This document shows, one piece after another, positions 1 through 64,000 of a stretch of 64,000 nt of DNA; within the stretch, counting starts at the first letter, position 1, and every line of letters begins with the position of its first letter. Source of the DNA: Phyto melanocephala (lineage: Eukaryota > Arthropoda > Insecta > Diptera > Rhinophoridae); contig OW799233.1 in assembly GCA_941918925.1 (NCBI GenBank), forward strand, positions 2,968,001-3,032,000, written 5' to 3'. The position numbers and the translations under genes were made by a program. The notes below the pieces were generated by a model, which did not search any database, was not told where the DNA came from, and saw nothing but the letters and a program-made list of their open reading frames with translations.

Positions 1-157
1 CTTGTAAAAATTTTTAGTTTTCATATGGAGACTAAATATAAGAAAATAATTAATAGCGAATCATACTTAAACAGAGAAAGAAATAAATATTTAAGTAAAA
101 AGAAATTATTGATCAGAGTTTTTATCAAAATAACAAGTTTTGTGGTGAAAAAGTACT

Positions 158-217
158 TTACAAAATTGGTGGTGGGTATCTAAATATTGGCGCAGCCGAA
201 TGTTTTGCTCTTGTTGG
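158..217 (+). repeat. Terminal fragment of Helentron-like (HINE/mini-me) repeat
   Basis: About 60 bp with the GGTGGTGGGTAT block followed by a decayed GCAGCCGAAT palindrome and a TTGTT end. It matches, in reverse orientation, the left end of the long copy at 11192-13897. No internal part of the element is present, so this is a truncated fragment. Confidence 0.6.
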
Positions 218-268
218 TTTAAATCAGCAAATATTTTATTTTATTAATGGAGAGGAGTACATTTGCAC

Positions 269-1252
269 CGATACCAAAGAATAACGGATATCTTACCGAT
301 AGGAAATATTACAGAATTAACATGTGATAAAATCCCGATGAGATATGAGAATATTAACTGCATCACCATTATACCGGAAGAGGGAGAATGGGATGAGATA
401 ATCAGGATGGGAAACACCCACGGAATCGATCTTTATACAGACGGTTCAAAGATTGGTGACCAAACTGGAATGGGCTTATACGACATAAGCCGAAATAGAG
501 GCAAATACTTCCGTCTACCAGATCACAACACTATTTTTCAGGCTGAGATCATGGCGATTACGGAAGGAATTAAATGGATAAAGGAAACGAATAGCGAAAC
601 TCCGATTCGTATCTTTACGGATAGCCAATCAGTGATTAAGACATTGAGAAAGGAGAAAGTTGAATCCCGGAACGTTTTGCAATGCAAGAGTGAGATAAAC
701 TCATATGCAAATTGTGAACATCTGGAGATAATATGGATACCAAGCCATCACGGGCTGATCGGAAACGAGAAAGCCGACAAATTATCCAAAATGGGAGCTC
801 TTTTGAGTACTATAACTTTGGAGAACGCCAAACCCCTTAAACGATTTAAGGATGAACTTAAACGTTGGGCAATGGAAGAACATGTCAGAAAATGGCAAAG
901 CACTGATGTCGGTAAGGTGACAAGAACACTCTGGGGTGACCCAAATCTTGGGAAGTCAAAGGAGATTTTGAGACTAAGTAGACCTACACTTAGGAAATTA
1001 ACCGGTGTAATTACAGGTCATACGGAGTTGAGAACTCATTTAGCACGCATGGGATTATCTGAGGAGACGACATGTAGAGCTTGTGAGGAAGAGGATGAGA
1101 CCCTGGTACACTACCTCTGTCATTGTCCTGCGTTTGGGCATATTAGACGCGAAAATTTTACAGTAGATAATATGCCGAACTTGGAATACCTGGGGAACTC
1201 GAACTGGAGATCCATAAGGCGTTACATTGAGGGGACTGGTTTCTTGGACTAG
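269..1252 (+). CDS. LOA/I-type ORF2 C-terminus: RNase H plus CCHC knuckle (partial)
   Basis: The frame is open for about 327 residues and lacks its own start; a TTG at 263 lies in the target duplication, so the true N-terminus (endonuclease and reverse transcriptase) is missing. Numbering from that TTG, the RNase H domain spans about residues 55-180. The catalytic acidic residues are D60 (YTDGSK), E95 (FQAE), D120 (FTDSQS) and D172 (NEKADKL), with the usual histidine near residue 163. A C-x2-C-x8-H-x4-C zinc knuckle lies at residues 271-288. In a complete element RNase H would remove RNA from the cDNA hybrid. No frameshift or stop is present. The GC content is higher than the surrounding DNA. 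Without RT this copy cannot move by itself. Confidence 0.85.
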   Translation, partial: RYQRITDILPIGNITELTCDKIPMRYENINCITIIPEEGEWDEIIRMGNTHGIDLYTDGSKIGDQTGMGLYDISRNRGKYFRLPDHNTIFQAEIMAITEGIKWIKETNSETPIRIFTDSQSVIKTLRKEKVESRNVLQCKSEINSYANCEHLEIIWIPSHHGLIGNEKADKLSKMGALLSTITLENAKPLKRFKDELKRWAMEEHVRKWQSTDVGKVTRTLWGDPNLGKSKEILRLSRPTLRKLTGVITGHTELRTHLARMGLSEETTCRACEEEDETLVHYLCHCPAFGHIRRENFTVDNMPNLEYLGNSNWRSIRRYIEGTGFLD

Positions 1253-1406
1253 TCCGATATTTATGGGAAATTATGTTTATGGTTTTTTGTTTGGGAATTC
1301 CGTTTTCCACATGGAGCGCACAACATGCCAACTGGGCATAGGTGTATACCTGTCATGGGTTTGGGCTTTTATACCCCTCCTTTTCAACCTAACCTAACCT
1401 AACCTA
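269..1406 (+). mobile_element. 5'-truncated LOA-type non-LTR retrotransposon with 10-bp target duplication
   Basis: The insertion is bounded by the direct repeat ACATTTGCAC at 259-268 and 1407-1416, which I read as the target-site duplication. It holds the RNase H and zinc-knuckle end of the second ORF (open to 1252), a 3' UTR of about 130 bp and a tail of CCTAA units at 1388-1406. It starts abruptly inside the coding frame, as expected of incomplete target-primed reverse transcription. The frame is intact and the duplication perfect, so the insertion is young. The LOA assignment rests on RNase H placement and motif style; I and R1 clades are alternatives. Confidence 0.85.
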
Positions 1407-1408
1407 AC
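1388..1408 (+). repeat. CCTAA tandem tail of the LOA element
   Basis: Four tandem CCTAA units form the 3' tail. The unit equals the insect telomere repeat read on the other strand, but its position between a retrotransposon 3' UTR and the target duplication makes it an ordinary simple-repeat tail. Confidence 0.8.
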
Positions 1409-1541
1409 ATTTGCACTAAGTTCAGATTCAAAAAAGTCATAGATCGCACATAACTTTTAATGTAATAAACAAATCCTCATATTATTTAATTAGTGGGGAG
1501 TATGCCAAAGTTGTCCCAATTGGCTACAATATTATTAGTTA

Positions 1542-1944
1542 CCCAGCAAAAAAATCTATGACAAAAAAGTGGATTTTGCAGGGGTTCAACTGGTGACGAA
1601 GTGATTAAATTTAGGTGAAAACACTAATGATTTTAACATTAGCGTGTCATTGCAGATCATGTGTTTACATGAATACATTAATGAACTGCACTCCATTCTA
1701 AGTACATAATTAGAACTCATGCTTATTTGATGAGAAGCATCGGATGTTTCATGAGTTGAATTTGTTTGTTTACATGAATTGTTTAAGATATTTAGCATGA
1801 TGTTACATTCATTTTTAAACACATCAATTATGACAAATTATTTCACATTTAGGAAATCATTTAGAATGAATGCTTTTACACAATTGATTTAGAAGTCTTG
1901 AAAATGTAATTCGCTTTGCACTACTTCTAATTTTTTTTGCTGGG
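1542..1944. mobile_element. 403-bp MITE with CCCAGCAAAAA inverted termini and TTA duplication
   Basis: The left end CCCAGCAAAAAAAT and the right end ATTTTTTTTGCTGGG (read inward) are inverted repeats of about 14 bp. Both are flanked by TTA (1539-1541 and 1945-1947). A 3-bp TTA duplication fits the PIF/Harbinger group. No coding potential is visible; the interior has diverged short repeats around TGTTTACATGAAT. Confidence 0.7.
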
Positions 1945-3510
1945 TTATATTATGCAATAATAATAGCATGATATTTGTTTGAAAAATATATATGCAAGTG
2001 CTTACTGAGTATTGCTTAAAAAATTTAATTTTTTCTTTTACTGGGTAATTTAAAAACAAAATCATATCAGAATGGAAATAAAATTAGCCATTGAAAAGTG
2101 TCAGTAGAACTTCCAGCAAACGTTTTTTTTTTCATAAAATAGCTGAAACCACTACATAAAATATTTACTTAGAATCACTTAATTATACTAAGTACATATG
2201 TACTTGAAAAAATGATAATAAAGTTAATGCTTTTTTTAATATCCTCAACAAACTAGATTTTCACACTTTATTTAATCTAAACACCCATTCCAACCCTCGG
2301 CCAATAAAATAATTTTAATATAAATTTTTCTCTTCTTTTTTTATTTAATCATTTGTCTTTTACTGATTGAGTGGCTGCTGGCTGCATCAAGTGGACCACC
2401 AAAATATTTTTTAAAAATTTTTTCTTTTCAATTTTTTTATAATTTTTTTTAAGAAAACTGTCAAAATGTCATTTACAAACAATTTAACGGACGGCCAACA
2501 CAGAAGTTTTATTGACATGTATGTCAAAGCAAATCAATGAAGTAATGATTGGCGTTAGCATAAAAGCACATACACACTTATGTACATAGGCATACCAGCG
2601 ATTATTTAGAAACCAACAATTTAAAAAAAAAAAAACTCTTACAGAAACAATTTTCACTACTTGGGATTAATTTTGCTAAAGATCGTCAAAAACGAAAGAA
2701 CGTCAAATAGATTAAACAAATAAATGACCTTGTTTACAAAACATTAAACTCCACCTAAAAAACATTAAAAAAAAAAAAAATTTATATAAAAAAAGAACCG
2801 AAGATAAATGATGCCAATATTTATGAAAACCACAAAGTAACACACAAATTATACTTATTATCTAATTTAAAATGGGCGAACAAAAAATTGTAAAAAAACA
2901 AAAGAAAAAATTATAGTCGGTCTAGTTCGAACATACACCACCCTACCAGCTAACATGAGTTTTAAATTTCAAACCTTTTTGTGTCAAAATTGTATTGCAA
3001 TGCCAACAGTTGATGGCCAGCTAAAGTCTTAGTTTTAATTTTAAGAGATTTTAGTTTTACACGCGCTCATATAATTTCCGATAAAGCGAATTACAACGAT
3101 TTTTTCATCAATTTTGTAACGATCATCACAAAATTATATAGAGAAGTTTATGTTAAAAGGAATATTACTTGCGGTTGCTGTATGGCGGTACCATTATTTT
3201 TAGAAATTTAATGAGAACAAAGGTGAAGTTTGTAGCTGGGACAAAATAATGGAGTCACCCATATGTAATTTAGCAGGCATACTTGTTTTGCCATAAAACC
3301 TAATTTTGTTAAAGATTATATTGAAATGTTTAATCAGTACGTAGTCGCAAGACACTTGTCTTTTAACATCAGCTATAATCACCTACGATTATCTTGGTGT
3401 AGGGTGTAATGAATGAACAAACAAAAAAAAATTCAAATTTAGTTTCAATATTGCTTCGATAGAATTAAAAAAAAGTAGCAAAAATAGCAAACAAATTAAA
3501 GTAAACTTAC
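1945..3510. other. Non-coding, AT-rich intronic DNA
   Basis: Poly-A/T runs and no supported gene, RNA or complete repeat. If the exon at 3511-3645 is read correctly, this is the 5' part of the next tkv intron; the following exon lies beyond position 1. Confidence 0.5.
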
Positions 3511-3645
3511 CATCACAATAACACTGTTGTGGATGCTGTTTATTTTGTCGGCTACGTTTTGCCTGTTGCCAATAATAATAATAATAATGACTTTTTAATG
3601 CATTTAATAATAAATCTTCCACCAGAGTAGGAGATAAATATACAC
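3511..3645 (-). CDS. tkv: Internal coding exon of a type I BMP receptor, probable thickveins
   Basis: The minus strand shows a pyrimidine-rich tract and acceptor TATATTTTCAG|GTG, then 135 nt open in one frame, then the donor GATG|GTAAGTTT. Both boundaries are phase 1. The 45-residue peptide contains LSPTLVEDLLLNALK, a run of five tyrosines encoded by TAT repeats, the basic stretch AKRSRQNKQ, and ends in CYCDG. That ending is where the cysteine-rich activin-receptor ectodomain of Drosophila Tkv begins, and there too it follows a short basic segment. Tkv is the plasma-membrane serine/threonine kinase receptor for Dpp/BMP ligands. The ligand-binding, transmembrane and kinase exons would lie beyond position 1. 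There is no methionine in this exon, so the start codon is upstream (higher coordinates). The splice sites are clear; the gene name rests on a short signature. Another type I receptor (for example sax) is possible. Confidence 0.65.
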
Positions 3646-3956
3646 CTGAAAATATACAGATAAAAAATAACAAATAATATAGAACAAATACCACCAAACA
3701 ATGAGTCAGAAATGTAAAAGTTTAGTAAATAAACTTTGACAAATCGCTTAAATTAATGATCTGCCATGAACGAATTTTATTAGATTTTTTTAATTCGAAT
3801 ACAATTGTCAACATAATAGACATCTAGGGCGTCACTTAAATACAACTTAGACATAACTGAATGTAAATTTATAACGTGTCGTAAATTTTCAATATTTTAC
3901 AATTAAATTTTTAAAAGGTTAAGAGTTTTGCAATTAACAATAAAATAATTTTAAAT

Positions 3957-4028
3957 CCCGATCAAAAGAGTGCTGATGATGAAACCGTTGCTGGTTTCGA
4001 AAATGCATTCCACTCGGCTGGTGTCGGG
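3957..4028 (+). ncRNA. Hammerhead-like self-cleaving ribozyme, copy 1 (type I, open stem I)
   Basis: The 72-nt segment folds as a type I hammerhead. The outer stem I is CCCGA (3957-3961) with TCGGG (4024-4028), then an internal loop, then inner stem I GAGTG (3968-3972) with CACTC (4011-4015). The core CTGATGA (3973-3979) is followed by one extra T, then stem II GAAACC/GGTTTC (3981-3986 with 3993-3998) with a 6-nt loop, then GAAA (3999-4002). Stem III is the tiny palindrome AATGCATT, and TC precedes the predicted cleavage after C4010. A very short stem III is typical of animal and Penelope-element type I hammerheads, which often act as dimers. The extra residue after A9 is unusual but known from a viroid hammerhead. 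An A-run begins 38 bp downstream. Confidence 0.75.
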
Positions 4029-4080
4029 ATAATAAGATACAGTATATTCTTTCATTACCACAAATAAAAAAAAAAAAAAA
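3957..4080 (+). mobile_element. Short A-tailed retroposon carrying the hammerhead
   Basis: The ribozyme is followed by about 37 bp and then a pure A-run (about 4066-4080). The same order, including the word CACAAATAAAAA before the A-run, occurs after the copy at 39534. No similarity is seen upstream of the ribozyme in the copies, so the repeated unit seems to start close to stem I. No target duplication was found. Confidence 0.5.
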
Positions 4081-7000
4081 CTGATTTCTTCATATGTATA
4101 TGAAAAAGAAAATATATGAGAAATTTAGTATAAAAATGAACTTGAGCCAGAATAAAAATAATATAATCTTTAAGATATTAAATAGTTCGACAATTTAATA
4201 AAAGTAAAATTAATTTTTAATTTTTTTAAAATTCAATTCTAAAATTCAAATTATGACATTATGAAAACACGATACTTAGGATACCTTGCCAAGACATCAA
4301 TCAAAAATGTAAATATTTACATTTTGCAATTATAATGCTTAAGGATTAGCTTTATTGTTTTCTATTGCTTAACATAGAAAATTTATCAAAATTTAAGAAT
4401 TTTTTTTTTAATTCAGGTACAATAAGTTGTAAGATTTTAGATTCAAAATAAAGTTGACAAGTTTCTATAAATAAAATTTTTTAGTAATTTTATAAAAATT
4501 AAAATTTTTAGGATTTCTTTTTATATGGAACATAAAATAGAGAAGTTATCACAAAATCGGGTTTGCAATTTATTGCAAAAAACTTTACTAAAGATTTATC
4601 TGACATATTTTTTTTAATAAAAAAAAATTATAGAAAAAAATGTAATGAAATTTAATCAAATCATATAAATCAGTTTAAAAAATTTTGCTAAAAAATATTG
4701 ATTAAAAATTGTTTGCGGGAAAAAAATAAAAACAAAACACACCTTCGCAGAGCCTATAATTACATATTTAAAGTTGATCAATAAGCGTCAGGAGTTGCAG
4801 TTTTGTATGAGTTTTGTTTTTGTAACAATAATAAAACACATCAAAAATTTTACCGATTAACGCTCTTGTTCCGGTTTGGCTGTTAACAGCATGTCAGCTT
4901 AGAGTTTATTCAAAACAAACTTCAATTCCTCTGTTTCACAGCATGTATTCAAGCCACACAATTAATTTCAGCTAGAAATATTCGTCAAAGAAAGCATTCC
5001 TTTATACGCTGTCAAATCGTTAATATATATTACAGTTTTCTAAAAAACTTTAATAAATAAAAAACAAAAATAATTATCACAATATGTATATTGTTTACAT
5101 AATTTGAACGCGGCTATGCAATATTCACCATTATTATTTCCATTCCAAAACAACTTACGGGAGCAATATTAATTTATGAAAAATTGAAAAACAAACAGAC
5201 AACGAAAATCCAAATTTATCTCAACGATCAGTTTGTTTTCACAACTTTTAGATTTAAATTATTTGCTCTTAGAAGTTGGTATGTTCAAACTTTTAAGTGC
5301 TTTGTGTTTAAAATGTAGCAAGCGTATTATCGCCAGAAAAAAAGAGAAAAAAATATAACAACAAAAACAAATTAAGTATAAACATAACTTAAAACAACAC
5401 CTAGAGGAAAAAAATAGTAAATTTTTGAAGTGAGTAACTACATACATACTTATATACCTTTAATATACATACATACGCTGAACGACAACAACAATAGCAG
5501 AAGTATAAAAAACAAACAGCAGCGTTTAATGTCGCCTTAGAGCAACCTTGCGCACGCGTTGCAAATTAAAGCTTATTAATAGCCCCATTTTGCCGCCAAC
5601 TAACTAGATTGACGCCGTAGGTACCTGTTAACAACAAGTCGGTGTTGAGACAGAATCGACTAAAACAAACATAAATAATAAAGTAATAATCAACACAACT
5701 ACAACAACAACAACTTCAAAATCAATAAACAAGAAACTCGCCAACAAACCAAACAAACGGCTGACCTGCCAACCAGCCAACAAACTACCACCAACAAAAT
5801 CGTTAATAATTTTGAAATCACCACAAGTAAATAAAACAAAACAAAAAATCACAAATCAGCAATAGGAACTTTATGCCAAATTTTGAATACCAACTAATGT
5901 CTAGAAGAACTGTCTAATAATTCTCTTTACTTTAGCCAAACACTGCTAATCATAATTAAGACTTGTTGACTTTTAACTACCAGTCAGTAGCAGTAGTATA
6001 ATAACGGTCATTGCGAATTACAGACATGCTAAGACTTGAACGTACAAACATGAGTACACAGGTATTGGAAAATATTTTGTGTTGAACGGGTGGAGCAGCT
6101 GGAAAATTGTGTTAAAATCATGCTTGTTAATTTAGACAGGCATCAAAGTTAAATACTAGCATTTAGGATTATTACAGTCCAACAAAATTATATATACTTT
6201 TACACATTTGAAAACTCACTGATTATGTAAATCACTTTGACTCACTTTAAGCGATTATTCTATATTATTTCATATGACAAGATTAACTGCCTGTTCAACG
6301 ATGTCGAAAGAAACCCCAAGCGAAATTTCATTCGTACAAATACGTTGAAAATAAAAACAAATTTAGGGTAAATTGGCTATTCTCTTCGATTATTTGTGGA
6401 AACTTTTTGAAACCAGTATAATAGCAACTACTTGGTAATTATATTTTGTGTCATTATGGAATGAATTTAGTATAAGCAAAATCTAGTTTTTAATATTTTC
6501 CATCTTAACGTATATCTACGAGCGACTTCTACAATAATTACCCCTAGACGAGTAACTTTTAAAAAAGGACCAAAAACGTAATATATTTAAGATTTATTTT
6601 CTGTCCACCTTCTATTTGTTTGGACGTAACAAAAATGTACCAAAATAAATATTTTCCCCGTTTTTGCTCCCTGCGTGTTTGAAATTCATAGAACGCCTGA
6701 ATCCTGTTTGCTTATTTTTGATAAGACTATGACTATGAAATAAATTATTAAATCAATTTGTGTCTTTGTTCTTTTACTTTAAAGGTTAATACCAGATTTA
6801 CTCGTTTCTATCCTCTAAGCTTTCAAATTTTTGAATTTTCAAAACCCTTTTCTTTGTTTCTATAAATCAATCCTTTTCACACAGCACACATACACATTTC
6901 AAAAATTTTATATAATAAAGGCTTAACATTAAGATTGATATCCTGTCAAATTAAAATTCTTGTTGATTATGACTTAAGTAAGGCAAAAGACTAAATTAGT

Positions 7001-9715
7001 TAATCACTGTTAACAGCTCATTCACTTGTTTATTAGTTTTATTACTCCTTCCATTCATTAATTTATTTTGAATGATGTTCAAGTATAAAACAGAGTAAAA
7101 TTTTAATTTACTAACTTGTCATTTGAAGTGAATAATCCTTCTTATTCTCTTTCTAGCTTCTTTATTATTTTCATTTGTAATCAGTGTTTCCCAAATCAAG
7201 GCAAATCAAGTCTTGTAATTGAAAGAATCTTTAATCGGGTGTTTTTATAAACAGTATTTCAAATTGGCATAAGTGTTTTTAATGACAGCTAATTTGAAAA
7301 TTTTTAATTGTTTTGAGCCACTCACATCACTGCGACTTTGTGAATTGTTTGAATTGAGTTAATTGGAGACACTGTTTTTTTTTTTTTTTATGAAAACAAA
7401 GAAAACGTCAGGGTCAACAGTAAAGAAATTTGATTAAAAATAGTTCGTATCTGAATTGAAAAGCATTAATGTTATAGTCGCTTATTTTTAATTATACAAT
7501 TGACAAAGTGATACAAATAACTACTAAGTATTTAGTCATAGAAGGGGTATAATTTGATGACTACAGGGGCGACTTGAGAAGAACTATGCGGACTACGTAC
7601 GTCTTTTCTCCCAGACGTTATCAGATATGTAAGCAAAACTGTCGCAAGTACAAGAGTGACAAGCTGCGTCGTACTGAACATCAATAAAATTCATCTGTAC
7701 AAGACCAAGACATCAAAGAAGTAATTCTTTTTTCGATTTAGTTAGAATACTCGTCAAAACGAGACTTACAATCAATTTTAGTAATCATTCTACGTATAAT
7801 AAAGCCTGGTATTTTATTCAACATTTTATGCGAAATTCTGTCAAACTTTATGTAAAAGAATTCATACGAAATATTTATACAACAATATTGCATTATAATG
7901 TGATAAGCAAATAAAACATTTTTATTTTTAAACAAGATCCTGATCCCTAAGAAAAAACTATTTTTGTCGTCCAGATTAGAGGTGAGCAAGATTTTGAATA
8001 TAAAATTTTTTTTATAGAAGTAATTATTTTATACGTAATTTTTAATGATTTATTACAAAGAAAAAATATTTTTAATATGAAATTTAATTTGTTATTCCTT
8101 CGCATAATGACAAAGAAGATTTTTTTGTCTTTAAAAGAAGTAGATAAATAAAACGAACATACTTACTTTTTACTCAAGAGTTAAGAAGGCCATTGGGTGT
8201 TCATAGGTCAAGTGAGAAATGTAGGCTTAATCAGTGAGATTGCTAAGAGTCGCTCGCTGATTATTGTAACGAAACTCTCATTATTATTTTGTTTTATAAT
8301 TTTTGTTTTTTAGTGTTAAATCTATTATTTTTTTTTTTCTTTTAGAAGTAGGCAATTTTGTGATAGAAGCAAAATCCCATACAATAGGAGCTAAAGCTGG
8401 TGCACAATAACATCGAACTGAATTAGATGTTGCTTAACATGTTTCACAAACCCAAGTTGAGTACGTTGAAACTAGAATGATAAAATGTGGTTAGACCATA
8501 TTTTCAGGAAGGATATTACAAAACAGGCATGACGGCAGACAAAGATAATGAGCTCAACACAAGTGGAAAAGGCAAATAGAGACGTAAGTTGAAATATCGT
8601 GCATTGAATAGGACTAATGAAATTCAATTAAAACGAAACTGTAATCCACTTAGGATTAGAAAAAAATTATTTACTCAAAAAGAGACCTTTGACGTACGAA
8701 TAATTTTATAATAGTAACAAAGTTGTGAACACTTACTTTTCTGCTAATAAAATTTCGACGCATTATTAAATCGTTATAACATGAGTAAGAATTAAGCGAA
8801 AATTGTGTGAAAACTTTATATAATGGAATATGATAGTAGAAATTATTCCAAAAGATCATTAGAATTAATGAACTTAATGCAAATCTATTAAAAATTTCCA
8901 TTTGGTGAAATGATAAGCATTTTTTTTTAAAGTTGTATATAAAAGAAATATTTTTCTAAATTAATTTTTAGTTCATTTTGAAGTGTTTTGTATATCGCTA
9001 TATTAACACGCGTCACGTAATTCTAATTATGGGGTTACGGGAAAAAATTAAAAGAGTGATTGATATTTAATTCTCATTATGGGTAAGAGTTAATTCGTTC
9101 ACTTTACACATAATACCCGTTAAAAATAATTAGTGGAAGAATATTTATTTTAATGCTTTTATTTACATATTTTGTAGTGGTTTTTTTGGTGTATATGTAA
9201 GTAATTGTAACGATGGTTTTATAGCTAACTCACTAAAAAACCTCCTTACCAAACAGCGCTTCTTAAATCGCTTATTTAGTGCTAACCTTCTAGAAGGCAT
9301 TATTATTATATGCGATGCAATTAATAAACGCAAATTTAATCCCTGCAAGAAACAGCTTAATAATGCCTTCTTCTTGAGTTTTGCTGAAAAAGATAGAGGT
9401 CCATAAGAGAGAATAATATAAGAAATACTACTGAAATAAATTTTATCTTCATATTTGTAATTCTGAAATTTTAAGCAGTACAGAATACATACTTTGTTGT
9501 GCTTTCGTATTAAAGCAATTTAAGCAATTCTATGGATACTAAGGGAATGAAGTCTAGACTCCATACAAAGTCGAAAAATTTGTATTGGGAATGCTAAAAT
9601 TTGCACTTTTTTTACATTTTAAAAGTGCTTTGGATTTAATAGGGATAAATTAATTAAAGCAGTTAGTAATAAATTTCAATGTTGCTAACTTCATTTTCAC
9701 TTAATTATATAACAT
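4081..9715. other. Intronic DNA without a supported gene
   Basis: AT-rich, with a CAA microsatellite at 5701-5714. A less AT-rich block at about 5500-5640 and 5750-5790 contains TATAAAAA (about 5502) and CCAACCAGCCAA, and might be an unrecognised non-coding exon or enhancer on either strand; I see no coding frame. The rest gives only short low-complexity frames. Confidence 0.4.
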
Positions 9716-10376
9716 ACTAGCTAATACCCGTTGTGCTTCGCCACCCCAAATTTTAGTATTTAATTCATATGGCAGTTGCCACGACCATTATTGTTAATGC
9801 ACCCATTTTTTCCATAAATGTTTATTTGAATATCAAAGTTGCTTTTGCAAAATTTTACTACTCTAATCGATATTGTTTTCCAAACATACGAATTTAAGTA
9901 TTTAATGCATATGGTAGGTGCCACGCCCACTATTTTTAATGCATCCATTTCTCGCCTAAATGTTTATTTGGGTGTCAAAGTTGCTCTTGCAAAATTTTAC
10001 TACTTTAATCGATATCGTTTTCCAAATATACGAAATTTAGTATTTAATTTATGTGACCATGCCTACCATTGCAAGTCTGCCCATTTTATACCCAAATGTT
10101 CGTGTGGATGTCAAAGTTCACCGTACTTAATTTAAAGACTCTAGCTGCATTAACTTTCGTGATATATAATATTTAATACTTATTATTTAATAGGGCGTGG
10201 CACCCCGCCCACTTACAATTTCAAACCAAAGTATAGCCTGTAGTTCCTTCCAGACATACAGAAATTTCAAGGAAATCGGTCCAGCCGTTTAACCGTCTAT
10301 AAAGCACAAACAAACATACAAACATATAAACATATAAACATACAAACACACATTGATTTATATATATATATAGATT
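9716..10376 (+). mobile_element. Non-autonomous interspersed repeat with three 141-bp tandem units
   Basis: It opens with ACTAGCTAATACCCG and closes with TATATATAGATT, a start/end pattern common to short RTE-tailed or SINE-like elements in insects. Tandem units of about 141 bp begin near 9752, 9893 and 10035, each opening with TTTAGTATTTAAT and holding a GCCACG(A/C)CCA block. The 3' part reads AAATCGGTCCAGCCGTTTAA, followed by CATACAAA repeats. No coding frame. Classification as RTE-derived SINE versus Helitron-type cannot be settled here. Confidence 0.65.
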
Positions 10377-11191
10377 TATTAGTTTAAATTCAACTTGTAT
10401 TTATTAAAATAAAACTAATCAAATAATATACAAATTAAAAAAAAACCTTAAATATTTTTTGTTTTATAGTTGAAGTGTCCAAAGCTTCTTTAAACACTAT
10501 TTTAACACAAATTTAGTACTTGACAGAGGATTGGAAAAAGTTTGAGAACTACTTAAAACTGAGGATAACAGAGAAGTACTAATTCTGTTATAATTAATTA
10601 ACAAATCTCTAAAGCATAATAGTAAATAGTAAATGGCATGTGAGTGTGTGTATAATTGTATTTAATTGAAGTGTTAAAGAAATGATAATAAATTCATTTA
10701 CATTAACACAATTCACCCTTTTCTATCTTCTCTTGTTTTCACACTTCAATTCTTGTTACATTTGCTTTATAATGCTTCCGCTGTTATTCGCAAACTGATA
10801 GTGGAAATCTTGTCTTTGTATTGTATTAGATTTAATGTACAGCACTATAGGAAATTCAGCAAGAAATCGTTAATTTCTGATTCGATTTTATCTTCATCAA
10901 TGTTTGTTGGCCTTAATGTGACTACAATTGGCGCCAATTACTTCTAACAATTTAGTTTATTTGCTTTGTAACAACAACACTAAATATTTGCAAAAAAAAA
11001 TCTGTATGAGTTCTCATACATACAGATGTATGTTTGTATTTTTATACATAAAATAAATAACGACAACAAGATAGGAACTAGAAAAAAAAAATATTAACCA
11101 AAAAATCCCAAAATGGCAGCGCCAGCAAATTTAAAAAGAATCACACACAAACAACATCACCCAAGTTGTAACACAGACAGAGATGAAAACA
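10377..11191. other. Intronic DNA, nothing recognised
   Basis: AT-rich sequence with A-runs at 10439 and 11081; no supported feature. Confidence 0.4.
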
Positions 11192-13897
11192 AACAAGTAG
11201 GAGCACTATATTCGGCTGTGCCGAATCTTTCATACCCACCACCAATTTTGTGTACATTTAAAGCACAATATTTATTATTTTGTTAATCGCTATAGAATAA
11301 TCTCTTTATTATAAAATATGTATCACTTTCTTTGTAGAGGGTGGTTAAATTTTAAGGGCCCATGTTTAAGGTGAACCACATGTAACCTTCAACTATTTTC
11401 TTGTATTTCATTTGACATTTCTCAATCTCAGACTAACTCAATTTGAACCGTGGAAAGATACGCAATCGAGCAACGCTTTTATATATTAAAGATTTTTATA
11501 AAAATGGGCGTTCAAATCAAAATTAATTTTGTGCACTTCGTAATTCTTTTGGTCAACATAATCGTTCGAATTCGACCACAATCGTGAGAATTGTAAAAAA
11601 TATTTAAATGTCTGCAAAGCAGGTCTGTATGAAATGCGAAAACATCTGTGAATGCCATCTTAGTTCGTTGAATGGGAAACATTGCTGTTTTTCACGATAA
11701 CGTGGCAAGAGCAAGCAACCTTGACTCATCATCGTGCCCAACAATCGAGCATCAACAGAGTCATTGAAAATTTGGACTATCGGATCGTGGTGTGCCGCCT
11801 AGGTTGGGGGGCCATTTGGCCGATATTTTGTTCCATACATAATTGAAGCATACAAATATTATCATTATAAAAATAAATGATAATAATTTCATAATAATTT
11901 TATTCAAAATCAACATAGTCCCTTAAAATTAAACCACCCATTATAACTTCGGTATGCTAGTAAAATGTTTTCGTAAATTTAGTTTTTCAATGAAAGTGGC
12001 CGTTAAAATACGCGTGTCAATAAAGTTTCTGCTAATAAACATAACTTAGATATTTCAATATAGTCCCTTAGTATTCCAAAATCTTTATTCATAGAGAATT
12101 TACATGAATTTAAGAGGAAGAAAGTTAAATTTTAAGGGCCACAGGGTGATTTAAAATACACATTCTCTGCATTTTTCTAAAACGGGAAATTTATTAGTAA
12201 GATTTTGATTTTTAAACTTCTATAACATTTTGCTTTTAAAAGATTTTGAAACGAAATAAGTTTTGTATAATTTTAAAATTTGTTAGCCATTAGTACATGA
12301 AAATAAATTGTTTATAATGTTTAGAGATAATTTTTTTTGACTTAGGTCAAAATTTTCCTAAATTCGCATTTTTAATAGAGCATAACTTAAGGAGAACATA
12401 AGCATAAGTTGTTAGCATGCCATCTAGTAGTTGCTAGTAGAGTCATCTATCTTATCATCTTTATCTTATATTTAGCTACAGTACAATAAATGGTGCAGTG
12501 TAAGATGAATAAATGCTAATATATATGACTAATATATTTTTATAAAATTTTAAGGAAAAAAGTGTGCGTGGCACATCTATTTTCCGTTATAACGAAGACT
12601 TTGACCAAAAAGCCATGTTTGCAAAATTTCAGAATTTGAAATATACACTGTGCGGTATAAATTTTCGTACATTTTTATCTATAACTCTTTTCCTAATTCA
12701 TAGATTTAAGCGATTTTCAGGGAAAAATATTCTTTTGACTCGATAAATATATATTCGAAGTTTCATGACTCTACGTTTATGCGTTAGGACACAATTCAAA
12801 AGTGAAAGTGGGCGTTATAGTAGGCGTGTGAAAGTTGTTTTTGCTAATGAGTACAACTTAGGTGTTTCAATATAGTCCTTTATTATTCCAAAATCTTTAT
12901 TAATAGAGAAATTATATGAATTTTAGGTAAAACGTTATATGGGAGGTGGGCGTAAAAAAGGGCGTGGCACCTTAATTTTTTGGCATAGTAATGAAATTGC
13001 CTAGGGGGATAGACGTAGCAAAATTTATCATCATACCTCTAATTTTAGCGGTTTTATGAGCTTTTAAATTTCATTAACGGTAGATAACGTGAAAAGTGGG
13101 CGTTATAGTAGGCGTGTCAAAGTTATTTTTGCGAATGAGTACAACTGAGGTGTTTCAATATAGGCCTTTATTATTCCAAAATCTTTATTAATAGAGAAAT
13201 TATATGAATTTTAGTTAAAACGTTATATGGGAGGTGGGCGTAAAAGTGGGCGTGGCACATTGATTTACCGTTACAAGAAAGCGTGTCACCAAAAACCAAA
13301 GTGTGCAAAATTTCAGAGTAGTACATCCAATTTTGTTGCTTTTATGACGTTTTTGTTTTTAAATATACCAAAAAATACACTGTGCGGTATAAATTTTCGT
13401 ACATTTTGATCGATAACTCCTCTCCTAATGCATAGATTTAGACAATTTTTGGGGGAAAATATTGTCTTTACCCAGGAAATATATATTCGAAGTTTCATGA
13501 GTCTACGTTAAGGCGTTTGGACACAATTCCATTTTATTCGATATTCGAAGGACACGGTTTTTTCGACCTACTCTTGCTTTTCGAGCTATAACTCTCTTCC
13601 TAATATTCCGATTTAGCCCATTTTCAATACCAAACAAACCTTGTCTATAAGAAAGATTCTGGCAAAATTTGAGCCCCCTAGCTTTTTCGGTGCGACCTCT
13701 ATCGTGCTTTCAACAGACGGACAGACGGACAGACGGACAGACGGACAGACGGACGGACATAGCTAGATCGTCATAAAATCAAACCCCGATTCAGAATATA
13801 TATACTTTATGGGGTCTAAAATGGATATTTCGATGTGTTACAAACGGAATGACAAAATGAATATACCCCCACCATTTTTTTGGTGGCGGGTATAAAA
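11192..13897 (-). mobile_element. Long Helentron-associated (HINE/mini-me-like) element with internal tandem units
   Basis: The left end is AACAAGTAG followed by the palindrome ATTCGGCTGTGCCGAAT. The right end has the GACG/GACA microsatellite (about 13716-13760, GTCY on the minus strand), the conserved core ending TACTTTATGGGGTC, GTTACAAACGGAATGACA, and a terminal hairpin with ACCA/TGGT arms. This layout is that of DINE-1/mini-me elements, which belong to the rolling-circle Helentrons. Inside are diverged repeated blocks: a unit opening GTGGGCGTTATAGTAGGCGT at 12808 and 13097 (period about 289), with an older relative near 11996, and a TGTGCGGTATAAATTTTCG unit near 12648 and 13380. No Rep/helicase frame, so it is non-autonomous. 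A mariner derivative is nested at 11337-11941. Confidence 0.75.
11337..11941 (+). pseudogene. Internally deleted mariner inserted in the Helentron-like element
   Basis: The 605-bp insertion has inverted ends GGGTGGTTAAATTTTAAGGG (left) and GGGTGGTTTAATTTTAAGGG (right, reverse-complemented), with TA on each side (11335-11336 and 11942-11943), the mariner target signature. At 11450 a frame begins with GTG where ATG is expected and reads ERYAIEQRFYILKIF, matching the start of mariner transposases. A later stretch near 11730-11780 resembles the helix-turn-helix region in a broken frame. The catalytic DDE/D domain is absent. A fragment of the same terminal sequence recurs at about 12127, perhaps a second solo end. 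Confidence 0.7.
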
Positions 13898-14411
13898 ATA
13901 GAAACAAAATCGAAAAAGCTCTTAGTTATTATATAATTTTCGTTAAGATATAGAGACATGGAGATTTCAGTCGTGTTTAATGTTTGTTACTACACATGTA
14001 ATAAATGAGTATAAATGAGTTAATACACACATGACTAACAAGACGAAACAGAAGACACAGTCAGCAATAACCTCAGCAGTATTACCTAATGTATTGGTAA
14101 AAACAAAAGATGTTTAGAGAATTGTTATTACACGAATAGAGTAGAGTTGTCAACATTTTCCCCCACTTAAAAACAAATGTCACGCGTCGATAATGATGAG
14201 ACGGCAAAATGTTTTACTCACACAAACAGACAAATACATAAATCGATTCTTTAAGTTTCCAGCAGAGAACATGACAATTGAAATTGAAAACAAATACGAA
14301 AAATCCGAAAATCTTAATCATAGTTACTAACAAAAGTAACAAATGACAGTCTAAAATGGATTTTATTTAATTACACCGATACTAACACATTTATATGCAT
14401 ATGTGTAACCA
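13898..14411. other. Intronic DNA, nothing recognised
   Basis: AT-rich spacer; no supported feature. Confidence 0.4.
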
Positions 14412-14622
14412 CCCTGCAGATAAAGTAATTAGCATGTGGTTGCAAATGTAGTAGTTACTTCTAACTTCGGACTAGTTGCATATCTTTCATTTTATCATAC
14501 ATCAAACTATCAACTTTCAATTAAGGTTGTCAACTAGTAAATTTGTATATTTGTAACAGTATCTTTACAACTAGTTATGAGGCTGGTCCAAAACGTAACT
14601 AGTTAAAAATTTAGCTACAGGG
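14412..14622. mobile_element. Possible 211-bp MITE with CCCTGNAGNTAAA ends
   Basis: CCCTGCAGATAAA on the left and TTTAGCTACAGGG on the right are imperfect 13-bp inverted repeats. The flanks share TACTAACACAT followed by TATAT, further out on both sides, which may be coincidence. No coding frame and no clear target duplication. Confidence 0.35.
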
Positions 14623-16610
14623 CAATGCTGGTACTAACACATCTATATACATACTCGTGTCTATTGTACAAGTCATTCTTGAATTTGTTTAATTTGGTGC
14701 CTTCCAAATCATTTTGTCATTGACAATAAAAGTTTTGTCAAATTAATGGGTATTAACGAGTATTAATTTAATCACCCACATTTATTTTGTACCATCAGTA
14801 ACTCCTACTTGCAACACAATTGCCAGTACACTGTCAGTAGTATTATATTTCTTTGTCTTTGTAATGTTCGTTTCGATTATTTTCACTCAAATGAGATTAG
14901 TTAAGATTTTTCAATGAAATTATTCAATTTTGTTTTTTGTAATTTTCCACATTCACAAAAATTCAAGAAAAAAAAAATATTGAAAAACATTTTTCAATTT
15001 AAGATGAAATCATATTTTGTGGTTACTGTGCTTCTAAGTAAATTTAAGCATGTTGGGAATACACTTTATGACACCGAATACCTTTGTGCATCTTTCACTG
15101 ACCAATTCCCACAGCTTTAACAAAGAACTTACAACATATTCTTTGACATTTTGTAAAATAATATGAAAAATGCAGTTTTTGGCCACACACAACACAGCAT
15201 AAGAGGCACACAATTGAGCTTTTTTGTCACCATTAACTCAGCGAGTTGAACGAACGTGTCATGGCAGACAGTCAAGGGTTAATTTTATGCAAAAATCCAC
15301 AAAATAACACCAAACACTTAACAATGCAGTACAGAGGCCACTCAAAATCGATAGAAAATTAAAAGGAGAAAAACCGGCGTGTGGCAAAACGTGCGATGAT
15401 GCGCGTATGACTCAATATTGTGTCAAACAGCACAAATATGGTTATTGAAACAACAACAACAACAACATAAACTCTAAATACACAACAACATTGTTATGAT
15501 CGCTTAATGTTAGGCGACAACAAAAACTTCCACACACTTTGAGTAGCATACAAACCAAACGTTTTTATCCTTTTATAGTTAAATTAACTGCAAAAAAAAG
15601 TTATATCTTTATGAATTGATCTTTTCATCTCCGCAATGAATGAGTGTTTCAGATGCAAACGAAAGAAAAAACAAGATGCTGTTTTTTTTTTCTATAATTT
15701 TGTTCCTCTGCTGATATTTTGGGTGAACGTGATTTATTCATAGATGGCGCTTAAACATTGTGTCTGGGGTCGACTGCAACAGCAATTGTTACTCAACACG
15801 GTCAGCACGATTTTCGGTTAACTGACGCCGCCAGCCAATACAATCAAGTCAGCCCCAGTCATCCAACCAGCCAATAAACCAAATATGATCGGGATAAAAA
15901 TAAAACTGCAAAAACAAAAAAATTATTGATTGCGTGGTGGTTTGTGCAGTAACAACAGCAACAACAACAGCAGTATTAGTAAAATGTGCAACATAAAACA
16001 TCAACCCTAAGTGGTGTCTGTGGCGGCGGCATTTAAATGAGAATTATTTTCTATCTTTTGCCATGACACACAATTGTTATGAAAAAAAAATAACAACAAG
16101 TACAAAAAATATGATTACGTTGGTTGGCGAGATGCTATCTCAATGACCGTATAACCGAAAAATATGAACAACAACAGCAGCAACAATACAAAACAAAAAC
16201 CTCGAATGTATCAAACTATTGGGGTTCAGATGGCAAGTGCTGTTGATGTCTGTTTTTTTTTTGTCTTTGTCTTCACCAGAATAATGTTTGTGGGTTTTCG
16301 AAAATAAACTTTTTTTTTTATATAAATATTGGCTTTTAATTGATTCTTTTTTCATAAAAAAAGTGAAGATAGTTTTTTTTATTATTGTTATTATTATTTA
16401 TTACGCTGGAATCAGTAAAAGCAACAACATACAGTAGCGACTAGAGTTGCTGTTCGCAGCGTGTGTTTTAAAAATATAAATTTTAGATGAGAAAAGAAAC
16501 CGACAAATTTTTGCTACAACCTGCGCCATAAAGACGAAAGATATGCTTGTTTGTTTGTTTAGCTTGAGACACATTTAAATTGTGATCAAATGCATGTTAA
16601 AAAATATACT
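14623..16610. other. Intronic DNA with a less AT-rich block near 15.77-15.87 kb
   Basis: CAA microsatellites lie at 15451-15466 and about 15957-15973. The 15770-15870 block is distinctly less AT-rich and on the minus strand contains TCAGTTAACC, an initiator-like sequence, but no TATA box or downstream element at the right spacing. It could be a non-coding exon or enhancer; nothing firmer can be said. Confidence 0.35.
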
Positions 16611-16686
16611 GCCGTATTCATAAAAAATATTTTCAGTTTTTAAGGCTTATTTGACAGATGTTGAACAGAAAATTATCAAATAAGAA
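16611..16686 (+). mobile_element. Truncated copy of the 115-bp foldback MITE
   Basis: It begins GCCGTATTCATAAAAAATAT and continues through AAGGCTTATTTGACAGATGTTG, matching one arm plus the loop of the full copy at 17476-17590. The other arm decays after ATCAAATAAG. Confidence 0.65.
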
Positions 16687-17475
16687 AATGGGAAAAATTG
16701 ACAAGATCAGAGCATGGACGTGGTGTCCCCATACCAAAAAATACATTTGGTGTTACTGATAAAAAAACTGGCATTGTTATTGGTCTAAGCTTATGGAGCT
16801 AATACACGGCATGTTTTTTACATCTGACTTGACAAACTCTCCACTGCTAATACAAACATGTCGTGTGTTACCTTTAAAACATTACTTCTGTAAAAAAAAA
16901 ACAAGTGTTGAGACATCTGACGAAATTTCAATTAGAGCGCACTCTATTCTTCTTTCAAAACATGTGACATCAGCTGTTGGCAGAAATCTCTTCTGCTGCA
17001 AAGCAGTCAGCGACGGTAAAAGTGCAATTTCGACAGACTGTAGATTTACATATGTATGTCTCACAAATTTTAAAGCCAGATGAAAAAAAACATACCGTGT
17101 ATTATAGTACGCAAACCCAACAAATTTTAATTTTAGTACTATAAACGGTGAGGATCGGAAAAGCGGTAGTGGTACCCCCTATCTACCTCCTAAAAAAATG
17201 AAAAAACTTTGTTGAGGCTAGCAAAGATGTCCGGCTTATGCCATTACACTGTTCTGCTGCAAAAATCCCCTTTGAATTTGACGCGCTAAATTCAAATCCG
17301 TTTTCTATCGGTCTCAGATTTTTTTGTGGGCATACCATATATTTCACCCAAAACAAGACAGTTATGCTGACACATTTCATCATAACCTGCGAATAATTAA
17401 TCCGACTTTTATTAAAATACCAGCAACAAAAAAATTTTCTTTACAGCAGCTAATTTACTTTTTTTATATTTCAAG

Positions 17476-17590
17476 GGCCGTATTCATAAAAAATATTTTA
17501 AGTTTATTGAAGGCTTATTTGAAAAATTTCTCTACAACATCTGTCAAATAAGCCTTTAATAAACCTAAAATATTTTTTATGAATACGGCC
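17476..17590. mobile_element. 115-bp perfect-hairpin foldback MITE
   Basis: The arms begin GGCCGTATTCATAAAAAATA and its complement; about 47 bp pair with two mismatches around a loop of about 21 nt. The RNA or single strand would form a near-perfect hairpin. Copies exist at 16611 (partial) and 26570 (same total length). No coding frame; no clear target duplication. Confidence 0.8.
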
Positions 17591-19640
17591 GTAAGTGTTT
17601 AGGAGTTATTCAGAAATAAGTAGCGATAACAAGATTTTTCATGCAAAACGAATACTTTTTTTTTGTTTTCGAAACATCAATAAAAAACTATTGGGGCAAA
17701 AATTTAACATTTTTATCATTTTCCAGAAAGGTAGGAGTATTGTGGATAAAATATCCTACAAATCATAACAATTGGTGAATTAATGTTGAGCTCTATAGTC
17801 CACACATTTTTATTCAAAGCCAGAGTTATTTGCAGACCAGTGTTATCAAATAAAAAATTTTTCATAGTTATGCAGTATATGGTTTAAACTTAATAGTAAG
17901 ACGATTAAAATCACCTTTATAGCGCTATTATTAACAATATCAATGTAAAAGATTTAAGAAGAAAAGTTTAAGTATCCGTTAAAACGCACAACTATTGAAA
18001 GTCAGAAAAATTAATTCCTAAACATTTAGGATTTCATTAAAATCTTTTTCTTGATTAGTTTTAAATTTTTTTTTTTTTTCAAATTGTCTGTAAAACAATA
18101 AAAATTGTGAGAGCCAAGTGTAGGACAGAAACGATTCGTTCAAACCTAACAAAGCTTTGGTATTTTAAGTACATCCGATTAAACAATAGTTTAGCTATTG
18201 AGTTGTTTTATTTTAAAACATCAAGATTTTAGCTCCTTTTTGTTTAATATCAATTTATGGTTTTATGTCAAAAACACTAACCGGCACATACTTCCACACA
18301 CATTGTTACATGCAATGTATGTACATGCATATGCAGTGCAGTACATAAAAGTTCCAAATTGCAATAAAACATTTTAAAATTTCTGACATATGAGCACATA
18401 AAACAAAATCATTTGACAACCAAGATCAACTCTGGTCACAACAGAGTCAGCGAGTTCATTAAAGCGCACGCGCAGTGTTAAAATTACAAACATAAATCCA
18501 CATTCATGCATACAGGTACTAACTTACTTGTGTATAGTATGTTATATGTACTATGAAAATGATAATGTAAAATTGTGATTAAAATAACAAACCCAACGAT
18601 ATGGTTAACAGACACACACACACACACACTTACATACATACATGCATACATACATTCTCCATTAATGTTGGTTGTCCTAAATAATAGACATGTTTTCTAG
18701 TCGTACATATTTCGGTTTCATTTCAACAGTTTAAAGAGCGAAAAAAAAATCACAAAATCTCAAGCACTGGCTTAAGGAATAAAATAGTAGATTTGCTAAA
18801 AGAAAATCAACACAAAAACACAACTTCTGTTATTTGTTTGGTAATTTTGTCAATTACATTGACAAACACTTGAATAGGTTTGTTAATTCTCAACCAGCAA
18901 TTTAAGTACAAATTAACTGCAACTACGTACTAGTGTAGTAAGTAGTTACAATTCCAACAGCCAATTAACACCATTTTACTGTTGTCGTACATAAATTGTC
19001 AAATGGTCAAATTAACTGCTTGTGGATATTGTATGAAACTTTTGCGGACAGAGACATTTAAAGTTAAAGCTACCATTTAGTGGCAATATTTTTGGTAATT
19101 TTTATATCAACATTGATGTCGATATTAATTTTTGTGTCACTGTTGATGTCTATGTAAAATATATGTCATGTTTTATGTTGATGTCTAGGTTCATATCTGG
19201 GTCTATGCCTGGTCTATATTTCTGTTTAACTAAGTATTGCAAAAATCGTAGCAAATGCCTGAAATTCACAAACAATAATAAGAACTAAAAAATCCATTAA
19301 TTATAATGTAAAATATAACATTTAAATATATAAATATTTTTTCTCGAGTTAAAATTGTATTTTAATTTTTTATAAGAGTTAAAATTTTTAAAATTAAATC
19401 AAATGTAATTTGGAAGTAGTTCCTCGTCTGAATTTTATTAAGTTTTTCTAAACCAAAAATTAAAGGAAATGTCCTTTAAGAAATTTATTCCACAATATCC
19501 TAGAAATTTTTTTACTCAAATATTTTACAGTACAAGTATAAGACCTTATACTTTAATCACGATATTCATAAAATTCAAAATGAGCTTAAAATGTTTTTTA
19601 ATTTAAGTTTTTAATACAAATTTTTTTTAAAAATAGATTT
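17591..19640. other. Intronic DNA with AC and TACA microsatellites
   Basis: (AC)n at 18612-18629 runs into TACA repeats at 18630-18655. An imperfect repeat of TTGATGTCTATGT occurs near 19110-19210. No gene. Confidence 0.45.
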
Positions 19641-20480
19641 CAAATTGGTTGGGTCCCTCGAAGTGCCTACAAATACGAGGAATTGAATGGACTAGGATTT
19701 AAGACGTTTGTATATGCGAACTGTTTAGTAATCTCATTTGTGGGCTTACCAAGACTGTCATAAATGACAAGACTGTCCCAGAACGTATGCAACGACCCTG
19801 AACTTCACTTTTGCATGACATCAGCAAAAAGCTTAACTGTGAATCCAATGGACTTCTGTCCAGATACCCTTTACGAGAAAAAGGAACTATACACTGAACG
19901 GTATACCTATTGGTTTTCTGATTATGTAAATTATCGAAGTGTTGTTCTGCACAGAAAATTTAGAATAGACACCTTGAAAGTGTATCGAACTATGTCACTA
20001 ATACATTTGTCTGTCTTGAACAATGCACACCATAGCGCCCTACTACTTGAGGAGTTTAGAAGTCTTGGATGGCATATAATAATATCGAAAATTCTTTTTG
20101 ACAACCCCAACGTAAGAGTCAGGAATACTTTTCTAATTTTAGATTTCTTAGAGAGTCAAATGTCGGGATTTTTGACGGAATTATTTGAACCCATGAGTCT
20201 TAAAATTGCAAAGAGGGGACCCATTCTGAAACACTGACGGATGAAAACAATCAAATGAAGATACTGAAGCAGGCATATTTGGGTTATCTTTTTTAAAGGG
20301 CCTTGCCTATGTTTTAATATCCTAAGTTATTAAGGGTAGAAATTTACACCATAATGTATCCCTGCAAATCAACAAGAAGCAATTTGAGGAAAGACCTCAT
20401 TAATATTCTTTCGGATAGCCATGCGCCTTCTTCTATACTGCTGCGTAAACCAGCAATCAATGTCTTCTGATTGGACCGAA
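19641..20480 (+). pseudogene. Decayed LOA-type reverse transcriptase to RNase H remnant
   Basis: Near 19711 the plus strand reads YANCLVI where LOA-type reverse transcriptases have YADDLVI, so both catalytic aspartates are lost. SLTVNP near 19830 matches the segment after the palm motif. One frame stays open from 19764 to 20237 (157 codons), including LLEEFRSLGW near 20045-20075. RNase H hints follow: NTDG at about 20230 in a different frame and ILSDSHA at about 20407. The distance from palm to RNase H (about 170 codons) is much shorter than in a full element, implying deletion. A related remnant lies at 62255-62700 and shares CATGAGTCTTA and CACTGACGG blocks. Confidence 0.6.
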
Positions 20481-20664
20481 GCCTTTTTGTAATTTATCTT
20501 CAGAATATATTTGGGATAAACTGTCAGACCTCTTGGACTCTGAATTAGCATCTCATTAAAAAATGTCTCATAAGCAATGTCAAGATAAAAGATTTATGTA
20601 CCTGCTCTAAGCCCAATAAAAGATAATTCTTTCGCTGAAGGGAAGGGATCTGAGAATACTATCT

Positions 20665-20795
20665 GGGGCCGAATTACGGCATTCGATCTCGAACGAAATT
20701 TTACTCGAACGATCGAGTTCGCTGTGTTTAAGGTATAGAGATTCTAATAAGAATTTTCAAATTTCGATCACGTTCGAATGCCGTAATTCGGCCCC
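20665..20795. mobile_element. 131-bp MITE with GGGGCCGAATTACGGC inverted ends
   Basis: The left end GGGGCCGAATTACGGCATTC and its exact complement at the right end form a perfect inverted repeat of at least 20 bp; subterminal TCGAACG and CGTTCGA also pair. No coding frame; target duplication unclear. Confidence 0.75.
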
Positions 20796-21216
20796 TGGTT
20801 TTCTAAATGGACATTACAATCTTAGTTAACACTTCAGTGAAATTGGTATGTCGGTTTTACGAAATAAAGGACAATATCATAAAGAGTATGCATTTACTGC
20901 GCTTAAAGGCATATTGGGCTTTATTAAAAGTCATGATCTATACACAACCACCTGTTTGCACCAAATACCTTCTTTTGGTAGCGAGCCTTTGCGCAACTTA
21001 CATATCTACATGACATTATATTACAAATGATATTCTTTGAGTGAGTTTTTTTTTTTCTTTTTATAAAAAAATATATAAAAACGAACTTAAGCCATTTTCT
21101 TTATGGAAAGAATTTTATTATTTATTTAAGCTACAACTGCAATTTTTTTAATACATGCTGATCATGTTTTTTTCTAAAATTTTTGAATAAAAAATAAATT
21201 CTTAGAAAGACAATTT
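20796..21216. other. Spacer between MITE and Helentron-like copy
   Basis: Two short overlapping plus-strand frames (about 20807-21030) have no recognisable motif; the DNA is otherwise AT-rich. Confidence 0.35.
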
Positions 21217-22042
21217 TTATACCCTTCACACAGTGAAAACGGGTATATAGAGGATTGTCATTCCGTGTGAAATTTCTACAATTTTCATTTCCGACCCCAT
21301 AAAGTATATATTTTCTGAAAGTTATGAACAGGGGAGTCGATTAAGCCCTGTCAGTCTGTCCGTCTGTCAGTATGACCATCTGTCCGTGTGTATGTTGAAA
21401 TCAACTTTTTGAAGCCCCCCGAAATCGCTTGGACCCGGCTAAGGTACTAGATAATCAGAAATATTCGGGAGTAGATCGGTATTGAAAATCAGAAACATCG
21501 GTTCATAAACAACTGAGATATGAGCAAAAACCCACACTACCTCGATTTTTTTTTTTCACAAAAACAACATTACAACAACAACATACATACATACATACAA
21601 ACTTGTATATTGGTTAAAGTAAACGTGTAATCAAATCCCAGCTGAGCCAAAAAAATTTTTTTTTTTATTTTTTTATATTTTTTTTAAAAAATTTTTTTTT
21701 ATTTTTTATTTAATATATTATTTATGGTTTTATTATTTTTTTTTTAATTTTTTTTTTATTTTTTTTTGTATATTTATTATTTATATTTTAATTATTTTTT
21801 TTTTAATTTTTTTTTAACTTTTATTTTAAAATTTTTTTTTAATTTTTTTTTTTAATTTTTTTTTAACATACATACGTTAATTTTTAATTTAACAATGGGA
21901 TGTTTTTATATATGTATGTTTTTTATATGTACGTATTTCATATGAGATGAATGGTGATACAAACTACTGTTATTGCATGACTACACGTTGTGAAGGGCAT
22001 ATAAGATTCGGCATGGCCGAATATAGCACTCTTACTTGTTTT
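21217..22042 (+). mobile_element. Helentron-associated (HINE/mini-me-like) repeat, second copy
   Basis: It starts TTATACCCTTCACACAGTG with the paired GGGTATA forming a terminal hairpin, then GTCATTCCGT, the core TTTCCGACCCCATAAAGTAT and a GTCTGTCCGTCTGTC microsatellite (about 21352-21372). A T-rich tract of about 200 bp (21650-21870) follows, then the palindrome ATTCGGCATGGCCGAAT and the end ACTTGTTT. No coding frame. Confidence 0.8.
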
Positions 22043-24213
22043 TAAATTAAATCTACTTTAAAAAATCCTTAAACTGGACAGTACTTATAGTAAAAAATTT
22101 TATAAATTAAAATAATCTCTAATGCAGTAAAAGCTCCCAAAAAGATTAATTTCATATAAAAATTTCAAATCCAAAAAAAAGAAGAAAAAAACAAGACTTT
22201 CTATATCGTGCAATCGGTTTCTAAATATTATCTAATGCCACATACAAAATATGTCCTTGTTGTTAAATAAAAACAAAATATCACGATAATATTTTTATTA
22301 TGGATTTTTTTTTAACAACATCAATTGCCAAAAATATAAATGACCATTCACAACATTGTGGGAGTCAATGGTGTGCCACTTAAATATGGATGAATTCATT
22401 AGATAGCACGTTTTTACATAATTTAATTATATAATTAATGAGTCAGTAATTGTTAGACAAAAACAAATACTTAAACCAATAGAATTAGAAAAAAATGTAT
22501 CGATTAACAATAAGCCAATTAAAAATAAACTAAAACACAAAAAAAAAAAATTAAAATGTTCACAAAAAATTAAAACAATACAATTACGTGTTAGTATTAA
22601 GACTTAAAAAAAAATAAGCACATACAGCATACACATACAGTATTTGTTGTAATGAATTTATTTATTTTATTTAATTTAACAACTATAGACTCCTCCATAA
22701 ATGGTAGTCATGCATATGGATGTTGAGTGTTGTTGTACAAATGTATGTTTTAATATAAACAGCAAAAAAAAAAGATCAACACTAACAAATAGCACCAGTT
22801 AACTTTTGAGCATAAGCATTAAGCTGCAACATGCATAACAGCAACAACAACAACAACAATAGAACCCCAATTTTATTGACAACAATAAAACGCGACAAAT
22901 GTCACGATTACGATTTTTGATTGCAACACTTTGGGAACACCAACAAACAACGACGACAACAACAACAACAACAACAGAAACACAATATCTGTGACAGCAA
23001 GATGTGACAAAAATCGCGGTAGTTTTGTTTTTTTTTTTTTTCATTTTGTTGTTTGTCGCCGCTGTTGTTGTATTATTTTGTTTCGTTTGTATCTCGGTAG
23101 AGAGATAAACTTTATTATACATTAAAGTATGTATGTTTGTATGTATGTATGTATGTACATTTAACAGAATGTATGTTTAGGGATTAATATCACATAAAGT
23201 TTACGTATGTTAATCTATATAAATTGACACAACTGCATGGATACCATCCCACTTACCCTCAAACACAGACACATCTAGCAAACACAACGCAACAAATCCG
23301 TAGCTTTCATTCCAGGCAAATGTATTGGTTTATTTGTTTTTGTACCTCCAGCATTTTAGGTCCTGTTCCAACTGCAACACACCATATTTCTATACCGCGT
23401 TGCTGCTACACATTGAGTGTACTCTAGAGAATTGTTTGTTTATTTCATGTTAGAGAATTATGTTTGCCTTTAACAATCAGCAAGAAGGTAAAACGTTTTG
23501 TGGCCAGATTGTTAAGTGTATTTATGTGCGTGCGTTTGTGTGTGGCATGTTCACATGCACCAGCACTCGTACTTAATACTACTAGTGTTTGTTAAGTAGG
23601 CGGTATTGTCAAGTTTGGCGATTGTGGCATGATGTGTTAAAGATTGTGTTTAACAATCACAAAAAACACACAGCACAGAAGACATTCCTGTACATAAAAC
23701 ATGCAAAAACTGGCAAATAATCTTGATCTAAAAATTAAATCGATAAATATTTAATGTTTTTGGTTTCGCCAACTGTATACATTTTAAAGCAGGATAAATT
23801 CATTGTCAATACGTCAGGAATTTCTTAAGGGGTTTCGGTAATACTTTCAGACAATAGAGGCTGATTGTCAATGGTACGAGTAATATTTGTATGTAATATT
23901 ACTAAGTAATTTTCATTTTCTTAGTGAAATTAGTCACAGTTTAGATTGAAAAATGTTTTTTATTTTTTTTGTTTTCTTCTTTTTATTTACCTTTTGTTTG
24001 CAGTGTTGCTTGGGGAAGCTTGAAAAAATGTAATAACATTTAATACAATATTAAAATTACTTTATAAAAATTTACATTTAATTATTTCTTCACAAATAAA
24101 TGTTATAATTATGGGGTGTATTATAAAGTTATATTATGAAAATGTTATTTTTTATTTTCACTTTTTCCCAGTTGATGCTTAAGGAGTGTTGCCACACGTT
24201 AATTTTAGAAATG
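22043..24213. other. Intronic DNA with CAA and TATG microsatellites
   Basis: CAA repeats at 22841-22859 and 22941-22976, TATG repeats at 23128-23158. A minus-strand donor-like GAGG|GTAAGTGG lies at about 23246, without a readable exon. No gene supported. Confidence 0.45.
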
Positions 24214-24216
24214 TTA

Positions 24217-25848
24217 TTCACCACAATTCTAAATATTCCCAGGGAAATGAATTCCCCGGGAATTCATTTTTCCCGAGAATAAAATTCCCCTATTCTAAAC
24301 AGTCGGGGAAGAGAATAACAAGGGAGAGAGAATTCTACATTTTCGAAGTCAGCTGTTTGCTTTTGCTGTTTTGTTTTGACAAAATATTTGCTAATAATTT
24401 TTAGCCTAAAAAGTGAATATTCGTTAATAATAAAAAAAGAAATTGTTAAAAGTGAACAAAAATGTTTAGTGTAGCGTTGATAATAATAACTGAAGCAAAA
24501 AACTCTGAAGCATATTAACCAGACAGGAATAAGCAAAGGGTAGAAAGGAGAATGCTTCGTGACGCCAGCAACCCACTTGAGCTGCCGCACAACTTATAAG
24601 TAAATTTTACTTTTGGAAGGTTAGAAAAATATTACAGATTGAATAAACGGCGTTCAAATATCTGTTGGACGTGTTAAGGTATTCAGCCCAAACGTAAGTC
24701 CTTCGCAATTTCTCCAATCGTGAAATTAAGTGCGACTTTACGCTTTTTACGTTATTGGGTGTGTTGACGGAACTAAAAAAATTAAAGGTCTGTGATAATG
24801 AGCTGAGGATTCAGTACGTTGATGCCTCACATCCCGGAGCGTATCACGATTCATTTATTTGGAATTCTGGCGAATTGCGTGCTCACCTTGAGCAAGAATA
24901 CCTTAGAGGTGGCAGCAATTATTGGCTTCTTGGTAAAGTTTTGAATGATAACAGACAATTCATAAATTAAACATGCATAGGAGGCTTATATATGCCCACA
25001 GGATGAGTCTGTTGAAATAAAATTCACTCCAAGTGTTGAAATGTGGTTGAACGCATTAATGGTGTTTTAAAAAATAGATGGAGGTGCATTCTTGGTGCTA
25101 GACAGCTGCACTACGCTCCAAAAAAGGCTGCTAAAATAACAAAAGTTTGCTGTGCGTTGCATAATATCTGCATTCATTTTAAATGCAATGCTGAAGTAAA
25201 CGATGTAGAAAATTTAGATTATTTGAGCGCTCAGGATAATGATGTGGTATCCTTAGACTCACCACAATATTTATCCATTGCCAAAAATATTAGAAAATAT
25301 AATAGAAAAATATTAGAAAAAATATTGCGAATAATCTCTAATAAATTTCTGTAATTAAACCATTTCTTATATATGTATGTATGTAGTGTATACATTTTTT
25401 TAAATAAATATAACATTTTATTAAAAAAAATTCAAAAACTTTAAAAATTAAAAAAAAAGATAAATAAAAATACAAATTAAAATTATTTTAAAACTAAAAA
25501 ACAATTCATTATTCTGCTTCCGGTTTGTGGTTTTTATCCTAAAAGTAACAATAAATTACAATATTTATCACAATTTTTATAAAAAAATATTAAATACTTA
25601 CATTTTTGTCACAACTCCCTTTGAATTTGTTGGCGGATTTTTCCCCAAAAATTGTTATTACTTTCTCCCTTTAATTATCTTTTGTAATACCTACTTTTCT
25701 CCCAGGGAACAATTTCCCAATTTCGAAGTTCATTTAGAATAAGGGCAAAGGGAAAGGGAACAAATTTCCCCGGGAGAAATTATTTAGAAAAGGGGACCAG
25801 GGAATAGGGAAACAATTCCCAGGGAATTGTTATTTAGAATTAGGGTGA
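24217..25848 (+). mobile_element. PIF/Harbinger DNA transposon, degenerate, with TTA duplication
   Basis: The ends TTCACCACAATTCTAAAT and TCACCCTAATTCTAAAT (right end reverse-complemented) are inverted repeats, with TTA at 24214-24216 and 25849-25851, the 3-bp target typical of PIF/Harbinger. Both subterminal regions are rich in palindromic CCCAGGGAA, CCCCGGGAA and related blocks. The transposase inside is broken (separate entry). No Myb-like second gene was recognised. Confidence 0.8.
24751..25354 (+). pseudogene. HARBI1-like transposase, broken
   Basis: At 24751 one frame reads VIGCVDGTKKIK, holding the first catalytic aspartate. A shifted frame continues with VDASHPGAYHDSFIW and SNYWLLG (up to 24970), the second conserved block. 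About 30 residues between these blocks appear deleted. The third part, from 25043, reads VVERINGVLKNRWRCI, then YAPKKAAKITKVCCALHNIC, the C-terminal HARBI1 signature. The codon just before, where the family has arginine, is TGA, consistent with CGA decay. Frameshift, deletion and stop codons mean no active enzyme. In intact elements this nuclease cuts the terminal repeats and joins them to TWA targets. Confidence 0.8.
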
Positions 25849-25912
25849 TTATGTTGTGTATAAAAGTGAATCAATTATAATATTTGATCTCTTAGCGCTT
25901 CGTTATTTTTTC

Positions 25913-26425
25913 ATCTATCTATCTATCTATCTATATATATAAAAGTGAAACTCTGTGTGTGTGTGTGTGTGTGTTAGCTATAGACTCCGAAACTGTAAAA
26001 CCGATCGGACTCAAACTTTAACAAGTTGTTGTACACATACCAGGGAGTGTTTATGGGTGGAAAAAAGTGGGCGGGACCACGCCCATAAACAATTAGTTAT
26101 CATTTTAAGCTACTTGCACATGACCGATTTTTCTGAAACTTTGCACACATATCGAGCTCTCATGACTAAATAATTTCATGATAAAAAAAGTGGGCGGGGC
26201 CACGCCCCTAAAAAAGTTTTAATATTGAGGTTCTTGCACTGGACCGATTTTTCTGAAACTTTGCACACATATTGAGTTGTCATGACTAAAAATTTCTTGA
26301 TTAGAAAAGTGGGCAGTGCCACGCCCATTTAAAAAGTTATAATTGTTAGCTTTTTGCACTTGATATGCAATTTAAATTCAGAATGCATTTTCATTCATTA
26401 AGGGGCGTAGCAACGCGCGCCGGGC
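25913..26425 (+). mobile_element. Non-autonomous repeat with three 120-bp units and GC-palindromes
   Basis: It starts with ATCT repeats (25913-25932), a GT microsatellite (25955-25974) and TTAGCTATAGACTCCGAAAC. Units of 120 bp begin near 26122, 26242 and 26362 with GACCGATTTTTCTGAAACTT (third copy decayed). Each is separated by a hairpin such as GTGGGCGGGGCCACGCCC. It ends GGGGCGTAGCAACGCGCGCC. Such start and end sequences recur in insect genomes in non-autonomous, possibly Helitron-related repeats. No coding frame. Confidence 0.6.
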
Positions 26426-26569
26426 TTTTATAATTGTAAATATATACTGACAGTTTTTATAAAAAAATTTAACCAGCAGGGAAAAAAGTCCTCATTTTTA
26501 GTGTTTTTTTCAATTTCTTTAGAGAAGACAGATTCAATATTTGCTTTAAGTGTACGTTTAAACTTTGCT

Positions 26570-26684
26570 GCCGTATTCAAAAAAGAAAACTTTTTGGTTT
26601 ACTAAGGGCTTATTAGACAGATGTTGTACAAAAATTTGTCAAACAGTCCTTCAATGCACCTAAAATATTTTTTATGAATGCGGC
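26570..26684. mobile_element. 115-bp foldback MITE, third copy
   Basis: Same length as the copy at 17476, starting GCCGTATTCAAAA and ending TTTATGAATGCGGC, with the loop GACAGATGTTGTACA. The arms have diverged more than in the 17476 copy. Confidence 0.7.
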
Positions 26685-26885
26685 ATTCAATGTTTTCTGT
26701 TCTATGTTGTCAATTTTAAATTTATGGTAATCAAATACACACGAATTTTTGTAATTTTTGCCAACTATTTATAAGCCTCTATAAAGCCATAATTGATGCT
26801 AATTGATGTGTATATGAATTTCAAAAAAAGATTTCAGCAAAAATTTAACTCTTTGATATAACAAAATGTCCAGGAATTTATATTA

Positions 26886-27066
26886 ACTAGCGTGTGTCTG
26901 CGACTTGGTCTGCACAGTTATCCCGATGAAAAATAGCCTATGCATTAATATAGGTTTTTATCTGTCTGTGCATCAAATTTCATTTAGTTTTGTTCGGCCG
27001 CTTTTGAGCAACTTAATCCAAACATCTTAACATCCAAACATTCATATTTTATTATTCTAAGATTAC
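26886..27066 (+). mobile_element. Short RTE/SINE-like tail element
   Basis: It opens ACTAGCGTGTGTCTGCGACT and closes with ATTATTCTAAGATTAC, resembling insect repeats that begin CTAG...GCGACTTGGTC and end TATTCTAAGATT. About 180 bp, non-coding, diverged. Confidence 0.5.
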
Positions 27067-28236
27067 AAGTTTTGTTGTATTTTTATATAATTCTTTTCTC
27101 TTAAGAAAATTGAGAAGTGAAAAGAAGGCATTGTGTTTAGTTCTTTGAGTTTCTCCTAAAATTTTCTCAAAAATAAAAAAAAATTTACATATTTATTTAT
27201 TAATTCCTTTGTAATACATGTAGCCATATAGCCAATAAAAATTATATAACAAGATTTCATAAAAACTACGAGAACACCTAACACCCTTTAAACTCCTACA
27301 AGCATGTTTAAAAGAGCAATATTAAAACAAGACAAAATGACCCATATATTATCAGTATCAACCATAATTAGAATTGATTGTAGGAAAGTTATTCAACACT
27401 TACATTTTGCGAGTTATTCCAAAATTTTTTTCATTTTGTTTCTTTAAAGAAAAAATAGCCAAATCGCTACAAACGATCACACCTGATGTGATTACATACA
27501 TGGACCGTTTATATTAACATACTTATTGTTCAAGTTAAGCGAACCCAATCTTAAATGAATAACACATTTTTCTAAAAACGTTCAGTAAAATTGTATAAAA
27601 AAAAAAATTTAATGCACTTTAGCACTCTAATTATCATTAATGCTTGCAACTTTATCGCCACAATCTATTTGAGGAGACTCCAAGAATAGTTCTTTATGAA
27701 AAATTAAAATATTCTATTTTTTTTGTTTTGGTTTATTAATTTGAAACACATAATAAGTAAATAAAGTGTATCCAAATGTGAATTGTAATTCAATTTATAA
27801 ATTAATATTACTTATTTATGTGTGTAATGTATGAAATAAATTTTTCTCGTTTCTTTTACACAAGCAAATTTCATACATTTGGGAAATGCTACATTTATTT
27901 CGTTTGCTACTGCTGCATCTTCCCCAGACAATCGAATGGTTTTTATGACAGAACGTGCAAAATTTGCACAACTTTATATTTATTTATCTTATCATTGACT
28001 TTTGTTGTCGTTATCTTGATCTTGGTCCGGTCCGGGTCATGCTTTATGATAAACAATGCAATTTGTTGTAGTTTTATATCTCAAGATAATATAATCGCTT
28101 GTTTTATTTAATTGTTTTCATGTTTTATACATTTCATTTCATTTAATTTTTTGTTTGTTCTTCTCTCGTTGTAAGCAGTGAAAGAAAACATACAGAAACA
28201 TGTTCAGAGACCATGTTTCTTATCCTTCTCACTTAC
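27067..28236. other. Intronic DNA, nothing recognised
   Basis: AT-rich; a plus-strand frame at 27818-28111 has no recognisable motif and skewed composition. Confidence 0.4.
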
Positions 28237-28350
28237 CTGCCGTGAAATCGTGGCGATGAGTGCTAAAGGAGAAGTCAGGTGAAAAGTTTAAAGATTTAAA
28301 GGATGCAGTCTTTGAGCCAAAAAGAAATGAAGTCGAAACGTAGTTGAACT
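28237..28350 (-). other. Candidate alternative 5' non-coding exon
   Basis: On the minus strand CGGCAG|GTAAGTGAG (donor at 28236) is a near-perfect splice donor. The upstream 110 bp are less AT-rich than the surroundings and include ATACAGTTCAAC (about 28350), a weak initiator match. No TATA box and no good acceptor is seen, so a first exon is more likely than an internal one. The upstream boundary is a guess. It lies inside the proposed giant intron and could be an alternative promoter, or just a chance donor. Confidence 0.3.
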
Positions 28351-28789
28351 GTATTGTGCATTCACTGCTGCCACAATTTTAACGCGTAATTTTTTTTATT
28401 TTTTTGCCTTTATATTTTAATCAAGAACCTACATTGAATTTCCGACACTCCTTATAGCTGCTAACGATAATTCAAAGTTAGAGTAGGGTTATAATATTTT
28501 AAACTTTATGAGCTTTGAAAGCTTTGTAGGGCATTTTAATTCGTTAAGGGCGATTAGAGGAAATTTTTTTATATATAAATTTCGTGATAAAAAAGTTTAT
28601 GCCATTTCCACATACTATGAAACAGTGTTTCCCAAGTAGGTCTCATTGGGTATTAAAAACGCATTTTTAACCAAATCGAAAAACTATATATTGAGGAAAA
28701 TTTTTACCCGCTCAGTAGAGTCACAAAAAAGAGCTACCTTCCCCTATCTGTTAGTGTCTGTTTTTACCCCATATTTTTAAAGGGCAGTT

Positions 28790-29010
28790 TTCTGTCTCAT
28801 TGAGATTAAACTACCAATTGGTGCTCTAGTTGGTCCTATTAAGCACAGCTGCTAATCACTACCTCACCAACATTGGAGTTTTAAGTCCAGAGGAAGGAGC
28901 TTGGCCATTCGGCATCTATCGGCCGTAGGCCATGATTAAGCTAAGCCATGAATTGGAAAATTGCATCGCTGCCCTCTGCCAGCCCCTCTGATAGTCGTCG
29001 TCGTCGTCGT
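28790..29010. repeat. Less AT-rich unclassified repeat-like block with GTC microsatellite
   Basis: About 200 bp of near-balanced composition end in a (GTC)n run at 28994-29010, directly before the virus-like fragment. The structure (unique block, then short tandem tail) resembles a non-LTR 3' UTR, but no family is recognised. Confidence 0.3.
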
Positions 29011-29061
29011 TAAAGTGTGTTTTAGTTTTACCATGCATATTTTACGTGCAAATTTTTAATA

Positions 29062-29069
29062 TATAAATA
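29062..29069 (+). promoter_or_regulatory. TATA-like box before the virus-like frames
   Basis: TATAAATA lies about 24-31 bp upstream of the first ATG (29093). In densoviruses a TATA-driven promoter precedes the non-structural genes; in this AT-rich DNA a chance match is also plausible. Confidence 0.3.
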
Positions 29070-29165
29070 GAGTATTTTAAAATTAAATTCAAATGTCAAC
29101 AGACAGTGTTTCAGAGTGGTCATATTGTTATTCTCCAGAAAATTGTGAAAAAAATAATATAGAAA

Positions 29166-30372
29166 ATGAGTTTATCAACGAAAAAAGTGACAATACGGGA
29201 ACCTCTGATTTTGAGTGGAGGATCGGAAGATATCTTAAACGAAGGATGTCTACCATATCAAGAAATAGTTCTAAACGAATCAGAAGAGGAAATTCTTCCG
29301 AATACTCAAGTGGTCGAAGCGAAGATTTCGAAAGAAGTGAAGAAAGTGACAGACAAACAACAGAAGAACAAGAAGAAGGGGAAATTGGACGAGGATACAG
29401 AAGTACAAGTTACTCAGGTAATTCCGAAAAAAATGAAATTAGATATAGATCAGGAGATAAAGAAAGCCAATACAATATCAGAGGAAACAACTCATTTGTC
29501 CCTATTATCTCTTTTGATGATAATTTGGACGAAGGACTTTCTTCTTCATATAATTGGAACATTAGAGACTTTGATTTGTCTCTCCTTGAAGATGAAGGAG
29601 TACGAGGCGAAGAAGTTTCTACACATATTGATGGACTCCCTTCAAGATGTACAGAAGATCTTAGTAAGCCAAAAGAGAGAGTTAGGAAAATGTTCCTTGA
29701 AAACTTTGGTAACTCAACTATTAAACAGCGAGTGGTCCATGATGTATTTGGAACAAGAAATGAGTATGGAGACATCAAATTGGATAACGAACAATTACGC
29801 AGAAAATTTTACGGGGCCATCCTCCTCATCTGTGTAAGTGGAGACTATCGGCATCGTATGAATCATGAACTGTATGAGCTGTACGCCGACATTGACATTG
29901 TTAGGCGCATAAAGGTACAAAGACTGCGCTGGCTTGGACATGTCGTGCGGATGGATGAAGAAGCTTCAGTAAGAAGAATTTTCGAGTATGATCCCGAAGG
30001 TGTCCGCAGAAGAGGACGACCGAAGCTCCGATGGAAAGATCAGGTCCAACAACACCTAATGGACCTAAATGTTCGAAATTGGAGAAGGAGCGCAGAAGAC
30101 CGAAGCGCCTGGAAATCTATTCTTTCCTCGGCTTAAGACCCTTCAGGGTTGTAAAAAGCCATCTATTGATTGATTGATCCTCCTCATCTCATATCATGGC
30201 AACCACATCCACATTATCCACGACTGCCAATACTCCAATAATTCCTGTAGATGTGCATTTATCCAGTACTTACCAAGAGAAATCAATAGAAGATATTCTC
30301 GAAGAGTCGTTCCAAGTTGGAAGTTCTCTGATTTCCATACTTCAGAGAACGATAAAAATCTGGCTTTTGTAA
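29166..30372 (+). pseudogene. Second, overlapping virus-like frame (NS2-type), interrupted
   Basis: An ATG at 29166, 73 nt after the first, opens a different frame that stays open across the whole 5' part. The same retrotransposon insertion introduces a stop at 29837; after the insert the frame is open again until TAA at 30370-30372. The product would be lysine- and glutamate-rich in its first half. Two long overlapping open frames in AT-rich DNA are not expected by chance, and the layout matches densovirus NS2 within NS1. No domain can be assigned. Confidence 0.5.
29832..30176 (+). mobile_element. 345-bp 5'-truncated RTE-type non-LTR insertion
   Basis: It is flanked by the 13-bp direct repeat ATCCTCCTCATCT (29819-29831 and 30177-30189). 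It encodes the C-terminal tail of an RTE-like reverse transcriptase: RLRWLGHVVRMDEEA, then RRRGRPKLRWKDQV and NVRNWRRSAEDRSAW, ending with a stop at 30134. The 3' end is a GATT/TGAT repeat. By chance it is in frame with the first virus-like frame, giving a 347-codon chimeric reading frame. The intact frame and perfect duplication suggest a fairly recent insertion, later than the virus integration. Confidence 0.9.
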
Positions 30373-30599
30373 ATCAAGAAGTATGTCATTTGTTATGGAC
30401 TCTAATTCTAACTTAGACAGCACTGTATGGCGCAGTTACATAAAATAATGACACCGCAGCTCTTGTGATGATTACAAATTTACGAAAAGCGAGCTAAAGA
30501 GAACTATACGGGTTCCGAAATGAATTATAATACATATATCTATCTCTGTCATTGTCGCAGGCTGTCTCTACAATGAGACTTATTCGCAAAAATAGTGTT

Positions 30600-31250
30600 A
30601 GCCTGAAGGTGACGGGGAAGAAAACCTTACAGTCGCTAATGGAGGTATTTTAACCTCGGATAACTAATGGATTTCTATAGAAGGTTTTTTTGCAAGGCTG
30701 TTAAAAATGAACTATATAAACTGAAGGCAATATTGGTGAATTTCCTAAGGAAGAACACGCTAATGAATAGATCGTCATGTGGATGCAAGCTTGCTTACAG
30801 GGCTGGGAAATCTACTAAAGCCGCTGTGTATGAGTAATTGAGGGTTGCATAAAGAATAAATGATTTTAAATGGCGATGTCACTTTCTACGAATTTATGTA
30901 TGAAGACTCCACTTTTGATAGACTGATAAATGATCTTTACAAGCTAGGGGTTGAATCCATTTTGGTAACAAAGATTGCTTTAATAATGTAATATACGGCA
31001 GGAAATCTAACAATCTAGAAAGTCTAATCAAAATGATATGCAGGTGACTATAGATGGCCTCCTTAGAAGGCTGAACATATACACAATTTGGTATGTGAAC
31101 GATGTGGCAATTTGAATTGGTTACAAGTTCTTAGAGACTATACTAGGTTGCATAAGACAGACATTCAGCGTAATCAAGGCCTGGTAAATCAACTGCAGTG
31201 ACTTTCACGTGGAAATGGATGGGTATAGGGAATAATAATTTTGGAACTGA
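30600..31250 (+). pseudogene. Decayed LOA-type reverse transcriptase remnant
   Basis: Near 30790-30830 the DNA reads KLAYRAGKSTKAAVYE, matching the QxAYxxGxSTxxA block of LOA reverse transcriptases. FDRLINDLYKLGVES follows near 30917-30960. IDGLLRRLNIYTI then YVNDVAI (about 31048-31115) corresponds to the palm motif with YADD changed to YVND. A deletion removes the usual CPQGGVLSP block. GYKFLETIL follows a stop. Several frameshifts and stops are present. The start is uncertain because the virus-like fragment ends at 30416 and the DNA between is unassigned. Confidence 0.6.
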
Positions 31251-31584
31251 AGTCAACGTATACGGAAAGTAAAATATCCTTAAAGTTACTGATAAGTGAA
31301 GAAAGGAAGAAAACGGACCTAAAATTATAGCATTCTTTAATGTTTTTGTACAAAAAATATATTTTGAAAGTCTTTTTATCAAAAAAAAAAACTATAAATA
31401 GATGCAATATAACTTTCAGAGCCATCTATTGGTAAAAGAGCATATTTTAGCCTGTGATAATAAGTAATTAAGCAGAATACAGGGCAAAGCAGTTGATGTT
31501 AACAATTCATCCAAGCTCAATAATAAACAAACTTTTTTGTACTTAAAATTAAAAATTCTTTAATTCAAATTCCATTATTTAAGG
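31251..31584. other. Intronic DNA, nothing recognised
   Basis: AT-rich spacer between the LOA remnant and the decayed hammerhead copy. Confidence 0.4.
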
Positions 31585-31650
31585 TTCGATCAACAAGTGC
31601 TGATAATTAAATCGTAGTTGGTTTTGAAAATTCATTTCATTTGGATATAT
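31585..31650 (+). ncRNA. Decayed hammerhead-like ribozyme, copy 2
   Basis: AAGTG, CTGATAA (G8 to A), T, AAATC..GGTTT and GAAA occur in the same order and spacing as in copies 1 and 3. The core substitution and a broken outer stem make catalysis unlikely. It shares the extra T after the core with the other copies. Confidence 0.55.
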
Positions 31651-34600
31651 AATTCACCAAAATAAACAAAAATAGTGTGAGTGTAACAATAAATCTTTTA
31701 TGTTTATTATAAATAAAATTTCTAGTTTTTAATTAAAAATATTTTTTTTAATTAAAAACAATATTTACTTGAACATAAAATGTATATTCCGTTTAGTTCA
31801 AATCATGTACAGATATGTGTTGAAAAAAAATTTTTTTTTTTTTATTTAAATGCATGGCGTTTCTCATAAACACATTTGAGAAACACTGTTGAAAAGTGTG
31901 TACAAGCAAGTTTTCATGTCTCTGTAAACGAGTATAAGTTTAAGTGTATAAACTGCTAACATTTTTTTATTAACGTTTTTTTTTTACTCTAGAATAAAGT
32001 ATGCCTTTTCGCATACAAACACGTTGTACTAACATGACACTTCAGCAGTTAATTGGCCACTGTAATTTTATTATCCGCCAGGGCATGAGGGATAAAACGA
32101 GGCAAGAGAAAATATAAAAGTAAATTATGTTAAATATTTACAATAATAAAAAAAAACTCAAAAAATACTCATACACTTGCAAAAATGCAAATTGTCTTCA
32201 ATGTAAATGATAATTATCAGTTTACATCATTTATAGACATAAATTATTGACGTTTTTATTTAAGCAGCCATGTGGATGAGTGTACATGAATGACTGTATG
32301 CGAGCTGTGAATTGACGGACAGCAGGGAATGATATAAAAACGTAAATAATTTTTTAAATTATTTTTTTACCAGATACAGAGTACAGTTTTTATTTTCTCT
32401 TTTGTAATTTTCCACCAATTATCCAACGACATAATGGTTTGTATTAAATAATGTCCATAGACTCAATTTCCAGAAAATAAAAAAAAAAATGTTAAATCCT
32501 TAAAGGAATTTATATTCGCAGTACACATGTATGTCCATACAACAAGTGTGTGAATAAATTAATGTTTGAGGGTGGCTGTTGGTTAAGAAGATGAGGAAGA
32601 AGAGGAAGTTGAAATAACAGTAATAGCATTTATTTACTGGCAACATGACTTATCTTAATTAAGGGGTTTATTGTTTAAATGCTTCGGAAGAAAAGGCGAT
32701 GAATAATGCAATTTAAGTTAACTAAGTTTGGAAGTTTAAGTTGATCAATACAATAAATCTACAAAATTAATTAACAAAAATCAATAGGGGTTCAAAAAAA
32801 TGCAATTAAACTTGTTGGGCATACGTTAATTAAGAGTCAAATATTTTATGTGTAGCAGGATAAATTGATTACTGTGTAAATGTAATTTGTAAATATTTTT
32901 TTTATCTATTAATAAACAAAAATTAAATCAATTGCCTCATTCAATAAGGACCGTGACACTTCCCTTACAAATCAAATATATTAAATGGCATATCTGCACA
33001 ACTATGAATGTTATAGGTTTTAAATTCTATGTAATGGGCTACGATATCAGTTTACAGAAAATCGAAGGTATCACAGAACGCGGTGATAACATTCTTTGAA
33101 ACAATTAATTCAAACAACTCATCTTTTGCTATGACCGCTGGAAAAAAACTAAAAAATTTTAATGGTTTTTAAAAGATGGTGGTGCTTAATATAGAATTTA
33201 GGTTACGTATGGCAGAGACTAGCATAGAACCCACCTTAAGTCGATGTTCTCTAACTAAGGAATTTAAGGATTCAAGTGCCTTAATAAATATGACCGGATA
33301 TCCCAATAAACCAAAATGCTTTAATTTAATTTTAAGCAAATTTGCTATCATAAGCCTTAAGTTTAAAAAATGTTGAGAATATATTTTGAAACAATTATTT
33401 ATCAAACGAAATTAAACCGTTGTAATAAACCTCTTTTCGTAAGCTTGTTTTAAGCTTTAAAATAGAATTAAATAATTAATGTTTCAGCTTTTCGTTGCTT
33501 ATCTATTTACTCATATAATATATTAGAGGTAATATGCTAATTACTAAATTTATATCACTAATATCATTAATGCTGTTTTACATTAAAGATTATATTTTAC
33601 AATTTTGTATATATAAAAGCGTGTCCCACAATTAAGGCAAACTTTTTTAGGGTTACCAGCACATTACTGCACACATGGCAGCAAATTCAAATCTAGTGGG
33701 AATTTTGGGACATCTTTTATATACTAGACATATACATACATATGTAAACTCATAATACTATTATGTATAAAAATAATAATACTGAAACAGCACTTATTGC
33801 TAAAAAAAAAAAAAAAAATCTGTTGTCTATGCTATTCTCTAGTAACATTTCTTTTCTGAGTTGGGTTGTTGGGTAAGCAGCACACTGTTCACAAGTTTTA
33901 CAGATTATGTGTATGCAGTCATTACAAATAAAGCCAATAAGTATTTCGATACACTTAAAAATAAAAAAATAAATTAATGAAAAACTAAGTTCTCGATTCA
34001 CTTAAGTTTATTGACATCTCATAGTAATGCCAATAAATTGTTAGGAAGGCTAAAGCATTCCAGGTCAAACTTAAAACCAGTGACAAAAATTAATGACTTA
34101 AAATCTTTTATTTGTAAAATCTCTACATTTTTAAATCATTTATCACTTGTTCTTTTTTTATTTTTAACATTAAACCTCAACAGAAGTAAACAAGAGGAAA
34201 AAGTTACCCGTTTTAATTATTCTAAAAATGTTTCAACTTTAATTGATAAAGTATTTAAAAGTCTTAGAAAACAAAATACCAGCTGTAATAAATTATATGA
34301 TGGTATTGGTAAACGCTGGTGTTTAAGATACAAACTGAACATAAACCAACAACGAAAAAGGCGCAAGCAAAAAACAAAAACGTAAAAAAGAGTTGTTTAA
34401 AATTTCTTAACCTTTTTTGTGCGCTAATTAAAAAGTGAAATAAATACTTTGTAACCGCACTCTTAAATACCACTTGACATTCTAATGCATTTAAGTTTTA
34501 CAAATTTTCAAATTATTTCTTAGACAACAACAACAGCAGCAGCAAGAACAAAAACAGCTTTAAAGTAACAACAAGAGTCAAGTTTTCAAAACTGACAAGC

Positions 34601-35580
34601 AAAAATTATACTTCAAATATAAAAACGCCGACACAAAATACATATTTATTGTTGTTGTTGTTGCTTTTGTCTTTTTAACTTGATTTGTTTTTTTTTTCAG
34701 TTTTGTTTTTGCTTTGTTAATCGGATAAATTTGCATACACACAAATAAAGCTCACACTCATAGTTATAATAACTACAATTCAACACATATAATGATTTAA
34801 GCTTTTAGAAATTCAAAAACAAAAACAGAATTTAAAATGTTAAAACAACCCACGCGTTCCCACAGCAAAACAAAACCAATCAAAATATTCATTCATAAAA
34901 ATATTGAGCTTGAAACCCATACAAATGCACTCAATACATGTAAACCAGGGAAGTATGCCTTTTGTTTTGTTTTAAATTAAAATTTAATTCATGTGCTGTT
35001 TCACTCAAAACGATAGTTCGGATTCTAAAAATAGCACATAAATTAATTGTGATATTTTTTTTAAATTGAGTCGTTGAATAATTTGTTAAGAAGTCTGTTT
35101 CTAAATAAAATTAGTCACTCTTTAGTTGCTGCAAAATATAAATGTATTAACTGAAATATTAATTCAAGCGCTCGTTAACTCAACTGTTATTTAAAACTAT
35201 AATAAAAAAAAATATACTCGTATTGTGGAAAGGTGGGCGTAGCTGTTACACAGGCTGTATTAAGAAATAAGAAATATTAGCAATAGCAACAATAACAACA
35301 ATAACAACATTCAAAATCACATTCACCTTTATTTTGAAATAATTTATTTACACTTTGAAGACATAAAAAAAGCTTTAGAGACAGGTACTTTGCATGTCAA
35401 AATAACAAATAATTTTTATAATTAAAAAATAAAGTTTTAGTTATTGCTTAAGCCGGAACTATTTATTTCTCTATTAGCAAAAGCAGGGTTCTTAACGAAG
35501 TTTCTCTACAGATTTTTTTTTAAAAGATGTCAATTGTTTTACTTGTATCATTGTGTGATGGTTTTTGAAAAGAGGAATTA
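31651..35580. other. Intronic DNA without a supported gene
   Basis: AT-rich, with a TTG microsatellite at 34648-34664. A plus-strand frame at 34011-34385 (124 codons) is Lys/Asn/Ser-rich with no recognisable motif and no splice context. Nothing else is supported. Confidence 0.4.
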
Positions 35581-35865
35581 ATACCCCTATTATGGTTCTC
35601 CACTCAACTCAGTTTGGTTGTGTGAGAGTCAACCCAACTTATGCACAACCAAACTCATTTTAGGTATTGTGATACTCAACTGTTTTTAGTTGAGTTTCAC
35701 AACGTTTCAACGTTTTTGTCGACCAAATTTTTTAAAAGTTGAAAACGGTAATGCCACGAAAAAATAGATACACAACTGAATAGTCAACTTTAAGTTGATT
35801 TGAGAATGGCAATTTGCCAAAGACAACCAAACTGTTACAAAAGTGGAGAACCGCAATAGGGGCAT
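35581..35865. mobile_element. About 285-bp MITE with long imperfect inverted ends
   Basis: ATACCCCTATTATGGTTCTC on the left and ATGCCCCTATTGCGGTTCTC (right end reverse-complemented) match at 17 of 20 positions, and the similarity continues inward through CAGTTTGGTTGT. No coding frame. Confidence 0.75.
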
Positions 35866-35989
35866 AAATTAAACATGCAATTAATTTTACCAAAGTATTA
35901 TCCTGGTGGTATTGCCAGGGTACATATTTCCTATTTTTTTTTTAATTGCACAAATCCAAAAATTAGGGGAGGAACCTAAAGGCTTCCCA

Positions 35990-36870
35990 TAGTCCTTATC
36001 TGGTAGAACAGGGATTGGAATTCACTAGAACTTGTTTAGGACTGATTACTATTAAGGCCTATATTCAGAAATCATGTGGTTTTGGTAGTAACCTAAATCA
36101 TGATTAAAAAACCCGTGGTTTATTGTCAGATATTCGTTCAAGCGATTAATTTCAGACAACCATGAACATATATGGGTGCTGCTGTCTTTCCACAAAGTTG
36201 CTTGGCTGATTTTACGGCCTCCATCGAAAAGAAAAGCTGGGAGTTTACTTGTATCTTCTAGCAAACTCATTTTGATTCTGTGATTTATTAATCTCATACC
36301 ATGTGACAAGGAATTATATGACCCGACCTCTTGAGCAAAGTGCTTGTGCAAGTTCTTTGAGATTCTTGTTCGAAAGATTCTCCCTTAACAAGTGTGCATA
36401 AACAAAAAAAAAATAATTTTTTAACTTGCACTCAATCCGGTGGTAAACCGATGTTCTTCGACTCAAGTATTAACTTTTCTCAAACCATTTAGTGCAACTC
36501 AATTATGACAAAAGTTGCCAAATGCACCTTCCTAAAGAGCTAGGGAAATATAATCTCTTATATTCCAGACATATATGGTTACCCGAAGTCCGCAGGTATT
36601 CAAGCATTAGTCATTAAACCATAATTCTCTTTTCTCTTGAGAAAGCAATATCACCCAGAAACATCAACGGTTGTCCGAAGGCCGACTAAGGTCTCGCACT
36701 AGATATTCAACTGCCTCCTAATTTGTTTATCAGCTTGGAAATCATCAGTGTAGAACAAGTTTTAGTACCAAATATGGTCACCTTTCACAAAATTCTCTGA
36801 GCAGAGTTTTTGCTCCTAGGTCATGGCTCATGGTTGATCTCACCTTTCTACTGTATACTGGCTTGGCAAT
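35990..36870. other. Unassigned, relatively GC-rich block
   Basis: Composition is closer to balanced than its surroundings and a 99-codon minus-strand frame (36052-36351) is open, but no family motif is recognisable. A decayed transposon body is the likeliest content. Confidence 0.3.
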
Positions 36871-36879
36871 AGCCCGGTA

Positions 36880-37084
36880 CCCCGGTGGACTAGTCAGTAG
36901 TGTGCTGGTCTGCTAGTTTGGGGGTTGCCGGTTCGATTCCAGCCAGAGACTCTGGACTTGTCTGCTTCTCTTCTCTCTTTTCTATTCTATTCTATTCTTA
37001 CTTTTCTATTCAGTTATCACAAAGGGATCAATATAATGGACCCAAGTGAGCTGCACAACAGCTGCCTGTTCTACCTAACCTAGC
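36880..37084 (+). mobile_element. tRNA-derived SINE with LOA-like 3' tail
   Basis: The head has an A-box-like TAGTCAGTAGTG (36891-36902) and a perfect B box GGTTCGATTCC (36930-36940) about 39 bp apart, the internal pol III promoter of tRNA genes. A pyrimidine-rich stretch with TCTAT repeats follows. The 3' end reads GTGAGCTGCACAACAGC and finishes CCTAACCTAG. GAGC(T)GCACAACA and the CCTAA tail are shared with the LOA element at 269-1406, suggesting LOA enzymes mobilise it. The head does not fold into an obvious cloverleaf, so it is not a tRNA gene. Confidence 0.7.
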
Positions 37085-37266
37085 CAAGAAAACATGCCAC
37101 CGGTGAGAACGCCGGACGGGAAGAAAAATATTCATACTCAATAGAGATTCAACTAGAAACTCAATGTCTATCTAGTATTAGCATAATTGTTTAAAAAATT
37201 ACTGTTAGAGGAAGTATACATGTCCATTTTATTTGCAATTAATAATTTATAAAAATCAGCTTGTCA

Positions 37267-37334
37267 ATTACGATATACGAAGGCGATCTAAAATTAAGAA
37301 TCCTAAATTTGGGATCTCGTTCGTATGTCGTAAT
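37267..37334. repeat. 68-bp imperfect inverted repeat
   Basis: ATTACGATATACGAAGGCGA and the complement of the right arm (ATTACGACATACGAACGAGA) pair with a few mismatches. The arm style recalls the MITE at 20665 (ATTACGGCATTCGA), perhaps a distant, shortened relative. Confidence 0.5.
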
Positions 37335-38007
37335 GGTTTTTGGTCATGCGGTAAAGGTTTCAAATTGCAGCAAAATTAATCTTATGCTAAATAAACTAAG
37401 TATCAATATGTGAGTGATAAGAGGACGGTCCAAGCATGGTACCATAAAAACAAAAAACTAAATAAACCATCGATTCTGTAGCACTAAAAAGAGGCTTTTT
37501 TGAGAAGTGTACTCAGTCATTGATAAAACGGGTTTTTAGAACTCCTAACCAGTTATTGTTTCATAAGAATTTCGGAATGATGGCATTCTTGTTTTAATTA
37601 ATTTTGTTTTTATAACCCTTGTAATATAATATGAAATTGTATTTTAAATTCCATTATAGGTCAAAGTCTATGGCTCGAATCAAATCAAATCAAATCGAAC
37701 GCGCACTAGCAAAAAACATTAAGTACCTAAATAGTGGGCTTGAAACAAGTACAGCTTAACAACTAAACCGCAAGGTTAAGGTCATAGAACAAAAATACAA
37801 AAAAAAAATCTAATTTCATTTAAAATTTTATAATATTTTTGCTACCAAAACACTATCAAATATCTAGGTGTTGTATTAAAGAATTCAGTTTAATGCAATA
37901 AACCTACACACACAGATGTCAAAAGCAAATATTTATATATTCGCATGTACTCAAATTCATATAAAAATACACGCAAAATAAAAATAAATATATTTCATAA
38001 AATCATA
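37335..38007. other. Intronic DNA, nothing recognised
   Basis: AT-rich; contains AATCAAATCAAATCAAATC repeats near 37678. Confidence 0.4.
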
Positions 38008-38009
38008 TA

Positions 38010-38337
38010 CAGTCGTGTCTGGATATAGTGAACACCCGATATAGTGAACACCTCCATATAGTGAACACCAAAATTTTTGCATGGAGTACTCTAATAATGA
38101 ACAAAATTTTGAAAACAACTTCAACAACAATTCTTTTATTAACTTAAATACGTATATACATATATTTCCTTTTTTGTACAAATTGTTTCTAATCAGCTAT
38201 TCCATTTACATGTATGTATGTATTTTTAGTAAATAAAACGAGTTTTTGAAAAAAAATTTTAACCTTAATATAGAGAACAACCTGGATACTATGAACAAGC
38301 CTTGCAAAAATTAGTTCACTGTATCCAGACAAGACTG
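38010..38337. mobile_element. 328-bp pogo/Tigger-type MITE with TA duplication
   Basis: CAGTCGTGTCTGGATATAGT and CAGTCTTGTCTGGATACAGT (right end reverse-complemented) are inverted ends, each flanked by TA (38008-38009 and 38338-38339). The ATATAGTGAACACC unit is repeated three times in the left subterminal part. CAGT ends and TA targets fit pogo-like elements of the Tc1/mariner superfamily. No transposase. Confidence 0.8.
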
Positions 38338-38920
38338 TATAAACTAATAAAATATCATATCAATGAAATCGCAAGCATAATTATTTTATTTAAATTGCTA
38401 CAGTACGCCCCACCTAAGTGCAGCCTAAGTAAAATCTTAGATAAATATACAAAAAAAAGGTTCTTAATTAAATAAACATAAAATATTGATACATTTTGTA
38501 ATAAATTCTTACAGCAGTAACATGTGTAACATATTTTGAACTTTTATCACTCACAGTGTATGACACCAATAATTGTCATAAAAATGTTGTATTTATTTAT
38601 GTTTGCGTATCTGCAATTGTTTGTTTTAATTCCACTAGAATGCATGTGCACTTTTGTCTATGTATGTGATTCCTTGTATGAGCTTTAATAACAATGCGAA
38701 ATTGTTTATTTGTCCATTGTTATGAGTCTTAAATCAGTTGGCAGTAAAATTTTGACAAATATTGAAATTAAAAGGATTTTCTCAGTAAATTTTGTTCCTT
38801 TTAAGGTTATAAGGGTGCGCAAATTTGAGGTTTAATTTTAATTTAAAAAAATATAGTTTTTTTTTGAGATATTAAAAATATTTTTATATGAGTTTATTAC
38901 AAGTAGGTTACGGTTGAAAA

Positions 38921-39200
38921 TTAAAAATTATGTCGGTCAAGTGACCTAAACAACATAACCCTCCTCCCTCCTAAACGGGCTCGGCAGGCTCCAAATCTTT
39001 TACCAAAATTCTTTATCACATTTTTTAATAAACTGTTATCAATTGTTAATATCTGCTCGATATAGTTGTTTTTAAGCTCTTGAGCTGTTGTAAGATTATC
39101 TCTGTACACTCTCGATTTAAAAAACACAAAAAATAGTCTAAAGGTGGCCAATCGAGCGATTTTGCTGGCAATTTCACTTGTCCTCTAGGAGAAATAATTC
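38921..39200 (-). pseudogene. Mariner-type transposase C-terminus, decayed
   Basis: The minus strand reads KSLDWPPLDYFLC, corresponding to the block with the last catalytic aspartate of mariner enzymes, then (after a frameshift) FFKSRVYRDN, TAQELKNN, and SLLKNVIKNFGKR, the usual C-terminal helices. The frame 39151-38921 is open but lacks the first two catalytic residues and N-terminal DNA-binding region. No inverted ends were found. Confidence 0.65.
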
Positions 39201-39533
39201 CATTATCAAACTGTTATTTTAAAAGACCCATTGATGTGTATGCAATTGATACCATCCTCTATTATATGCTTGCGGCTGTTGAAATGCAGATTTGATAACA
39301 AGTGAATGTTTTTTAAACATCTACCTTACTGGTGGCTAGAGCAGGACAATAAAAGTGATAAAAATGAAAGATAATAACAAACAAAAGTAAAAGGGTTGCT
39401 GTTGGGCAAAAATTTCAATCTAACTCATTGTGGTAAAAATATTTGAAAAAGGAAAAACTAAAGTAGTTACCGAATTCAATTAACTTAAGTCCCGTGAGTT
39501 AAATAGATGATATTTACAACCAACATGCACCCA

Positions 39534-39603
39534 CCGATCAATAAGTGCTGATGATGAAATCGTAGCTGGTTTCGAAAATGCATTCCACTCGGCTAGTTGT
39601 CGG
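39534..39603 (+). ncRNA. Hammerhead-like self-cleaving ribozyme, copy 3
   Basis: Outer stem I CCGA (39534-39537) with TCGG (39600-39603); inner AGTG (39544-39547) with CACT (39586-39589). Core CTGATGA (39548-39554), one extra T, stem II GAAATC/GGTTTC (a U-G wobble where copy 1 has C-G), loop GTAGCT, GAAA (39574-39577), stem III AATGCATT and predicted cleavage after C39585. Differences from copy 1 keep the stems: the outer stem is intact and stem II changes to a wobble. An A-rich tail follows 40 bp later. Confidence 0.75.
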
Positions 39604-41028
39604 TAAAAATATAATTTTTCAGATTATTCTTTAATTTATCACAAATAAAAATAAAAAAAATTCTTTGTAACAATAAGAATGTTAATATGAAATCGAGCCT
39701 GATTAAAATTTGAATATTAGTTTAAACAGAAAAGTTAGATAAAATAAAAATTAAATTTACATCTGTAACTAATAAATACGTGGCTATTTTCAATCTACCT
39801 TATGTTTTATTTTAGTCAAATTTAAATCTTTTTCTAAATCAAAATATTGTACATTAAAAAAAAAATCGTAAGAGTAAACAAGGCTTAAATGGATGTCATT
39901 AGTATTAATGTAATTATCGAGAAAAAATAAAGAGCGCATAGAACGAACACAAGTTTCGGGCTTAAATTCAACAAATTTTTAATTCACTTGATTTGGTACG
40001 ACTTGTATAGAATTGGAAGCTTTCTTCCCAATCGATGAAATTTTGAATGCACTCTAGTACCTTTAATATGTGTAAACAGTATCTCATAAGTTTATTTTTT
40101 GTTACATAATGTTTTGTCAAAATGCTGCCAAATTTTGACTAGAAATAGATTGTAAAAACTTTTTTTGTGCACACAAAAATATCCTTGTAAAAAAAAACTT
40201 TCAAATTTATTATCCTAATCACAATTGATATTTTAGTATGAGTATTGATAGTAACAATCATCTGCTATTGCTTCACGGCATCAGCATTAACACCTAGTAT
40301 GAGCAGCAGCAACAACAATATTTTTTCAAATTAGATTAATTGCTGAACTGTTTGCTTGTTTTAATAGCAGTTGGGGCTTTTACTATTTTAATTGAAACAA
40401 ATTTTATTTTTGTTTTAAATCTAATACAGGCTGTCGAATATTTATTACCACGATATCCTAGCCAGGACAACAATACAAAACCGAATTAACACACACTGTT
40501 GAATACTTGTGATAACTGTATACACGTTGATATACATATAAGTATTAACATTAGGACTATAACCAAATTTTTCCCATAGTTCCACGGAATGTTCAATGAT
40601 GTTTTATCAATGAAAAGCATTGTCTTGGGTTATTTTACAAAAAAAATTTACGTACCGAATTCATTTTCTAAAACAATTTAATTCATATACAAGTGTAATA
40701 TTATTAAGAGAACATATTTTAACAGCAATCTTATAGCTTCCTTTAATTATTATTGTAGGATACAAATTATAAGTTCACAGGACGTTATAGATTTTTTATT
40801 TTTTGTTGGATATATATCCTGCACAATTATAACACCTCTTGCTGATTTTGATTAACGAATCATCTTCTAGCCAATGTTTAAGAAGCATTTCTTGGCGTTT
40901 TTCAATCTTTTAAAAATAGTAAATATGTATTATGATAAACAATTTTGTACCTTTATTTTGCAGCTTTGTTTTTGTTTAAAAAAATTCGAATGCAATCTTT
41001 AAGCATATAAATACAAATTTGAAACTTC
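39604..41028. other. Intronic DNA, nothing recognised
   Basis: Begins with the A-rich tail of the hammerhead retroposon (about 39644-39660); otherwise AT-rich with no supported gene. Confidence 0.4.
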
Positions 41029-41220
41029 AGCGCTGATAATGCGTGAATTTTTTTGACGCCAACGAAAATGTAAAATCGTATTCCTTCAGAGATTGCAATG
41101 GCCTGGGTATAGCCCTAATGTACATATCCATAAACACTATAGGCTCGACACAGTTTTAAAAATATGGTTTCCCAAATATCCCTTAAAATATCCTTCCAAT
41201 GTATTGGAAATATTATACCA
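41029..41220 (+). pseudogene. Tc1-like transposase C-terminal fragment
   Basis: LQWPGYSPNVHIHKH (from about 41095) matches the WPxxSPDLNPIE signature of Tc1 transposases, with the catalytic-region D and E replaced. The following KYPLKYPSNVLEIL fits the next helix. Too short and mutated for function; assignment tentative. Confidence 0.4.
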
Positions 41221-41293
41221 AATTTTTTCATTATTTTCTTTAACCAAATCCTGTCCAAATTTTTTCATTATTTTTTTTAACCAAATCCTGTCC
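41221..41293. repeat. 37-bp tandem duplication
   Basis: Two nearly identical units starting AATTTTTTCATTATTTT and ending CCAAATCCTGTCC, directly adjacent. Confidence 0.8.
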
Positions 41294-41390
41294 TGGTATT
41301 TAAAAAAAATTATCTTAATTTTTTGCATTTTTTGCTCTTAAATAAAAGTTTGTTTCTTTGTATTCGCTTTACAATGCCTTCTTTTATTTA

Positions 41391-42366
41391 TTATACCCTT
41401 CACCTGTGGTGCACAAGGGTATATATATATAGCTTTGTCATTCCGTTTGTAATTTCTACAATTTTCATTTCCGACCCCATAAAGTATTAATTTTCTGAAA
41501 GCTTATGAATATGTCCGTCCGCCCGTCTATCCGTGTGTTGGTTGAAATCAACTTTTAGAAGCAACCATATGTTCCTCAGATCTGTGTATGGTATCAATCT
41601 TTGGAAATATCCAGGAATGAATCGCTATTGAAATTCAGCACAATTGCCTCATAACTTTCTGAGATATGAGCAAATAAACACGATTGCCTCTGTTTTATCA
41701 AATATTTTTACAACCATAATTAAAATTTTTCAGTATTTCAATAATTTATAGGTACCTTTGCTACTATTTATAGATATAATATTCCTTTAGAGATATTCGT
41801 GAAAAATTTTGGATGAAGCGGACTCTAATCGGTAAAGTTATAGGCAAAATTTATTTTTTTTAAATATATATTCCAAAAATTTACAAACAAAAATCATTTT
41901 CTTTCAGCTTCTAGACAACCAAAAGAGTCAATATTGGTACCATATGAACGGACTTGACTAGAGCAATATAAGCAGTATAAAAAATTAAAATTCATGTTAG
42001 CCGCCACTACAAAATGGCGGAAAATAAATTTACATATGGGTCAAATCTGGTATTTTAAAATGTAACTTTTTAAACCCCCTCAATATTGGTATCAAATGAC
42101 CAGTAGAATACAGTAAATTATTGAAAAATTTAAAATCGAAGATGGCGTCTAAAACAATATGGCGGAAAAATTTTTTTTAACCTTACCAATGTGGGTATCA
42201 AATGAAAGGGCTTGACTAGTAGAATGCAGGTAACTACGTACAAATTCAAAATCGATGATGGCGTCAGAAATAATAAAGAAAAATTGCGTATAACCTGAAA
42301 TATAGTACATGATGGTGAAGGGTATAATCAAATTCGGCACGGCCGAATATAGCACTCTAACTTGTT
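41391..42366 (+). mobile_element. Helentron-associated (HINE/mini-me-like) repeat, third copy
   Basis: It starts TTATACCCTTCACCTGTGGT with the complementary AAGGGTATA forming a hairpin, then GTCATTCCGTTTGTAATTTC, the core CCGACCCCATAAAGTA, GTCCGTCCGCCCGTC, and ends with the palindrome ATTCGGCACGGCCGAAT and ACTTGTTT. Two or three diverged internal units contain GATGGCG and AAATGGCGGAAAA. No coding frame. Confidence 0.8.
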
Positions 42367-42379
42367 TTTTTTTTTTTCT

Positions 42380-42850
42380 TTTTACACAACCATTGTCCTG
42401 GTAATTACAAATGCATCCCTAAAATAATCAGCGAAATAGGTCGACTAGTTTTCAAGTGATGCTCTTACATACATATTGCAGTAGTATTTTATATATAGAG
42501 TTATAAGAAAATATTTCATTTTAATCAAAGATACAACAAACTGATTATTTAATTTTGATTTCATGCGTACGATGTATTAGAATTTATGTTTATAACGAAT
42601 GAAGAATCAACGTAATCCGCCAAGCCGTGTTAAAGTTAGGCTCTTACATACATGCGGAAATTGTAAAGTAAATTCGATCTCTTTATGTTGCAGACATCAC
42701 GCCTTTATAAACATTATTCTGGAAATTAAAAATACAACAAAAATAAGATCAGCGAAATCTGTCGAACCGTTCTTTAACAGATATGCGCCAACAATAAATT
42801 TTTTAATTTTTCCCCCACAAAACCATCACTTGGTTTTAACGAATATCTAG
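42380..42850 (+). repeat. Three degenerate RTE/SINE-tail-like units
   Basis: A motif of about 45 bp recurs near 42430, 42612 and 42750: AGCGAAAT..GTCGA.C.GTT..., followed in two copies by GCTCTTACATACATG or similar. It resembles the AAATCGGTCCAGCCGTTT tail of the element at 9716. Confidence 0.4.
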
Positions 42851-45762
42851 ATAAGATGTATATTTAGCGGGTGCCGTGATGCAAAAAAATTGCGTTATTT
42901 TGGTGCTGATATATATTTCTTGTTCGAAATATTTCGCAAAAAGTAACTGTACGTTTTAACAATTTAAGGAACTATTGCAAACTTAAGCCCAAATTAATTT
43001 CACTAAAAAAATATTACATCCCTAGAGAATGAAAGTTTGGTATGGATTTTTTAATCATTTTCTAATGTCAAATATCGATGTTTTCGTAATGCATTTGATG
43101 AAAACATTTTGACGAACCAATATTCAAAGAAACTTAAAGTCTCGTACAAACTAATTGAAACAAAATAAACAAATTCTCTTTGCTGTCGTTGAATAAATCA
43201 TCACTCACCCTGTCACCATTTGCATTATATATACCATTTGACTGTTTACTGGCTGTTAATTATCCGTTTAATTCGACAAATCACAAAACTACAGAGAATT
43301 TAATTTTTGTTTTCCCCCTGCGTGTTATTTTCATTTCACTTTTTCTTTTTTTTGTGCTTTTGAAGTCCTGATGCGAAAATTATTGCTAATTTAATTTCTA
43401 AAATGCTTTTGCAATAGCAACAATAACAACAGAATATTATGCAAAAAATATCATTTTCAATGCAGGTGAAAATATAACAGAAATGACAAAAATGAATTAA
43501 AAACAAAAAAAAAAAAACCAAATCAGCATTTAATTAAATGGCAAAAATGGTTGGAAATTTTGCAATAAAAATGTTGCAACAAAAATGTTACATAATTCCA
43601 TTAAAGTAGAAGTGTTAACAAAAGAAAAAACGACGACAAAGTATTTGATTATGAAAGAGGAATTTAAACAATTTCACACTTATGAAGGGCGTTTTAAAAC
43701 AAAAATGTTAAATAAATAAAATTTTCATCAACCCACTCATCATCTAAAGAGCTAAAATTATTTGGATTTTTTTTTATATTTTTAAATTGTTAAACAATGA
43801 ACACAGATATAGAAAACGTTTAAACTGGTATAAATAGTTAAGAAGATACAGTCATTTCAATAAATGCGGTTTTCGTAGATGCATCTTGCTTTTTCTAAAG
43901 GAGGGGTGGAAAAAAAAACTTGCCCACATAAAACAGCAGCATGCCAGTTGAAAGCACTAAAAGTAAAGAAAGTAAAAAAAGACAGTGCAAAAACTGGCTT
44001 ACAGACCTGGGCATAAACAACGTAGACACAACGTCTCGGTATTTGTTCAAAGAACTTGCAGCATTATTACTTGGTTTAATGTGGAAATACTTGAACTATT
44101 TTACCCAGCTAATCATGTCTTCAAGACATTATTTTTGAGGCGACCAACACACTTTGTTAGAAGCATAAACGTTTTTAGTTGAAGAGTTTTCCATGATTTT
44201 TTTAAAGGTCTAATCTTTTGCCTTTGCGCTATCTGCCATGGTCAATTGGGTAAGTTGAAATTCACTTACATATCGACGTACGTATGTCTATGCTCTTATA
44301 AGGATTTCATAGCAACAGTACGTATAAATGACAATAGTCAGCAAGCTCACAGTTCTCTATCTATTAAACATTAAGTGGCAATATTGCAGATGCAAGCAAC
44401 GCAACAGCGATTAAATTGTTGCTCTACAAATAAAAAGCCAATAACAATAAAATACAATAAATACCGATTATATACTTTTATACCTATTATTGTTGCTACT
44501 TGTTGTTGTTGTTGTTGCAGTTCTTGTTATTGCTGTTTATTGAATGCGTTGTCATTTTAGTTGTTCGTGTACTTGTTGTTACAAATAATTTTGTATTTAT
44601 TTGTTATAATTTTGTTGTTGTTGTTGATGTTGCTACTTATACTGTCATCATCTTTATATGATGGTTATCATTTTATTATGCCTATTGTTGGTTTTGTTGT
44701 TGATGCTCTTTTATTTTCTTTGTTTAACAACCATTGTTGTTACAGTTGTTCTTGTTGTCATTTTGTGTGTGTAGACAAATGACGCTGTTAGTAGGAATTG
44801 TTATACTAATAGGAATAATAGAAATAATCATAATACGTACAAAATTCTGTACGTATGTTGTACTACACTTTAAGAAAAGTATTTAGAGAACTAAAAAAGA
44901 ACAAAAATATTAAACTGGACTTTATAGAAAAAGGCACAGTCCTCAGAATTAACAATAATCTGTAATGTTGGAGTAAATTAATTTTTTTTTAGATGCGTGA
45001 GGGACTTTAATTCTGACTAATCTACTGGAAATATAAAAGATCTTTTCACGATGTACAATTTTGACTACAAGATAAAATTAAAAATAAGTTCAGTAGGTAC
45101 AAGATTGACATACTGAAGTCTAAATGTATTGAAAAGGAAGCAGGAAAAACTAATGAAACTATAAACAGCCATGTTAAATATATCCTTAATCCTTTACTTT
45201 ACAACTCTTCTTGTACAACTTGTAAAGTTAAATTTTTTAATTTTTTAAAACATAAGTGATGCAAACAGGAAAAAAAATCAAAAAGAATCAGTGCTTATCT
45301 AATAGCTTCCCGATTCCTATGATGAATCCTGTCATATTCCCTACAGTGCAACCGAAAATATCACTAAGATTATCATGGTATCTTTTACAACACAACCAGG
45401 CCCTATGTTTTTGTAACCGATAATATCCCGCAATAACCCCAATAATGCTAAAACAATTATATAAACACATTTAGAAAGGAACAAAGTGGTAGTAGTCAAT
45501 AAAGGCAATCAATGTCTCCTTGACCGATTTGATTATCATAGAACGCATTAGAAAGCGCCTTAAAGAAAAATACAATTATATTAGGCGGAACTATACTTAT
45601 ATCTTAATTACATATGTATGTACAAACATGTTTTTATATCTACGACGGGAGTCTTTACGCTGCATCTGCACAAGCAATTTTCATTGCTAAGCATAAGCAA
45701 AAACGTCGGCACATATACATACCGCTAAAGTATGTCTATTTTCATTGGGTATAGAACACGAC
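42851..45762. other. Intronic DNA with TTG microsatellites
   Basis: TTG repeats at 44501-44517 and 44611-44628. Two overlapping short plus-strand frames near 43941-44182 have no recognisable motif. A GTGAGTGATG donor-like site on the minus strand near 43207 has no readable exon. Confidence 0.4.
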
Positions 45763-46960
45763 TAGGGTTTGGGATTTCTCCGTCCTTTTTATTTTCCCGG
45801 GAAACGGGAATTAAAAAATCGTCTTTCCGGGAATTCCCGAGATTCCCGAAAATAATATTTCTTTTGAAATAAATAATATTTGTTAACTTTAACATCACGA
45901 TTTGGTTAATAATTCATTGTTTTAGTAGTAGTTTATTTTCCTTTAGAGTCCTTATTGTGTCAGCATTAAATATTCCGGAAATATGAACTAAACCCAACAG
46001 ATATCTTTTTTGGACAACACTACTCCACTCGTCTAATACAAGAGCAAACCTCAAATTGTCGCAAATTTGACTAGATATTGTTTTCACCATCGTATTTTTA
46101 ACGGCGTTATAATATTTTATTACAATGTTTTTAACATCAGTTTCATTTTGGTAACGTCATATTTTTACTTTGTGTAATTGTTCGAATAGATATTCCATCG
46201 ACTGCTGCCAATTTTGAAACAATTTCTGGTAATGTTTGGGTGTCTAAAAAACTTTTAATGCTGGAATTATTTTTTTCCTTGGTGCAGGTGTTGAAGAATC
46301 GTTTTCAAATTTTATTTTATGAACCGAAAGAAGGTGCCGTATGAGACCACTAGTACTACCGCCCTTGGACATTAACCTTTTCGGGAAAATATTACATTGT
46401 GCTGCGTTGTCTACTTTTTAGACTTCAGACATTTTGCTTCTAAACAAAGTGAATTTTATAAAAAAGTATTATTAGAAAAATTCAATCATAAATAAAAAAA
46501 TTATACTTACAAATTCTGTGACCACTTTTAAAAACAATTTGTACGTACGATTATATTTATAAAAATGAACCACGGAAACTACTGCTGGATTTACGGTTGT
46601 TATAAAAAACATTTTTATACTAGAAAAGATTTAATTATGTATGTGTGTAATTAATTCACTTGAAATTTATAAGCACTTATTAAAAATAATTCCAGAAAGT
46701 CGTTAACTTTGGCGTGAAATATTTTTGACCGACGATGTTTGTTTTTCTTTTCCATATTCGTATTTGAGAAAAGTTGTAAATACTTAACAATTAAAAAACG
46801 CTAACAAATTAAAAACCTTACTTTTTATTCAAATATTCTTTAAATTTACCAAAACTGATAAGAAATTAAAAATAAAATTAAATATATTTCCTAATATACT
46901 ACATATTTTTTATTTCCCGTTTTCCCGGAAATAAGAGCAAAATTTTTCCGGGAATACTAA
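45763..46960 (-). mobile_element. hAT element, degenerate
   Basis: The left end TAGGGTTTGGGATTTCTCC is hAT-like, followed by CCCGGGAAACGGGAATT. The right subterminal region carries the complementary TTTCCCGTTTTCCCGGAAA and CCGGGAAT but the outermost bases do not match, so the right end is truncated or mutated. The transposase fragment lies inside on the minus strand. Confidence 0.65.
45930..46440 (-). pseudogene. BED-finger hAT transposase N-terminal half
   Basis: On the minus strand, from about 46430 downwards, a BED-type zinc finger reads AAQCN, then SKGGSTSGLIRHLLSVH (C..., H-x4-H ending). Further on, after a frameshift and stop, VKNIVIKYYNAVKNT and FALVLDEWSS (near 46020-46045) give the first catalytic aspartate, followed by RYLLGLVHI. 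The rest of the catalytic and dimerisation region is missing. BED fingers bind the element ends; this copy is dead. Confidence 0.7.
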
Positions 46961-49900
46961 GTGGTTCATTTATAAAATTTAATATTTTTGTTACAATTTT
47001 TATATATTTTTTTTTTTGAGATTTTAAAATATTAATATCAGTTAAAATTATTTCAATTTTACTTTGTGTCTGCAAAGAAACAATATTCAAAAAAATGAAA
47101 CAATTTCGACAGCTCATTGCGGCAATAATTGCTTAAGCAATGATTGCGCAATAAAATGCTACATATGGCAATTTGCGGTCTACACGTCGCAAATTCTATG
47201 GAGGCAATCCAATTTGACAATTGAGGCAATAGATATTGCTACGTGGACCCCCGGGTTATAGTTTTTGTACTATATGTATTGATGATGACGTTGGCAGTTT
47301 CATTACTAATATTTTTATAATAAATGTAATTGCTTTTTTTTATAATTATTTTGTTGTTATAGTTGTTATTTAAGTTCATTGTTTTTTCTTATTGTTGTTA
47401 AAATACTTATACTTAAGTTGCTTGTAACAATTATTATTTTTAAGAAATATTTTTGTAACTTAAACAATAAAAACAACTAAATCAAACAACACACATATAC
47501 ATACATAGACATAAGTTTGTTGTCTTTAAGTATACTTTTTACTCATATTTCAGCTACTGGGGTTTGTTGTTAACGTCATTGTCATCGGTCGTAACAATTT
47601 CATTGTAAACGTAGGGACGTTTGGACGGACATTGTTGTTTTGTTTGACTTGTTACTCGTCTGTCTGTCTCTCTGTCTGTCTTTCTGTCTTTCAGTAAGTA
47701 TTGCATTTTAAAAACAATCACGTTTAATGAATAGATAGAGTAAGATAGCGAAGGGCTCACAACAGCAACATTGTCCAAATGATAAATGGTTAGTGATTAT
47801 GTTGCACTGTCTTTAAGTTCTACATTGAATTGTTGTCTATAGGTAGTATGAGTAAAAAAAAAAAATATTGTTGAATTTTATTAAAACGTTTTGTCAATAA
47901 ATATGAAATGGCATTAATAAAGGAAACGTAAAGCACGAGTAGGTGGAGATTTTTTTGTTTTTATGTTATTTTACGGGAATTAATATTCAAATATTGCTAC
48001 ACTTGCAATATACTGTCATTGGAATATTTTAAGAATGATTACATAAATTTGAAAGTTTTTATAAAATTATTTAGGGTGTCTAAAGAAACTCGAGCGCGTG
48101 CTAGGTGATGATAGGTAAAACGAAAGTCTGAAAATTAATAGACTTAATAATGTCATAAATTTAGAAAATATTAAACGCTTAAAGCAGAAATTATACCGTG
48201 TCGTAAATGTGTTGTTTCTAGTTTACATAAAAAAATTAACTTAAATTTATTAATGTTTTTACTATGAACGTAATGAGCGCTGCATCGTTTAGTACACTTT
48301 TTGAAAATTTTATTTGCAAAATAAATCTTATTGGTAAATCGCCCAATTAATCAGGGAGAATGAATAAATTTAGTTTAAACACATTAATCACCTGTAAATT
48401 TACTTGCACACACATATGCACACACGACTATATGTTAGTGCTTTCCATTAATTTAAATACATGATTATAAGCTCAATGGCGCCCCACAAATTTCACCTGT
48501 CATTATTTTTAAGCCTTTCGATTAGATGCACAGCTACATATGCATGCATACCAACTTATAACTACCCATACAATTATGTGTAACAGAGACCAGCTTTGTT
48601 TAAATGGACAAACAGTCGTATTGAGAAAATATGTTTAAAATCATAATTCCTTTGCCGCATCTACACATACTAGCTGTTTCATATTATTCCATAAAATGTT
48701 TTTTTTTTGTTTTAAAAACAGACCGAACTAGAAAAGTTTAATGTATTCAACAATTTCAGTAATTCAACCAAATATACCCCAATATGCCATTCTCTGATAT
48801 GTTTCGCATATAGACAAACCAACAAGTGCATAAATAACAAAAAGTCAAATTAGCTTAAGTCAAAAATAAAAACAATAAAAACACAATTAAGTAATATTTT
48901 TGCTGCCACGGAGCATAAATACAATTATAGCGTCAAAACTACTAATCTGCATACATTTTCCTTTTTAGAAATTTATATTTTTAGAAATTTAATAAAAAAT
49001 TGTTTATGTATGTATAAAATACAAGTTTGTTCATAAATAAAGAACAAATTATGAAAACTGTAGCATAAATGGAAACTTCTTAATATTGAAAAAATTCCTA
49101 AGGACAACCTAATCGGCTGCTCTACGACATATACATACATAGAACATAGTGTCCAATGTTTAATGCTGACAGAGAGCTATACTTTTCTTCAAAATCTAAG
49201 CATTGTTTTTGTTCTACATATGAACCATAGCGATCAACGTTTACTTATAATATTATTTTTATAGATCTTCTTTGTTGATGGTAAGAAATAATCCAGGAAA
49301 TCATTAACCATGTCATCACTTTGAATTCCTGGTATTCATATCACTCTTACCTAATTGTGGGCTTTGACCTTACGTAAATACTGACTTCATCAAAGATAAG
49401 ATTATCTTTTACAATCTAAGTCAAACCTTAATTTATTATATAAATCTCAGCATGCAAGACGGCACAAGTATTTAGCAGTACAATTGATTTCAAGCTATAA
49501 ATAGAATATTCACAGACAGAAATTGCGTCCACTTGGTTTGGTCTCTTCAAACGTCGTGTCCAAATTAAAAAAGGGACTGTCCACCTATTATTCCTCGTTT
49601 TTATTTCTTTCCGCTGTTCAAAAAAAAAACTGTGAGCTAACTTACGAGCTGCAACCTTTTCATTACGAAAATTTCTCTATAAAAAGATAACAGCTCGTTA
49701 GTTAATACATGGTTTGTCCTATGCATAATACCGTAATACTTTGTTAAAACAGTTGGCATACGAACCTAGACAGCTGTAAAGTCATCAAAAGCGCTAAGTA
49801 CAGCAACACCAAACATTTTTATAAACAATCCAAAGAATTAGCAAATTATTCAAATTTCCCTAAACATTTGTATTAATTTTCAATATTGATTTACAATATT

Positions 49901-52344
49901 TTTTATTTATTTAAACCACCAACTCAAACTGTTAGTTAAATTTTTTTATATTGATTCCTTGTAGTCTTATCGTCTCAATTATAATTTACCGCAATAAAAA
50001 TAATATATACGACATTTTATTGTTGTTTCTTTTATAATTGAAGGTAAAACTGACTGACTGACTGACTGACTGACTGAATGTGTATTTTTTGTTGGTTTTA
50101 TTGTTGGCGTTGTGTGTAGGTGTCGTCGTTTTCTCGTCCAATTTAGTCATTGTTTTCTAAAAACCCCAGTATTATTTCTGTATACAATAAACACACACAC
50201 ACACAGATATAAAAACTCAAATAAATATAATAACTGAGTGTTGCCAGTTAACATTTTTAAGTCTTGAAGGAATATTTTTTAATTTAATTTTTCGGATAAG
50301 TTTTGGTGCTCTTCAATTTGTCTAAGTATCAAAGATTGTTTCTATATATTTGTTAACCTAAAATTTAAACCAAAGCTGACAATTCAGGGTAATTAAACAT
50401 GTAGCAAAAAAAATACATTTTTATTGTTGAAAATTATGTTTAATACTGACTAAACACAATTCGTCGATTTCGTCGCGGAAAACTGGGTGAACTAAAGATG
50501 CTTAAAAGAACTGACTGTCAAATTTATATCAAAACAGTACGTGAAAGTTTTGATGAAAGTACAGTAAAACTTGTTTGGCGTAAAACAATTGTAAGTTCGA
50601 GGAAGAATTCACTTAAATAAACCTCAAAGAGTAAATCATGTCTTTTGATCATAAGCATATTGAGCAATAAAACTAATTTTTTCCTTGATACAATAACATC
50701 GTGTCACTGTTTTATTCCCACTTTAGATTTGATGCATGAATAGAAAATATATCTTAAAGAAGTAGGCGCGCTATTAAAAAATGTATACTTTTAATAATGA
50801 CATTATAAACGTCATCTTTCTACCTTAATTTACTTCAACCAAAGTGAGCGACATGTGTTTTAAACAAGATGTTGCGGCATGTCATAACTATATTCAACTA
50901 TTACATAAAACATTAACTGACCACGTAATTATTATTTCTCTAACTATAATTGGATTGAGATATCATGTCATTTTACGCCAATAATTTTAATTTTTGATGA
51001 ATTTATCAGAGATCAAAGGGCTATGTGAACTAGCTTATTTAGTGAAGTTATTAATAGAAAATTACAACACTTTGTGTACCAGCAAGGCTCTGGTCATTTT
51101 CGCCATATGCTATACCAAATATAACAGTACCTATGTATATATACCATAAGTATATTGCAGTAGAATAATTTTATTTAATTGATATGTAACAACGAGTGTA
51201 ACAACATATTGAAAAGTTATTTTTTCAACTAATAAATAATAATTAGTGAAAAAAACTATAATATTGTATGTTAAATTACAAAGTCTTTTAACACTATTTT
51301 CGCAAAATTAATCTGATTTGACCTCTCCTTTCGTAGTTCCTGGCAACACTGTTGTTAAGTGTTGGTTTCAAATATTTATATTTGCACTTGTACTTGGATA
51401 CAAACACACACTTGTTATCGTACTTGTACTTGTTGTAAAACATTTCAATGGCACGCGTCTTTGTTTCTGTAATCAAAATGAGGGAAATTTCTTTATATAG
51501 AAATGGCCAATTTGAAAATTACTAATTGGTTAAGAATGACAGCTAAATTGAGTCAATCGCATTTATACATACCAACGGTACTACACATACAGAGACATAC
51601 CACAATACAATCGATATACATAAGTGACCTAGAACTATGGAACTTAAATCAAAATCTGCTACGTTTACAAAGGCAAAGTTATTTTTTTAGTGTATGATAG
51701 TTAGTATAATAATTGCAGATTAAATAATTGAGTTAAAATTATGCAGGTTTATTTTATAAGCCAATCAAAAATTTTTGGCAATTTTTTAATCCCAAATACG
51801 CAAGTCATTTTCCGAATTAAGTATTTTAAAAAATTTTATTTATCTACCAAATTGCATATTTCTTCAAAAAAAAAAAACCAGGATTCTTTTTCTACGAAAT
51901 TCGCATAAAAATTAAAATTACTTAAAATGCTTATACTGTACATATATTTATTTCACCGTAGAGCAAACTTTAAACTACTGTTAAGCCATTGTTTTACATT
52001 TTTCTTTTACGTACATTTTTTATCTAATGGATTTTAAGTCAGTATGTAAGAATGTCTATGTACTTATGTATGTGTTAGCAGTGTATATTTAATAAATTTC
52101 GAAATTTCTCTTGAGATTGCTGCCTGTTATTTTAGCTTTGACTTGTATTGAATTCTTGATTTAGTTTTTCTTTTTGTCCAACATCAACTATATTGATTAA
52201 ATTCCAATTGTTAAGTTAAAGTACAAAACAGTAACAACAAAAATAACAACATCGAATTTAATGAATGTGAGAGTATTTTAGAATTTTTCCTGTTTTTTTT
52301 TACTGCACATTTTTCATTTTTATTTGAAATAAAAACTACAATAC
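46961..52344. other. Intronic DNA with tetranucleotide repeats
   Basis: GTCT/TCTG repeats at about 47658-47690 and CTGA repeats at 50049-50077. Near 47110-47255 TTGC/GCAA words alternate and might fold, possibly a degenerate MITE. Nothing else supported. Confidence 0.4.
49638..49704. repeat. 67-bp inverted repeat with 14-bp arms
   Basis: TAACTTACGAGCTG and CAGCTCGTTAGTTA pair at 13 of 14 positions around a 39-bp loop. Function unknown. Confidence 0.5.
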
Positions 52345-52477
52345 GCGTGAGATCATCATCAACATCGTTAGTATCGGGGGACACTGAATGCAATGTTTGT
52401 ATGATTTTTATTGTTGCTGATTTCATACGCATCTCTTCACTTCTTCGCAAACTGATTTTGTCTTCTCGTTTGTCACA
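52345..52477 (-). CDS. Candidate upstream coding exon of the same minus-strand gene
   Basis: The minus strand has an acceptor TATTTTCCAG|TGT (52478-52487) followed by 133 nt open in one frame, ending CTCACGC|GTATTG. The 44 codons include the segment SVSPDTNDVDDDLT and two methionines (MRMKSATIK) that could be starts. The last base leaves phase 1, exactly what the exon at 3511-3645 needs; joining restores an arginine codon at the junction. The exon is less AT-rich than its flanks. Against it: the donor is weak (CGC|GTATTG) and there is no signal peptide, although the short Drosophila Tkv N-terminus I recall also lacks an obvious one. It may be a real first coding exon, a 5' UTR exon, or chance. 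Confidence 0.4.
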
Positions 52478-55400
52478 CTGGAAAATATTTTTTTTTTTAG
52501 GCTGGGAAATCGTTAGGCATTTACTTTGGCTTTAGCCGTATAATGTCTAAGCTGCCAACTTAGGGGGGCAACTTTATGTTACGGAATGTGAAATTGTATA
52601 ACATTTTAAAGAGATTAAATAAAAACTAAACTTAGTTAAGTTAAATGCATTACTTTGGTGATCTAAAAAATCCAGACTCTACTCTTAATTTGGGAGTAAA
52701 ATCTAGACAGGATCAAGATCGCCATAGTCCTGTTGAATCTGCTAATGCCGAAATATTTAAAAGACATTTTATGCTGTGTGTGAGATACATTCCGAAAACC
52801 TATTCAGAAATTGTTCTATGACAATCGAAACTTACATCAAATCCGCAGTTGCTATTATAGTAATCAAAGGCATATTTATTCATCATGGTATTCTTGATTC
52901 GTCAGCTGATCACATTTTTATTCACTTATTTTAAATTTCAGCTGTCAAACTTCAAATCTCAAACTTCATACATTAAAAATATAAACCAAAAGATTCTCCT
53001 TGGACTGAGTTTGCCTTGCTAGAGATCAAAGTTACGATTCTTCTATAATTTTTTTTTTTTAATAAGTTCACATTTACTTGTTTTTCTTATTAAACACCTC
53101 ATAAAGAGAAATCACGAAAAAGTCGTGAATTACTGTTAGCATTTACATTTTCCAGTATTGATCCCATCTCCACGAAGTTCTATAAGAGTGATGTTAGAAT
53201 AATCCGCTGTCACGATTAAGGTTTGCTCGTAATAATAACACATTTCCGAGCCCAAATTAGCCAAGACCCTGTAGCCGATGTGCTTTTTGAGAGACTGTAT
53301 AAGTACAAGTTATTGTAGGAAAATGGTAATAAAATAAGTGGCCATTTTATGTGTTCTGAATTCGAAGTGGAATTACATTTTTCGGAATTGGCAAAGCATT
53401 GTTATTATAAACAACAATGCCACAACACCAATTAAATTTCAAACGGAATACAGAACAGGCTGGAACATAATTCACTTAAAACAAATATTTACATATTTCA
53501 CTGCCAACATATTTTTTTGCTTCAAAAAACAACACACTTTTCACTGAATGACATGTAATATTCGTTACTGCCGTTCGGCTCACTATACTTGTTCATTTTA
53601 TTGCAGTAAATCATAGGAAACGTTTTGCAGTTTATTTCAACAAAACTGCATAAGTATGCGACGTAAACGCATATACAAGCATCAGTATTTTGTTGTCATA
53701 TCACATAGATACAAGGGAGATATAAAAACACTGCAACGGCAATTGAAGTTGGAATATCAGCAACAACAAATGATGAGCTACAAAAAAAAAACATTAAAAA
53801 TAAAACATTGCCGTGTGACAACATTGATCAAAGATGACCTACATACACCTACAAAATGGACATAAACACAACACAAACACAAAATGTAACTGTAAAAACA
53901 ACTGCAACAATAATAAATAACAACAACGACAACAACAATCGTATATATCTCGTAAAATAAAATTGTATCTAGATACTTATATATATTAAAACAAAATGAT
54001 ACGGAAGGGAAAAAAGTGCAGAAAAATAAAAATATTTTAATTCATGTTGCTAGTGTGTGTGTAAGGCGTATGTGTATAATAATATTACGCATAACATGCA
54101 ACTGCCTACACTTTACCAAGGGCAAAATACAGCTCACACACATTATGGTAATACGGGGACTAGGCTGATTGTTCGTCTGTCTGTTTGGCTGCGTTCACAT
54201 GACAAATGTTCATGATTGTGTCGAATCCTGTATTAAGTATCTCTTTTTGCAGTGCACGTGTATCTGTGTATGCATATGCCAGCGTGAGTGTTTGTGCAAA
54301 AATCTTGAATTTAAAATTATATTCATGAGCGAGTAGTTGTGCTAGTTGTTGGTGTGCTTTGATGCAACTACCACAAAAGTTCACATATTGAATTTTGTTA
54401 AAGCATTGATTTGATGGTATATCGAACTCAAAAAATGAAATCATTTTAAAAATAACAAACACACATGTATCTAATACTGTGAAGGTTATTTTCAATAGCA
54501 AACTATTTATTCCAGCAGAAAAAAATACACAGTGCATAAATGTGAAAAACTCTGCATAAATTGAATATAGACAACAATTGTCAAATCTATGTCATGATAT
54601 AAATGCTGCCCCCTTCATTAAAAAATCGAAAGCCTTAATTATTTGGCATTTCTAGAACAAATTTAGTCAAATTTCTTAAAGACTATTTCGCGACTCTACA
54701 GTATTTTCATGGACATACCATTTTCAGTGCTCTATTTTGATTTCTATTTCAAATAAAGCAGGGTGTATCTTTAGGCAAGCACCACAATCTCAACTAAAAC
54801 AATAAACTGATGCTTGTCAATAAAGATTGAAAATAACAACAGCAACAGTCAGAAAAAACTGACAAAAAAGAATTAACAAAAACAAACAAAAATCGATTGA
54901 TAGAGAACGCAAAAAAGCTAAAGTTGATTGTGTTCCCATTTCTCATGTATGGATGGTTTAAATACGTTGTTGACATTTTGTGCTGCATGCAGCACTCGGA
55001 ATGTAACACACAGAGAAAGTAACCGCTCATGATGAGTTTCAATGTGTATTGCCTGCGAACGATGGAGGAAGATCAATGAAACATGATTTTGCTACACGTA
55101 TCTGCCGAGGTAAAGCATGTACCAGCCTGCTACCGGCCCATGGAGGTATGTAAGCTTGTTATCATCCTGAATGCCTGCCGACTAACATACCAGCGTGTGT
55201 GTGTGCATTTATTTTTTTTTTATTTTTGACCATTATATCCCAGCCAAGGCGTTGTTCACATGTTTGAATGTGGTGTGTGCAAGAGTTCGAAAAGTTATTG
55301 GACAGACCAACAAAAAACACAACAAGGTGACTTATTGTGAAAATACTCAACCAATCATACCATTGATTGGTGAGAAAATGAGGAATTACATTTTTATGCT

Positions 55401-57676
55401 AATGCCATTTCTACCACAACTCATCCCCCCCACCCACCGTGTCCTCATAGCAACATTCGTTCGCAATACAACATTAAACTTGCCAAAAAGTGCAACAAAT
55501 AAAAAGTAAGAAAAAACCAAATAAAAATTGGTAGTCAGTCAATCGCATTGTGTTTAGAGTTGCTGTTGTTATTATTGTTGTTGATGCAGTTTAGTTGGCT
55601 GACTAGCTATTTGGCTACTTTAGTAGGCTGATTCAATGGTTGGTGAGCTGGTATGCTTTGGTTGAAAAGAAAAAGAATTGCATTAAATTGTATTGTTTTT
55701 AGGTTTTGTATTATTTTGCTTTGAATGCAGTTTAGTATTCTTGTTGCAAAATGCCCTTAATTGGGTTCGTTATAATGACTTAACTTACAATACCGCAACT
55801 GCATGAATTGAAATATATAAATATACAAACATACAAACATAAGTATGTATGCATATACAAACGTATTTATATTCCACCAACATGCATTGGCATGAATTTA
55901 AAATGCTTCGACATTTTTCATAATTGTCCTCCCAAATTGATTAACTGCAACAACAACAAAAACAACTACAATAACAAGAAGACAAACAATGAATATAAAA
56001 AATATAAATAAATTACAAATTTCAATTTTCCTGCAAAAAAGATGAGACAACAGCAAACATATAAATTGCTTCCATGGAAAGCTTCGGCAAAAGGGCACGT
56101 TTAAAGGGCTATAAAAAAAAGGAAGATGAAATTGAAGCTCATGCCTGCGCAAAAGTTTGGAAAACAATAATCACCCGCACTCCATAAATGGCAATTGTAA
56201 ACATTATACATATGTATGCGGTCAGTGTCACACAGTTACAACAATGGCAACAGTAGCCGCCAAGAGTAACGATTCCTCCTCCCTAACTATAACAACAAAA
56301 TATGACAATTACTTTATTACGCAAGTCGAAAACATTTAGTTGCACTTGCCGCTGACATCCTTCGACTAACAACAATAACATTTTAAAAACGAAATAAAAA
56401 AAAACAGAATTGCATGGAGAAATTTTGATTTATGCACCTGCACGTTTTCGAGGCAAATCTTTAGAGCGTCTTTCTTATATTGTTCATTTATTTTTTATTA
56501 TTTTTTTTTTTTTCATCTTCATCTGTACGTATGTTAAATGCGTATGTATTGTCGTTTATTGGACCAAAATATCATTTATAGTTTTCATTTAACAAAAATC
56601 ACAAAAGACCATAAATTGCAATGACCCAATGCATACGTACAGATGTATGTATGTATGTGTATATAAGTATGAATATGAACTGCTTGCCTGAGAATTTCAA
56701 ACAATGATAACGTGCGCCTACTACATACGCATTAAGTAGCAGAGTTCCTTTAGTGAGCCTTCAACATTTGCAAAACCCTCTGTTATGATACATTTATATT
56801 GTGGAAAAAAAGGCCACTTAATGAAACGGGGTAAGAAAACGAAGAAGGGATATGACTTTATGTTAAAGTCATCTCTTAGTTGTTTGCTTATATGTATAGG
56901 AACAGGAAGCATTTTTCTCAACTATTTTGGTGACTTTTTGGCGATATTGTCAATAAAACGTCTACACTTTTAACACATTAAAATGATAAATAGAAAAAAT
57001 GCAACAGTTTAACAGTAAAAATATTTTATTTGCTAAACTGTAGATTACATTCACATTTTAAAATAATGTTTAGAATAAATAGGGTAAAATGTACCAAAGA
57101 CATACAAGTGAATACCTGGTTTCAATGTCGTCAAATGGTCTCATAAGAACTACCTAGTCAATACTTTCAACGTCACTAGTAGATTTTAAATAACAAGAAT
57201 ATTTTCTGGGGTTTAATTGTCAGTAGTACTAGTGACAATACTTTTCCTGTTTCTGCACGAAATGGTCTACCTAGAATTTTGATATTCAGTATTTGAAATA
57301 AAACCAGCTTTAATTTTATTAATTCTTTAAAGATGTCTTTTAGAAAACGTTTGCATTTTAAAGTACTCATTTAAAGAAGCGTTCACATATCGTTAGAAAA
57401 AGCTTATTTAAGCTTGAAATCCTAATGCGTCAAAATGTTACTCATCTACGCAAAATTAATTTTAAATTAATTAATTAATTAATTTTCAAATTGTTTCATA
57501 GTAGGTTAGACTATGATAAAAAGATTTTTAAACGATTGCACTCTGGATCTGGTTTTTTTAATTATTTCAATATTTTAAAGGAGAGGTACTCTGAATAGCA
57601 GTTAACCTTTTAGGTTTCAGACTTATGATCATGTCTGATTTGACAGATAATTAGTTTTTTCCTTCCGCTGAACGAA
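52478..57676. other. AT-rich DNA with a conserved-looking island at 55.03-55.19 kb
   Basis: Mostly low-complexity sequence with CAA-type repeats. At 55030-55190 composition is more balanced and the plus strand has ATGGAG|GTATGTAAG (about 55147), a strong donor, and CCGAG|GTAAAG (about 55109). No coding frame can be tied to them. A minus-strand frame of 125 codons (54537-54160) has no recognisable motif. Confidence 0.35.
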
Positions 57677-58003
57677 TATGGTTGTGTATACGCTTGAACA
57701 ACGCTGGGAAATACTGCGACATTACTTTGGCCGATTTTGCCAAAAAAATCATCTTTTCAGATGAAGCTCATTTTGATCTTGGCGGGTATGGAAACAAGCA
57801 AAATTGTCGCATTTGGGACACAGAAAACCCGCACGCATACATTGGAAAGCTGAAACACACAAAACGAGTCACTGCTTGATGTGGATTTTGGTTTGAGCGA
57901 TCGTTTTTAGGCCATGTTGAACGAATTTTTGTTCACAAAAATTGAAGAGGAGGATATTGGCAATATTTGGTTTCAACAGGACGGCGCACAGTGAGACAGC
58001 CCT
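57677..58003 (+). pseudogene. Internally deleted mariner-type transposase
   Basis: ATG at 57678 opens MVVYTLEQRWEILRHYFGR, a typical mariner N-terminus. It runs directly (with a frame change) into ADFAKKIIFSDEAHFDLGG and NKQNCRIWDTENPHAYI, the block with the first catalytic aspartate, so about 120 residues of DNA-binding domain are deleted. KRVTA is followed by a stop; then, after a second deletion, MLNEFLFTKIEEEDIGNIW and FQQDGA hold the second catalytic aspartate. The sequence ends just beyond, before the third. Very similar motifs to known mariners imply recent death by deletion. Confidence 0.8.
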
Positions 58004-58744
58004 AAAGTAACCTCGGCAAAAAATGGTTTTTGGCGTGTCGTCCAATTTGGATGAAATTTTCACAGTATATTAACAGATATATGAGTAACAATTCCCTGAA
58101 ACTTGAGTCTGATAACTTCATTACTTTTTGGTCTAGAGCAAGTCAAAGTTGAGGTATGCTAACGCGCTTGAAATATGTTAGTTCAATATGTAATATTCAA
58201 AAGCTTATCAATAAAAAAATACATAGTAAATATAACTTTAAAGTATTTTTTTTAATTAATAAAGTTGTTGTAGAATGAGTAGATAAAAAATTAAATTTAA
58301 AAAAGAAATACAAAAAACATTTCTTTACAACAGAATTGTGGTGTAAAAATTGAACATTTTGCATTTTCAATGGACTAGGAAATATAGAGTAGCCACTCGC
58401 CCTAGGTGATGAAAGATTGAAGTCTCAGTTTTCATTCAAAGTAAAGGACATATAGCAAAAGTACTTTAAACATACAAAAAACTACAAAAAATACGCAACG
58501 CGCACATTCTGTCGCTATACGTATGTTAGCATGCAATAGCATGTTTACAAATTTTTAATATTCCATTCTCGTAAAAATTCACGTATTTCTACAAATGAAG
58601 ATGTAATGCACTATTTGCAAATATCATCAGATCCTTAATTAATTAATTTAGAATGAGAATGAAATTGAAAAATTTAGAATACCATGATGTTATTAAACAA
58701 CTATTGATAGAATGAAAAAAAAATTGTTATTTTTTATTGCATTT
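58004..58744. other. AT-rich DNA, nothing recognised
   Basis: No supported gene or repeat. Confidence 0.4.
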
Positions 58745-59110
58745 CAATGGGAGGTGGGCGTAACAGTGGGCGTGCTATTGTAATTTTTGCATGAAACATT
58801 TTAAATTATATAAATTACAGTAATATCAAATTAAAGGTTGTACCTAAAATATTTTAGAAAATATGGGACTTTTTTTGTTGAGGTTGTATGGGCGGTTGGG
58901 GTAAAAGTAGGCCAAAGTCCAAAACTTTATTCCGATAATGTTTGTAACAATATAATATTCAAGTATACCCAAATTTAAAGTTATATCTAAAGTATTACGG
59001 ACAATACGGCGTTTTACAAATTTCGATTGTATGGGAGGTGGGCGAATTTTGTTAATTTTTTTTAACTGGAATTGTCTTAAATATAACCTGTGCAAAATTT
59101 CAGAACTCTG
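58745..59110 (+). repeat. Diverged tandem block related to the 11.2-13.9 kb element
   Basis: TGGGAGGTGGGCG recurs at about 58749, 58886 (as TGGGCGGTTGGGG) and 59031, a period of about 140 bp, followed by TGTGCAAAATTTCAGAACTC as in the long element (TGTGCAAAATTTCAGAGTAG near 13300). A shortened, older relative without termini. Confidence 0.55.
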
Positions 59111-60257
59111 CAATGACTCCTTGTATTTAATGCCGGTGTTGTCACACTGTGCGGCGATACGTGCCACACAGCCGAAGCTACACCTTTTTATAGCATTTTT
59201 AAAAAAAAAAAGTTATTTGGCGGACCCGATATTTGCCGCAATAAAAGCAAACACTTTATTGAGTATATATCATAGATGCACTGGAATGTTTTGTAGGCGT
59301 CTTGGTGAGAAATTTTTTTTACAGTGATATGAAAAAGTAAGCTCAGAGGTTTTCATTAAAATTTAATCACAAAAAATTGTTTTTGTTGTAAGTGATGTAT
59401 AATAACGTTGTTCCCATTAAATTTGCTATTTTTTTTAGTTGCAAGAAAAAGTAAGCATAATAATTTCAATTAAAATTTAAACACAAAAAATAGTTTTGAT
59501 TATAAAAAATTAATAATAATACAGTAAAAACTGAATTTATTATTTTTTTACTTGATAAAGTGGGGCAATTTTCAATACATTATACTGTTTTCAATTTAAA
59601 ATCTTGATTTTTTAAATATATAGTATTTTAAATCATAATTTTTTTACGCACTGTATTTGAAAAAATACCACCACAGCCCCTAAGCATATAAACTAGTCGT
59701 TATTTCAGTGACCACAAAATTTAAGACCATAAAAATAAAAGAGCTGGGGCTTACAAACAATTGCTTGATGAAATGGCCACTTGTAATACATAAGGTTACC
59801 GGATTAAGTTTTAAATGAAATACAGTCAAAATAAATAATAGCTGTCTAATATTGTGATTTTCTAAAGTTAAAATTGTTAACAGCAGACTTTGCGCTCACA
59901 CTACAACTTTTATTAAATCAGGCTTAAACTCACAGTATGTCTAATAAATTTATTAAAAAAAACTAATTTCTCGTAGAAATAAGTTTCTGGCAATACTTTT
60001 TAAAATTTTTTTCTGTAATAATTTTAATAGTACTGGCAAGATAAAGGCAAACAAGTTACAACAAGTTACACTGAATTAATAATTAATTTGATATATTTAG
60101 AGCCTTATTTTATTATCACAACACCAAAATTTTCTAGCACAAAAATTTTGTTAATATTAAAATTCATTTTGTTAAATTTGATTAAAGTTTTTTTATTTAA
60201 AATTTATAGGCGTGTTATAAATGCGTAAGTACCATTTACTTAGGCATTTGTATATAA
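59111..60257. other. AT-rich DNA, nothing recognised
   Basis: No supported gene. GTTACA direct repeats (ACAAGTTACAACAAGTTACA near 60051) precede the next Helentron-like copy. Confidence 0.4.
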
Positions 60258-61052
60258 AACAAGTAACAGTGCAATATTCGGCCGTGCCGAATCTTATATA
60301 CCCTTCACAACGTGTAGTCATGCAATAACAATTGTTTGTATCACCATTCGCCTCATATAAAATACGTACTGAAACATCCCATTGCAGGATTATAAATTGA
60401 GTTTACGTATGTACGTTTCCAAAAAAAAAATTAAAAAAAAAATATATTAAAAACAATATATAATAAATAATAATAATATATTAAAAATAAAAAAAATACT
60501 AAAAAAAAATTTTAAATTTAAAAAAAATTTTAAATTTAAAAAAAAAATTTTTAAAAAAATTTAAAAAAAAAAATTTTAAAAAAAAATTAAAAAAAATATA
60601 TAAAAAAAATAAAAATATAAATAATATATAAAATTAAAAAAAAATTTTTTTGGCTCAGCTGGAATTCGATGCCACGTTTACTTTAACCAGTATGTATGTA
60701 GGTTGTTGTTGTAATTGTGAAAAAAAACGAGGTGGTCGTGGTTTTTTGCTCATATCTCAGAAAGTTATGGGGCGATTGTGCTGAATTTCAATAGCGATTC
60801 ATTCCTGGATATTTCCAAGAGATTGATACCATACACAGATCTAAGGAGCATATAGTTGCTTCTAAAAGTTGATTTCAACCAACACACGGACAGACAGGCA
60901 GACGGACAGACGGTCAAAGCTTAATCGACTCCTCTATTCATAAGCTTTCAGAAAATATATACTTTATGGGGTCGAAAATGAAAATTGTAGAAATTACAAA
61001 CGGAATGACAAAGCTATATATACCCTTGTGCACCACAGGTGAAGGGTATAAT
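60258..61052 (-). mobile_element. Helentron-associated (HINE/mini-me-like) repeat, fourth copy
   Basis: In reverse orientation: AACAAGTAACAGTGCAATAT, the palindrome ATTCGGCCGTGCCGAAT, an A-rich tract (60420-60650) mirroring the T-rich tract of the copy at 21217, GGCAGACGGACAGACGG (about 60898), the core TACTTTATGGGGTCGAAAAT, AAACGGAATGACA, and the terminal hairpin TATACCCTTGTGC..GGTGAAGGGTATA. No coding frame. Confidence 0.8.
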
Positions 61053-62254
61053 AAGTGCAATAATAGACCGCTTTAACAAACATAAATATAGTTAGCCCGT
61101 TAGTTAGAAAAATTTTATGTAACGAAATCGACTTTATTAAAATTTACCGTTTAATGTCGCTACGAATGCCTTAATTTGACTCTAGATATTGTTTTGTCTC
61201 TTTATATATATGACCTCCCTACTCTGGCTTTTATATCTCAAAGTTAGATCAATTTCACATTGTTATGATTTCACTTACTTACATTTAAATAATGTTTAAT
61301 GCAAATATTGTTTTTAACATTTTTTTATTTTATTTGTGAAAGAAAAAGCGATTTAAATTTAAATACAAGCCCAAAACCATCCGTCAGTCGAGCAGTCATA
61401 ACAACTAGTCATTTAAATTCATATAAAATCCAAAAAAACAAAAATTATTATAATTCCAAAATTGTTGTTAAATTTTTTTCAAGGAATATTGTATTAAGCC
61501 ACTTGACATGTTATTGTTTAATGCTTTTCCTTTACATTGTTTCCATTTTTTATTTAAGATTATATGCTTAAAACAAATATATTTTTTTTTTGTTTTAAAA
61601 TATTTTTACACACAACATGAGTGGTGGAACGTGGCTTTGTAACAAAAAAAATTAAAACGAAATATGAAAACTAATTGACACTTCAATGGAATTTAAGTAT
61701 GCGTTATCGTAAATACGAAAATAACAATAAACAAAAAATATAATCTTAGTTAAAATTAATCATATTGGCAAATATTTAATTTAAGCTAAAAGAAAATATC
61801 AACTCAAAGACGCACACGAAAAGTGCCACTGAATATTTTAACTTAATGTAAAATTGTTTATCACTTTCAATAATAAAAAGTGACACATGGTTTTCAAATG
61901 ATAAAATACATCAAATTAGGGAGCAATATATTATGATTGAGTTTTTTGATTATCATCATATGATGCAATAATCTCATTGTGATCGCTCATTGTCATCAAT
62001 TAATTTCATAAAATCATAATGTAATCATTTTAATTATGATATGATGTCACACAACCACAAATTGGTTTAAACTTATCATAATATAATCTCTAATAACCAT
62101 GAAAATTTTACATATTTTCTTAATGTTATTTCACGTAGTCGTAATATTACTCCCAATGAATTATAAAATATTTACTATTTACTAAAACCTATTGCTTAGT
62201 TTGGCTATACGTTATATTGATTTTACTTTACTTTTCGCTACAAAAAATTAACAC
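61053..62254. other. AT-rich DNA with ATGAT-rich stretch
   Basis: From about 61925 to 62090 ATGAT/ATCAT words dominate and could fold back; no element ends recognised. No gene. Confidence 0.4.
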
Positions 62255-62700
62255 AATATGCAATGGCTCTACAGTATGTCGAAATAATCTTAAGACTTAT
62301 GTATCACTTTTATGGTGGCCAAAAGTTGCACAAGTTAGTACAGAGGATGCGCTTAGGTATTCCTCGCCCAGCATGTATTGGTATCACAGATGCCAGTAGA
62401 ACATTTCCGACGGACGCACACGAAGTTTATTTGGGCTGCTAACATTTGTCTGCCACAAATAATAAACACTCTAACGCTCTACCACTTTTAGAAGCTCAGT
62501 AGCCTGAAAAGTGGCGAGTTTTAGAACATATAAAATATGCGATCCCATCGCAAGGGTCAGAAATTCTATTCTAAGAATTTGTGATAGGCACAACAATTTA
62601 CATTTTGATCAGACTACTTGGACTCATGAGTCTTAGTGATCTAATGTAAAGACCCAAATCTGGTACACTGACGGTTGAATATAGTCGTATGGCATATTTA
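62255..62700 (+). pseudogene. Decayed LOA-type RT-thumb to RNase H remnant
   Basis: LLWWPKVAQVSTED (about 62305-62345) then, in another frame, PACIGITDASRTFPTDAHEV (about 62369-62430) match the region after the reverse-transcriptase palm in LOA elements (VWWP, then CLGITGA and PT..A.EV). TQIWYTDG at about 62650-62675 is the start of the RNase H domain, immediately followed by a stop. Blocks around CATGAGTCTTA and CACTGACGG are shared with the remnant at 19641-20480, so both come from related copies. Confidence 0.6.
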
Positions 62701-63079
62701 GATAAGATTTTAAAAAGGCTCTACCCGTGGCTAAATAATCTTCAATACGTTAGTCCAAAATTTTTTCCATATAAAGAGATCAGTGCCTATAAAGGCTCTA
62801 CGAAAAGCCCCCCAATGAAATAACGCCCAGGAAACAATCCCTAATGAAGTAAACCCCAAACAATTGGAAATAACACCCAAAAACAGTAAATGAAATAACA
62901 TCGAAAAATAAATGAAATAAGCCCCAAAGCGAAAACGAAACAACCCCTAATATTTCATATTAAATAACTCCCAATGCTGAAAATGAAATAACCCTCAATG
63001 AACAAAAATGAAATTATGCCCAAAATTCATAAAAGAGTCAGTTTCACTAAGGATTTCATGAAGTCAATCTGGACCAACA

Positions 63080-63440
63080 GCAAAATCGCAAAATTATTGA
63101 TATAAATTGTGTGGAGGCACGCAGGCGTCTTCTTCATAATAAGGATATATGCAACTTCGAAATTGTGCAGCATTCATAATCAATTTTTTTTTGTGAAGGA
63201 GCATACAAAGCTCGTTTAGTAGTGACTACTTTTGGTTTTGTAAATGGACTAAGTCCAGTTCAGTTATTTTCCCTTATACGATGGAAGCAATTTGAGATCA
63301 GTCAACAACGAGCTACCCTAAGACTTTCGAATGGCTTGAAAATCCAACTCATGGGAGACGTTATTATAGTTACAATATTGTAAAGAAGGCAGTAATTTTC
63401 TGTAATGGGGATCTGAGGAAATATGGACAAAGAATTGTTT
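63080..63440 (+). other. Unassigned coding-like stretch inside the MULE region
   Basis: Plus-strand stretches such as VEARRRLLHNKDICNFEIVQ (from 63110) and TFEWLENPTHGRRYY (from about 63323), in different frames, look protein-like and are less AT-rich, but match no family I recognise. Confidence 0.3.
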
Positions 63441-63552
63441 AATATTTCCAATATATTTATTTTTGAAACCCAACTACCAAAAATTAATTTTCATGTACAT
63501 ACATAAATAAATGCGAAATGGTAAAAAAACAAAATAGTTGTTTATGAATTCA

Positions 63553-63755
63553 CCTCCTCACTACTTGGCAGAAGTGGAACCAACAACCGATTACTTTTGA
63601 TTTAGGGAAAACAATCATTATTGCCTTCCGTAGACTAATTTCGTAGTCTGTCACGAAGGTCGCACCATCCAAATCCAGAACGTTATCATTTATGTATTTG
63701 AAAAGATATTGGAATATATTCATAGGCTAAAAGTTTTCTTGTAAAAGGCCTATTT
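63553..63755 (-). pseudogene. Mutator-like (MULE) transposase fragment
   Basis: The minus strand reads FTRKLLAYEYI, then after a one-base shift QYLFKYINDNVLDLDGATF, VTDYEISLRKAIMIVFPKS and VIGCWFHFCQVVRR, then a stop. TD(Y/F)E..L..A...FP and GCWFH..Q are the core of the MULE domain, including a catalytic aspartate. The upstream zinc-finger and downstream parts are not recognised. Dead fragment. Confidence 0.75.
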
Positions 63756-64000
63756 TTATATAATTTATTTACAAACACCCCCAAAACTAAAAGCTTTAAA
63801 AATGAAATAACCCCCGAATACAAAATGAAATACCACCCAAACTATACACGCTATGAAACAAGCCCCAAATTTTAAAAATTTGTTGGGTGTTATTTCATTG
63901 GAGATTATTTCATAATTTGAAAACCCCAAATGAGAAATGAAATAATTTCCAAATAATTTCATATGAAATAACACCCAAAAATGTATGAAAAAAATTTGGA

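Follow-up and report, generated by a model that had tools for sequence, protein, structure and literature searches.

A-tailed repeat and its copies in the window

The 64-kb window, by which we mean the whole stretch of DNA that was analyzed, contains three copies of a short A-tailed repeat, all on the forward strand. BLAST recovered these copies, as did nhmmer and a covariance search run without filters, the models of the latter two having been built from the same three copies. Covariance scores were 99.2 bits for copy 1, 97.4 bits for copy 2, and 69.3 bits for copy 3. The next match scored 11.8 bits, and neither nhmmer nor the unfiltered covariance model found a fourth copy with a convincing score in the window.

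Copy 1, delimited by BLAST and alignment, lies at 3956-4080 (+) and consists of a hammerhead motif, a spacer, and an A-run. Copy 2, at 39533-39660 (+), has the same layout, with an intact hammerhead at 39533-39605. BLAST aligned 3958-4079 of copy 1 with 39534-39660 of copy 2, with identity in 108 of 130 columns. The two copies can be aligned from the foot of stem I via the spacer to the A-run (ending at 4080 and 39660, respectively) and their upstream flanks cannot be aligned, giving a shared 5' border at stem I; the unit is therefore about 125 nt long. Copy 3, at 31586-31672 (+), is decayed. Its hammerhead part, at about 31585-31652, reads CTGATAA, such that G8 is replaced by A. In addition, a T-T mismatch replaces the closing G-C pair of stem II, H17 is a T (U in the RNA), and AATTCATT stands in place of the palindrome. 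The alignment shows no distal 3' strand of stem I for this copy. With its core broken, copy 3 is a dead relic.

All three copies are single dispersed units, and no tandem arrangement of the repeat was found in the window. A search of the flanks of copies 1-3 for shared exact words of at least 6 nt revealed no target-site duplication: there were two AT-rich words at copy 1, none at copy 2, and two 6-mers at copy 3, none of which lay at both borders. With three copies in 64 kb the family may be abundant, a single window giving no estimate of its size.

Two open reading frames were also characterized. The frame at 248-1252 (+) encodes 334 amino acids with a Pfam match to RNase H and a weak match to zf-RVT that falls below the cut-off; it probably derives from the 3' part of a LINE. 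A comparison of this frame (248-1249) with 472 candidate proteins gave no match at an E-value of 0.001. The frame at 29087-30136 (+) is partly similar to LINE-type proteins of insects and other organisms, many of them with a reverse transcriptase domain. Most of its 31 protein matches extend over about one third of the length or less, and the nine that are named come from Drosophila (four), tephritid flies (two), and, for the rest, a cockroach, a plant, and a coral. The fly proteins among these make a fly host plausible. No Pfam match was obtained for this frame.

Hammerhead motif, extra U, and the question of chance

Copy 1 has the components of a type I hammerhead at 3956-4029 (+). Stem I is in two sections. 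The distal section pairs UCCCGA (3956-3961) with UCGGGA (4024-4029) and is separated by an internal loop with 6 nt on one side and 8 nt on the other (3962-3967 and 4016-4023, respectively) from the proximal section, in which GAGUG (3968-3972) pairs with CACUC (4011-4015). The core box CUGAUGA (C3 to A9; 3973-3979), located by descriptor search, is followed by one extra U at 3980 (position 10), between A9 and G10.1. Stem II (3981-3998), supported by the sequence and by pair counts, has 6 bp formed by GAAACC (3981-3986) and GGUUUC (3993-3998) around the 6-nt loop GUUGCU, and leads into the GAAA box (G12 to A15.1; 3999-4002), which was likewise found in the sequence and by the descriptor search. 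The last A of this box opens a perfect palindrome of 8 nt, AAUGCAUU (4002-4009), which also entered the tandem-dimer energies given below. In cis this palindrome yields a stem III of 3 bp (A4002, A4003, and U4004 with A4007, U4008, and U4009) with the loop GC, and in a dimer it yields 8 bp. The A15.1-U16.1 pair is A4002-U4009, and H17 is C4010, a base other than G as type I demands, so that cleavage is predicted 3' of C4010. The three helices can be drawn in the type I manner, in which the chain ends lie at stem I, although energy folding favors other structures. An initial annotation had placed the core elements among three helices, had described stem III as palindromic, and had named C4010 as the cleavage base; sequence and descriptor search bear out the first two points, and the third follows as a prediction from the position of the motif. 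The corresponding landmarks of copy 2 (+) are CUGAUGA at 39548-39554, the extra U at 39555, and the predicted cleavage base C39585. The CUGANGA and GAA core boxes are complete in copies 1 and 2 and broken in copy 3.

The usual rule for the core, that no base stands between A9 and stem II, is violated in all three copies, where the extra T occupies positions 3980, 39555, and 31607. The initial report of this T in three copies thus holds for the base itself, but the third of these copies is not an intact hammerhead. A U at the extra position is reportedly named in two natural hammerheads in a 2001 JBC paper. The parallel drawn at the outset with the hammerhead of chrysanthemum chlorotic mottle viroid (CChMVd) is stated in a review (PMC3705267): as described there, the plus-strand hammerhead also has an additional base inserted at that site, between A9 and G10.1, which is an A in the viroid and a U in the fly repeat. 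The same review reports that replacement of the extra A by U increased trans-cleavage 3-4 fold (PMC3705267). Because the viroid change speeds cleavage, the extra U is more likely benign than harmful, and by analogy it is probably tolerated or mildly favorable for the fly motif.

How often such a motif would arise by chance bears on an alternative reading, in which the spread of the repeat has other causes and the hammerhead is a fossil or a chance likeness, inactive or incidental. On both strands of the window, a strict descriptor found the motif only at copy 1 and at 39548, and it found none in 60 order-1 Markov windows. A relaxed descriptor requiring at least 14 core pairs was matched in 25 of 7432 order-2 windows and, in a second series, in 30 of 8026; when the distal stem also had to reach 5 bp, 8 of 8026 windows matched. 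Motif quality of this kind is thus reached in about 0.1-0.4% of simulated windows, which means that a genome would contain chance matches and lends some weight to the alternative. At the lower figure, about 0.1% per window, isolated chance matches of equal quality are still to be expected when a whole genome is searched. Since this genome-wide rate is not negligible, weight must also be placed on the repeat context with its two intact copies, and against a fossil or chance origin every core base is kept in both of them. The motif patterns gave no matches in viral contigs or in bacterial and archaeal genome contigs, neither of which is a collection expected to contain fly repeats.

The Rfam hammerhead models, to which the initial annotation had looked for a check, were silent. 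No hammerhead family matched anywhere in the window at the gathering score or, at E-values up to 10, in the two stretches that hold copies 1 and 2. This silence is compatible with a fossil or chance motif, as is the broken core of copy 3. Preservation of the motif points the other way, provided that gaps are counted. Between copies 1 and 2 there are 5 substitutions and 3 gap columns in the 73 columns of the hammerhead, compared with 6 substitutions and 9 gap columns in the 45 columns of the tail. Fisher's test gave 0.18 for substitutions alone, which is not significant, and 0.004 with gap columns included, a figure in which gap columns are non-independent events.

Of the 53 cells that the named stems occupy over the three copies, 51 hold standard pairs, compared with 15-51% after sliding of the partners. 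Both sides have changed in two of the 20 pairs. One, in distal stem I, is C-G in copy 1 and A-U in copy 2, and the maintenance of this pair through a change on both sides speaks against a fossil. The other, at the end of proximal stem I, changes between G-C (copy 1) and A-U (copy 3), and copy 2 has an unpaired A and C there. Compensatory changes in the stems, a point raised by the initial annotation, are therefore present at two pairs among three copies but do not beat the shuffle control, which was equally high in 162 of 500 trials. With only three rows and so many shuffles as high, the covariation proves nothing. Taken over all of this evidence and the folding described below, we regard an inactive or incidental hammerhead as unlikely, though as an explanation to be taken seriously.

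UGAUGA is similar to the C box of box C/D snoRNAs. The repeat might on that account be a SINE derived from a C/D snoRNA or from a tRNA, whose boxes mimic a hammerhead. Permissive Rfam matches over the hammerheads on the forward strand were indeed all, or nearly all, to C/D snoRNAs, but their scores of 7.6-14.4 bits do not reach the cut-offs of 38-54 bits of these families. Inspection of the spacers of copies 1 and 2 revealed no CUGA D box; one CTGA lies 3' of the A-run of copy 1. An origin of this kind is highly improbable. A tRNA-type promoter was considered and rejected as a separate candidate, since its A and B boxes occur at chance level (20-83% of windows of 80 nt do as well), and ARAGORN predicted no tRNA gene.

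Folding, proposed cleavage in dimers, and known relatives

The minimum-energy fold of copy 1 (-23.7 kcal/mol) is more stable than the lone hammerhead drawn without stem III (-18.4 kcal/mol); in that fold stem II and the two sections of stem I survive, with additional pairs among the core bases. For copy 2 the minimum is -17.6 kcal/mol as against -7.6 kcal/mol for the hammerhead, and CUGA is paired elsewhere in the minimum. Dinucleotide shuffles folded equally well in 4 of 200 cases for copy 1, 46 of 200 for copy 2, and 97 of 200 for copy 3, so that copy 1 is more stable than most of its shuffles and copies 2 and 3 do not stand out from theirs. Both the more stable competing folds and the ordinary stability of copies 2 and 3 are what an inactive or incidental motif would give. 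The energy rules, however, omit the tertiary contacts of the core, and the energies accordingly neither prove nor exclude activity.

Dimer energies were calculated for a tandem of two units joined by an A8 linker. A double hammerhead with the 8-bp stem III had an energy of -46.7 kcal/mol for copy 1 and -23.7 kcal/mol for copy 2, compared with -37.9 and -15.5 kcal/mol for two single hammerheads drawn without stem III. The double hammerhead is thus lower by 8.8 kcal/mol (copy 1) and 8.2 kcal/mol (copy 2), although the tandem minimum is lower again, at -58.5 and -42.5 kcal/mol, respectively. Five pairs between loop 1 and loop 2 can be drawn in copy 2 and four of the five in copy 1. As 4018 of 20000 shuffled loops equaled copy 2, a loop-loop kissing helix is not claimed.

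The reading that we favor, and consider fairly probable, is that the type I hammerhead forms the 5' part of a non-autonomous interspersed repeat or retroposon, A-tailed and about 125 nt in length, that would cleave best as a dimer. It builds on the observed anatomy, the repeat structure, and the extra U of all three copies. If the hammerhead is active, the repeat RNA would be cut between C4010 and C4011. Stem III has 3 bp and a 2-nt loop in cis but forms a perfect 8-bp helix between copies, which makes a double hammerhead the most likely form. Such a structure could arise within a dimeric or multimeric transcript or from two RNA molecules. The two chains would then have stem III in common, and stem I of each active site would be built from the 5' strand of one chain and the 3' strand of the other. 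The repeat may spread by retroposition of its A-tailed RNA, conceivably with a circular RNA step.

Weak helices III have been described for other hammerheads. In many type I motifs a weak helix III is reported to block cleavage of the monomer but not of the dimer (PMC7761336). According to the same source, invertebrate type I motifs mostly have a stable helix III and good monomer cleavage, and those named as dimer-dependent are from amphibians (PMC7761336); the stem III of copy 1, with 3 bp around 2 nt, is unlike that of these invertebrate motifs. A minimal stem III and possible action as a dimer are shared with the hammerheads of Penelope-like elements (PMC11167929, PMC7761336), from which the fly repeat differs in its two-part stem I and its A-run. 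The fly repeat might nevertheless be a solo pseudo-LTR fragment of a Penelope-like element with its minimal hammerhead, since such elements are described as bearing tandem minimal type I hammerheads that may cleave as dimers (PMC7761336), and the hammerhead of one of them is reported to be conserved among lizards (PMC11167929). We think this improbable. The repeat terminates in an A-run, copies 1 and 2 have a common 5' border at stem I, and the Penelope-like variants are described as having no helix III or loop contacts (PMC7761336), unlike the two-part stem I found here. A Pfam scan of three of the 10 listed frames of the window gave one match, to RNase H, and none to a GIY-YIG domain of the Penelope type.

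The favored reading, of an A-tailed repeat with a hammerhead at its 5' end, has published counterparts among insects. Hammerheads of interspersed repeats with a palindromic stem III were described in Aedes aegypti (Perreault et al. 2011, PMC3088659), where one RNA remained uncleaved under the conditions of the authors and a requirement for a dimer was suggested (PMC3088659). The same paper describes repeat-associated eukaryotic hammerheads as mostly type I (PMC3088659). The Aedes motifs resemble the fly repeat in being dipteran, in belonging to an interspersed repeat, and in having a palindromic stem III with a loop that would permit dimer formation; they differ in that an extra U goes unmentioned in the passages compared, the comparison being one of descriptions rather than of sequences (PMC3088659). 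Type III hammerheads are reported from the housefly, fruit flies, and termites (PMC7936874). These too are hammerheads of fly genomes, but they open at stem III, whereas that of the fly repeat opens at stem I (PMC7936874). Metazoan non-LTR retrozymes, those of insects included, likewise place a type I hammerhead in a small repeat of low GC content (PMC7229834). As described, however, they are tandem repeats of 150-450 bp (PMC7229834); the units found here stand singly, measure about 125 nt, end in an A-run, and lack a visible target-site duplication.

The initial annotation knew of no description of the family in flies. This stands for the family itself, in that a literature search, with house-fly and blow-fly names outside its coverage, found no description of this A-tailed repeat family with an extra U; as a statement about flies it is too broad, hammerheads of dipterans having been published (PMC3088659, PMC7936874). 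What sets the fly motif apart is that all three copies keep the extra U and that each A-tailed unit stands alone rather than in a tandem array, which would make the putative ribozyme a variant of known insect hammerheads.

A more ambitious proposal is that the fly retroposon consists of tiny units, each a single hammerhead with an A-tail, in which a rate-enhancing extra U has become fixed and the 8-bp palindromic stem III lets only paired RNAs cleave. Cleavage would then sense RNA dimers or multimeric transcripts and set the unit length of retroposition. We offer this as speculation and think it doubtful in its full form. Were the motif active, it would be a naturally occurring hammerhead whose core has an insertion, located in a repeat of an animal, namely a fly, and could serve to test whether dimer-only cleavage aids the spread of small retroposons.

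Other repeats in the window

A 52-nt inverted repeat at 17476-17590, with arms that are 92% complementary and 11 nt apart, has related stretches at 16622 and 26583, and together these look like a small MITE-like family. A longer dispersed repeat is present in three copies, at 21233-21535 (+), 41379-41714 (+), and 60705-61063 (-), with TATACCCTTCACC terminal in two of them. Tandem repeats with periods of about 142 bp, 288 bp, and 120 bp occupy 9749-10048, 12805-13347, and 26061-26360, respectively.
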